From contig NZ_LWSK01000041.1 of the NCBI RefSeq assembly GCF_001642955.1, positions 1 to 46,122 of the forward strand: DNA of 46,122 nucleotides. Direction: 5' to 3'. The translations under genes and the position numbers were made by a program. Below are positions 1 through 46,122 of this stretch, in pieces. Positions within the stretch are counted from its first letter, which is position 1. The number at the start of each line of letters is the position of its first letter. The stretch is from Rubripirellula obstinata. Lineage in GTDB: Bacteria > Planctomycetota > Planctomycetia > Pirellulales > Pirellulaceae. The notes under the pieces were generated by a model. That model was given only the letters and a program-made list of their open reading frames with translations. It was not told the DNA's origin and searched no databases.

Positions 1-62
1 GAGCCATAGCGAGTTACGGCAATGTGCGCACCGCCGTAACTCGCTATGGCTCGCTACGGCCT
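1..62. repeat. Dispersed palindrome, family A (partial at window edge)
   Basis: Arms at 1-20 and 33-52 are perfect inverted complements (gagccatagcgagttacggc and its complement), followed by the CTACGGCCTAC end typical of this family. Further copies lie at 7245-7320, 7461-7537, 7678-7754 and, as a variant, 45916-45989. Full copies start GTAGGCC and end GGCCTAC. The left end of this copy lies outside the window. Function is unknown; a folded RNA or mobile hairpin is possible. Confidence 0.85.
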
Positions 63-69
63 ACTTTCT

Positions 70-144
70 GTTTAACCGCGTTGGGCATCGCCCCGCGCGT
101 CCACGCGAAACGAAACGCGCGGGGCGATGCCCACGCGGCTAAAC
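70..144. repeat. Dispersed palindrome, family B
   Basis: A long hairpin-forming sequence begins GTTTAACCGCG and ends CGCGGCTAAAC. The inner arms read GGGCATCGCCCCGCGCGT and the inverse. A second copy is at 40014-40086. The stretch 145-278 after it holds no gene or motif that I can support, apart from a short phrase (gaaccctggc...cagctacggg, about 207-231) that recurs near 27719. Confidence 0.85.
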
Positions 145-278
145 AAAGCAATGGGTTTTTACTGGATGAAAACTCTTCACGGCGTCGGGGACAGCTAATG
201 ATGGACTGAACCCTGGCTGGCCCAGCTACGGGAAAACCGGGCAGTTGTTTCGGGCCAGTTCTAAGCTAAACGTTCGCT

Positions 279-1217
279 CTAAAGGTTGGGTTCGACGACG
301 TGCCGTAGCCACTGCTTAAGCTGATCAATCACGTCGGCCCGACTTTTGTCGTGAAACAGCGCGTGTTTTGTTTGTGGAAAGGTTTGCAGGGTCGTTGAGT
401 CGCCGATTCGGATGGCAAAATGATTGCAAGCCGCCTGGTCGATCATCGAATCATCTTCACCAAGCTGGATCAACGTTGGAATCTGAACGTGTCTGGCTTG
501 GTCGATTGCCCAGCGGCCCTGGGCGACCAATTGCGTTGCCAAGTGCATGGATATTTTGGAGTGCATCATGGTGTCGTTTTTGATCGCTTGCACCTCGTCG
601 GGATCGCTCGTCAATTCCTCTGGATCGACTGGATGACCGAATCGAAAAAAGGGAAACAGATATCCGGTCAGCCAGGCTGCGAAAATGATCGGTCGGGGCA
701 TCGGACGCGGTGGCAGCAACATTGGCGCGCACAAAATCAGTCCCTGCGGGCTCACGGTATTGGGTGCTAGTTCTTGGCGACGCAAGACGTAGTTAGCTGC
801 CAAGTTTCCACCCATGCTGTGCCCCAAAAACACTTGTGGCAAATCGGCGAACCGGTCCGCCATCGTCTGGCTGGCCGCGGCGATATCGCCAAGCAGGTTC
901 GTGAAACCCGATACCTGACCTGGTTTGCCGGGTGAACGCCCATGCCCAGGCAAATCGAATGCAAAGACCGCCCAATGATCGTAAATCGCTTCGGCAACGC
1001 CAGCAAACCGATCTGCATGGTCGCCAAGACCGTGAACCAAAATCAACACACCCTTGGGGGCATCCGTATTGACCCAAAGTTGGCCATGCAACCGCGATTC
1101 ACGCCCTGTCGAGAGAGTTTCGTAGTCCAAGACAGCGTCTCTCCGGGAGCGATGATTGGCGACTCGTTGACGAATCGGGTCGTGACGATCTTGCGGGCAC
1201 TCCCCTGATTCAAGCAT
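279..1217 (-). CDS. Alpha/beta hydrolase, monoacylglycerol lipase-like
   Basis: This is a serine hydrolase of the S33/monoglyceride-lipase type, probably cytoplasmic, cleaving an ester of unknown nature. The chain shows the HGLGDHADRF oxyanion region near residue 60, the nucleophile elbow GHSMGG near residue 130, an acidic residue in LGEDDSMID and the catalytic His in TKHALFHD near the C-terminus, giving a complete Ser-Asp-His triad. Length (about 312 residues) is normal for the family. I chose the ATG at 1217; a TTG at 1229 would add four residues. It is transcribed divergently from the FxsA gene, with only about 65 bp between starts, so the two may share a promoter region. Substrate cannot be read from the sequence. 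Confidence 0.9.
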   Translation of the reverse strand: MLESGECPQDRHDPIRQRVANHRSRRDAVLDYETLSTGRESRLHGQLWVNTDAPKGVLILVHGLGDHADRFAGVAEAIYDHWAVFAFDLPGHGRSPGKPGQVSGFTNLLGDIAAASQTMADRFADLPQVFLGHSMGGNLAANYVLRRQELAPNTVSPQGLILCAPMLLPPRPMPRPIIFAAWLTGYLFPFFRFGHPVDPEELTSDPDEVQAIKNDTMMHSKISMHLATQLVAQGRWAIDQARHVQIPTLIQLGEDDSMIDQAACNHFAIRIGDSTTLQTFPQTKHALFHDKSRADVIDQLKQWLRHVVEPNL

Positions 1218-1284
1218 TTCGGCACACAAGGTGCAACCAAGTTACCTTTAATTCGTCACCGCTGCCATTTTGACCGGTTCAAAC

Positions 1285-1761
1285 ATGCTTATTCGACTGT
1301 TGCTCGCCTTTACCGTGATCCCGTTGGTCGAGCTTTATCTATTGTTACAGCTTGGTCATGCGACCAGCCCGATGGCAACTTTTCTGGTCGTCATTCTGAC
1401 AGGTGTGATTGGGTCGTACCTTGCGCGTCGCGAAGGAGCGGCAGCATGGCAGCGTTTCCAGGGCGCGCTCGGCGAAAAGCGAATGCCAAGCCGTGAAATT
1501 CAAGACGGTTTGATGGTCGTTTTCGCGGCAGCATTGTTGTTGACGCCAGGACTGATTACCGACGCGTTTGGTTTCGTCATGCTGGTGCCGATCGGGCGAG
1601 ATTTCATTCGGAAGCACTTCCTAAGCCGATTCTTCAGAGGCGTCCAGGTCCAAGTGACCAGTGGTACCAGTCAAGTTTTTCAGGGCAGCCCGCTCAATCG
1701 CAACTACCCAAACGATTCAAAAACGATCGACGCTCAAGCCGTCCGCCGCGACGTCAGTTAG
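1285..1761 (+). CDS. fxsA: FxsA family membrane protein
   Basis: This small inner-membrane protein has the FxsA/YtzA architecture. A hydrophobic N-terminal segment (MLIRLLLAFTVIPLVELYLL) is followed by a second helix with the GVIGSYLARREG motif, and by a third segment (MVVFAAALLLTPGLITDAFG) with the family's PGxxTD signature. FxsA in E. coli affects exclusion of phage T7 by the F plasmid; its general role is unknown. The start is the ATG at 1285; a TTG at 1270 is possible but less likely. The stop codon TAG is formed exactly at the left junction of the MITE-like element 1761-2129. With the element removed, the frame would end in TAA at the same codon, so the protein is unchanged by the insertion. 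Confidence 0.9.
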   Translation: MLIRLLLAFTVIPLVELYLLLQLGHATSPMATFLVVILTGVIGSYLARREGAAAWQRFQGALGEKRMPSREIQDGLMVVFAAALLLTPGLITDAFGFVMLVPIGRDFIRKHFLSRFFRGVQVQVTSGTSQVFQGSPLNRNYPNDSKTIDAQAVRRDVS

Positions 1762-2129
1762 GAACGTGCGACTTTTTATAGTCGCCTTTCGCTCCGCGAA
1801 AGCAGCGGATTCGCTACTTTCGCGGAGCGAAAGGCGACACTAATTTTCCGCTCGTTCCTTCAGGACTTGTCCTCAGACAACTTCCCGACTTCCCAAGCCG
1901 AACGCGTCAGCGAGGGATCTTGTTTGATTCGGGAATAGTCCCGGGAGAGACGGAAGCTCTCTGCCGGGGATCTAAATCTCCGGATGCCAGCGTTATCTCT
2001 CGCTTTGATGTGGGGCAGCCATCCGGGTGCTCGCGCACCCGGCAGGGAGCTGCCGGACCTCCGGGCCTAACTCGCAATAACTGATGCGACGTTCCGAGCG
2101 AAACGCGACTGTAAAAAGTCATACGTTCC
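1761..2129. mobile_element. MITE-like element with 34-bp terminal inverted repeats and TA target duplication
   Basis: Positions 1761-1794 and the reverse complement of 2096-2129 agree at 30 of 34 bases, both starting GGAACGT and continuing GACTTTTTA-AGTCGC. The element is flanked by TA at 1759-1760 and TA at 2130-2131, as expected for an IS630/Tc1-mariner type insertion. It carries no credible gene. Inside is a perfect 22-bp inverted repeat at 1781-1802 and 1817-1838 around a 14-nt loop, and further GC-rich short palindromes near 2030-2070. I infer a non-autonomous element mobilised by a transposase elsewhere. Confidence 0.7.
1781..1838. repeat. Perfect 22-bp hairpin inside the MITE-like element
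   Basis: The arms GTCGCCTTTCGCTCCGCGAA(AG) at 1781-1802 and 1817-1838 are exact inverted complements. The stem overlaps the left terminal repeat of the element. It is not followed by a T tract on the + strand, so it is not a canonical intrinsic terminator, although it could stall transcription leaving fxsA. Confidence 0.85.
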
Positions 2130-2148
2130 TAAGCAACGATTGATGCAA

Positions 2149-3375
2149 TCAATCTGCCGGCAATGCAACATTGCAAATCGAATCGATCGCCGTTTCTAAA
2201 CCGCTTGGTGAATTACCAATTCGTTTACTCAATTTTGTTGCGGTTTCCGCCATGGATGAATCGTTGATGACTTGGTTCAAAAGGTTGATCAAGTCTCGAT
2301 CTCGTTTCAACCATCTTCCCGCACCAAGTCTCTCCACGCGGCTGGCATTGTCGAACTGATCGTACGCCATCGGGCGAATGATTTGCGGGATGCCGGCCGC
2401 CATGCAAGCTGAAGTTGTTCCGACACCACCGTGATGAACCATCAAACGGCAATCACGCAAAATTTGGTTTAGCGGCAAGTAGTTGGCCGTTTGAACCTGT
2501 GGCGGCAGCGAATCAGGAAAGTTATCCGAGTGCGTTGACAACAACATCGCGGGCAACCCGATCGCGATGGATGCAGCGACCGCCCGCTTAAAGAATTCTT
2601 TGGAATGATGATGAGCCGTTCCGCAGGTAAACACGATCGGACGTTGGCTCAACCGAGGCACCTGCGGTTCGTTGTTATCCGCCAATGGAAATCCGCAGTG
2701 AACCAGTCGTGGCGAAAACTGTTGTGTCGCCGGCGCAAACCAATCGGGATACATCGCCAAAATTCGATCCGGTGACAACCACCATTGATCAATGATGCGT
2801 TTTACCGGCGGCAGCCCCATGGTTCGTCGCACCGCGTTGACTTTGCCCGCGATGGCTGGATCGACCGCCAGAGCATCAACGATTCGATAAGCACACCGAA
2901 CCAGCCATTGAGGCTTGGAAAACTCCCACCACCAAGGCGTCATTCGCGATGGATCGTCGTACGTGCGAAGCATTGACGGTGCTAGGTGAATATCAATCAG
3001 CGGCGTTTCGGGATTGAGTTCACGAAAGATTCGCGAGGCCAAATCAAGCGGATGCGAAACCAACACCGTTTGACCGGGAACATGATGCTGATGAATGACA
3101 TCCAAATGCAGTCCCATAAATTCGCCTGCGACTGTGCCGATCATCGTTCGGGCACCGCGAATCGGTTTCCACACATTGGGGTTGGCCAGCAGATCATCAA
3201 ACCGTTCTTTGCTGATGACAGGGACCGGCGTTAATCCTGCATCGCTGGCGAGCGCCGCGTAGGGCTCGGCAAGTGAGATCACGACGTCGTAACCGCGTTC
3301 TCGCAGTCCGCGTCCGATCGCAATCATCGGATTCACGTCGCCTCGCGAACCCGGCGCGGAAAGGATTGCCAACAC
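2149..3375 (-). CDS. UGT/MGT-type glycosyltransferase (GT1/GT28-like)
   Basis: The protein (about 408 residues) is a two-domain GT-B glycosyltransferase that transfers a sugar from a nucleotide donor to an unknown acceptor. The N-terminal strand LAILSAPGSRGDVNP is followed by GLRERGYDV, the arrangement seen in macrolide and sterol glucosyltransferases. The donor-binding motif HHGGVGTTSACMAAGIPQII with PMAYDQFDNA lies near residues 311-340. A longer frame could start at 3438, but that would overlap the upstream gene by 59 bp. I prefer the GTG at 3375, five bases after the stop of the sigma54 activator gene, which implies translational coupling. The pair is therefore probably one operon. The acceptor could be a lipid, pigment or polyketide; nothing in the sequence decides this. 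Confidence 0.85.
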   Translation of the reverse strand: MLAILSAPGSRGDVNPMIAIGRGLRERGYDVVISLAEPYAALASDAGLTPVPVISKERFDDLLANPNVWKPIRGARTMIGTVAGEFMGLHLDVIHQHHVPGQTVLVSHPLDLASRIFRELNPETPLIDIHLAPSMLRTYDDPSRMTPWWWEFSKPQWLVRCAYRIVDALAVDPAIAGKVNAVRRTMGLPPVKRIIDQWWLSPDRILAMYPDWFAPATQQFSPRLVHCGFPLADNNEPQVPRLSQRPIVFTCGTAHHHSKEFFKRAVAASIAIGLPAMLLSTHSDNFPDSLPPQVQTANYLPLNQILRDCRLMVHHGGVGTTSACMAAGIPQIIRPMAYDQFDNASRVERLGAGRWLKRDRDLINLLNQVINDSSMAETATKLSKRIGNSPSGLETAIDSICNVALPAD

Positions 3376-3379
3376 GGCG

Positions 3380-5197
3380 TTATCGATCGATCTTGTAATC
3401 AGTAATTTTGCGATACGCCGTCGCGCGACTGATCCCAAGCAACTTTGCCGCTTCGGGGACGCTGCCGGAACTACGTTGCAATGCTTTACGAATCAGTCGT
3501 TCTTCCCACATGTCGATACGCAATGTGTCCAGACGACTTAGCCCGGCATCTCTTAGCCCAAGGTCATCGATCAAGATCATCGGATCATCAGCCATCACGA
3601 CCGCACTGTCGATCACGTTTCGCAACTGACGAACGTTGCCCGGCCAAGGGTATTCACAAAGCTGCTGTCTTGCTTCGTCGGAAAGCTCTAAACCGCTTCG
3701 CGCATTTTGCAGTCGAAAGTGGTCGAGGAAGTGATCGATCAAGCGATTTAAGTCATCCCCACGCTCACGCAGCGGCGGAACGTTCAACTCAAAAACACTC
3801 AATCGATAAAACAGATCCTCGCGAAACTTTTTCTCCCGAACGAACTCAGCCAAATCTCGGTTGGTCGCCGCGATCACGCGTACATCGACCATCACTTCTT
3901 TGGTCGCACCGACGGGCAAGAACGGATGGCCTTCTAGAATTCGCAACAGCTTCGCTTGCCCTTCCAATGTCAACTCGCCAATCTCGTCCAGAAACAATGT
4001 TCCCGTATGAGCCTGCTCGAACCAGCCGATGTGGTCTTGTTCAGCACCAGTGAACGATCCTTTCTTGTGACCAAAGAGCTGGCTTTCAATGAGGTCACGA
4101 GGAATCGCGGCGCAGTTGACGGTCAGCATCGGTCGTTTCCCACGCAGGCTAGATCGATGGACCGCGCGAGCGACTAATTCTTTTCCTGAACCGCTTTCAC
4201 CGCGAATCAAAACCGAACCGTTGGACTGACCTACTCGCTGGATTCTTGTTTTCAGCTTTTGCATGATCGGCGATTCGCCAATCAATTCGTCTGCATCGGC
4301 ATTGCGATTCGCAATCCGCTGCGCATCCGCTTTGACTTGGTCATGCTGAGCCATTCTGGAAAGGCCGATTGCCAACAGTCGTCCGGCGGCCGCCGAGAAT
4401 TCAAAGTGCGTTTTTTGAAACTGCGATTTGCGTCGGTAAATGCAAAGTGTTCCCTTGTTGTCTTCGCCCCGAACGGGCACGCAAATCGCATCGCTCCACT
4501 GCGAGTCGAGTTTGGCTTTGTCTGAATCACTGTTTTCGCAATCACCTGTCCAGACGCCTGCGTCGTCACGGACCACTCGACGGACCAGCGATTTGGAAAG
4601 CCAGGATTCGGATGGCAAACCGTCGGGTGCGCAACGCAGCGGACGCTGTTTTCCATCGCCGCTATCGAAGGTCACGCCGACGACATCGGAACCCGTTCGA
4701 TCGAGCAACAAGTTCAACGCTGTGTCGATAACATCGTCAGTGTTCTGCCCCATCAGCAATTGTAAGCTGAGTTGATACAGGTCAATCAGGTACTGAGTTT
4801 CTGCTAGCCCAGCGACCGGGTCCTCGATGCCCGCTCGCCAATCACGAGGCTGAATTTGGTCTTTGGGAATCGAAATCGTGTTTAGCGAATCGTCATGCGA
4901 TTCCATGTCAGGTTCGACCAGTTGCATGTCAGTGCCGCCAATCGTGACCACGGTTTGATTCAGCAAGCGAGCGCTGTCAGTTTTCTGGCCGTTGACCAGG
5001 GTGCCGTTGCGGCTGCTGGTGTCACGCAAATGCCAATTACCATCCTCAAAATAGATGACGGCGTGAAAGCGAGAACTGATGGGATCCGTCAATACGATCT
5101 CGCAGCTAGCTCCCCGGCCCACATGCATGGGACGCGAACGATCAAGCTGATACTGTCGCCCTTGTTCGGGACCGGTTTTGACTGCTAGGTAAGCCAC
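3380..5197 (-). CDS. FHA-GAF-AAA+ sigma54-dependent transcription activator
   Basis: This regulator activates sigma54 promoters in response to a phosphopeptide or ligand signal. An FHA domain spans about residues 20-95, with the core GRGASCEIVLTD, S-RFHA and RNGTLVNG. A GAF-like domain covers about 135-285. The AAA+ domain (about 305-540) has Walker A GESGSGKE at 333-340, the sigma54 loop GSFTGA at 380-385 (a variant of GAFTGA) and Walker B LFLDEIGE at 401-408. A Fis-type helix-turn-helix lies at the C-terminus (VPEAAKLLGISRATAYRKI). There is no receiver domain. The start is GTG 5197, because an in-frame stop lies three codons upstream. The glycosyltransferase follows directly. FHA-containing members of this family are often partnered with Ser/Thr kinases; none is in this window. 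Confidence 0.93.
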   Translation of the reverse strand: MAYLAVKTGPEQGRQYQLDRSRPMHVGRGASCEIVLTDPISSRFHAVIYFEDGNWHLRDTSSRNGTLVNGQKTDSARLLNQTVVTIGGTDMQLVEPDMESHDDSLNTISIPKDQIQPRDWRAGIEDPVAGLAETQYLIDLYQLSLQLLMGQNTDDVIDTALNLLLDRTGSDVVGVTFDSGDGKQRPLRCAPDGLPSESWLSKSLVRRVVRDDAGVWTGDCENSDSDKAKLDSQWSDAICVPVRGEDNKGTLCIYRRKSQFQKTHFEFSAAAGRLLAIGLSRMAQHDQVKADAQRIANRNADADELIGESPIMQKLKTRIQRVGQSNGSVLIRGESGSGKELVARAVHRSSLRGKRPMLTVNCAAIPRDLIESQLFGHKKGSFTGAEQDHIGWFEQAHTGTLFLDEIGELTLEGQAKLLRILEGHPFLPVGATKEVMVDVRVIAATNRDLAEFVREKKFREDLFYRLSVFELNVPPLRERGDDLNRLIDHFLDHFRLQNARSGLELSDEARQQLCEYPWPGNVRQLRNVIDSAVVMADDPMILIDDLGLRDAGLSRLDTLRIDMWEERLIRKALQRSSGSVPEAAKLLGISRATAYRKITDYKIDR

Positions 5198-5620
5198 GAT
5201 GATTTATTTGTTCGGGATTGATTCTGAACCGGGTTAGAATCAAGGGCCGGGATACAGCCCTGTGGATCGAGTGGATTGTAGTGTAGGGGGATGAGCAGTA
5301 GCGATAGCGGACTAGTGGTCGATGATTTCCCGTAGGTCGATCAAAAGCACCTTATCGGTTCTAACGAAACGAGAGGATGGCAATCCACTGTGAACTGTAA
5401 AATTTGAGAACGCGGCGACCGAGGTCGTGTTAGCGTACGTGATCGCTAGCGTAATCGAAACCGTCTTCCGGTTTGGATCAGTCCGAACAAAGCGTCCACC
5501 TACAGGCCGCTTTCACCAAGATAGTCCGCCTATTGAACGGATGAGCAGCTACAATCACACCGTCGAACCTTCCAAAGTAAACGGACGATGTTTACTTAAA
5601 AAACCCTGTAATCTAGCTCA
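5198..5620. other. Divergent intergenic region, no gene seen
   Basis: This 423-bp gap separates the sigma54 activator operon from the type III PKS gene transcribed the other way. I see no credible coding frame and no sequence close to the -24/-12 consensus (TGGCAC-N5-TTGCA) of sigma54 promoters. A TTTACTTAAAAAACCC stretch just before the PKS start (from about 5590) could contain promoter elements, but the match is weak. Confidence 0.4.
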
Positions 5621-6835
5621 ATGAATTCACCCAAACTGCTCACTCCGGTGCAATCTGACGCCGCCAAACTGCATGCTTGCGGAGCAGAGATGTTGTCGGT
5701 CGGAGTTGCGGTTCCCCAGTTTCGGGTCGGTCATCAAGTCAGTGCAAAGTTTGCCGAGCAGATGTCTTGTTCCACCGATCAAGAATCGCGGAAGGTTGCA
5801 GCTCTGTATCGGCGAACCGGCATCGAGCATCGCGGCAGCGTCTTGTTGGACGAGAATCCCGAAGCCGAAATCGTCAACAGTTTCTATCCGCCCGCGACCT
5901 CCCCAACCGATCGCGGTCCCGGCACCAAGAGTCGAAGCGATCGATACGCCAGCGAAGCACCGTTGCTGGCGATCGCGTCAGCGAAGGATGCGCTATTAAA
6001 AAGTGGTGTGACCGCTGGCGAGATCACTCATTTGGTGACAGTGTCCTGCACAGGTTTTAGTGCGCCCGGTGTCGACATTGAACTGATCGATGAACTTGGT
6101 TTGCCTGCGACCACTCAGCGAGTTCAAGTCGGCTTTATGGGATGCCACGGCGCGGTCAACGGTCTGCGCGTCAGTCGCGGATTGTTGGCAGCCGATCCAA
6201 ATGCCAAAGTCTTGATGTGCAGTGTTGAACTTTGCAGCTTGCACTATCAATACGGTTACGACCCCGATCGGATTGTCAGCGGAGCGTTGTTCGCCGATGG
6301 TTCCGCCTCGGTAGTGCTGCAATCAGTACCGCCAACAACGCCGCAATCGGTCCTGAAATCATCGGGCGATTCATCTCAAATCGACGAAGGCCAAGACGCC
6401 GCCGCGACAGGGGTTGGTCGAATGGTTGCGACCGGATCTTGTTTGGTACCCGATAGTCGAGACGCGATGACATGGCGGATCGGAGATACCGGATACGAAA
6501 TGACGTTGTCGGCGCGAGTGCCTGGTTTGATCGAAGCCAATTTGAAAGACTACTTGGCCGGTTGGCTGGCCCAGCAAGGCGAAACAATTGATTCCATCCA
6601 AGGCTGGGCAGTCCACCCCGGTGGCAGCCGAATCTTGACGGCCACCCGCGACGCATTGGGACTTTGTGATGACGACCTTGCCACGTCGCGTGGAGTGCTG
6701 AATGACCACGGCAACATGTCATCCTCAACGATGCTGTTTATCCTGAATCGATTCGCGAAAGCTGACCGACCCAAACCATGGGTGATGTTGGGTTTTGGGC
6801 CGGGCTTGGAAATCGAAGTGGCGCTGATACGCTAG
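5621..6835 (+). CDS. Type III polyketide synthase (chalcone/stilbene synthase family)
   Basis: The 404-residue protein fits a type III PKS: a homodimeric thiolase-fold enzyme that extends an acyl-CoA starter with malonyl-CoA and cyclises or releases the product. The Cys-His-Asn triad is visible: Cys175 in GFMGCHGAVNG, His332 in GWAVHPGGSRIL and Asn365 in NDHGNMSSSTMLF. The sequence VSCTGFSAPGVDIELIDELGL near residues 141-160 and LFADGSASVV near 223 are typical of the chalcone synthase family. The C-terminal GFGPGLEIEVALIR matches the usual family GFGPGLT end. Length is normal. The start is the ATG at 5621. A DABB-fold protein begins 83 bp downstream on the same strand, a pairing that suggests a dedicated cyclase. 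Product is unknown; alkylresorcinols or alkylpyrones are the usual bacterial products. Confidence 0.92.
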   Translation: MNSPKLLTPVQSDAAKLHACGAEMLSVGVAVPQFRVGHQVSAKFAEQMSCSTDQESRKVAALYRRTGIEHRGSVLLDENPEAEIVNSFYPPATSPTDRGPGTKSRSDRYASEAPLLAIASAKDALLKSGVTAGEITHLVTVSCTGFSAPGVDIELIDELGLPATTQRVQVGFMGCHGAVNGLRVSRGLLAADPNAKVLMCSVELCSLHYQYGYDPDRIVSGALFADGSASVVLQSVPPTTPQSVLKSSGDSSQIDEGQDAAATGVGRMVATGSCLVPDSRDAMTWRIGDTGYEMTLSARVPGLIEANLKDYLAGWLAQQGETIDSIQGWAVHPGGSRILTATRDALGLCDDDLATSRGVLNDHGNMSSSTMLFILNRFAKADRPKPWVMLGFGPGLEIEVALIR

Positions 6836-6918
6836 GAATTCAAAGGATGGCAAATTCGCCGGTGAGTTTGCCTGCTTTCCCAGTGAATTGAAATCTCCCG
6901 AGCACAGAGCGTCACACC

Positions 6919-7227
6919 ATGCCCAAATTAGCGCACATCGTCTACTTCACGCTTAAAGAGCGTACCGCGGAATCCATCGAACACCTGTTGTCGGAGTGTC
7001 GACACTACCTCAATTCTCACGACGGCCTGATCAGCTTTGACCTCGGCACACATGTGAAAGATCTCGATCGCGAGGTCAATGGCGACTTCGATGTTTCGCT
7101 CCATCTGATCTTCGCCGATCGGGCGTCTCAAGACACCTATCAAGTTTCAGATCGCCATCAAACCTTCATCGCCAACAACAAAGCAACTTGGCAGAACGTG
7201 GTTGTTTACGACAGCTACATTGTCTAG
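6919..7227 (+). CDS. DABB (stress-responsive alpha/beta barrel) protein, possible polyketide cyclase
   Basis: The 102-residue protein starts KLAHIVYFTLKERT, the usual opening of the dimeric alpha+beta barrel (DABB) family, and ends with a strand WQNVVVYDSYIV. DABB proteins include plant olivetolic acid cyclase, which folds the tetraketide released by a type III PKS using a Tyr and a His. Here Tyr74 and His80 (QDTYQVSDRHQTF) have the same six-residue spacing as Tyr72 and His78 of that enzyme. These residues are common across the family, so they support but do not prove cyclase activity. The gene lies 83 bp downstream of the type III PKS on the same strand. Alternatives are a heme-degrading or stress protein of the same fold. 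Confidence 0.85.
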   Translation: MPKLAHIVYFTLKERTAESIEHLLSECRHYLNSHDGLISFDLGTHVKDLDREVNGDFDVSLHLIFADRASQDTYQVSDRHQTFIANNKATWQNVVVYDSYIV

Positions 7228-7244
7228 CTGGACAGCGCCGGTAT

Positions 7245-7880
7245 GTAGGCCGTAGCGAGCCATAGCGAGTTACGGCGTTGCGCGAATTGCCGTAACTCGC
7301 TTTGGCTCGCTACGGCCTACTTGCTGGCGATCATGGAAATATGCCGTTGCCACAATGTTTCCCAGCGCTGCAGTTTGTGTTGCCTGCCATGGTGCAGCCT
7401 GCCCAATTTGCTGCGTTGCAATGATTTCCATCAGCCCAGCCTCCGTCAGGGAACCAGAAAGTAGGCCGTAGCGAGCCATAGCGAGTTACGGCGTTGCGCA
7501 TAATTGCCGTAACTCGCTAAGGCTCGCTACGGCCTGCATACTGGCGATCAGGAAAATGTGCTGCCGCCACAATGTTTCCCAGCGCTGCAGTTTGTGTTGC
7601 CTGCCATGGTTCAGCTTGCCCAATTTGCTGCGTTGCAATGATTGTCATCAGGCCAAGCAGCGGCTGGGAAACAGAAAGTAGGCCGTAGCGAGCCATAGCG
7701 AGTTACGGCGTTGCGCATAATTGCCGTAACTCGCTTTGGCTCGCTACGGCCTACATACTAGCGATCAGGGAAAAGTGCTGTCGCCACAATGTTTCCCAGC
7801 GTTCCAGTTCGTGTTGTCTGCCATGGTTCAGCTTGCCCAATTTGCTGCGTTGCAATGATTTCCATCAGGCCAGGCTGACC
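7245..7880. repeat. Three tandem copies of a 216-bp repeat containing family A palindromes
   Basis: Copies start at 7245, 7461 and 7678, each opening with the palindrome GTAGGCCGTAGCGAGCC...CTACGGCCTAC and followed by a conserved spacer (for example ACAATGTTTCCCAGCG and TTTGCTGCGTTGCAATGATT). The third copy fades near 7875-7880. Copies differ by a few percent, so the array is not recent. No gene is present between 7228 and 8018. The remaining 7881-8018 holds short TTAAACCCGTCGC-like repeats near 7980-8030. Confidence 0.9.
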
Positions 7881-8018
7881 GTCGGTATGCTTGGGATCTA
7901 AGCCAGACGTTCTCTTACGCGTGGCGCTGATTAAATCACCATGCCGGTAAGCAATCGATATTTGAGCTTGCCCCGTCGCTTAAACCCGTCGCTTAAACCT
8001 GTCGCTCAAACCCGTAGC

Positions 8019-9518
8019 TTAAACCGCAATCTTGCGCTGCGACGCAAACTTCGCTTTTGCGTGGTCGATCGCCTCGCCACACCAGGATCTGGTCTGTCCA
8101 GTTCCCGCGCACACCATTGCGACGCAGACCAACGTTACCCAAGGCCCCATCAACAACGTCGCCGGTAACAAGGTGGCAACGATGGTGCTTTGGTCCAACG
8201 GGTAACCGAATCGATTCATCGCGACCCACAATCCCAGCAGTACAACACCGTTGGAAACCAGCGTTGCGACCACTGCGCCGTGCAGTCCCCAAATCGGCAA
8301 CAGTGCATAGTTCATCGCGATGTTCAGGGCAAAGCCAACGCCGATCGCAACAGCGACCCACTTACCTTTTTCGGCAACCCACAAATAATCTTGTCCAATG
8401 TTGCCCAGTGAAATCCAGATGCAAAACACAAACGTCATCGGCATCATCGCGAGCCCGGCACTGTACCGATCCTGAAGTGCGTTCTCAAAAAACCAGGGTG
8501 CAAGCAGCAATGAAACCGCGGCACCGGCGGTAAAGAATGCCGACATCGCAAACAGAATCCGGCGCAGCTTCTCGCGAACTTCTTGCGTTTTCCCCGCTTC
8601 CCAATCTGCCGTCAGGTAAGGCATCAGCACACCGCTGACCATCGTTGCCAACGACACCAACAGCATGGGAATGATTCGTCCGCTGTGGTATTGCCCGACG
8701 GCTGCTTGAGTCACCTCTTCGCTGCCCGGCATCATGTGCAAAATCATATAGCGGTCTGACAAAGTGAACGTGTTGGTCAGCAAGTTCATCGCCCAAATCG
8801 CAGCCGCGTACGGCAACAACCGCTGCCACATCGCTGGGGGTGCGAAAGGTTCTTCGCTGATCGGCAGCCCCTTCCAACCCGACGCCAATGAAATCAGGCC
8901 TGGAACCATCGAAAGAATCGTGGCAGCGATAAAGCCGTAAACCAGCCCCACCAAACCGCCGCCGACTCCTAACCAAATCACGGCGATCACCGTGAAAGCG
9001 ATGCTCTGAACAAACTGCATCATCGACGCCACGCGAACCTGTCGCAGCGAAGACACCAACTGATAGATAAAATTAAAGACGACAATGGCAACCACGCCAA
9101 CGCCAACGCTGTAGACCAACGCGGCATTCTGAGGCTCCAAAAAGACCAGCCAACCGAACCAGTCCGGTGCGATCATGATCCCGGCGAAACAGATCGCCCC
9201 AAGAATTCCGGTGGCGATCAACAACCGCCTGACGAACTGTGGCAAATGCCCGCGAATCCGATAGTGTTCGACGTAACGAGGCAGCGATCCTGGCAAGCCC
9301 AACAACATCACTGGCGTCATCATCGTGATGAAATCGTAGGCCATCGACCATTGACCGACGACGGCATCGTCCAGCATCCGGCAAAACCAAATGCCACGAA
9401 AAAATCCCATGCCACGCTGGATGATGGTCATCGCCAACATCACTGCCATCCCGATTGCCAAAGAATCAGCGGCAAAACTGCGTACGTCTTGCTTGGATTC
9501 AGGTGCAGGTTGAGTCAT
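8019..9518 (-). CDS. Polysaccharide flippase (Wzx/MATE-like MOP superfamily)
   Basis: The 499-residue chain is strongly hydrophobic, with roughly 12-14 predicted membrane segments spread over its length. It opens with a cytoplasmic tail (MTQPAPESKQDVRSFAADS) and then IGMAVMLAMTIIQRGMGFFRGIWFCRML, which resembles the oligosaccharide flippase family. These inner-membrane proteins move lipid-linked glycans or related molecules across the membrane. The start at 9518 is the first ATG, and length agrees with the family. The gene stands alone: upstream is a 280-bp gap to the DUF3127 gene on the other strand, and downstream are the 216-bp repeats. Without neighbouring glycan-assembly genes the substrate is unknown. 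Confidence 0.85.
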   Translation of the reverse strand: MTQPAPESKQDVRSFAADSLAIGMAVMLAMTIIQRGMGFFRGIWFCRMLDDAVVGQWSMAYDFITMMTPVMLLGLPGSLPRYVEHYRIRGHLPQFVRRLLIATGILGAICFAGIMIAPDWFGWLVFLEPQNAALVYSVGVGVVAIVVFNFIYQLVSSLRQVRVASMMQFVQSIAFTVIAVIWLGVGGGLVGLVYGFIAATILSMVPGLISLASGWKGLPISEEPFAPPAMWQRLLPYAAAIWAMNLLTNTFTLSDRYMILHMMPGSEEVTQAAVGQYHSGRIIPMLLVSLATMVSGVLMPYLTADWEAGKTQEVREKLRRILFAMSAFFTAGAAVSLLLAPWFFENALQDRYSAGLAMMPMTFVFCIWISLGNIGQDYLWVAEKGKWVAVAIGVGFALNIAMNYALLPIWGLHGAVVATLVSNGVVLLGLWVAMNRFGYPLDQSTIVATLLPATLLMGPWVTLVCVAMVCAGTGQTRSWCGEAIDHAKAKFASQRKIAV

Positions 9519-9798
9519 GGAGAAATCGCAGGCGAAAACACGGGTGGGCGAAGATCACTGAAATGTGACTCGCTTCCGATGACCGCTCGGCAACGAAATC
9601 CTGACTGCCAGCCTGTAAATGACCAGACGTGTCAAACGGTGCCGGTTATATGGGAAATAGCGATAACGAGCCGGTGGATGCACGTTAAAACGAAGGCGAA
9701 AACCGGCGTTAGAACCGGAATGGCCCGTTTGGCTGATCCACCTGATCCGCTACAATCCGTAACCCACATGAACGCACCTCTAAACTGAAGATGACTCA

Positions 9799-10179
9799 AT
9801 GAGCGACCCCAAAGTCACCGGCGTTGTCCACCTGATCGAAGAAACAAAAACCTACGGCCAAAAAGGCTTTCGCAAGCGCATGGTGGTTTTAGAACAGGAC
9901 AAGGGCAGCTTTACCAACTACGTCCCCGTCGATTTCACCCGCGATTCTTGCGACAGCGTTGACGAAATGAATGTGGGTGACGAAGTCGAAATCGTGTACC
10001 GGCTCAACGGTCGTCGCTGGCAAAAAGACGAACAGAGCGAAGTCAAATTCTTCCTCAACGCCGAAGCACTGACATTCCAGATCAAGGGCAATGGTGCGGG
10101 CAGCAACACGTCGACCGAAAACGTCCGCGACGCCAACGACGCCTTCGCCGAAGCCGGCGACGACGAAGCACCTTTTTGA
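9799..10179 (+). CDS. DUF3127 domain protein
   Basis: The 126-residue protein contains KVTGVVHLIEETKTYGQKGFRKRMVVLEQD and FTRDSCDSVDEMNVGDEVEIVYRLNGRRW, the pattern of DUF3127, a small beta-rich family found in Bacteroidetes and Planctomycetes. A single OB-like barrel is plausible, and some members have been suggested to bind single-stranded DNA, but no function is established. The C-terminal 30 residues are acidic and low in complexity (ENVRDANDAFAEAGDDEAPF), reminiscent of the acidic tails of single-strand binding proteins. That resemblance is inference. The gene converges on the truncated haemoglobin gene across an 80-bp gap. Confidence 0.8.
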   Translation: MSDPKVTGVVHLIEETKTYGQKGFRKRMVVLEQDKGSFTNYVPVDFTRDSCDSVDEMNVGDEVEIVYRLNGRRWQKDEQSEVKFFLNAEALTFQIKGNGAGSNTSTENVRDANDAFAEAGDDEAPF

Positions 10180-10259
10180 ATTAGGTAAGAAGGAATTGGG
10201 TTTTCGGTATTAGGAAAAAACCACCTAACGCCTAATCTCCAACTGCCAATACCTACTGT

Positions 10260-10643
10260 TCATCCATCGACATTGGCTTCGCCGGTGATCTTGTCTTTAT
10301 AGGTCGCCAATCGGCCAAGGCATTGATCGATTTCTTCCTTGGAAGCTCCACGAGCTTCCACCGCGTCGGCGAAGTGACCGCAGAATTTTGCGAAGTGTTT
10401 TGCAGTGATCCCACGCCCGCGATGGATTGCATTGAGTTCCGCTCCGGTGTACTCCACCGGTCCATCCAGTGCGGATGCAATGAACTGGTACTGCATCCGT
10501 CGCAATCGTTCCATCGGCACCCCTGTGAAGAAAGGTGCGAGCGTGTCATCGCGGAGGACTCGGTCATACATTTCATTGATAATCACTTGAACACCCTCGG
10601 CCCCGCCCAGTCGTTCAAACAATCGATCGCTTTGCTCACTCAT
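10260..10643 (-). CDS. Group I truncated haemoglobin (trHbN type)
   Basis: The protein, 127 residues from the ATG at 10643, is a 2-on-2 globin that binds haem and oxygen, and in known members detoxifies nitric oxide. Alignment by eye to the mycobacterial trHbN pattern gives B10 Tyr26 (EMYDRVL), E11 Gln51 (RRMQYQFIA) and proximal F8 His74 (NAIHRGRGIT). The LFERLGG opening and GPVEYTGAEL segment are also family features. An upstream in-frame ATG at 10661 would add six residues (MRVRNP). It stands alone, converging on the DUF3127 gene. Confidence 0.92.
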   Translation of the reverse strand: MSEQSDRLFERLGGAEGVQVIINEMYDRVLRDDTLAPFFTGVPMERLRRMQYQFIASALDGPVEYTGAELNAIHRGRGITAKHFAKFCGHFADAVEARGASKEEIDQCLGRLATYKDKITGEANVDG

Positions 10644-10784
10644 GGGATTTCTCACTCGCACTTCGGCTTCAAGGTGATGTGGTTGATAACGATTCGATCA
10701 TCATTCTGAATCGAACCGACAACCAATCATAGCCGACGCAAACCGTCTTCGCTGCCATGTGCGAAACAGCTCACTTCGCCCAAA

Positions 10785-11178
10785 GTCGCCCCGCCGCCGT
10801 AGACTCCCCAACACCGATCATCACAAACCAAAAGATCATTCAATCACAAAGTAGCATGGCGGCCCCCCGCCGTGGTCTCCCCAACACCGATCATCGCAAA
10901 CCGAAAGATCATTCAATCACAAAGTAGCATGGCGGCCCCCCGCCGTGGACTCACAACACCGATCAGCACAAACCGAAAGATCATTCAACCACAAAGTAGC
11001 ATGGCGGCCCCCCGCCGTGGTCTCCCCAACACTGATCATCACAAACCAAAAGATCATTCAATCACAAAGTAGCATGGCGGCCCCCCGCCGTGGTCTCCCC
11101 AACACCGATCATCACAAACCGAAAGATCATTCAACCACAAAGTAGCATGGCGGCCCCCCGCCGTGGTCTCCCCAACAC
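10785..11178. repeat. Tandem array of a 73-bp repeat, about five copies
   Basis: The phrase GTAGCATGGCGGCCCCCCGC occurs at 10851, 10924, 10996, 11069 and 11142, a period of 72-73 bp. Between copies lies CACCGATCATCACAAACC-AAAGATCATTCAA-CACAAA with only scattered changes. A degraded partial copy starts the array near 10785. Each unit contains a GGCGGCCCCCCGCCG palindromic core. Short open frames across the array result from the repeat and are not genes. The rest of 10662-11429 shows no gene; it leads to hsdM. Confidence 0.92.
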
Positions 11179-11429
11179 AAACAGAATGATCACTTAACCA
11201 CAGCCGAGCAAACAACTGTGCCAAACCTGTTTGATTTAACAATTGGCCGTTTCGCTCTGGTGCGATAAGTAGCTCACTCCTTCAAGAGTTGGTTTGACCC
11301 ATTACATTTCCACTTGCGCCGGTCGGGCAGTCTCATTCTGGTCGTGTTTGGATAGGTCCCAAATGGTTACACTATTTGGCCTCATCAGAATTTCACGCGA
11401 CATCACCAAGCGGATCTCGACTGACATCT

Positions 11430-13070
11430 ATGGCCAAGAAATCAAGCTCAACGAAACAAGCCACTCCCAACAAGTCAAAAGCTGCAAAGAAGGCTGCCGA
11501 CTCGAAGCGATCGTTTGAGCAAAACCTTTGGGACACCGCCGACAAACTGCGGGGTAGCGTCGAATCATCCGAGTACAAACACGTTGTCCTCTCGCTGATC
11601 TTCTTGAAATTCGTCAGCGACCGGTTTGAACATCGCCGCGCCGCCCTGATCGCCGATGGCAAAGGCGACTACGTCGACATGGTGGAGTTCTACACCATGG
11701 AAAACATCTTCTACCTGCCCGAAGACTCTCGCTGGTCGACGATCGCGGGACAAGCCAAGCAGGACGACATCGCCGTCCGTATCGACAGTGCCCTGCACGC
11801 GGTCGAAAAGAACAACCCGTCGCTCAAGGGTGCCTTGCCGGACAATTACTTCTCGCGGATGGGCATCGACGTCGCCAAGCTGGCCGCGTTGATCGACAGC
11901 ATCAACAACATCAGCACCATCGCCGATGAAGGTGGCGAAGGTGGCGAATCAGAAGAAGACATCGTCGGCCGCGTCTACGAATACTTCTTGGGTAAGTTCG
12001 CGGCCACCGAAGGCAAAGGGGGCGGTGAGTTCTATACGCCCAAGTGCGTGGTCAACCTGATCGCCGAAATGATCGAGCCGTACAGCGGCAAGATCTATGA
12101 CCCCTGCTGTGGCAGCGGCGGCATGTTTGTTCAGTCGGTCAAGTTCGTCACCAGCCACTCGGGCAACCAGAAAGACATCTCGATCTACGGGCAAGAGCAA
12201 ACCAGCACGACGTACAAGCTGGCCAAAATGAACCTGGCCATTCGCGGCATCTCGGGCAATCTGGGCGAAGTCCCCGCCGACACGTTTTTCAAGGATCAGC
12301 ATCCGGACTTGAAGGCCGATTACATCATGGCCAATCCGCCGTTCAACCTGAAAGCGTGGCGAGCGACGGACGAACTGGTCGACGATCCTCGTTGGAGCGG
12401 TTACGACGTGCCGCCGACCGGCAACGCCAACTACGGCTGGATCCTGCACATGGTGTCGAAGCTGTCCGAAAACGGCATCGCCGGTTTTGTGCTGGCCAAC
12501 GGTGCGATGTCGACCAGCACCAGCGGCGAGGGCAAGATCCGCCAAAAGTTGATCGAAAACGATCTGATCGACTGCATGATCGCGCTACCCGGTCAGTTGT
12601 TTTACACGACTCAGATTCCTGTTTGTTTGTGGTTCGTCACCAAGAGCAAGCAGGCTCGCGAGGTGAAGGGCAACAGCGCGCTCAATCAGCGCCAGCGTGT
12701 TGGCGAGACGTTGTTCATCGACGCTCGCAACCACGGCACGATGGTCGACCGCACGCACAAGGAATTGACGCCAGACGACATCGACGAGATCGCGAGAACC
12801 TATCACGCGTGGCGAGGCGAATCGAAGGACGGCGACTACGAGGACCAACCCGGCTTTTGCAAAAGCTCGACACTGCGGGACATCCAAGCCAACGACTACG
12901 TGCTCACCCCGGGCCGCTACGTCGGCGCGGCACCGCTGGAAGACGACGGCATCCCGTTTGAAACCAAGATGACCGACTTGACCGCGACACTGTACGAACA
13001 GATGGATGAAGCGGAGAAGCTAGATCAAGCGATCCGGAAGAATCTGGAGGTGCTGGGTTATGGGGAGTGA
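11430..13070 (+). CDS. hsdM: Type I restriction-modification, DNA methyltransferase subunit HsdM
   Basis: This is the N6-adenine methyltransferase subunit of a type I system. An HsdM N-terminal helical domain (SFEQNLWDTADKLRGSVESS) is followed by the SAM-binding motif DPCCGSGGMF at about residues 224-233 and the catalytic NPPF at 302-305. The start is the ATG at 11430, giving 546 residues; upstream codons in the same frame read into non-coding DNA. The first 27 residues form a Lys/Ala/Ser-rich basic tail (MAKKSSSTKQATPNKSKAAK). The stop overlaps the hsdS start by 11 bp (ATGGGGAGTGA), so the two are translationally coupled. The complex with HsdS alone methylates; with HsdR it also cleaves. Confidence 0.96.
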   Translation: MAKKSSSTKQATPNKSKAAKKAADSKRSFEQNLWDTADKLRGSVESSEYKHVVLSLIFLKFVSDRFEHRRAALIADGKGDYVDMVEFYTMENIFYLPEDSRWSTIAGQAKQDDIAVRIDSALHAVEKNNPSLKGALPDNYFSRMGIDVAKLAALIDSINNISTIADEGGEGGESEEDIVGRVYEYFLGKFAATEGKGGGEFYTPKCVVNLIAEMIEPYSGKIYDPCCGSGGMFVQSVKFVTSHSGNQKDISIYGQEQTSTTYKLAKMNLAIRGISGNLGEVPADTFFKDQHPDLKADYIMANPPFNLKAWRATDELVDDPRWSGYDVPPTGNANYGWILHMVSKLSENGIAGFVLANGAMSTSTSGEGKIRQKLIENDLIDCMIALPGQLFYTTQIPVCLWFVTKSKQAREVKGNSALNQRQRVGETLFIDARNHGTMVDRTHKELTPDDIDEIARTYHAWRGESKDGDYEDQPGFCKSSTLRDIQANDYVLTPGRYVGAAPLEDDGIPFETKMTDLTATLYEQMDEAEKLDQAIRKNLEVLGYGE

Positions 13071-14442
13071 TTGGACCGATAGCGCCTTAGAAGACTGCAT
13101 GTCAGCAATAATTGACTATCGCGGAAAAACACCGAAGAAGACTGATACTGGAATTCCGCTGATTACAGCCAAGATCATCAAAGACGGAAGGATTCAGCCA
13201 GTGACTGAATTCATCGCACCGTCCGACTACGAGTCATGGATGCGGCGAGGAATTCCCAAGCCGGGCGACATCGTCTTAACCACAGAAGCCCCACTCGGCG
13301 AAGTCGCAGAACTCGACGACAGAAAAGTCGCCCTCGCACAACGTGTGATTACGTTGCGAGGTAAAGCTCAAGTATTGCACAATCGTTTTCTGAAATATTT
13401 ATTGATTTCAAATTATGTGCAACACCAGTTAGACGGGAGAGGAACAGGCACCACCGTAAAAGGCATCAAACAATCAGAGTTGCGAAAAGTGCGACTTCGT
13501 TTTCCGCCTTACGAAGAACAAAAGGCTATCGCCCACATCCTCGGAACTCTCGACGACAAGATCGAGTTGAATCGTCGGATGAATGGGACGTTGGAGTCGA
13601 TGGCACGAGCGTTGTTCAAGAGTTGGTTTGTGGATTTTGATCCGGTGATCGACAATGCCTTGGCGGCCGGGCACAGCATCCCCGATCCACTCGCCGCCCG
13701 AGCCTCGGCCCGCCGCGCCCTCGGCCCCCAGCGTAAACCCCTCCCAGAAAACATCCGCACCCTCTTCCCCGCCTCCTTCACCTTCGATGAACAAATGGGC
13801 TGGATCCCGGATGGGTGGTCCATCAAAAAGCTCGTTGAGCTTACATCTGACATCGGTAGCGGCGCTACACCCCGAGGTGGCGCGAAAGTCTATGTTGAAG
13901 AAGGCATAGCACTCGTACGCAGCCAAAATGTATTTGACCGTCAGTTCGTGTGGGATGGTTTGGCAAGAATTACAGATGAGGCGGCAGCAAAGCTCAGCAA
14001 TGTAGCCCTTCGACAAGACGATATCCTGTTTAACATTACAGGTGCATCCGTCCTCCGGACATGCATCGTTGATCCAATTGTTCTACCGGCCCGTGTGAAC
14101 CAACACGTTGCGAGAATACGTGCCCGGGCTGGCGTATCACATTGGTTTTTGCATGAACACTTAGTGCACCCCAAAATGAAAAACCACCTGATCGGTTTAA
14201 GTGCGGGGGCGACTAGAGAAGCCATTACGAAGGGAGATCTACAAGGAATTGAGTTGATTTCGCCACCCGAAGTAATGATGGACGCATTCAACAAATACGC
14301 CGAGCCATTATATCGCAAGAAGGATGTCTCAAGTGGGGAGTCGCAAAGTCTCGATGCACTCCGCGACACCCTTCTCCCCAAACTCCTCTCGGGCGAACTT
14401 CGCATTCCGGAGGCTGAAAAACTGGTGGCGGACAGCGTATGA
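13060..14442 (+). CDS. hsdS: Type I restriction-modification, specificity subunit HsdS
   Basis: The 460-residue specificity subunit has the usual two target-recognition domains. The first (about 1-150, starting DWTDSALEDCMSAIIDYRGK) and the second (about 245-405, starting GWIPDGWSIKKLVELTSDIG) each recognise half of a bipartite site. The conserved spacer helix is at about 155-195 (IAHILGTLDDKIELNRRMNG), and the C-terminal helix contains LDALRDTLLPKLLSGELRIP. The second domain is more AT-rich than the first, which is common for exchanged recognition domains. The start overlaps the end of hsdM. Downstream, 458 bp separate it from the AbiEi-like gene instead of hsdR following directly. Confidence 0.95.
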   Translation: MGSDWTDSALEDCMSAIIDYRGKTPKKTDTGIPLITAKIIKDGRIQPVTEFIAPSDYESWMRRGIPKPGDIVLTTEAPLGEVAELDDRKVALAQRVITLRGKAQVLHNRFLKYLLISNYVQHQLDGRGTGTTVKGIKQSELRKVRLRFPPYEEQKAIAHILGTLDDKIELNRRMNGTLESMARALFKSWFVDFDPVIDNALAAGHSIPDPLAARASARRALGPQRKPLPENIRTLFPASFTFDEQMGWIPDGWSIKKLVELTSDIGSGATPRGGAKVYVEEGIALVRSQNVFDRQFVWDGLARITDEAAAKLSNVALRQDDILFNITGASVLRTCIVDPIVLPARVNQHVARIRARAGVSHWFLHEHLVHPKMKNHLIGLSAGATREAITKGDLQGIELISPPEVMMDAFNKYAEPLYRKKDVSSGESQSLDALRDTLLPKLLSGELRIPEAEKLVADSV

Positions 14443-14459
14443 CCGCAATCAAAATAGAA

Positions 14460-14551
14460 GACGCAGAGACGCAAGGGCGCAAAGCCGCAAGGAAGAGTGG
14501 TCAGGCACGACGACTCCCCTTTGCGTCCTTGCGCCTTCGCGTCTTTGCGTC
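14460..14551. repeat. Long imperfect inverted repeat after hsdS
   Basis: Positions 14460-14490 (gacgcagagacgcaagggcg...) pair imperfectly with 14521-14551 (...cgccttcgcgtctttgcgtc) around a 30-nt loop. The right arm is followed by six A residues. It could form a strong transcript hairpin between hsdS and the AbiEi-like gene. The remainder of 14552-14900 shows no gene that I can support. Confidence 0.7.
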
Positions 14552-14900
14552 AAAAAAGATCGGTGTACGACTCCAACTCTCTACAGGTAGCTGACGGGTC
14601 CGTTTCCACGCCACCAATGTTTCATTGCAGTGGTTTTGTACCATCAAGTCGCAAATTTCAGCTTTCCCAAACCGTGCTCGCAGGGTAAGAATCTGTCGGG
14701 ACTTGCCGGGATTCCCCGACGATATCTGAAAAGGAAGGATCGAGGCCGTCCACGACTGATGGGGAGCCAGCTAGACGTAAAGTGGCCAAAACGCCAGCCT
14801 CTATCGCCGAATCTTCTGCATTTTGAGCTTCCCACGGCCATCACAAGGGTACATAATCACTCCAGGTAAAAATAAGTGGAGTTCTTTCGTACATTTTCAG

Positions 14901-15518
14901 ATGAGCCCAACAACACATTCGACTGCCATCCAATCCGCGATCGACATCATCAACCAGAACCAGGGAATGATGCGAATGGCAGAGGCGGTGCGCGCAGGGA
15001 TTCACCGGAACACCCTGCAAAGAATGGCTGAGTGCGGAGTCGTGGTTCGGGAAAGCCGGGGACTCTATCGCCTAGCGGATAAGCCTCCGCTGGGAAATCC
15101 GGATCTCGTGACTGTCACCGCCAAGGTGCCCAAGGGCGTGGTGTGCCTGATTTCCGCCCTGGCAATTCATGAACTGACAACTCAGATCCCGCACGAGGTT
15201 TATCTGGCGATTGCTCGTAACGCGTCTCCACCACAAATGGACTATCCGCCCATCCGTACCTTTCGGTTCAGCGACAAGGCATTTGTCGAAGGAATCGAAC
15301 AGGTGACGATCGATGGCTTCAAGATTCCCGTCTATTGTCGTGAGAAAACGATTGCCGACTGTTTCAAGTTTCGCAATCAGATCGGCCTGGACACTGTCAT
15401 TGAAGCGATCAAATTCTACAAAGGTCAACCCAAACGAAACGTTCAGGCGCTCCTGGACTATGCGAGCACTTGCCGAGTATCGAGGCCGATTCGTCCGTAC
15501 CTGGAATCCATCCTGTGA
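14901..15518 (+). CDS. AbiEi-family antitoxin / transcriptional regulator
   Basis: The 205-residue protein matches the AbiEi type IV antitoxin family. An N-terminal winged helix (IDIINQNQGMMRMAEAVRAG, then HRNTLQRMAECGVVVRESRGLYRL) precedes a C-terminal domain with KGVVCLISALAIHEL, IPHEVYLAI and CREKTIADCFKFRNQIG. In known AbiE systems this protein represses the operon and counters the nucleotidyltransferase toxin AbiEii. The start is the ATG at 14901; an earlier in-frame ATG at 14823 would add 26 atypical residues. Its stop overlaps a GTG start (GTGA) of a short frame resembling the AbiEii N-terminus. It sits between hsdS and hsdR on the same strand, so it may control hsdR or stabilise the island. 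Its toxin appears lost. Confidence 0.85.
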   Translation: MSPTTHSTAIQSAIDIINQNQGMMRMAEAVRAGIHRNTLQRMAECGVVVRESRGLYRLADKPPLGNPDLVTVTAKVPKGVVCLISALAIHELTTQIPHEVYLAIARNASPPQMDYPPIRTFRFSDKAFVEGIEQVTIDGFKIPVYCREKTIADCFKFRNQIGLDTVIEAIKFYKGQPKRNVQALLDYASTCRVSRPIRPYLESIL

Positions 15519-15652
15519 ATAAGAAGAACATCAGGGATGTCCCCGCGTCGGTTCGAGCAAGACTAGCCACTCTTTCCCCGGTCGCTGACGCAATCGTCCG
15601 TGACTTGCCATTCGTTAAAAACTGGACATCAGGCGGGCCATGGCAGGAATAG
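15515..15652 (+). pseudogene. Truncated AbiEii toxin remnant
   Basis: A 45-residue frame begins at GTG 15515, overlapping the antitoxin stop by four bases as intact abiEi-abiEii pairs do. Its first residues (VNKKNIRDVPASVRARLATL) resemble the usual start of AbiEii/AbiGii toxins, in which an ASVRARLL motif follows a short tail. After ATLS the similarity stops, and the frame ends at 15652 inside the first codons of hsdR. The nucleotidyltransferase core is therefore absent. I infer a deletion that removed the toxin and joined its N-terminus to the hsdR leader. A purposely small leader peptide coupling hsdR translation is the alternative. Confidence 0.55.
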
Positions 15653-18600
15653 AAAAATTCACCGAAGCGAAACTCGAAGAGGCGATCATCGGCCTGCTGG
15701 GTGATCAAGGCTACCCGTACACGCCGGGGACCGAGATTGTCCGAGAGCCCAGCGATGTCTTGATCCGCGGCGATCTGCGCGACTACCTGGCGAAACGCTA
15801 TGCCGCCGACAACATCACGCCGGGCGAGATCGATTCGATCCTGCGTCAACTCGACGCCTTGAACGCCGCCGATCTTTACGACTCCAACAAAACGATCTGC
15901 AAATGGGTCTCCGACGGTTTCCTGCTCAAACGCGAAGACCGCGACCAAAAGGATCTCTACATTCAATTGATCGACTACACCGGTTTGCCGCTCGGTCGTG
16001 GTGCCGATTCCGAAAGCCTTGATGAACTGGCAACCGCGGTCGGCGAAAAGCCCAGCAGCTATGACTCGTTCAAAGGCTTCCAGGACACGAACATCTACCG
16101 AGTCGTCAATCAACTGGAAATCGAAGGCCGCGAGTTGCGAATTCCCGATTGCGTTCTTTACATCAACGGATTGCCGCTGGTCGTGCTGGAGTTCAAAAGC
16201 GCGATCCGCGAGAACGCCACTCTGCACGATGCGTGGAAGCAACTGACGATCCGCTACGCTCGCGACATCCCCGAACTGATGAAGTACAACGCGCTGTGCG
16301 TGATCAGTGATGGAGTGAACAACAAGATGGGCTCGTTGTTCGCCGACTACGAGTTCTATTACACATGGCAAAAGATCACGGGCGAAGAATCGGCTACCAG
16401 AGACGGGATCAACTCGCTGCACACCATGCTGAAAGGTTTGTTCGACCAACGGCGTTTGCGGCAGGTGATCCGGCACTTCATCTACTTTCCGGATGTTTCC
16501 AAAGCGGAAGTGAAGATCGTTTGTCGGTACCCGCAGTTCTACGCCGCGTGCAAGCTGTACGAAAACATCCGGCAAGCACGCAAACCCGAGGGCGACGGAA
16601 AAGGCGGCACGTACTTTGGCGCGACCGGATGCGGCAAGAGTTTGACGATGCTGTTCCTGACCCGGCTGCTGATGAAGAGCCTCGAATTTGAGAGCCCGAC
16701 GATTGTGCTGATCACCGACCGCACGGATCTGGATGACCAACTTTCAACGCAATTCACGAACGCCAAGACCTACATCGGCGACCAGACGGTTCTTAGCGTC
16801 GAAAGCCGCGATCAGCTTCGCGAGTTGTTAGCGGGCCGTCAAAGCGGTGGCGTGTTCCTGACGACGATTCATAAGTTTACCGAAAGTGCGGGACTGCTGA
16901 CCGATCGCTCCAACGTGATTTGCATTTCCGACGAGGCCCATCGCAGCCAGGTCAACTTGGATCAGAAGATCAAGGTGACCGAAAAGGGCGTGAAGAAGAC
17001 TTATGGCTTTGCCAAGTACCTCCACGACTCGCTACCCAGCGCGACTTTCGTTGGCTTCACCGGAACACCCATCGACGCCACGCTGGATGTGTTTGGCGAA
17101 GTGATCGATTCGTACACGATGACTGAATCGGTCCAGGATGAAATCACGGTGCGGATCGTCTACGAGGGACGGGCCGCGAAGGTGTTGCTGGATAACAAGA
17201 AGCTGGAGGAAATCGAAGCCTATTACCAGCGCTGCGCCGACGAGGGGGCCAGCGATTATCAAATCGAGGAGAGCAAGAAAGCGTCTGCCCAGATGAGCGC
17301 CATCCTGGGCGATCCCGATCGGATCAAAGCCCTGGCCGCCGACTTTGTGGACCACTACGAAAAACGCATCGAAGAAGGTTCGACGATCGAAGGCAAGGCA
17401 ATGTTTGTGTGCAGCAAACGCGAGATCGCCTGGGAGTTCTTCAAGGAAGTGATCGCGCTGCGTCCCCGGTGGAACGAGGTCCGCGAATGTGCCGAGGGCA
17501 CCCGCCTGACCGAAATCGAACGCAAGAAGATCAAGCCGATGGAGCGGATCAAGATGATCATGACTCGCGGCAAAGACGACGACAAAGAATTGTACGATCT
17601 GTTGGGCAGCCAGGAGTATCGCAAGGAACTCGATCGCCAGTTCAAGAACCTGAAATCGAACTTCAAGATCGCCATCGTGGTGGACATGTGGCTGACGGGC
17701 TTTGACGTGCCGGCGCTCGACAGCATCTACATTGACAAACCGATCAAGCGACACAACTTGATCCAAACGATTTCCAGGGTGAATCGGAGGTTCGAGTCCA
17801 AGCAAAAGGGATTGGTCATCGATTACATCGGGATCAAGACTCAAATGAATTTGGCGATGGCTCACTACAACCAAGCCGACCAGCAGAACGTCGAGGAAAT
17901 CGGGTTGTCGGTGGTTGCCGTGAAGGACCATTTGGATCTGCTGCGCCAGGTTTTCCAGCAGTTCGATGCAAGCGACTATTTCACCGGCAGTTCAGTGGAA
18001 CAACTCGATTGCCTGAATCGGGCGGCCGAGTACGCGATGCGAACCGATAAGATCGAAAAGCGGTTCATGGCGTTGGTTCGGCGGATGAAAGCCGCCTACG
18101 ACATTTGCTGCGGCAGCGAGGCGCTCGGCGAAGCCGAGCGTGATCAAATCCACTTCTACCTCGCGGTCCGCTCGATCGTGTTCAAGCTGACCAAGGGGAA
18201 CGCCCCCGACGCGGCGCAGATGAACAAGAAGGTGCGTGAAATGATCGCCGAGGCACTCAAGAGTGATGGCGTCGAGGAGATCTTCAAGCTGGGGTCGGTG
18301 GATGGAATCGACCTCTTTGATCCTGAATATTTGGCAAAAATCGAGAAGATCAAACTGCCCAATACGAAGATCAAATTGCTGCAGCAGTTGCTGGCCAAGG
18401 CGATCGAGGATTTCAAGAAAACGAATCGTGCCAAGGGGATCGAGTTCACGAAGAAGTTTCAATCGCTGGTTGATCGGTACAACGAACGCGATGAAGAAAG
18501 CGTTTTGGTCAGCGATGTCCTGGATGATTTTTCAGGCGAGATTATGGATCTGATCCGAGCGTTGAAAGACGAACGTGATTCCTTCGGCGATCTGGGGATC

Positions 18601-18885
18601 GACCTGGAAGAGAAAGCGTTCTACGACATTCTGAAAAGTCTGGCGGTGAAATACGATTTCACCTATCCCGAAGACAAATTGTTGGAGCTTTCCAAGGCCG
18701 TGAAGTTGGTCGTCGATGACAAGGTGAAGTACACCGATTGGAGCCAACGCGCCGACATCAAGGCGGGATTGAAGGTCGACTTGATTCTGGTGCTGGCCAA
18801 TCACGGCTATCCGCCCGTGGACCGTGATGAGGTTTACAAAGAGATCTACGAGCAGGCCGAGAATTTCAAGAAGCACCGTTCGTAA
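15640..18885 (+). CDS. hsdR: Type I restriction-modification, endonuclease/translocase subunit HsdR
   Basis: The 1081-residue subunit drives ATP-dependent DNA translocation and cleavage. The N-terminal PD-(D/E)xK nuclease is visible as Asp near 169 (IPDCVLYINGLPLVVLEFK) with the EFK at about 183-185. The helicase core has Walker A GATGCGKS near 327, the DEAH box (ISDEAHRSQ) near 431, motif III GFTGTPID near 470 and motif VI QTISRVNRRF near 710. A C-terminal helical domain for complex assembly follows. The ATG at 15640 overlaps the short toxin remnant by 13 bp. All motifs are intact, so the system should be active. It belongs with hsdM and hsdS upstream despite the inserted antitoxin gene. Confidence 0.96.
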   Translation: MAGIEKFTEAKLEEAIIGLLGDQGYPYTPGTEIVREPSDVLIRGDLRDYLAKRYAADNITPGEIDSILRQLDALNAADLYDSNKTICKWVSDGFLLKREDRDQKDLYIQLIDYTGLPLGRGADSESLDELATAVGEKPSSYDSFKGFQDTNIYRVVNQLEIEGRELRIPDCVLYINGLPLVVLEFKSAIRENATLHDAWKQLTIRYARDIPELMKYNALCVISDGVNNKMGSLFADYEFYYTWQKITGEESATRDGINSLHTMLKGLFDQRRLRQVIRHFIYFPDVSKAEVKIVCRYPQFYAACKLYENIRQARKPEGDGKGGTYFGATGCGKSLTMLFLTRLLMKSLEFESPTIVLITDRTDLDDQLSTQFTNAKTYIGDQTVLSVESRDQLRELLAGRQSGGVFLTTIHKFTESAGLLTDRSNVICISDEAHRSQVNLDQKIKVTEKGVKKTYGFAKYLHDSLPSATFVGFTGTPIDATLDVFGEVIDSYTMTESVQDEITVRIVYEGRAAKVLLDNKKLEEIEAYYQRCADEGASDYQIEESKKASAQMSAILGDPDRIKALAADFVDHYEKRIEEGSTIEGKAMFVCSKREIAWEFFKEVIALRPRWNEVRECAEGTRLTEIERKKIKPMERIKMIMTRGKDDDKELYDLLGSQEYRKELDRQFKNLKSNFKIAIVVDMWLTGFDVPALDSIYIDKPIKRHNLIQTISRVNRRFESKQKGLVIDYIGIKTQMNLAMAHYNQADQQNVEEIGLSVVAVKDHLDLLRQVFQQFDASDYFTGSSVEQLDCLNRAAEYAMRTDKIEKRFMALVRRMKAAYDICCGSEALGEAERDQIHFYLAVRSIVFKLTKGNAPDAAQMNKKVREMIAEALKSDGVEEIFKLGSVDGIDLFDPEYLAKIEKIKLPNTKIKLLQQLLAKAIEDFKKTNRAKGIEFTKKFQSLVDRYNERDEESVLVSDVLDDFSGEIMDLIRALKDERDSFGDLGIDLEEKAFYDILKSLAVKYDFTYPEDKLLELSKAVKLVVDDKVKYTDWSQRADIKAGLKVDLILVLANHGYPPVDRDEVYKEIYEQAENFKKHRS

Positions 18886-18897
18886 TTTTCGCGAGGA

Positions 18898-19269
18898 CTA
18901 AGCTTGCTGGTAGAGCCAGCCTCTATCAACCGCGTATTTGCGAAGCTTCTTTCCTTTCTTTTTGACCGCGCTGCTACCGTGGGCAGTGAAGTCAACCAAT
19001 ACATGCTCTGGGAAAGGTTCAGGGTCTTCGCTTACTGGCAGATCCAATGACTCGCATTCACCAACACTAAATCCATACGCACCCACCGAGGAATGGCGTA
19101 GGTCGCCCGTGTAGTGTTGCCAAGCTCCTTCTGCGTCAATTTTGTCACCGTCGTATGTCGAAAGCTTGCCCTCATCTTTTGGGGTCGGACAGAATGCGTT
19201 GGATCCGACGCGTCCATCCTGCACAAAGCTAGGGTGGATCTGACGAATCAAGATCGTATCGGAGTTCAT
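18898..19269 (-). CDS. Uncharacterised 123-residue protein, second gene of a coupled pair
   Basis: I do not recognise a named family. The protein begins MNSDTILIRQIHPSFVQDGR, continues with a conserved-looking block (FCPTPKDEGKLSTYDGDKID) and ends with a basic segment (SSAVKKKGKKLRKYAVDRGW). The middle carries GECESLDLPVSEDPEPFPEH. It has no signal peptide or membrane segment, so it is probably cytoplasmic. The ATG overlaps the stop of the 380-390-residue gene upstream in the sequence ATGA (19266-19269), which implies translational coupling and joint function. The pair converges on hsdR with 12 bp between the two stops. A toxin-antitoxin or defence role is possible by location only. Confidence 0.8.
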   Translation of the reverse strand: MNSDTILIRQIHPSFVQDGRVGSNAFCPTPKDEGKLSTYDGDKIDAEGAWQHYTGDLRHSSVGAYGFSVGECESLDLPVSEDPEPFPEHVLVDFTAHGSSAVKKKGKKLRKYAVDRGWLYQQA

Positions 19270-20408
19270 GCTTCGTTACCTCCGAAAACTCCCTTCACCA
19301 TCTCTGCAAGTTTCACCCAATCTTCAGGTCGCAAGAGATTGAACTCTGCTTCCGATTCTTCATCAGTTTCCGTGTTCAGTAGATGCCAAGCTGAAAGCCG
19401 CTTATCCAGATCGATTTCGAGAGACGCGTCCAAGTCTCCGCTGGACCATTCCGCTTGCACTCCGCCTTCGAGCGTGGGGTAGAGATACGGAGACGGCAGG
19501 TCATCTGGATAGGAACTCTCGAAAGCCTCGGCTAGCCAATCGAGATGGTCGTTTTTCGGCGCACGCCCTTTTCCTTCCATCCATCCATTCTTGAGCCGTT
19601 TGAATTCCTCAAGACGTATTCCAACATCCATGGCATCGAGAACGCTGATGTGCTCGATGGATTCCAGCTTTGTCAAACGCCCTGTACGCCGGTCGTACCG
19701 CCCCACTCCTTCAATAATGACTCGAGATCCTTCCTTGAACTTGTTGAAAGCCTCTAGGATCTTATCGAGATGCTCTGGCTGAATCGGTGATGGGATTTGT
19801 GATCCGTCCATCAGTCGAAGTCTGAATCGTTCCTTCTCTTGGTCAGCTTCAAACACGCGTCCTCGGATACGGACCTCTTCGGTGTAGCCCTGGGTCGAAG
19901 ACGTAGCCAGCGTTAGGTATCGCCGCGTCGTTTTGTTTAAGCGTGCTGGGCGGTTTGTATCGGGGTAATTGAGCTCTAGCGATTCGCTGTCGCGAAGACT
20001 TCGCCCAATTCGGTCAAAGTAGGCCAGATGATTTTCACTTAACAAACCAGTGACCGGCTTTTGGTTCTCGGCACAATCAACTGCTTCGACGATAGAGGCT
20101 TTCGCTTTCTCGAAGTACTCGCGGTGATCGACTGGAAACAGGGATGAAGAGGCGGCGGCAATTGCTAGCACGACTTTGGGGATTGCGCTTCCCTCTCCGA
20201 TCTCGGTAACTTGCAACGAGACTTCATCTGCGAATCCTTTTGGGATCCGTTTTCGAGTGGGATTGTCCTGCCTGTAGTGCCACTTCGCCACCTCAACGAT
20301 CAACTCTTCCAACACCGACAAATCCTTCAACACCTCAAGCGGTATCGCGTGGCCGTTGAAACGGTCACCGACAAGTCTTGGGCTCAGGAAGTCGACGGTT
20401 TCTGTCAT
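19266..20408 (-). CDS. Uncharacterised ~380-residue protein, first gene of a coupled pair
   Basis: I do not recognise a named family. From the ATG at 20408 (MTETVDFLSPRLVGDRFNGH) the N-terminal third reads as mixed alpha/beta with a helix-rich part (LSVLEELIVEVAKWHYR). A central block (EEVRIRGRVFEADQEKERFR, then SRVIIEGVGRYDRRTGRLTK) looks like a small beta barrel. The C-terminal part has PYLYPTLEGGVQAEWSSGDL and LEIDLDKRLSAWHLL, acidic with alternating hydrophobic residues. An alternative ATG at 20438 adds ten residues; neither start has a clear ribosome site. The stop overlaps the start of the 123-residue gene. Its position beside a type I restriction operon suggests an accessory or separate defence module, which is inference. 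Confidence 0.82.
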   Translation of the reverse strand: MTETVDFLSPRLVGDRFNGHAIPLEVLKDLSVLEELIVEVAKWHYRQDNPTRKRIPKGFADEVSLQVTEIGEGSAIPKVVLAIAAASSSLFPVDHREYFEKAKASIVEAVDCAENQKPVTGLLSENHLAYFDRIGRSLRDSESLELNYPDTNRPARLNKTTRRYLTLATSSTQGYTEEVRIRGRVFEADQEKERFRLRLMDGSQIPSPIQPEHLDKILEAFNKFKEGSRVIIEGVGRYDRRTGRLTKLESIEHISVLDAMDVGIRLEEFKRLKNGWMEGKGRAPKNDHLDWLAEAFESSYPDDLPSPYLYPTLEGGVQAEWSSGDLDASLEIDLDKRLSAWHLLNTETDEESEAEFNLLRPEDWVKLAEMVKGVFGGNEA

Positions 20409-20547
20409 TTTTTGAGACGAGGGGGAATTGATGATCATATCTGTTGATGAATCGGCCTTGCTCCATCGTATCTGAAGCCAGAAAGCCTGGATATGGCATG
20501 GTCTCTTCCGGTACTACGCAACGAACGCCCTGTCAGTTTTCATTCGC

Positions 20548-20830
20548 TTACGGTTCCAAAAGTCGGTCTTCGATGTCGGCCAAGCGATCTTGCAGAGCGG
20601 CTACCACGCCATCGGCTTGGTTGGCTTTGGTCTGCAGGTTGGCCAGGATCGATGCGTGCTCTTTAGCTTGCGATCGGTAGCGTTTTCGTTCGTGGTCGAA
20701 CGGCGTTGCTTCTGCTTTCTCGATGTCTTGACATTCCCAGCTTTCACGCTTGCGGGTCTCTTCGTCAAGATCGGCCAGTGCGTGTTCGGCTTCGTGCAAG
20801 TCTTCGAGGGCCGAATCGTACAATCGAACG
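20548..20830 (-). pseudogene. Coiled-coil protein fragment, probable gene remnant
   Basis: The frame encodes SALEDLHEAEHALADLDEET and AKEHASILANLQTKANQADG, a charged heptad-rich segment typical of coiled coils, and ends at a stop at 20548. Upstream of about 20821 the reading frame runs into a perfect 16-bp tandem duplication (caatcgaacggggaca at 20821-20836 and 20837-20852) and loses coding character. I interpret this as the 3' end of a larger gene cut off by rearrangement. The family is unknown. The rest of 20853-21150 holds nothing I can support. Confidence 0.35.
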
Positions 20831-21150
20831 GGGACACAATCGAACGGGGACAGGGCACGCGCGAGAGTTGTTGGCTGAAATGATAGCAAGTGCGATTGCA
20901 GATTGTCCCTGTTTTGCCTGACCATCGGGGGCTTGGTGCGCTAACCAATCGACGATTCGCGGCAGGCTTCGCCCAATGGGTCTGCACGGTCATCGGCGAT
21001 CGCTCGCAGGCAAAGTGACAAAAAACACAACTTGTTTTTTCGAAAACGATTAAGTTGAATAAGGTCGGTCAAAACCAAATTGGCGAGCGGCATCAACCGC
21101 TGTGACCGGTGAGTACATTGCTTGGATGAAGTAACGTTCGCTTATGCACA

Positions 21151-21978
21151 ATGAGAGACATCATGCCCGCATCCTTGATTGAAATCCCAATGTCGATCGA
21201 CGATTTCCGTGTCATGCCGCATCGGTTGGGGTGGAAGCATGAGTATTGGGACGGGATGGCTCGGCTGTCGCCGAGCCACGGTGCCGTTGCCAAGTTTGAG
21301 TTGCGTTTTAATCAAACGCCTCCAGCTTCTTCCACTTCGAAGAGTACCTATGACATTCGTGGGGTCGGTGACGTTGATCGAGAGTCGCTTGTCCAGTTAC
21401 ACATCAATGCCTTCGATGATTCCATTGAATTTGCAGGCTACTCCGATGCAGCATTTGAGAAGGAGCAGCGGCGAAGTATGTCTGCCTTTTTCGCTCCAGA
21501 GAATTCGACCCGAAGACGGCGAGGGCTCGCTAAACATTCCTTTGCCGTTGTCGATGGAAACGATTCAGTCGCAGCGATCTTCATCCGCGAAACTCCCGAT
21601 GGACTTGCGGTCGAGCCAATTTTGGTACACCCACGATATCATCGAAAGGGTTTGGCGTCGGCACTGTTTTGGCAGTCGTGTCGTGCTCTTGCCAGCGAAG
21701 GAGTCAAGGTGTTGCGCAGCAGTTGTCATTTAGGAAACCATGCGAGCATGAAGTGGCATCTTGCAATGGGGTTTCGAGAAACACCGAACGTGACGGCGGC
21801 TTCCGCGCGGGCGAACCATCACCACTGGATGGCCAGGCACCATCGCTTTCAGGGAAGGTTGAATGAGGCAGAATCGCAGACCAAACTGGCCCGATCTTGG
21901 GACCAAAAATACGAGTCGTGGCAAGAGGCTTGGATCGCGGAAATCGAACAAAGCCGAAGCGAAGCTAAAAACCAGTGA
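21151..21978 (+). CDS. GNAT family N-acetyltransferase
   Basis: The 275-residue protein carries the GNAT acetyl-CoA binding motif A as VEPILVHPRYHRKGLASALF, followed by the helix WQSCRALASEGVKVLRSSCH and a motif B region with NHASMKWHLAMGFRETP. An N-terminal segment (GWKHEYWDGMARLSPSHGAV) precedes the catalytic domain and is shared by planctomycete acetyltransferases of this kind. The acceptor substrate is unknown. Possible starts are ATG 21151, 21163 or 21190; the gagag before 21163 may favour that one. The C-terminus is charged and helical (QEAWIAEIEQSRSEAKNQ). It stands alone, with no downstream partner before the repeat arrays. Confidence 0.85.
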   Translation: MRDIMPASLIEIPMSIDDFRVMPHRLGWKHEYWDGMARLSPSHGAVAKFELRFNQTPPASSTSKSTYDIRGVGDVDRESLVQLHINAFDDSIEFAGYSDAAFEKEQRRSMSAFFAPENSTRRRRGLAKHSFAVVDGNDSVAAIFIRETPDGLAVEPILVHPRYHRKGLASALFWQSCRALASEGVKVLRSSCHLGNHASMKWHLAMGFRETPNVTAASARANHHHWMARHHRFQGRLNEAESQTKLARSWDQKYESWQEAWIAEIEQSRSEAKNQ

Positions 21979-22460
21979 CAGTAAGCCATGATCAGTTGGC
22001 CCCATTGAAGCGATACCGCATCGACGGCAAGGTGAGTCACGCCCCCACTTTCCGCGTTCTCACGAACGCGTCAATTCATCACGTGGAGGAGTGAACCGCT
22101 ATTCGACGCGATACTACTCAAACAGGTTCAGAAGTCCGCACGCAGGCCTGATGGAATTCTTGTTAGCGTCTTGTCATCGAGCGTTAGCGGTTTAATCGTT
22201 GTTTCGTGACCAGTTTTTTTGGATCGATCTTTAAGGCTCATTCGACGGAAGAGTGCGCCGCACGAACGCCGAGATTTTTCAGGGAGCCTTTGAGTTTTCA
22301 ATGTTGAGGGAAGGGAAGACCGGGGCATGTTCGAGCAACATCTTCAGCATTCGAGATTACTTGCTCGGTTCGAGATGGCGATCCGCTTAGGATTTGTCAC
22401 GAAACAACTTCCCGGTTTTGATCCCGGCATAATGTGGCACTCAACCGCCGAACCGCGCGG
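21979..22460. other. Intergenic region without recognised gene
   Basis: This stretch of about 480 bp separates the acetyltransferase gene from the first palindromic array. Short open frames on both strands lack family features or ribosome sites, and I see no strong hairpins until about 22462. Confidence 0.4.
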
Positions 22461-22461
22461 C

Positions 22462-22894
22462 CATCGCTTAGTGGCACTTGCTTTCAACACTGAACTGCCC
22501 CGGAGGGGTCATAGCACTTTGCCGGTGGCCAACGGCCACCGGTAATCGACCAGAAAAGATGGTTTGCCCCGGAGGGGTAATCGAACCGATGAATGCTCGC
22601 TGCCGCCCCTGCCGGGGCTTGGGTTTTTGGTGCGTTTGGCTCCCGTGGGCCAAAGCCCACGGCACCGTGCTGACGCCCCGTCCGGGGCTAAGTAAGTGGC
22701 ATTGGGGCATCGTCCCCCGCGTCCACGAGACTTGCGTGGTCATCGCTTAATGGCACTTGCTTTCAACACTGAACTGCCCCGGAGGGGCATAGCACTTTGC
22801 CGGTTGCCAACGGCCACCGGTAATCGACCAGAAAACATGGTTTGCCCCGGAGGGGTAATCGATTCGCTGAATGCTCGCTGCCGCCCCTGCCGGG
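22462..22894. repeat. Palindromic repeat array, family C (left, forward orientation)
   Basis: Two units begin near 22467 and 22747 (GGCACTTGCTTTCAACACTG). Each contains GCCCCGGAGGGG boxes, the hairpin CCGGTGGCCAACGGCCACCGG (second unit GGTTGCCAACGGCCACCGG) and the phrase ATGCTCGCTGCCGCCCCTGC. Unit 1 also has a CCGTGGGCCAAAGCCCACGG hairpin near 22645. Unit 2 is interrupted at 22895 by the IS4-family element. The same family continues in reverse orientation at 27119-27710 on the other side of the IS. Confidence 0.9.
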
Positions 22895-22960
22895 CAACGC
22901 TATGAAGCATTTTGGCACCGAAAAAATTGGGGTTTTCATTTTCGTGGGAACATGAAAAAA

Positions 22961-23012
22961 GCCAGATTCCCCCCACACCAACTGAAACGCTTCAGTCAGA
23001 AAGGAATCTGGC
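22961..23012 (+). promoter_or_regulatory. Leader hairpin sequestering the IS4 transposase ribosome site
   Basis: GCCAGATTCC at 22961-22970 is the exact complement of GGAATCTGGC at 23003-23012, directly before the transposase ATG at 23014. The AAGGA ribosome site at 23001-23005 lies partly in the right arm. A small 6-bp hairpin (ACTGAA-ACGC-TTCAGT, 22981-22996) sits in the loop. Transcripts entering from outside would form the full stem and block translation, a known safeguard in insertion sequences. Confidence 0.6.
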
Positions 23013-23013
23013 C

Positions 23014-24036
23014 ATGTCTCGTAAGCAATCTCGATCCCGACGCTCTCGCAACCCCAGTTCTCAATACAAGGTCAAGAATCGAGACGTGTTGCAGAAAATC
23101 TTCACGGAAGTCTTGTTTCCCGAGAACCAAATTTTTGCAGACTGGATTCTGCATGGCAACATCAAGTGGAAGCCCGAACAACTCGTCTCACAGGCAATCC
23201 TTTTCGGATGGCAAGAAAACAAGCATCTCAACGATCGCTTCGAGTTCACTTTGAAAACCTGTCACGACATCGGCTTGACGCATGTCGGCAACAGCTACAC
23301 GTCCATGATGAACGCGCTAGCCGGTTATGGCGAGCAACTGCGGATTCCGGTCCGAAAGCAACTTCACCAAACAGCCGAATCCATTTCGGGAAAGCATTTC
23401 CGCGTCGGCAAGTATGCCCCCATCGCTTTTGACGGATCAAGATTGACAACACCGCGGACCAAGTCCAACGAAGATGCGTTCTGTGCTCCAAACCATGGCA
23501 GTGGAAAGACTGCCAAGTATCGTAAGAAGCAGACCAAGGGAATGCGTCGCAGCAAGAATGAAAAGAACAAACCGCATCAACCCAAGCCGCAAGTCTGGCT
23601 GACCATGATGTGGCACATGGGACTAAAGCTTCCGTGGACATGGAAGATCGGTCCCTCCAACTCGAGTGAACGGGCGCACGTTCAAGACATGATTGAGGAG
23701 GAAGAATTCCCGGAAAACACGCTCTTTTGTGGTGACGCGGGATTCATCGGCTATCCACTGTGGAGCAAGATCATCAACAGCGGAAACGACTTCCTCGTTC
23801 GCGTGGGAGCCAATGTGAGCTTGCTTAGTGAACAAGCAGATTTCTCGATGAAGTCCGGCGGCATCGTTCTGTGTTGGCCCAAAGGACAGATGAAATCAGG
23901 GGCTAAACCGCTGCGTTTGCGTTTAAAGAAGGTGACCTTGGGCAAAACCACCGTATGGCTGCTGACGAGCGTCTTGAACGGCAGAGATTTATCGGTCAAG
24001 CGAATGGTCAAGCTCTACAAAATGAGATGGGGAGTG
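23014..24036 (+). pseudogene. IS4-family transposase, N-terminal part (split gene)
   Basis: The first 341 residues of a DDE transposase start at the ATG at 23014 (MSRKQSRSRRSRNPSS), preceded by AAGGA. The catalytic Asp residues appear in PIAFDGSRLTTPRT and LFCGDAGFIGYPLW. The frame reaches YKMRWGVE, the Y(2)R(3)E part of the IS4 signature, and then runs 17 foreign residues to a stop at 24093. The remainder of the transposase resumes at 26679. Joining 23014-24036 to 26679-27101 gives 1,446 nt, exactly 482 codons, in frame and with the complete Y(2)R(3)E(6)K motif. As it stands, the protein lacks the conserved Lys and the C-terminal domain and should be inactive. Confidence 0.9.
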
Positions 24037-24204
24037 GAGAACTACCAAGCAAGATACGCCGGAAGACACCCCTTGTATCTGCTTGCCGCCTGAGAAAAAT
24101 GGGGTTTATCGCGTCTGCGTCCGGGCGCTGCTTATGCTAGCAAACTGGACGCAGCAGCGAACTCTGGCCCACCCAACGGATTCCACTGACACAGGAGGTT
24201 TGTC

Positions 24205-24401
24205 ATGCCCAGACCAGAAGTCCCCCCCCGCGCCGACCTGCCGGGACGATAGCGCAGGCCCGTCCTCCAGCGAGGACGGTGCGGCTGAAGAAACTTTGGC
24301 ATCAACTGCCCGAAAGCCAAAGACAAGCGATCGTCGATCGACTCGCGATCATGCTCGCCGCACAAATGCCTCCTCGCCAAAAGGAGGCAAGTCATGAGTA
24401 A
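24205..24401 (+). pseudogene. Small helical protein frame upstream of the recombinase, broken at a C8 tract
   Basis: An ATG at 24205 with a strong AGGAGG site at 24193-24198 starts MPRPEVPP and stops at 24250-24252. A second frame, open through 24279-24398, encodes VRLKKLWHQLPESQRQAIVD and LAIMLAAQMPPRQKEASHE, a helical sequence, and its stop overlaps the recombinase ATG (24394). One extra C in the eight-C run at 24222-24229 would join the two into a 66-residue protein. This may be a slippery programmed frameshift, a real mutation or a sequence error. Alternatively, translation may begin at GTG 24279 (40 residues). Similar small helical proteins precede planctomycete recombinases, as I recall. 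The role could be a recombination directionality or regulatory factor (inference). Confidence 0.55.
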
Positions 24402-26592
24402 AGCAACTGCGAAACCAAAGTCACCAAGAACGTCTGAACCCACTACGCAATCTCCCAGGCAAACGCTCGCGAACCTAGTCTCGCCAAAACTAAAGCAGAT
24501 TCACCTTGATCGATTGGCCATTGTTTATGTTCGGCAGTCGAGTCCTCATCAGGTGCGAGAACATCGCGAGTCGACAGCCTTGCAATACGCATTGGTCGAT
24601 CGCGCGATCGAACTTGGCTTCCATCGGAGTCAAGTCATCGTCATTGACGAAGATCAAGCGCAAAGCGGGACATCAATGGTGGCCCGAACAGGATTTCAGC
24701 GATTGCTCACGGAGGTCAGTGACGACAAAGTCGGGCTGATACTCGGCATCGAAATGAGTCGCTTGGCAAGATCATGTAAAGACTGGCATGCGTTGCTGGA
24801 GATCTGCGCGATCTACCAAACACTGCTATTGGACACCGATGGGATTTATGATCCAAGCGATCACAACGATCGACTGTTGTTAGGACTCAAGGGAACCATG
24901 AGCGAAGCGGAATTGCATCTGCTGAGAAATCGAATGTATCGCGGACTATGTAACAAAGCCGAGCGTGGTGAAGTACTCAATCATGCGCCCATTGGTTACG
25001 TCCGCACACTGAGCGACAATTTCGTGATTGACCCAGATGAATCGGTTCAGAGTGTCGTGCGAAGTATCTTCGATCGGTTCGCCAAGTTGGGCAGCATCAG
25101 CGGTCTGCTCAAGTCATTGGTCCACGACGAAGTTCAGATCCCAGTGCGTCCCCACTTCGGAGACGATCGAGGTGAACTTCAGTGGCGTCGGCCCAATCGC
25201 GTGACTCTGCTGAACCTGTTGCATCATCCGATCTATGCAGGTGCGTATCGTTGGGGCCATCGCGACGTGGACGCGAGAAAGAAGATCCCTGGTCGTCCAA
25301 GTACCGGTCGAACCTTGCGTGATTACAAAGACTGTCGAGTCTTGATTCAAGATCGATTCGAGGCCTACATCAGTTGGGAGCAATTCGAGAAAAACCAGCG
25401 AAAACTACAGGAAAACAGCCGTAAAGCGGGGCGGTTCTCCAGTCCCGTCGGTCGCGGCGAGAGCCTCTTGGCAGGACTGGTTGTGTGCGGTCGCTGTGGT
25501 CGCAGTATGAGTGTCAGCTACAGCGGCAAACATCTACGTTACACCTGCCAGCGAGGTGCGGTCGACTACGGCGAAGAAATTTGTCAGAGCCTTGCTGGAC
25601 GAGATCTCGATGAGTCGATTGGTCGCTTGTTACTCGAAGCGATCCGTCCGGCTTCCTTGGAAGTGAGCCTCGCCGCAGCAAGTGATATCGCCAAGCAGCG
25701 CGGCGAGGACGACCGCAGGTGGAAGCATCGGTTGGAGCGGATCAACTACGAAACGGAGTTGGCTCGGCGAAGCTACGCTGCGGTCGATCCAGAGAACCGT
25801 TTGGTGGCAAGACAACTTGAGTGTCGCTGGGAAGAAAAGCTTTCTGAGCAAGAAACATTGCGTCAAGATTATCAACGATTCACAGCCGACCAACCCAATG
25901 ATTTATCGGCGTCAGAGCGTGAACTGATCCATTCGTTATCGGAAAACATTGAATCGCTTTGGCGAGCGGAGACGACGACCTGCGAGGATCGCCAAACGAT
26001 CGCACGGCTCCTGTTAGATCGAGTCGTCGTGTCGGCGAATCCGTCAAACGAACAGGTTGACGTGGACGTTCATTGGGTCGGTGGATTCAACAGTCATCAT
26101 CACGAATCGCGTCCGGTCGACAGCTACAAACAGCTGAGCAACTACACGGAACTTGTTGCACGCATCGAGGAGTTGCAATCGACTGGTACGTCCTCAGCGG
26201 AGATCGCCGCATGTCTGAATGCCGAAGGATATCGTCCACCCAAGCGATCGAAAAAGTTCAACAAGTCGATGGTGACCCGTCTACTGGCAAGTTTACGACT
26301 TGAGCGCGGCGACGCGGGTAAGTCATCCAGTGACAGAACTCACTTGGCCGTGAATGAGTGGTGGTTAAGCGAGTTGGCAATGAAACTGAGTATGCCCGTC
26401 GCAACGTTGCATCGTTGGATCCGCGTCGGCTGGATACAAGCGCGCAAGGTATCCGAAGCGAGAGGCCAATGGGCGTTACATGCGGATGCACCTGAGCTTG
26501 AACGACTGACCAAGCTACGGGATTATCGTCGTGGATGGGGCGAAACAAAAACGCCAATTGAACTGACGACCCCAGGCCCAGTCAGCCGATAA
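24394..26592 (+). CDS. Large serine recombinase
   Basis: The 732-residue recombinase has an N-terminal resolvase domain at about 35-190. The nucleophilic Ser lies in YVRQSSPHQVREHRESTALQ, followed by DEDQAQSGTSMVARTGFQRL and EMSRLARSCKDWHALL. A recombinase domain follows, with GYVRTLSDN and PIYAGAYRWGHR. A zinc ribbon contains the Cys pair GLVVCGRCGRSMS with a later YTCQRG. A coiled coil (about 430-500) comes before a C-terminal helix-turn-helix (ELAMKLSMPVATLHRWIRVG). A strong AAGGAGG site precedes the ATG at 24394, which overlaps the stop of the small upstream frame. It is the probable agent of its own insertion into the IS4 gene. Confidence 0.93.
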   Translation: MSKATAKPKSPRTSEPTTQSPRQTLANLVSPKLKQIHLDRLAIVYVRQSSPHQVREHRESTALQYALVDRAIELGFHRSQVIVIDEDQAQSGTSMVARTGFQRLLTEVSDDKVGLILGIEMSRLARSCKDWHALLEICAIYQTLLLDTDGIYDPSDHNDRLLLGLKGTMSEAELHLLRNRMYRGLCNKAERGEVLNHAPIGYVRTLSDNFVIDPDESVQSVVRSIFDRFAKLGSISGLLKSLVHDEVQIPVRPHFGDDRGELQWRRPNRVTLLNLLHHPIYAGAYRWGHRDVDARKKIPGRPSTGRTLRDYKDCRVLIQDRFEAYISWEQFEKNQRKLQENSRKAGRFSSPVGRGESLLAGLVVCGRCGRSMSVSYSGKHLRYTCQRGAVDYGEEICQSLAGRDLDESIGRLLLEAIRPASLEVSLAAASDIAKQRGEDDRRWKHRLERINYETELARRSYAAVDPENRLVARQLECRWEEKLSEQETLRQDYQRFTADQPNDLSASERELIHSLSENIESLWRAETTTCEDRQTIARLLLDRVVVSANPSNEQVDVDVHWVGGFNSHHHESRPVDSYKQLSNYTELVARIEELQSTGTSSAEIAACLNAEGYRPPKRSKKFNKSMVTRLLASLRLERGDAGKSSSDRTHLAVNEWWLSELAMKLSMPVATLHRWIRVGWIQARKVSEARGQWALHADAPELERLTKLRDYRRGWGETKTPIELTTPGPVSR

Positions 26593-26678
26593 ATAACTCA
26601 AAGTGGGCGATGGATCGTTCACCATTTCGTACACCACGTACAAGCCGAAGCGAAGGAGCGCATTGTGAACGGGAGATC

Positions 26679-27101
26679 GAAGTCGAGTTTCGCGGCCTCA
26701 AACAGACTCTCGACAAAGGCATCCTGAGTTGTCGCTCAGCGGAACGGGTCGTTGTGGAATTAGACTGGTCGTTGTTCTCGCAGGCTTACGCCGAGTTGCT
26801 TTCTCTACGAGAGCAGATCCCTCAGCAATCTGACGAACCGATTCGGGTGAGTCTCGCCGAAACGATGCGAGCGATCCGTCGTGCGATGCGGGAGCGCAAT
26901 GAGTCGGTCGCTAGCGACGAGTTGCTCGATCAGGTTCTTCGAACGGCCGTAATCGCAAGCTACAACAACCGGACTGACAAGAAGGCTCGGTATCGCCCAC
27001 ACAATCCAGACAAGAAGCCGCTGGGCGATCCAAAGGTGAGGGCACCTGATCTCGAAGAACAACAAAAACTCAACGAAAACCGGCTCGCAAACGCAGCGTA
27101 G
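26679..27101 (+). pseudogene. IS4-family transposase, C-terminal part (split gene)
   Basis: This segment supplies VEFRGLKQTLDKGILSCRSA and the remaining 135 residues, ending QQKLNENRLANAA at a TAG at 27099-27101. The Lys in FRGLK completes Y(2)R(3)E(6)K with the upstream half. An ATG at 26610 in the same frame would start translation inside the right end of the recombinase element, but no separate function is likely. Confidence 0.88.
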
Positions 27102-27118
27102 AATGCTTCATAGCGTTG

Positions 27119-27710
27119 CCCGGCAGGGGCGGCAGCGAGCATTCATCGGATCGATTACCCCTCCGGGGCAAATGATCTTTTCTGGTCGTTTACCGGTGGC
27201 CGTTGGCCACCGGCAAAGTGCTATTACCCCTCCGGGGCAGTTCAGTATTAAAGGTTGAGTGGCACTTTTGATAGCCCCGGATGGGGCGTCAGCACGGTGC
27301 CGTGGGCCTTGGCCCACGGGAGTCCAACGCAGCAAAATCCCAAGCCCCGGTAGGGGCGGCAGCGAGCATTCATCGGATCGATTACCCCTCCGGGGCAAAT
27401 GATCTTTTCTGGTCGTTTACCGGTGGCCGTTGGCCACCGGCAAAGTGCTATTACCCCTCCGGGGCAGTTCAGTATTTAAAGGTTGAGTGCCACTTACGAT
27501 AGCCCCGGACGGGGCGTCAGCACTGTGCCGTGGGCCTTGGCCCACGGGAGCTAAACGCAGCAAAATCCCAAGCCCCGGTAGGGGCGACAGCGAGCATTCA
27601 TTGGATCGATTACCCCTCCGGGGCAAATCATGTTTTCTGGTCGGTTACCGGTGGCCGTTGGCCACCGGCAAAGTGCTATTACCCCTCCGGGGCAGTTCAC
27701 GATCGGGTCG
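27119..27710. repeat. Palindromic repeat array, family C (right, reverse orientation)
   Basis: Three units with a period of about 228 bp start near 27128, 27355 and 27583 (GGCGGCAGCGAGCATTCATC). Each contains TACCCCTCCGGGGCA boxes and the hairpin CCGGTGGCCGTTGGCCACCGG, and the units are linked by a CCGTGGGCCTTGGCCCACGG hairpin. The orientation is opposite to the array at 22462-22894. The first unit joins the IS right end at 27118. The gap 27711-27840 has no gene. Confidence 0.9.
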
Positions 27711-27840
27711 AGTTCGACTGAACCCTGGCGGGATCAGCTACGGGTGGGGCGCTTTAAAGCTGCTTCGATGCGGTGTTTCGAGCTGGGCGGGATTGCGAAA
27801 GCGTAAGAATTCGCGAATTGGCACTACAAAACTGCTTGCT

Positions 27841-27854
27841 TGAAAGCGGTTTCA
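27841..27854. promoter_or_regulatory. Candidate LacI-family operator 1
   Basis: TGAAAGCGGTTTCA is a near-palindrome with TGAAA/TTTCA arms, the usual form of LacI-family operators. It lies 204 bp before the LacI-type gene start and matches 12 of 14 bases of the second site at 27937-27950. No such pair was seen elsewhere in the window. Confidence 0.5.
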
Positions 27855-27936
27855 CGTGTAAGGTGGGGATACGCCCCGGAATCAAGTCGCAGGCGCAATG
27901 AATCTTCCTTTGCTGGTGAGTGCTGGCGAAATGACG

Positions 27937-27950
27937 TGATAACGGTTTCA
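27937..27950. promoter_or_regulatory. Candidate LacI-family operator 2
   Basis: TGATAACGGTTTCA shares TGA-A-CGGTTTCA with site 1 and contains the AACGGTT core common in LacI-family operators. The centre-to-centre distance to site 1 is 96 bp, which would permit looping. It is 108 bp before the regulator start, suggesting autoregulation. Confidence 0.5.
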
Positions 27951-28057
27951 AGGTGTGACGTCGGCTTCCTGACTTCAATTTCGTCAATTGAACTTCAAAA
28001 AGTCGCGTCGCGTTCTGATTCAAAACACTAAAACTCCCACAGGCTGCGAAGACAGAG

Positions 28058-29062
28058 ATGCGTACTTCTAAGGTCACGATCGAGGACATCGCAGGACGTG
28101 CGGGCGTTTCGAAGGCGACCGTTTCCCGAGTGCTCAACCGACCGACCACTGTCACCGAAGTGAAGCGAGAAGCTGTCAAGGTCGCGATGAACGAAATGGG
28201 TTTTAAGCCCAACCAGTTTGCTCGCAGTCTAGCCAATGGGCACTCAAACACGATCGGTATCGTGACTCAGAATATCGGTACGTCGTTCTATGATTCGATC
28301 GCTCGGTCGATCATTCAAAGCCTACGGCAAACGCAGTACGCACCGATTTTTAGTGACGGGATGTACGAACATGACGCTGAAAATGCAGCGATCAATACGC
28401 TGTTGGATCGGCAGGTCGATGCAGTGATTGTGCTGGGCGGTGACCTGACGCCTGATGAAATTCATGGCGGCGAAGACGCTGTCCCGATGGTGATGGTTGC
28501 TCGTCAGATCGAAGGCTGGAATGGCGTCTGTATTGGTGTCGACAATGTCGCGATGGGATACAACGCGACGAAGCATTTGATTGACGCTGGCCACGTTCAA
28601 ATCGCACATGTCACCGGCAATCCGTCGCATGAAGATGCCGTCAATCGCGAAAAAGGTTATCGCAAGGCGCTCGCTGAAGCGAACATTCCGATCGACGAAG
28701 ATCTGATCTTCCCCGGCAACTTTTACGGCCAAGCCGGCGTGTTGGCGGTGGAATCCTGGTTGATGCGGGGCAAGAGTTTTTCCGCTGTCTTTGCGGCCAA
28801 TGACTTGAGTGCCTTTGGTGTTCGCTTGGCGCTGTCGCGTCGCAACATCCGGGTGCCCGACGAGGTATCAATCGTTGGCATCGACGACAAAATCGAATCC
28901 GCGTTAATGCCACCACCGCTGACGACGATCCGTCAACCTGCTGATGCGATGGGCGAGGCGGCGGTGAAGGCGGTAACGACCATCTTGTCGGGCAAGAAAA
29001 CCGAATCCGTTTTGATGCAGGGCGAATTGATTGTCCGCGAATCGGTTTCGCGCCGGCATTGA
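28058..29062 (+). CDS. LacI-family transcriptional regulator
   Basis: The 334-residue repressor has the LacI headpiece at residues 6-55 (VTIEDIAGRAGVSKATVSRV, then hinge-type KPNQFARSLANGHSNTIGIV) and a periplasmic-binding-type effector domain (VDAVIVLGGD, GVCIGVDNVAMGYNATKHLI, VFAANDLSAFGVRLALSRRN and VSIVGIDDKIESALMPPPLT). The effector is probably a sugar or oligosaccharide (family knowledge). It lies upstream of a small lipoprotein, a DUF1559 protein and a sulfatase cluster on the same strand, so it probably controls polysaccharide use. Two similar 14-mers upstream (27841 and 27937) are candidate autoregulatory sites. The start is the ATG at 28058. Confidence 0.93.
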   Translation: MRTSKVTIEDIAGRAGVSKATVSRVLNRPTTVTEVKREAVKVAMNEMGFKPNQFARSLANGHSNTIGIVTQNIGTSFYDSIARSIIQSLRQTQYAPIFSDGMYEHDAENAAINTLLDRQVDAVIVLGGDLTPDEIHGGEDAVPMVMVARQIEGWNGVCIGVDNVAMGYNATKHLIDAGHVQIAHVTGNPSHEDAVNREKGYRKALAEANIPIDEDLIFPGNFYGQAGVLAVESWLMRGKSFSAVFAANDLSAFGVRLALSRRNIRVPDEVSIVGIDDKIESALMPPPLTTIRQPADAMGEAAVKAVTTILSGKKTESVLMQGELIVRESVSRRH

Positions 29063-29149
29063 CTGCAACCACCTTAATCATGGCAACGTCCGTAGCGATT
29101 TCGCGAAGGGTGAAGCCGATCGAAGTTCCTTCTTATTAAAGGCGTAGTG

Positions 29150-29335
29150 ATGAAAGTAACTTTTTTGGCAATCGGTGGACTCTTGCTCTCCAGCTTTTTG
29201 GTTGCTGGTTGCAGCAGCAGTGACACCAGCGTTCCCGAGGCCGGCGCACCGGCCCCGGCAGTCATGGGAGAAGAATTGTCGGAAGCAGAAAAAGAAGCGA
29301 AGGCGAAAGCGATCGCTGATGAAATGAGCAGGTAA
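29150..29335 (+). CDS. Small lipoprotein
   Basis: The 61-residue protein has a short basic start (MKVTFLAIGGLLLSSFLVAG) and a lipobox LVAGC with Cys21 as the lipidated residue. The mature part is only 41 residues, Ala/Glu/Lys-rich, with a Pro-Ala stretch (VPEAGAPAPAVMGEELSEAE). The start is the ATG at 29150 after AAAGG; a GTG at 29147 is adjacent. It precedes the DUF1559 gene by 83 bp. Such tiny lipoproteins often accompany DUF1559 genes in planctomycetes. The function is unknown. Confidence 0.85.
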   Translation: MKVTFLAIGGLLLSSFLVAGCSSSDTSVPEAGAPAPAVMGEELSEAEKEAKAKAIADEMSR

Positions 29336-29418
29336 CTGCTCGATCAACGTGGCGACACATTGTGCAGGCAAGTTGACAATTTGATGTTTGTTTTTTGTTC
29401 TTAAATCGAGGTTTAGAC

Positions 29419-30711
29419 ATGTTTAGAAAAAGAGGGTCGTCGGGCTTTACGCTCGTCGAATTGCTCGTCGTGATCGCCATCATTGGCGTCTTGGTCGGGC
29501 TGCTGCTGCCAGCGGTGCAAGCCGCTCGCGAAGCAGCACGTCGGATGAGTTGCAGCAACAATTTTAAGCAGATTGGTTTGGCGATTCATAATTACCATTC
29601 AGCCTATAACTCGCTGCCAATTCATGGTGGCGGAACAGGGATGGATCCAGCGACCGCCAACTGGTTCGACGATACGGTTCGCACTAGCCAAAGTGAGCTG
29701 AGTTTTTTGGTAGGTCTATTACCTTTCATCGAAGCGCAAGCTTTGTGGGAGCAAATTTCCAACCCGATGAACAATGACCTGCAGGGCAACATTCCGCCCG
29801 CGGCCACTGCTCCGCTGCCATTCCCCGCGATGGGGCCTGTGCCAGGTTACTCAGTGATCGGTGCGATGGACCTCAGTTCCGACTACATCCCATGGCGGAC
29901 TGAGATCCAGGCGTTCCGATGTCCGAGCGATCCAGGTTCTGGTCTGCCCGGTTGGGGACGAACGAACTACGCGGCAAGCATGGGGGATTCAAACTTCCCA
30001 ACGCTGACGCATGGTCCGCTGAACAATCAACTGACGACCACGGGCACCCAGGGTTCCAACCGCGCGATCAATCACCGTGCGGGTGCGCGAGGCTTCTTTA
30101 CGGTGCGTCAAAGAATGCGTTTCCGTGACATTTTGGATGGCCTTTCCAACACGATCGCCGCTGGCGAAATCGCGACCGACTTAGGCGATCGTGACAACCG
30201 AACGATGCCAGCGACCGGCGGTGGGCAGGCGACGACATGCAACCATGCAATGTCAATTACGATGCTGCCAATTGCGGCGCGTGCCGGTGCACGTGACTGG
30301 ATCGATCCGTTGCGTCCTCAGTTTTGGCGTGACACAACGCCCATTGGTGGTGCTGCGTTTGGTCGCGGATACCGTTGGGCTAACAAAGCGCCTTGTTTTT
30401 CGATGGTCAATACGATCTTGCCACCTAACAGCGAATGCGTCCTAGGCGGGACTGGCATCGATAGTGATGGAATCGTTCCACCGAGTAGTCGCCATCAAGG
30501 CGGTGTCCATGTGTTGATGGGCGATGGTGCAATCAAGTTCATCACCGATTCGATCGAGGCCGGCAACAGCAGTGCTAGCCCCGTGGCCGAATCGCCAGCG
30601 ATTGGTGGCCCGTACTGTAACGGTGCAGCACCAGGGTCTCGTTCCCCCTACGGACTCTGGGGTTCACTTGGATCACGTGCCAGCAAAGAAGTGATCCAGG
30701 AAGAATTTTGA
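29419..30711 (+). CDS. DUF1559 domain protein with type IV pilin-like N-terminus
   Basis: The 430-residue protein begins with a prepilin signal ([20 protein letters not shown]), the hydrophobic helix continuing [20 protein letters not shown], then the DUF1559 signature [20 protein letters not shown]. The C-terminal part contains [20 protein letters not shown], the H-x-G-G-x-x-x-x-x-x-DG motif of the family's SBP-type tail. DUF1559 proteins are expanded in planctomycetes and may form surface fibres or act in substrate capture. The start is the ATG at 29419 after GAGG. An intrinsic terminator follows at 30745, so it is probably a unit separate from the sulfatase cluster. Confidence 0.95.
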
Positions 30712-30744
30712 TCACCTTCGCTTTTGTTGAGTAGCAAATCTTGG

Positions 30745-30781
30745 GATGGCTTTGATCGTTTGATCGAAGCCATCTTTTTTT
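30745..30781 (+). terminator. Intrinsic terminator after the DUF1559 gene
   Basis: GATGGCTTTGATC and GATCGAAGCCATC form a 13-bp stem with a T.G pair around a GTTT loop, followed by seven T residues. It lies 33 bp after the DUF1559 stop and 36 bp before the sulfatase start. Confidence 0.88.
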
Positions 30782-30816
30782 AAACCTTGAACGTAACCCA
30801 GAATGCCAATATCCAA

Positions 30817-32403
30817 ATGAATGTCACCCTGCGAAGCCGAATCGTTTTCTGCCACATCGTCAGCGTTATCTGCGGAACTTGCTTTTTCAACTCGTTTGCA
30901 AATGCACAAAACCAGAATACTGCGCAGGAACAAAATGCTGATCGCCCCAACGTCTTGATGATCTGTGTGGACGACTTGAACGATTGGATCGAACCGCTTG
31001 GTGGGCATCCGCAAGTCAAGACGCCCGCGATCAAGGCGCTAGCCGAAGCGGGGTTGAACTTTCGCAACGCTCACTGCCAATCGCCGTTGTGCAATTCGTC
31101 GCGGACCAGCGTGATGTTGTCGCGGCGACCGGCGACGACGGGCGTGCATGGACTAAACCCGTGGTTTCGTAAAATACCGGCTTTGGCGAAGTCGAAATCG
31201 ATGCCCCAGTATTTTGCCGACGCTGGTTACGAGACTTACACTGCCGGAAAGGTTTACCACAATAGTTGGGGACGCAATTTGCCAGCGGGTTCTGATCCCG
31301 AATTCCAACATTGGGGACCAGGCGGTTGGCCAGGAATCACGCCACCAAAAAAGCTGATCCCGCCCACGCCCGCCGGCAACAATCCGTGGGTTGATTGGGG
31401 CGTCTTTGATCACCAGGACAATCAAAAAGGCGATTGGAAAGTTGCTGATTGGGCGGAAGAAAAACTGACAGTGATGCCCGGCGACAAACCATTCTTTATG
31501 GCGGTCGGTTTCTTCTTGCCTCACGTCCCCTGTCATGTCACGCAAAAGTGGTGGGACATGTACCCGGAAGAAACGTTGCAGATGCCGCCGATGCAAAAAA
31601 ACGAACGTGCAAACTGTTCGCCGTTTAGTTGGTACCTGCACTGGAACCTTCCCGAGCCAAGGTTGAGCTGGCTGGAACATCACAACGAACACAAAAACCT
31701 GGTGCGTTCCTATTTAGCAAGCATCAGTTTTATGGACAGCCAGGTCGCACGCGTGATGGCCGCCCTGGAAAAATCGTCGCACGCAGACAACACCATCATT
31801 TGCCTGTGGAGCGATCACGGTTTCCACCTGGGCGAAAAAGAAATGATGGGCAAGACAACGCTTTGGGAACGATCGACTCACGTGCCACTGATCTTTACCG
31901 GCAAAGGCATCGAGCCGCGAAGTAGTAATCAACCGGTCGAATTGTTAGACGTCTTTCCCACGCTGGCGGATCTGGCCGGGTTGCCGGTTCCTGAGTTTGT
32001 CGAAGGCGTCAGCCTGGTGCCGCTGATTACAGACGCCGATGCAAAGAGCAAGCGACCAGCAGTGACCGAACACAATCCTGGTAACTCATCAATCCGCGAT
32101 GAACGTTATCGATTGATTCACTACGCCGACGGCAGCGAAGAGTTGTACGACATGCAACAGGATCCCAACGAATTCAATAACCGCATCGACGACGAATCAC
32201 TCGCCGAAGTCAAAGAGCGATTGCAGCAATACGTGCCACACAACCAAGTGCCGTTGGCACCGGGCAGCGGACAACGAATCTTGGAAGAACGTGAAGATGG
32301 TTTGTATTGGGAAAACCAAAAGATCGATCCCGACAATCCACCGATGAGCACCGGATCGACAGAGAAAGCCGATCTTCCACGCAAAGTATTGAGTAGTAAG
32401 TAA
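30817..32403 (+). CDS. Secreted sulfatase, iduronate-2-sulfatase-like (S1 family)
   Basis: The 528-residue enzyme hydrolyses a sulfate ester, probably on a polysaccharide. A signal peptide (VTLRSRIVFCHIVSVICGTC with cleavage near ANA/Q) precedes the metal-binding start RPNVLMICVDDLNDW and the maturation site CNSSRTSVMLSRRPATTG at residues 92-109. Cys92 would become formylglycine. The third residue of the usual C-x-P/A-x-R motif is Ser94 here, which is unusual. A later metal site is SDHGFHLGE near 335. The fit is to the S1_7-like group (PLCNPSRT pattern). The start is the ATG at 30817. A DUF1549/1553 gene and a DUF1501 gene follow on the same strand. A maturase (FGE) is not seen, as the EgtB-like protein is a different member of that fold. 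Confidence 0.92.
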   Translation: MNVTLRSRIVFCHIVSVICGTCFFNSFANAQNQNTAQEQNADRPNVLMICVDDLNDWIEPLGGHPQVKTPAIKALAEAGLNFRNAHCQSPLCNSSRTSVMLSRRPATTGVHGLNPWFRKIPALAKSKSMPQYFADAGYETYTAGKVYHNSWGRNLPAGSDPEFQHWGPGGWPGITPPKKLIPPTPAGNNPWVDWGVFDHQDNQKGDWKVADWAEEKLTVMPGDKPFFMAVGFFLPHVPCHVTQKWWDMYPEETLQMPPMQKNERANCSPFSWYLHWNLPEPRLSWLEHHNEHKNLVRSYLASISFMDSQVARVMAALEKSSHADNTIICLWSDHGFHLGEKEMMGKTTLWERSTHVPLIFTGKGIEPRSSNQPVELLDVFPTLADLAGLPVPEFVEGVSLVPLITDADAKSKRPAVTEHNPGNSSIRDERYRLIHYADGSEELYDMQQDPNEFNNRIDDESLAEVKERLQQYVPHNQVPLAPGSGQRILEEREDGLYWENQKIDPDNPPMSTGSTEKADLPRKVLSSK

Positions 32404-32425
32404 TTGCCGAGGTTTCCAACTAGCC

Positions 32426-34657
32426 ATGCCAAGTCTTAAGCGACGAAACGCCATGCATCGTTTGCTTTCCCTTCAGTTTCACTTGCTAACTTTTACGCTG
32501 GCACTTGCCGCACTTGCTAGCCAGGCGAAAGCGGTCGACTTCAATCGTGATGTTCGACCGATCTTGTCGGATAAGTGTTACGTGTGTCATGGCCCTGATG
32601 CGGAAGCCCGCCAGGCGGGCTTGCGATTCGACACCGAGGAAGGTGCCCTGGACGCAATCGTCGCGGGCGATCCAGACGACAGTGACCTTGTTTTTCGGAT
32701 CGAATCGGATGACGAAGATACGGTGATGCCCCCGCCGGATTCGCACCTGGTTTTAAGTGATAAAGAGAAGGCAACGCTTCGGCGATGGATTTCCCAAGGC
32801 GCGAAATGGGAAGGTCACTGGGCGTTTGAGCCAATCTTGCGACCAGGGGAGCCTGGTGTTGGCGTAAATCCTATCGACGCTTTCGTCATCTCAGGTTTGG
32901 ATGCTAAAGCAATCACACCCGCGCAGCCGAGCGACCGCGCGACGTGGCTGCGGCGTGTCACTCAAGACCTAATCGGTTTGCCGCCAAGCATTGCTGAAAT
33001 CGATGCGTTCCTTATCGATCAATCACCTGTTGCTTGCGAAAAGGTTGTCGATCGGTTGCTTGCCAGCGACGACTACGCCGAACGTATGGCGACGATTTGG
33101 TTGGACAATGCGAGGTACGCCGACAGCAACGGCTTTCAATTCGACAACCAGCGAACGATGTGGCCTTGGCGTGACTGGGTGATTCAAGCCTTTCAGCAAA
33201 ACATGCCCTATGACCAATTCGTTACCGAACAATTAGCAGGTGACTTGTTGGAAAATCCGACACAGCAGCAATTGATCGCAACTGGCTTCAATCGCAATCA
33301 CGGCTATTCGGTTGAAGGTGGCATTACTGACGAAGAGTACCGTGTCACGTATGCGAACGACAAAACGTCCACCGCCGGCACCCTGTTTCTTGGTCTGACG
33401 ATGGACTGCACGCGTTGCCACGATCACAAGTACGACCCGCTGGACATGGACGATTATTATTCGCTTTACGCGTTCTTTAACACCAGTGCAGAGAGCGGTG
33501 CACCTGGTGAACCAGGCAGAGACCAAATGGCGGCGGCTCCGTTTATCGAGCATGGTTTCAGCGAAGACAATTCGTCAAAACCAGTTTTAGCGATGGTTAT
33601 GAAGGAAGAACCTCGCACGACCTATATTTTGAAGCAGGGTCTATTTGATCAGCCGGGCGAAGAGGTTTCCCCAAGAACGCCTAAGGTCTTGCCAAGCTTC
33701 GATGGATACTTGCCCAACCGACTCGGGTTGGCTCGCTGGCTTTGCTCCGACGACAACCCGCTCTTTGCACGCGTCACAGTGAACCGGCTTTGGCAACAGT
33801 TTTTCGGAATCGGCTTGGTGAAGACGTCAGACAACTTTGGGTTGCAGGGCGAACTACCAAGCCATCCGCAGTTGCTTGATTGGTTAGCAGCGGAGTTTCG
33901 CGACAGTGGCTGGGACTTGCAAACGGTGATTCGCCATATCGTGTTGTCAGCGACTTATCGACAATCATCTAACTTTCGCACAAGCATTGATGATCCTGAA
34001 AACCGCTTGCTTGCCAGAGGCCCAAGTTTCCGTTTGCCTGCTGAACTGATTCGTGATCAAGCTCTTTTTGCGAGCGGTTTGCTGACCGGAAAAATAGGCG
34101 GCCCAAGCGTGATGCCCTATCAACCGCCGGGCGTCTGGGAAGATCTAAATGCACCGCCGTCGCATGTGGAAACCTACACTCAAAGCGATGGTTCGGATTT
34201 GTACAGAAAGAGTCTCTACACCTATTGGCGACGGGCTGCTCCCCACCCAGCGATGGCAACATTCGACTCACCTAGTCGCAATGTTTGTACGGTACAACGG
34301 ATGGCAACCAATACTCCGTTGCAAGCGCTCGTTACGCTTCACGACCCAACTTACATTGAAGCAGCCAGAGCAATGGGTGAGGCAAACGCGGGTATGTCGC
34401 AAGAGGCTGGGTTGGCGATCGCCCAGGGATTCCGAGAGATCTTGTCGCGACAACCGCGAGACGTTGAACTTCGTTTACTGGAAGACCTGTACCAAGATCG
34501 GCTGGATTTTTACCGGCACAACCCCGATGCTGCGGAGCGGTTGTTATCTGTTGGACACCGAGTCGTAAAGCGCGGAATTGACAAACCCCATGTTGCCGCA
34601 CTGACGGATGTTTACCACACCGTCTTTAACCTCAGCGAAACCCTCTCGCGAAAGTAA
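32426..34657 (+). CDS. PSCyt1-DUF1549-DUF1553 planctomycete cytochrome-like protein
   Basis: The 743-residue secreted protein has a signal peptide (HRLLSLQFHLLTFTLALAAL ending SQAKA) and then the PSCyt1 c-type haem site RPILSDKCYVCHGPDAEAR. A DUF1549 domain follows (RLLASDDYAERMATIWLDNARYAD pattern, with a second CTRCHDHKYDP haem-like site near residue 330). DUF1553 is recognisable by LPNRLGLARWLCSDDNPLFA and VNRLWQQFFGIGLVKTSDNF. Length is short for the family, because no LamG or other carbohydrate-binding domain lies between the two DUFs. It is 22 bp after the sulfatase stop and 3 bp before the DUF1501 gene. A GAGG site at 32409 supports ATG 32426. Reaction is unknown; a redox role in polysaccharide use is often proposed. 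Confidence 0.92.
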   Translation: MPSLKRRNAMHRLLSLQFHLLTFTLALAALASQAKAVDFNRDVRPILSDKCYVCHGPDAEARQAGLRFDTEEGALDAIVAGDPDDSDLVFRIESDDEDTVMPPPDSHLVLSDKEKATLRRWISQGAKWEGHWAFEPILRPGEPGVGVNPIDAFVISGLDAKAITPAQPSDRATWLRRVTQDLIGLPPSIAEIDAFLIDQSPVACEKVVDRLLASDDYAERMATIWLDNARYADSNGFQFDNQRTMWPWRDWVIQAFQQNMPYDQFVTEQLAGDLLENPTQQQLIATGFNRNHGYSVEGGITDEEYRVTYANDKTSTAGTLFLGLTMDCTRCHDHKYDPLDMDDYYSLYAFFNTSAESGAPGEPGRDQMAAAPFIEHGFSEDNSSKPVLAMVMKEEPRTTYILKQGLFDQPGEEVSPRTPKVLPSFDGYLPNRLGLARWLCSDDNPLFARVTVNRLWQQFFGIGLVKTSDNFGLQGELPSHPQLLDWLAAEFRDSGWDLQTVIRHIVLSATYRQSSNFRTSIDDPENRLLARGPSFRLPAELIRDQALFASGLLTGKIGGPSVMPYQPPGVWEDLNAPPSHVETYTQSDGSDLYRKSLYTYWRRAAPHPAMATFDSPSRNVCTVQRMATNTPLQALVTLHDPTYIEAARAMGEANAGMSQEAGLAIAQGFREILSRQPRDVELRLLEDLYQDRLDFYRHNPDAAERLLSVGHRVVKRGIDKPHVAALTDVYHTVFNLSETLSRK

Positions 34658-34660
34658 ACA

Positions 34661-36097
34661 ATGAACGAACAAATCCAATCAATGCTGGCCGGGATTAACC
34701 GTCGCCGCGCGCTTGGCACAATCACCGGCGGACTTGGTGCGATGGCGTTTGGCAGCATGCTGTCCGCTGATGGACCTGATGGCCAAGGCGAACCGGTGAC
34801 TCATCACCCAGCCAAGGCCAAGCGAGTGATCTACCTGTTTCAGTCCGGTGGCCCGTCGCAGGTGGATCTGATGGACTACAAGCCAGCACTTAACAAGCTG
34901 CACGGCCAGGACATGTTTGCGAACGTCGAGCAGTCGTCGCGGTTGACCGGGTTCACCAGTGAGCACAAGATCCACCCGATTATCGACACGCAATACAAAT
35001 TCAAAAAACGCGGAGAATGTGGTTCTTGGGTCAGCGATCTGTTGCCCCACATGAGCGGCATTGTTGATGACGTTTGCACAATCCGAGGCGTTAGCACGAA
35101 ACTAGTCAACCATGATCCGGCAATGACGTTCATGCAAACTGGGCACAACTTGGCCGGCCGACCCAGCATAGGCAGTTGGCTTAGCTATGGACTGGGCAGC
35201 ATGAACCGTGATCTGCCTGATTTTGTGGTCCTAGTTTCTAGCGGAGATCTGCCGACGATGCAGCCGCTCAATTCTCGGCTCTGGGGTAACGGATTCCTGC
35301 CAGGCCGACATCAGGGTGTAAGGTTTCGCAGCGGAGCTGAACCGGTGCTTTACCTGAATGATCCCAGTGGCAAAAGCTTGACCGAAAAACGCCGGATGCT
35401 CGACACGATCAATCGACTCAACGCCGAGGAGTTACAGCGGACTGGCAATCCCGAGATTGAAACACGTATCGCGCAGTACGAGATGGCATTTCGAATGCAG
35501 ACTTCCGTGCCGGATTTGGCTGATTTGTCGGATGAGCCGGAATCCACGTTTGATCTCTACGGTTCGCAAGCTCGTCAAAGCGGAAGCTACGCCTTCAACT
35601 GCTTGATGGCACGCCGGCTTGCCGAAAGAGATGTTCGATTCATCCAACTCTATCACTCCGGCTGGGATCACCACTTTGATCTTCCATCGCACTTGCCCAA
35701 ACGTTGTCGCGAAACCGATCGTGCAACAGCGGCGCTGATTACGGATTTGAAACAACGGGGTTTGCTAGACGACACGATCGTAATTTGGGGCGGCGAATTT
35801 GGCCGGACTGCGTTTAGCCAAAGTGGTGACGTCGCCAAGTCCTACGGTCGCGATCACCATGCAAACTGCTTCACCAAAATTGTTGCCGGAGGTGGATTCA
35901 GGGCGGGGCTTAACTACGGCGAAACCGATGAATTGTCCTACCGAGTCGTTCGCGATGAGGTGACCGTCCATGACCTGCACGCAACAATTCTGAATCAATT
36001 GGGAATCGACCACGAGCGGCTAACTTACCTTTCGCAAGGCAGGCGTTACCGGCTTACCGACGTCGAAGGGCATGTGGTTCACGGTATCCTCGCTTGA
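34661..36097 (+). CDS. DUF1501 domain protein with Tat signal
   Basis: The 478-residue protein begins with a twin-arginine-like signal (GINRRRALGTITGGLGAMAF), implying folded export. The DUF1501 domain is marked by KRVIYLFQSGGPSQVDLMDY, a central block ending DHHFDLPSHLPKRCRETDRA, and WGGEFGRTAFSQ followed by GRDHHANCFTK, the alkaline-phosphatase-fold metal ligands (Asp, His, His). DUF1501 genes are regularly paired with DUF1549/1553 genes in planctomycetes, and the 3-bp gap here indicates coupling. The reaction is not established. Confidence 0.93.
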   Translation: MNEQIQSMLAGINRRRALGTITGGLGAMAFGSMLSADGPDGQGEPVTHHPAKAKRVIYLFQSGGPSQVDLMDYKPALNKLHGQDMFANVEQSSRLTGFTSEHKIHPIIDTQYKFKKRGECGSWVSDLLPHMSGIVDDVCTIRGVSTKLVNHDPAMTFMQTGHNLAGRPSIGSWLSYGLGSMNRDLPDFVVLVSSGDLPTMQPLNSRLWGNGFLPGRHQGVRFRSGAEPVLYLNDPSGKSLTEKRRMLDTINRLNAEELQRTGNPEIETRIAQYEMAFRMQTSVPDLADLSDEPESTFDLYGSQARQSGSYAFNCLMARRLAERDVRFIQLYHSGWDHHFDLPSHLPKRCRETDRATAALITDLKQRGLLDDTIVIWGGEFGRTAFSQSGDVAKSYGRDHHANCFTKIVAGGGFRAGLNYGETDELSYRVVRDEVTVHDLHATILNQLGIDHERLTYLSQGRRYRLTDVEGHVVHGILA

Positions 36098-36127
36098 CTT
36101 CTGATAAGCACTGCAACAATTTAGCGA

Positions 36128-36205
36128 ATGACTGAACAATAAACGAAATCGAAAGTCGTCATCATCGGTGGCGGCTTTGCTGGGATCAGCTACGTTTTAA
36201 AACGG
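36128..36205 (+). pseudogene. Stub of a flavin/NAD(P) oxidoreductase (NDH-2-like N-terminus)
   Basis: From ATG 36128 the frame reads four codons, a TAA at 36140-36142, then KSKVVIIGGGFAGISYVLKR, a textbook dinucleotide-binding GxGxxG start of NADH dehydrogenase type 2 and related flavoproteins. The match ends near 36205, where the hairpin repeat field starts. Both a nonsense codon and a truncation are present, so it is a relic. It lies 31 bp after the DUF1501 gene on the same strand, so the operon may once have included it. Confidence 0.7.
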
Positions 36206-36239
36206 TCTCCTAGGCTGAGTGGCCGGTGGCTAAGATTGA

Positions 36240-37240
36240 AATCGCTGTCGGCCCTCCGGGCCTTTTCGGTTTTGGTTGTATTATCCGGTGGCTGCGCCAC
36301 CGGCACCGGGCTTTTGGCCCTCCGGGCCTATGAGTATTTAGGAATTGTTATCCGGTGGCTTCGCCACCGGCACCGGGCTGCCGCCACTGCGTGGCTCAGA
36401 AACCGATCAGGCCCAGCGGGCCGACAATTGTTATCCGGTGGCTTCGCCACCGGCACCGGGCTGCCGCCACTGCGTGGCTCAGAAACCGACCAGGCCCAGC
36501 GGGCCGACAATTGTTATCCGGTGGCTTCGCCACCGGCACTGGGCTGCCGCCACTCCGTGGCTCAGAAACCGACCAGGCCCAGCGGGCCGACAGCACTCTG
36601 CCGGTGGCGCAGCCACCGGTTATTCGAAGCCAAAACCGACTAGGCCCAGCGGGCCGACAGCAATTGCCCCTATGCCACTGCCTGTGGGCTTAGGCATTTT
36701 CCGATTTGGGATTGATGCTCGGATGCTGTCGGCCCTCCGGGCCTAGTCGGTTTTTGTTGTCACTGACCGGTGGCTGACGCCATCGGCAGGATGCTGTCGG
36801 CCCTCCGGGCCTAGTCGGTTTTTGTTGTCACCTTGCCGGTGGCTGGCGCCACCGGCAGGGTGCTGTCGGCCCTCCGGGCCTGGTCGTGAACTCAGAGGCG
36901 ACTTAGTTGGTCTGGTCTGTCCAGCCCAGCATGACTAGGCCCAGCATGACTAGGCCCAGCGGGCCGGCAGCCCAGTGCCGGTGGCGCAGCCACCGGTATC
37001 CCACCACCGCTTGTCGATAGGCCCAGCGGGCCGACAGCTCGGTGGCGCAGCGGCATGTCGATTAAGGCCGGGCCTACCGCATTGCCCGAGCCGTTACGGC
37101 CAACGGCTTACCATTACCGCTTGAATATCGATTCAATCGACAGGCTGGCAAGCCACCGGAGTCCCGCTACTCTTGTCGATAGAGCGATCGGGCCGGTAGC
37201 GATCCAGACACCACAGGCCTAATCTATTCCGCAAATTCAA
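36240..37240. repeat. Hairpin repeat field, family D (left block)
   Basis: The block is a dense array of the hairpin CCGGTGGCTTCGCCACCGG (36285, 36352, 36435, 36518 and inverted forms), each followed by CTGCCGCCACTCCGTGGCTC and a GGCCCAGCGGGCCGACA box. Two exact 83-bp periods are seen at 36352-36518. The right part (36664-36745) carries GGCTTAGGCATTTTCCGATT and GGGATTGATGCTCGGATGCT, phrases matching the 3' ends of two neighbouring genes. After 36760 the repeats are more degraded. No genes are present. Confidence 0.9.
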
Positions 37241-37251
37241 GGATCAAAAAG

Positions 37252-37704
37252 ATGGCTTCGACCCACCACATGTTGCTGTATCACTTTGTCTTTAGCACCA
37301 AGAATCGAAAACCTTATCTTCAACCTCAAACCCGGGATCGTGTGTTTGAATACTTGGGCGGGACAGTTCGCGGACTCGATGGTGTTCCGATTCGTATCGG
37401 TGGTTGGGTCGATCATGTTCACTTGCTGGTCAAGCTGAAGACGCAGCACTGCATCGCTGATTTTATGCGAGAGGTGAAGTCGAACTCGTCCAAACACTTT
37501 AATGAGTCAAGCGGGATGATCGCCAAGTTCGGCTGGCAAGATGGGTACGGTGTGTTCACAGTCAGCGGTAATGCGAAAGCAAAAGTGATTGCCTACATTG
37601 AAAATCAAGTCGATCATCATGCCGATGAGAGTTATTCGGAAGAGTATGTGCGTATGCTCAATGCAGCCGGTGTTGAATATGACGAGCGATATTTGTGGGA
37701 TTGA
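37252..37704 (+). CDS. IS200/IS605-type Y1 HUH transposase, repeat-embedded
   Basis: The 150-residue protein matches the IS200 transposase. The N-terminus HHMLLYHFVFSTKNRKPYL is followed by the HUH motif His55-Val-His57 (WVDHVHLLVKL), then FGWQDGYGVFTVS, and the catalytic Tyr115 in VIAYIENQ. All key residues are intact, so single-strand cutting activity is plausible. It is surrounded on both sides by copies of the same hairpin field, as in REP-associated transposases (RAYT/REPtron). The last codons (TGGGATTGA) fall within a sequence that also occurs in the repeats. The start is the ATG at 37252; AAGGATCAAAAAG lies before it. Confidence 0.9.
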   Translation: MASTHHMLLYHFVFSTKNRKPYLQPQTRDRVFEYLGGTVRGLDGVPIRIGGWVDHVHLLVKLKTQHCIADFMREVKSNSSKHFNESSGMIAKFGWQDGYGVFTVSGNAKAKVIAYIENQVDHHADESYSEEYVRMLNAAGVEYDERYLWD

Positions 37705-38523
37705 TGCTCGGGTGCTGTCGGCCCTCCGGGCCTTTCCGGTTTTAGTTGTATTAACCGGTGGCTTCGCCACCGGCACCGGGCTTTCGGCCCTCCGGGCCTA
37801 TGAGTATTTAGGAATTGTTATCCGGTGGCTTCGCCACCGGCACTGGGCTGCCGCCACTCCGTGGCTTAGAAACCGACCAGGCCCAGCGGGCCGACAATTG
37901 TTATCCGGTGGCTGCGCTACCGGCACCGGGCTGTCGCCACTCCGTGGCTCAGAAACCGACTAGGCCCAGCGGGCCGACAGCACTCTGCCGGTGGCGCAGC
38001 CACCGGTTATTCGAAGCCAAAACCGACTAGGCCCAGCGGGCCGACAGCAATTGCCCCTATGCCACTGCCTGTGGGCTTAGGCATTTTTCGATTTGGGATT
38101 GATGCTCGGATGCTGTCGGCCCTCCGGGCCTAGTCGGTTTTTGTTGTCACCGACCGGTGGCTGGCGCCACCGGCAGGGTGCTTTCGGCCCTCCGGGCCTA
38201 TGAGTGTCTAGGAATGGTTAACCAGTGGCTGCGCCACCGGCACCGGGCTTTCGGCCCTCCGGGCCTATGAGTATTTAGGGATGGTTATCCGGTGGCTGCG
38301 CCACCGGCACTGGGCTGCCGCCACTCTGTGGCTTAGAAACCGACCAGGCCCAGCGGGCCGACAATTGTTATCCGGTGGCTTCGCCACCGGCACCGGGCTG
38401 CCGCCACTCCGTGGCTTGGAAACCGACTAGGCCCAGCGGGCCGACAGCACTCTGCCGGTGGCGCAGCCACCGGTTACTCGAAACCAAAACCGACCAGGCC
38501 CAGCGGGCCGACAGCAATTGGCC
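37705..38523. repeat. Hairpin repeat field, family D (right block)
   Basis: The block resembles the left block in order and orientation: GCTGTCGGCCCTCCGGGCCT, the hairpin CCGGTGGCTTCGCCACCGG, CCGCCACTCCGTGGCTTAGA, GGCCCAGCGGGCCGACA and the GGGATTGATGCTCGGATGCT phrase near 38093. A further partial cycle extends to 38523, where the repeat enters the 3' end of the aminotransferase gene. The two blocks are direct duplications of roughly 430-540 bp. No genes are present. Confidence 0.9.
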
Positions 38524-39819
38524 CTATGCAACTGCTTGCGGGCTTAGGCATTTTCCGATTTGACGGACGGCTTGGCGCAGACGCTGTTCGTTTTCAACCA
38601 GCGACATTCGCAGGAAGCCTTCGCCTCCGCTGCCAAAACCTGATCCGGGACTGACCGCGACGTTGCCTTCTTCAAGCAACTTCATCGCGAAGTCCATCGT
38701 GCTCATCGAACTCTTCCATGGCTCGGGAACTTCGGCCCAAACAAACATGCCTGCCTTGGGTGGATTGACATTCCATCCCAATCGTTTCAGACCGCCGACC
38801 AACACATCGCGGCGACCTTGGTAGATTTCTGATTGCTTGGCTACCGTCGCCTCGGTTTCTCGCATCGCAACGATCGCCGCAATCTGGACTGCTTGGAACA
38901 TGCCATAATCGTAATAGCCTTTGATCGTCGCTAAGCCGCGAATCATCTCTGAATTGCCGGCGCAGAACCCAACTCGCCATCCGGCCATGTTGTATCCCTT
39001 ACTCATCGTCGTAAATTCGACGCCGACATCCTTCGCCCCCGGTGCGGCCAAGAAACTTGGTGGCAAGTAACCGTCGAACGCAACATCGGCGTAAGCAAAA
39101 TCGTGGATGACCAAGAACCCATACTTCTTTGCCAAGCGAACGACATCGATAAAGAAATCAGGTTCGATGACCGCGGAGGTTGGGTTGTGCGGATAGTTAA
39201 CGATCAGAACCTTCGGTTTGGGTTCCATGTTCTCGCACGTGAAAGCGACATCGCGAAGGAATTTGTTTGGGTCAGCCACGTCCAGCGACACGACGTTGCC
39301 GCCAGCCAAAATCACACCGTACATGTGAACGGGAAAGAATGGCGATGGAATGATCGCCGTGTCGCCTGCGCCCATCAACGCCAAGCACATGTGCGAGAAA
39401 CCTTCCTTGCTGCCCAAGCACGCGATCGTTTCGTGTTCGGGATCAAGGTTGACGCCGTACTTGCGGTAATACTTGCTGGCCAATTCTCGGCGCAGGTTCG
39501 CGATGCCGTTGGATTTGCTGTAACCGTGGTTGCCTGGATCGGCCGCGGCGGTGTGCAGTTTCTCGATCACCAACGGATCCGGCGGATCGGACGGGTTGCC
39601 CATCCCCAAGTCGATGACGTCATCACCGGCACGACGCTTTTGGTACAGCGAATTGTTGATCCGACCAAACATGTACGGCGGCAGTCGATTGACGCGAGTG
39701 GCGAACTGAACCTCAAACGGCTTCGGTTCGGGATCAGTCGTTGGAGTATCAATCGGCGGCGCGTCGATATTTGGCGTGTCGCTGAGGATTTGCGGGTGAT
39801 CGGAAAGCGGTTCAGACAT
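38524..39819 (-). CDS. Class I/II aminotransferase (AlaC/DapL-like)
   Basis: The protein (431 residues from the ATG at 39819) is a PLP-dependent aminotransferase with the fold-type I features [29 protein letters not shown] and the PLP lysine in [20 protein letters not shown]. The pattern fits the AlaC glutamate-pyruvate transaminase and LL-diaminopimelate aminotransferase branch; I cannot decide between them. An upstream in-frame start at 39897 is unlikely. The first 40 residues (Pro/Asp/Thr-rich) look like a disordered extension. The last ten residues ([10 protein letters not shown]) are encoded by DNA that matches the adjacent repeat field. Confidence 0.9.
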
Positions 39820-44018
<4,199 letters not shown>

Positions 44019-44080
44019 GAAGCACCCGACTGTCCAGCGGAATGAAATCCGTTCTACAACGACTTCGCTAACCTTATCCT

Positions 44081-44452
44081 GGGCCGCTAAATCTTTGGGG
44101 TTAAAGTCATTCTTGCTTGCGCTACTTTCTTTCTCTACGCCATCGGCGTTAAACAACATAGCCCAGGGTTAAAGTCGTCAATCGCCTTGGCGATTTGACG
44201 CTGCAACCCTGGGTCACGGAGCACCAGCAGCCCCCCTCCCCCGTCCCCGATTTTGGCGGCTTCGCCGTCAAAATCGGGGACGGGGGAGACTAATTCGTTA
44301 ACGTCATCAACCCAGGGTTGCGGTTTGCTTCGCTACGCTCGCAAAACCTTAACCCTGGGCTATGGTGTTTAACGCCGTTGGCGTACTTCAGTAGGGACGG
44401 AACAAAACTTGGACCTCCAATGTCCGCGTCAACGCCAAAGATTTAGCGGCCC
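44081..44452. repeat. Inverted-repeat bounded unit at the EgtB 3' end
   Basis: GGGCCGCTAAATCTTTGG at 44081-44098 has its exact inverse at 44435-44452. Inside lie nested palindromes: CCCAGGGTTAAAG / CTTAACCCTGGG around 44163-44358 and GTCCCCGATTTTGGCGG / GCCGTCAAAATCGGGGAC at about 44245-44282. The right arm includes the EgtB stop codon. It may be a MITE-like unit or a duplicated gene end. No coding frame was seen in 43989-44442. Confidence 0.6.
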
Positions 44453-45714
44453 AGCCGTATCCCTGAAAACTGCCACCGCGTGTCGGCGGGGAAAAAGTTT
44501 CGATAGGTGGATCGTATGTGACCTTGTGGCGTTGCACACGAACCGCCTCGCAGCACGAATTGATTGCACATAAACTTGCCGTTGTATTCACCCAACGCAC
44601 CTGGCGGTGGTGCATACCCGGGATAGGCACTGTACTGGCTGCTGGTCCATTCCCAGACATTTCCAAACGCGTGGTCGAAGCCATGATTCTGGACCAGAGC
44701 CCTCGGGTGTATCGCCTGGTTTGCGGAGATTAATTGGTCTGACCAGCAACCAGAATCAGGTTTGATTGAAAGTGAATCGACCATCGCTTCCCATTCGAAT
44801 TCCGTCGGCAATCGACAGCCTGCCCAACGTGCGTAAGCATCGGCCTCGAAATAGCTGATGTGGCAAACCGGTTCGTTCATCGCAATCGGGCGTGGGCCAG
44901 CGAGCGTGAAGTTTTCCCATTCATCGCCTGCCTTTTTCCAGTACAGCGGCGCGGACCAGTCGTTGCTCTGAACCGCGTCCCAACCGGCCGATAGCCAGAA
45001 CTCCGGCCGCGAATAACCGCCGTCCTGCATGAACTGCAAGAACTCTGCGTTGGTGACCGTGCGGCTGGCGACCTGATAGGGAACCAGGTGAAACAAGTGC
45101 CTTGGCGATTCGTTATCAAATGAGAATCCTTCGCCATCGTGTCCGATCGACACCAAGCCATCGGGGCCGTCAACCCATTCGATCTCACTGGCGTCGGCGT
45201 CGGCGTAATTTTCTGAAACCGATTCGCGATAGGTCGGCAGTAGCGGACTGCACGCCAGGCCATGTTTGATGTCGGTTAGGATCAGTTCTTGATGCTGTTG
45301 TTCGTGGTTGATTCCGATTTCGAGAACAGCGAGTTGGTGGTCGTTGAATTTGCCCGATTCCAAGTTCTCTCGCACAAGCGAATCGACATGCTTGCGATAC
45401 TCACGGACCTCGTCCATGTTCGGTCGCGAAAGACAACCGCGTCGTGAACGATCGAACAGTTCGCTGACCGAGTTGTAGTACGAATTAAAAAGCTGCTCGA
45501 ACTGCGGCGATGGCGAAACGTATCCCGGCAACTGTTTCAACAGAAACGTTTCAAAGAACCAAGTCGTATGAGCCATGTGCCAACGAGTGGGGCTGGCGTC
45601 CGACATCGACTGGATCGAGCAGTCTTCGGCGGATAGAGGTTCGGCAAGTTGCTCGGTCAAACGACGCACGCTTGGATAACGTTCAGCCGCCACGTTGGAA
45701 TCAATTTTTGGCAT
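44443..45714 (-). CDS. egtB: EgtB-like ergothioneine biosynthesis sulfoxide synthase
   Basis: The 423-residue protein (ATG 45714) has an N-terminal DinB-like domain with iron-ligand histidines in WHMAHTTWFFE (His46/His49) and HEQQHQELILTD (His137, His141). A C-terminal formylglycine-generating-enzyme type domain follows (GLVSIGHDGEGF, HISYFEADAYARWAGCRLPT, GNVWEWTSSQY and FVLRGGSCAT). This order is diagnostic of EgtB, the iron enzyme that joins gamma-glutamylcysteine or cysteine to hercynine. No EgtD methyltransferase is present in the window, so the partner lies elsewhere or the reaction differs. A TTG at 45738 would add eight residues. Confidence 0.9.
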   Translation of the reverse strand: MPKIDSNVAAERYPSVRRLTEQLAEPLSAEDCSIQSMSDASPTRWHMAHTTWFFETFLLKQLPGYVSPSPQFEQLFNSYYNSVSELFDRSRRGCLSRPNMDEVREYRKHVDSLVRENLESGKFNDHQLAVLEIGINHEQQHQELILTDIKHGLACSPLLPTYRESVSENYADADASEIEWVDGPDGLVSIGHDGEGFSFDNESPRHLFHLVPYQVASRTVTNAEFLQFMQDGGYSRPEFWLSAGWDAVQSNDWSAPLYWKKAGDEWENFTLAGPRPIAMNEPVCHISYFEADAYARWAGCRLPTEFEWEAMVDSLSIKPDSGCWSDQLISANQAIHPRALVQNHGFDHAFGNVWEWTSSQYSAYPGYAPPPGALGEYNGKFMCNQFVLRGGSCATPQGHIRSTYRNFFPADTRWQFSGIRLGR

Positions 45715-46122
45715 CAAAAACTTCACCGATTTCGACAATCAGACAATCAAACGGTTTCTAAAGCCTAGCTGGACAGCGCTACTTTCGTTGGCAACCATCG
45801 GAATTTGTTAGGTTATCCAACCAATTTTACTTTATTTCGGTCAACGCGTTCACCGTGCATCGTTGTCAAGCTCTAACACGCACGGGAGGATTCTGCGGTT
45901 GCAGGCACGCTTTTTGTAGGCCGTAGCGAGTGGAGCGAGTTACGGCACTTGCAGACATGCCGTAACTCACTCCACTCGCTACGGCCTACTTTAGTATTCC
46001 GCGTCACCTCAATTTTCGGGTAGCGGAACTCGCCAAGAGTTTCGGCTACGAGGGGGACGCCGAAAGTCTACGCGACTTCCGCTACCTCCTAACCGAAGAT
46101 TGAGCTGACATGGACTACTAGG
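45715..46122. repeat. Intergenic region with a family A palindrome variant
   Basis: A GTAGGCCGTAGCGAGTGGAG...CTCCACTCGCTACGGCCTAC palindrome spans 45916-45989. From 46018 a second hairpin-rich stretch (GTAGCGGAACTCGCC, TTTCGGC...GCCGAAA, TTCCGCTAC) runs toward the window end. No gene is recognised. Confidence 0.8.

Follow-up and report, generated by a model that had tools for sequence, protein, structure and literature searches.

The locus studied here raises the question of what interrupts the gene of an IS4-type transposase in Rubripirellula obstinata, and how the interrupting DNA came to lie exactly where it does. In the window, i.e. the whole stretch of 46,122 nucleotides analyzed (contig NZ_LWSK01000041.1; all window features given below lie on its forward strand), the frame starting with the ATG at 23014 reads VKLYKMRWGVE up to the Glu codon at 24037-24039 and then runs off into NYQARYAGRHPLYLLAA, followed by a stop. 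The 341 codons of this N-terminal part (23014..24036) match DDE_Tnp_1 (PF01609, 1.9e-11, positions 7-167 of the 200 in the profile) and, with 70.5 bits (below the cut-off of 115), the NCBIfam IS4 family model NF033592 up to position 291 of 332. The C-terminal part, beginning EVEFRGLKQTL (26679..27101), resumes in frame and is continuous with the first in uninterrupted relatives; alone, it gave no Pfam match. Joining 23014-24036 to 26679-27101 produces 1446 nt, that is, 482 codons with a single, terminal stop, and a motif, LYKMRWGVEVEFRGLK, whose residues are spaced exactly as in Y(2)R(3)E(6)K. This bears out the restored frame proposed in an earlier, sequence-only reading of this DNA, and the interrupted gene has both the DDE_Tnp_1 domain and the Y(2)R(3)E(6)K signature of an IS4-type transposase.

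The split falls in the catalytic-Glu codon. Read directly from the sequence, the insert measures 2642 bp (24037-26678, one copy of the GA core included), and the bases common to the left (GTG-GA-GAAC) and right (ATC-GA-AGTC) junctions are GA, as had been claimed. Comparison of the junctions places the attL core at 24037..24038, with which the catalytic Glu codon begins, and the attR core at 26679..26680. A two-base core in both attL and attR without target duplication is the arrangement expected of a large serine recombinase (LSR).

Such an enzyme is encoded within the insert. The frame at 24394..26592 specifies 732 residues with the Resolvase (PF00239, 4.4e-19), Recombinase (PF07508, 6.7e-16) and zinc ribbon (PF13408, Zn_ribbon_recom, 3.2e-08) domains that characterize large serine recombinases, all above the Pfam cut-offs, so that the earlier assignment holds. 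Towards its C-terminus, a weak second Recombinase-like stretch is followed by a weak MerR/excisionase-like helix-turn-helix, both below the cut-offs. The best NCBIfam match is XisF (NF041201), at 99.2 bits against a cut-off of 375, too low for the protein to be classed as an XisF. XisF and SPbeta YokA (SprA), large serine recombinases of developmental and phage elements, thus supply the closest NCBIfam model and the closest solved structures by sequence. An AlphaFold model built on a four-row alignment had a mean pLDDT of 57 and was left out of all claims. The small frame that had been reported beside the recombinase is present (24193..24401, overlapping the recombinase start, from reading the sequence), although it is not one plain ORF: behind AGGAGGT (24193-24199), which provides a ribosome site, the frame from the ATG at 24205 stops after 15 codons, and the conserved peptide, RRPAG..LKKLWHQLPESQRQAIVDRL.., lies in the -1 frame, 3' of a C8 run (24222-24229). 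Of 20 elements, 19 have a small upstream peptide that is encoded in the -1 frame, 3' of a run of seven or eight C. As judged from the ORF list and from Pfam searches of the recombinase and two small frames, there is no room beside the recombinase for the relaxase gene of an integrative mobilizable element (IME), and 2.6 kb with the recombinase and the small frame alone do not make a prophage. Among 50,697 phage records, there was no match at E 1e-30.

The insertion sequence that houses the element spans approximately 22890..27123, as judged from contig-end matches and inverted arms: the end matches of two contigs of the same genome, C84 and C301, start at window positions 22885 and 22893, and the inverted arms (22777-22911 and 27102-27236) take in the IS ends. 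These contig ends suggest that further IS copies were left unassembled. An uninterrupted IS with the exact junction of the window, which the earlier reading would lead one to expect, was found neither in a DNA search of its own genome nor in a transposase search of 240 genomes, which returned homologues only. In all 19 uninterrupted relatives (40-54% identical to the N-terminal half), the motif region is free of indels, the two nearest reading YYKMRWGIEVEFRGLKQT and YYKMRWLIEVEFRGLKQT. The nearest empty site at the nucleotide level, L151, is a decayed copy of another target, that of insertion L028; L148 is an intact relative with a 469-aa frame. A second copy of the L029 target was sought in the 15 genomes of its genus, where the matches were short and weak throughout.

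Other insertions of related recombinases at the same codon had been predicted, and we found eight besides that of the window, in seven other genomes of the same taxonomic order and with recombinases 50-85% identical (the upper value, for L054, over the 150 aa of recombinase it holds). L028 has a twin, L057, in Stieleria sedimenti ICT_E10.1. Both junctions were available for L028, L029 and L081, the left one for L054 and L030, and the right one for L031, L044 and L071, so that both lie within the target gene in only four of the nine insertions, the window included. The targets are IS4-, IS701- or Tn5-like transposases in eight cases (window, L054, L028, L029, L030, L031, L044 and L071) and an IS1380-type transposase in L081, whose match to PF13701 breaks at profile position 333: the left piece ends and the right piece begins there, each with a score above the cut-off. 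In PF01609 the insertion point is at about 163/164: six left fragments end at 162-170 and four right fragments start at 164, all four right matches and two of the left ones being below the cut-off. Likewise, position 291 of NF033592 is where the matches of three left pieces (window, L054 and L029) stop and where that of the right piece of L031 begins.

The element ends are conserved as well. The left end (24039..24095) carries CCAAGC, AAGA, CTTGTATC and GCCGC.TGA, as deduced from column conservation in five attL sites, and CTTGTATC is also present in L081. The right end (26653..26678, from attR comparison) carries AAGGAGCGCATTGTGAACGGGAGATC, with TGA and the following GG invariant in eight attR sites. 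The GA core itself occurs in the five aligned attL and eight aligned attR sites, plus the attL of L081.

One could argue that a single IS4 lineage once took up the element and that IS and element have been passed on or transposed jointly ever since, the shared site reflecting descent. Joint multiplication does occur, since one genome (G206) holds two copies of an IS66 with a related element that are 99.9% identical over 5.8 kb, plus a third, incomplete one at 97%; a search of that genome for an uninterrupted copy of this IS66 gave near-identical matches to these three known copies only. In addition, the right halves of the interrupted genes are less diverse than the left ones, with identities of 57% over 75 aa (L028/L044), 32% over 133 (L029/L031), 33% over 113 (L071/window) and 23% over 137 (L031/window). 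Nevertheless, the targets come from different families (IS4, IS701, Tn5-like and IS1380), and most left halves hardly align beyond the motif (7 of the 10 pairs among five halves gave a BLASTP match at E 10, six of them over 15-39 aa only), in spite of the similarity of the recombinases. Furthermore, L030 and L044 are 98.6% identical over 915 bp up to exactly the GA core, beyond which their flanks are unrelated, the right flank of L030 not being the partner half of its transposase. Because these two elements are alike up to GA and then diverge, and because the targets are diverse, the alignments point to site recognition rather than descent with one IS as the source of the shared codon. Common descent is thus extremely unlikely; for the clade as a whole it appears already contradicted by these comparisons, while single pairs may share one event.

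A second possibility is low-specificity transposition of the TnpX/TndX kind, in which any GA suffices and transposase genes are simply dispensable DNA where insertions survive. The wider family does include an element inside a histidine kinase gene (L050, with an AA core, in G206 and identical to the IS66-borne element), and 33 of 63 family loci have no assigned target. This explanation is hard to reconcile with the use of the same codon in all nine insertions placed in this transposase group when the joined window gene holds 121 GA dinucleotides; given also that the 6.58-Mb genome has just seven DDE_Tnp_1 genes, it is very unlikely that chance alone would lead to one codon so many times. Moreover, the bases before GA fit [CA]GNTGGN6 in all five IS4/IS701-type left flanks, and at the element right end TGG lies at the same distance in six of eight cases and ATY precedes GA in seven of eight. 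We therefore give low-specificity transposition little credence. Even less probable is an element of the XisF/gin type, which interrupts a gene and would be excised under certain conditions to restore a working transposase on demand: exact restoration would be feasible at GA, and XisF is the best, if far sub-threshold, NCBIfam match, but hosts and targets are too varied for one regulated programme, and several copies (L030, L044 and L039) are missing a flank or a portion of the recombinase, which fits the behaviour of a parasite.

The explanation that we consider very probable is that the insert is a minimal mobile element and that the large serine recombinase it encodes integrated it at the GA of the catalytic-Glu codon. 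At the level of sequence comparison, the exact ends, the GA core, the conserved element ends and the use of the same codon of different transposases in nine insertions are shown; these insertions support the earlier proposal that a serine recombinase targets a conserved motif of IS transposases, and from them we infer the recombination itself. The element would circularize with its ends joined at GA, giving the predicted junction ...GGGAGATC-GA-GATCAACCAAGC..., and the recombinase would pair this attP with DNA encoding the RWx[IV]E motif. After cutting at GA, integration would neither duplicate nor remove target bases. The small protein may control the reaction, possibly as a directionality factor; its conserved part would be reached only by way of a -1 shift at the C7-8 run. 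As every DDE transposase of the group has this codon and needs it to transpose, the site is conserved, occurs in many copies and can be spared by the host.

We found at least 14 members with 50% identity or more: nine at the Glu codon, one in another mobile gene (L082, in reverse orientation within an rve-type transposase gene) and four elsewhere or with no target assigned. Since only up to 2-4 candidates per genome were scored in the genome searches, others were probably missed. L083, L032 and L039 have no assigned insertion codon, and the left flank of L024 (57%, same genome as the window) looked by eye like an HNH nuclease gene, a reading for which Pfam gave no match. More distant relatives lie in IS66, IstB, group II intron RT and rve genes, largely clade by clade, some of these labels being assigned by eye. 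Homologous recombinases at unrelated sites, which would have counted against the earlier proposal, do exist among other members of the wider family. Nearly all of these are no more than 51% identical and have largely clade-specific sites of their own; among the closer relatives L024 is perhaps such a case. In a quick tree the recombinases that target IS4-type genes group together as a single clade (SH-aLRT 100), and the target label changes 11 times on the family tree, whereas 5000 shuffles required 20.8 changes on average and never fewer than 16. Without two near-duplicate rows the figures were 11 against 18.9 (minimum 15), and dropping seven labels set by eye as well gave 8 against 12.9 (minimum 9), L087 carrying no label in these two reruns. 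The labels set by eye include Y1_Tnp for L034 and L051 (sub-threshold profile matches only), RT for L091 and L092 and rve for L096 (no profile match), and IS66 TnpB for L087 (a TnpC-like frame lies downstream); the split-recombinase label of L056 rests on a BLAST match to the window recombinase. We lean towards the view that the whole family consists of nearly cargo-free serine-recombinase elements that are specialized parasites of other mobile elements, each clade recognizing the coding DNA of an invariant motif in its own type of mobile-element protein, with expression tuned by the conserved -1 shift on the C7-8 run and the victim unable to mutate the site without losing mobility. The motifs named in this broader view are the catalytic Glu (IS4/IS701/IS1380), IS66 TnpB and TnpC, and the IstB Walker A; group II intron RT, rve transposases and even other serine recombinases come in addition.

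The earlier statement that no element of this kind has been named needs qualifying. Two published studies describe Streptococcus IMEs with serine recombinases within conserved ICE genes, at the SNF2, PPI and Maff2 sites (PMC7168690, PMC5704250). Like the window element, these combine a serine recombinase with a conserved intragenic site in a mobile victim, but, as described there, they are mobilizable, carry extra genes (relaxase, replication, sometimes resistance) and use conjugative targets, whereas the window element has no cargo and uses the catalytic codon of IS transposases. Serine-recombinase elements inside other mobile elements are thus already published. Tn4451 TnpX and Tn5397 TndX are also large serine recombinases. 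According to PMC4430133, the targets of TndX in B. subtilis have GA at their centre in every case and otherwise show no obvious preference, and a conserved Fic-coding domain is preferred in C. difficile; unlike the window element, Tn5397 is a 21-kb conjugative transposon. In Durrant et al. 2022, 33 unique LSRs from a diverse set are reported to share one conserved intragenic site (the prolyl isomerase set), and in this they resemble the window element; the multi-targeting clade of that study is likewise close. Transposase genes do not appear as an LSR target class in the examined part of the paper, supplements aside (PMC10083194). Rhizobial relatives with four genes (DUF5372, HTH, small ORF and recombinase; e.g. 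on pNGR234a) have recombinases at 33-38% (rows H35 and H38) and likewise an annotated small ORF overlapping the recombinase start, but they carry extra genes and the small ORF is annotated without a frameshift. In the open-licence literature we recognized no description of serine recombinases aimed at transposase catalytic motifs, which does not prove that none exists.

Altogether, the element seems to exploit other mobile elements through a site that is hard for them to change. It is a specific instance, open to experimental test, in which one kind of mobile DNA parasitizes another by way of the codon that the victim can least change. From the family one would obtain natural recombinases whose attL/attR sets are defined and whose target motifs differ from clade to clade, together with a lead for the many plasmid genes of rhizobia, cyanobacteria and streptomycetes that are labelled merely "recombinase family protein".

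Reading both junctions bore out the sequence-only reading of this element, according to which a 2642-bp insert (24037-26678) splits an IS4-type transposase gene at 24037/26679. The dinucleotide common to both junctions at the insertion point is GA, and the rejoined halves read LYKMRWGVE-VEFRGLK in frame, with the Y(2)R(3)E(6)K spacing intact, the entry point being the catalytic Glu codon of a joined gene of 482 codons whose sole stop is the terminal one. The content was likewise as described, namely a 732-codon large serine recombinase (24394..26592, + strand) with Resolvase, Recombinase and zinc-ribbon domains in Pfam, and 5' of it a small frame that overlaps its start; no further likely gene was seen among the ORFs of at least 40 aa inspected. 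Towards the recombinase C-terminus (residues ~585-730), two weak features, a second Recombinase-like stretch and a MerR/excisionase-like helix-turn-helix, may form an integral directionality or targeting module. On either side of the IS, at 22481-22911 and 27102-27699, palindromic repeat units (CCCCGGAGGGGTAAT..) are clustered, the two clusters being inverted relative to each other, and related stretches are present on other contigs.

The window recombinase was searched in overlapping samples of 241 family, 396 order and 392 phylum genomes, matches being found in 21 (E 1e-60), 25 (E 1e-80) and 14 (E 1e-80) genomes, respectively, the window's own counted; per genome, at most four (family) or two (order, phylum) candidates were scored. 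Reading outward from these homologues revealed eight more insertions at the window's Glu codon; the finding is real and broader than could be known from one sequence. Both junctions were read for L028 (G211, Stieleria sedimenti judging by the twin L057; recombinase 64% identical to the window's), L029 (G008; 62%) and L081 (G290; 50%); the left junction for L054 (G013; 85% over the 150 aa present) and L030 (G158; 59%), whose right flank is another gene; and the right junction for L031 and L071, two loci of G073 (63% and 54-56%), and L044 (G216; a recombinase fragment, 55%). Thus, with the window, only 4 of 9 insertions have both junctions within the target gene. Domain boundaries fall at the same place: PF01609 (200 positions) ends in the left fragments at 167 (window), 169 (L054), 162 (L029), 170 (L030), 165 (L028) and 162 (L081), and begins at 164 in the right fragments of L081, L031, L044 and L029, the scores of left L028, left L030 and all four right fragments being below cut-off; the L071 fragment gave no PF01609 match. 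In L081, the two PF13701 pieces, both over cut-off, stop and begin at 333 (of 435).

These nine insertions might share the codon because the element descended with one IS, or because the site itself is recognised. The six targets scanned against NCBIfam matched IS4_1 (window, L029, L031), IS701 (L054), IS4_3 (L030) and IS1380 (L081) best, with scores below cut-off for the window, L054 and L031. Among five left halves (that of L028 only 87 aa), BLASTP at E 10 matched 7 of 10 pairs, six of the matches spanning 15-39 residues and the seventh 129 residues at 19% identity; therefore, the window and L054 recombinases, 85% alike, sit in transposases sharing little beyond the motif. Diversity is lower among the six right halves, with identities of 57% over 75 aa (L028/L044), 32% over 133 (L029/L031), 33% over 113 (L071/window) and 23% over 137 (L031/window). 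Between the elements of L030 and L044, identity is 98.6% over 915 bp and breaks off exactly at the GA core. As for empty sites, all 19 uninterrupted homologues found for the window IS are continuous there; L148, an intact relative of the L028 target, has no extra residues at the site; and L151, an element-free copy of that target in the same genome (99% over the right flank), is decayed, lacking one base near the site and having a larger deletion upstream. The window genome holds seven DDE_Tnp_1 genes in 6.58 Mb, the split one counted. Altogether, these comparisons point to site recognition, not descent with one IS.

The attachment sites were also conserved. CCAAGC, AAGA, CTTGTATC and GCCGC.TGA are common to all five attL sites on the element side, and the eight attR sites follow TGA.tGG.agAtc|GA, with TGA and GG invariant, TGG at -9 in six (CGG in the window, GGG in L081) and ATC or ATT directly before GA in seven. 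The pattern [CA]GNTGGN6|GA fits all five left flanks of IS4/IS701 type but not the IS1380 left flank of L081. Since the right end resembles the left flank of the target (TGG, then GA), the element brings along roughly half of its own target sequence.

Fourteen members with at least 50% identity were found in the family and order searches, the window counted: nine lie at the Glu codon, L083, L032 and L039 have no assigned target, L082 sits in reverse orientation in an rve-type transposase gene, and the left flank of L024, a locus of the window's own genome, looked HNH-like by eye, a reading without Pfam support, while the right side of L024 is lost to an IS4-type insertion. That locus (G000:C266, 3973-6383) shows the reverse nesting, an intact 484-aa IS4-type transposase gene following a related recombinase gene truncated at 281 codons. 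At L069 and L071 (G073:C19, C41), two recombinase genes of the IS4-targeting clade are each broken near residue 166 by a reverse-oriented serine recombinase ~40% identical to the window's, a nesting three deep.

A run of at least six C lies 5' of the recombinase in 21 of 24 elements inspected. The small frame was read in 20 of these (L099, with C6, was dropped) plus L024; L051 was then dropped, as a start with a ribosome site was absent under the script's rule, leaving 20 elements. In 19 of them, L100 being the exception, a conserved peptide (11 recognised by the pattern L[WY]xxL, eight by eye) directly follows the C-run-encoded ..PP in the -1 frame relative to the start, as in the window small frame (24193-24401), the C runs being C7-8. 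Both shifted frames are often open, so openness alone is not decisive and the conserved peptide decides the frame. The C7-8 site looks like one of programmed -1 frameshifting or polymerase slippage; usual slippery sites in transposase genes are A-rich runs (PMC3711429). From its size, position and coupling, our guess is that the small protein could be a directionality factor.

Among 63 homologous loci examined for an interrupted gene, 33 had no assigned target, and 30 tree rows were labelled, non-blind and partly by eye: IS4 7 (the tree is without L054), rve 5 (L058 and L082 are the same locus), IstB 4, group II intron RT 4, IS66 TnpB 3, Y1 3, and IS1380, IS66 TnpC, another recombinase and HNH 1 each. 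On the quick tree, rows with like labels group together (11 changes versus a mean of 20.8, minimum 16, in 5000 shuffles), also without two near-duplicate rows (11 versus 18.9, minimum 15) and without seven by-eye labels as well (8 versus 12.9, minimum 9), L087 being unlabelled in both reruns. All labelled IS4 rows fall within one eight-row clade (SH-aLRT 100), whose eighth row, L039, has no assigned target. Pfam counts for the two longest frames per flank included, among the first 25 of 40 upstream families (108 members), HTH_32 5, DDE_Tnp_1 4, RVT_1 3, DDE_Tnp_IS66 3, Recombinase 3 and IstB 2, and, among the first 25 of 44 downstream (104 members, after 8 of 112 were dropped because they continue an interrupted recombinase), IstB 3, rve 3, RVT_1 2 and DDE_Tnp_IS66 2. 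The leading classes resemble the tree labels amid mixed others, several families unrelated to mobile DNA appearing once each. In G206, identical elements lie in the tnpB gene of an IS66 and, with unchanged ends but AA as core, inside a gene for a histidine kinase; site specificity is therefore not absolute. The same genome has IS66 copies with a related element (L062, L064, L065), two 99.9% identical over 5.8 kb and the third 97% and incomplete; thus, IS and passenger multiplied together. In one distant clade (L036, L090, L103, L105), a helix-turn-helix gene ending ..HPRSIERALAR.. (HPRSVERALAR in L105) precedes the recombinase and apparently belongs to the element. At E 1e-30, relatives were detected among plasmids from rhizobia, cyanobacteria and streptomycetes, at 933 places in 467 records, and none of 50,697 phage records matched.

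From these sequences, we infer that the recombinase would recognise the site and that the element would excise as a circular form. The element resembles integrative mobilizable elements (IMEs) in integrative conjugative elements, where serine-recombinase elements break conserved genes of other mobile elements (PMC7168690, PMC5704250); sets of large serine recombinases with one coding site in common (PMC10083194); and TndX, which has a GA core and prefers a Fic domain (PMC4430133). What distinguishes the window element is the absence of cargo and its position, the catalytic codon, inside IS transposase genes.
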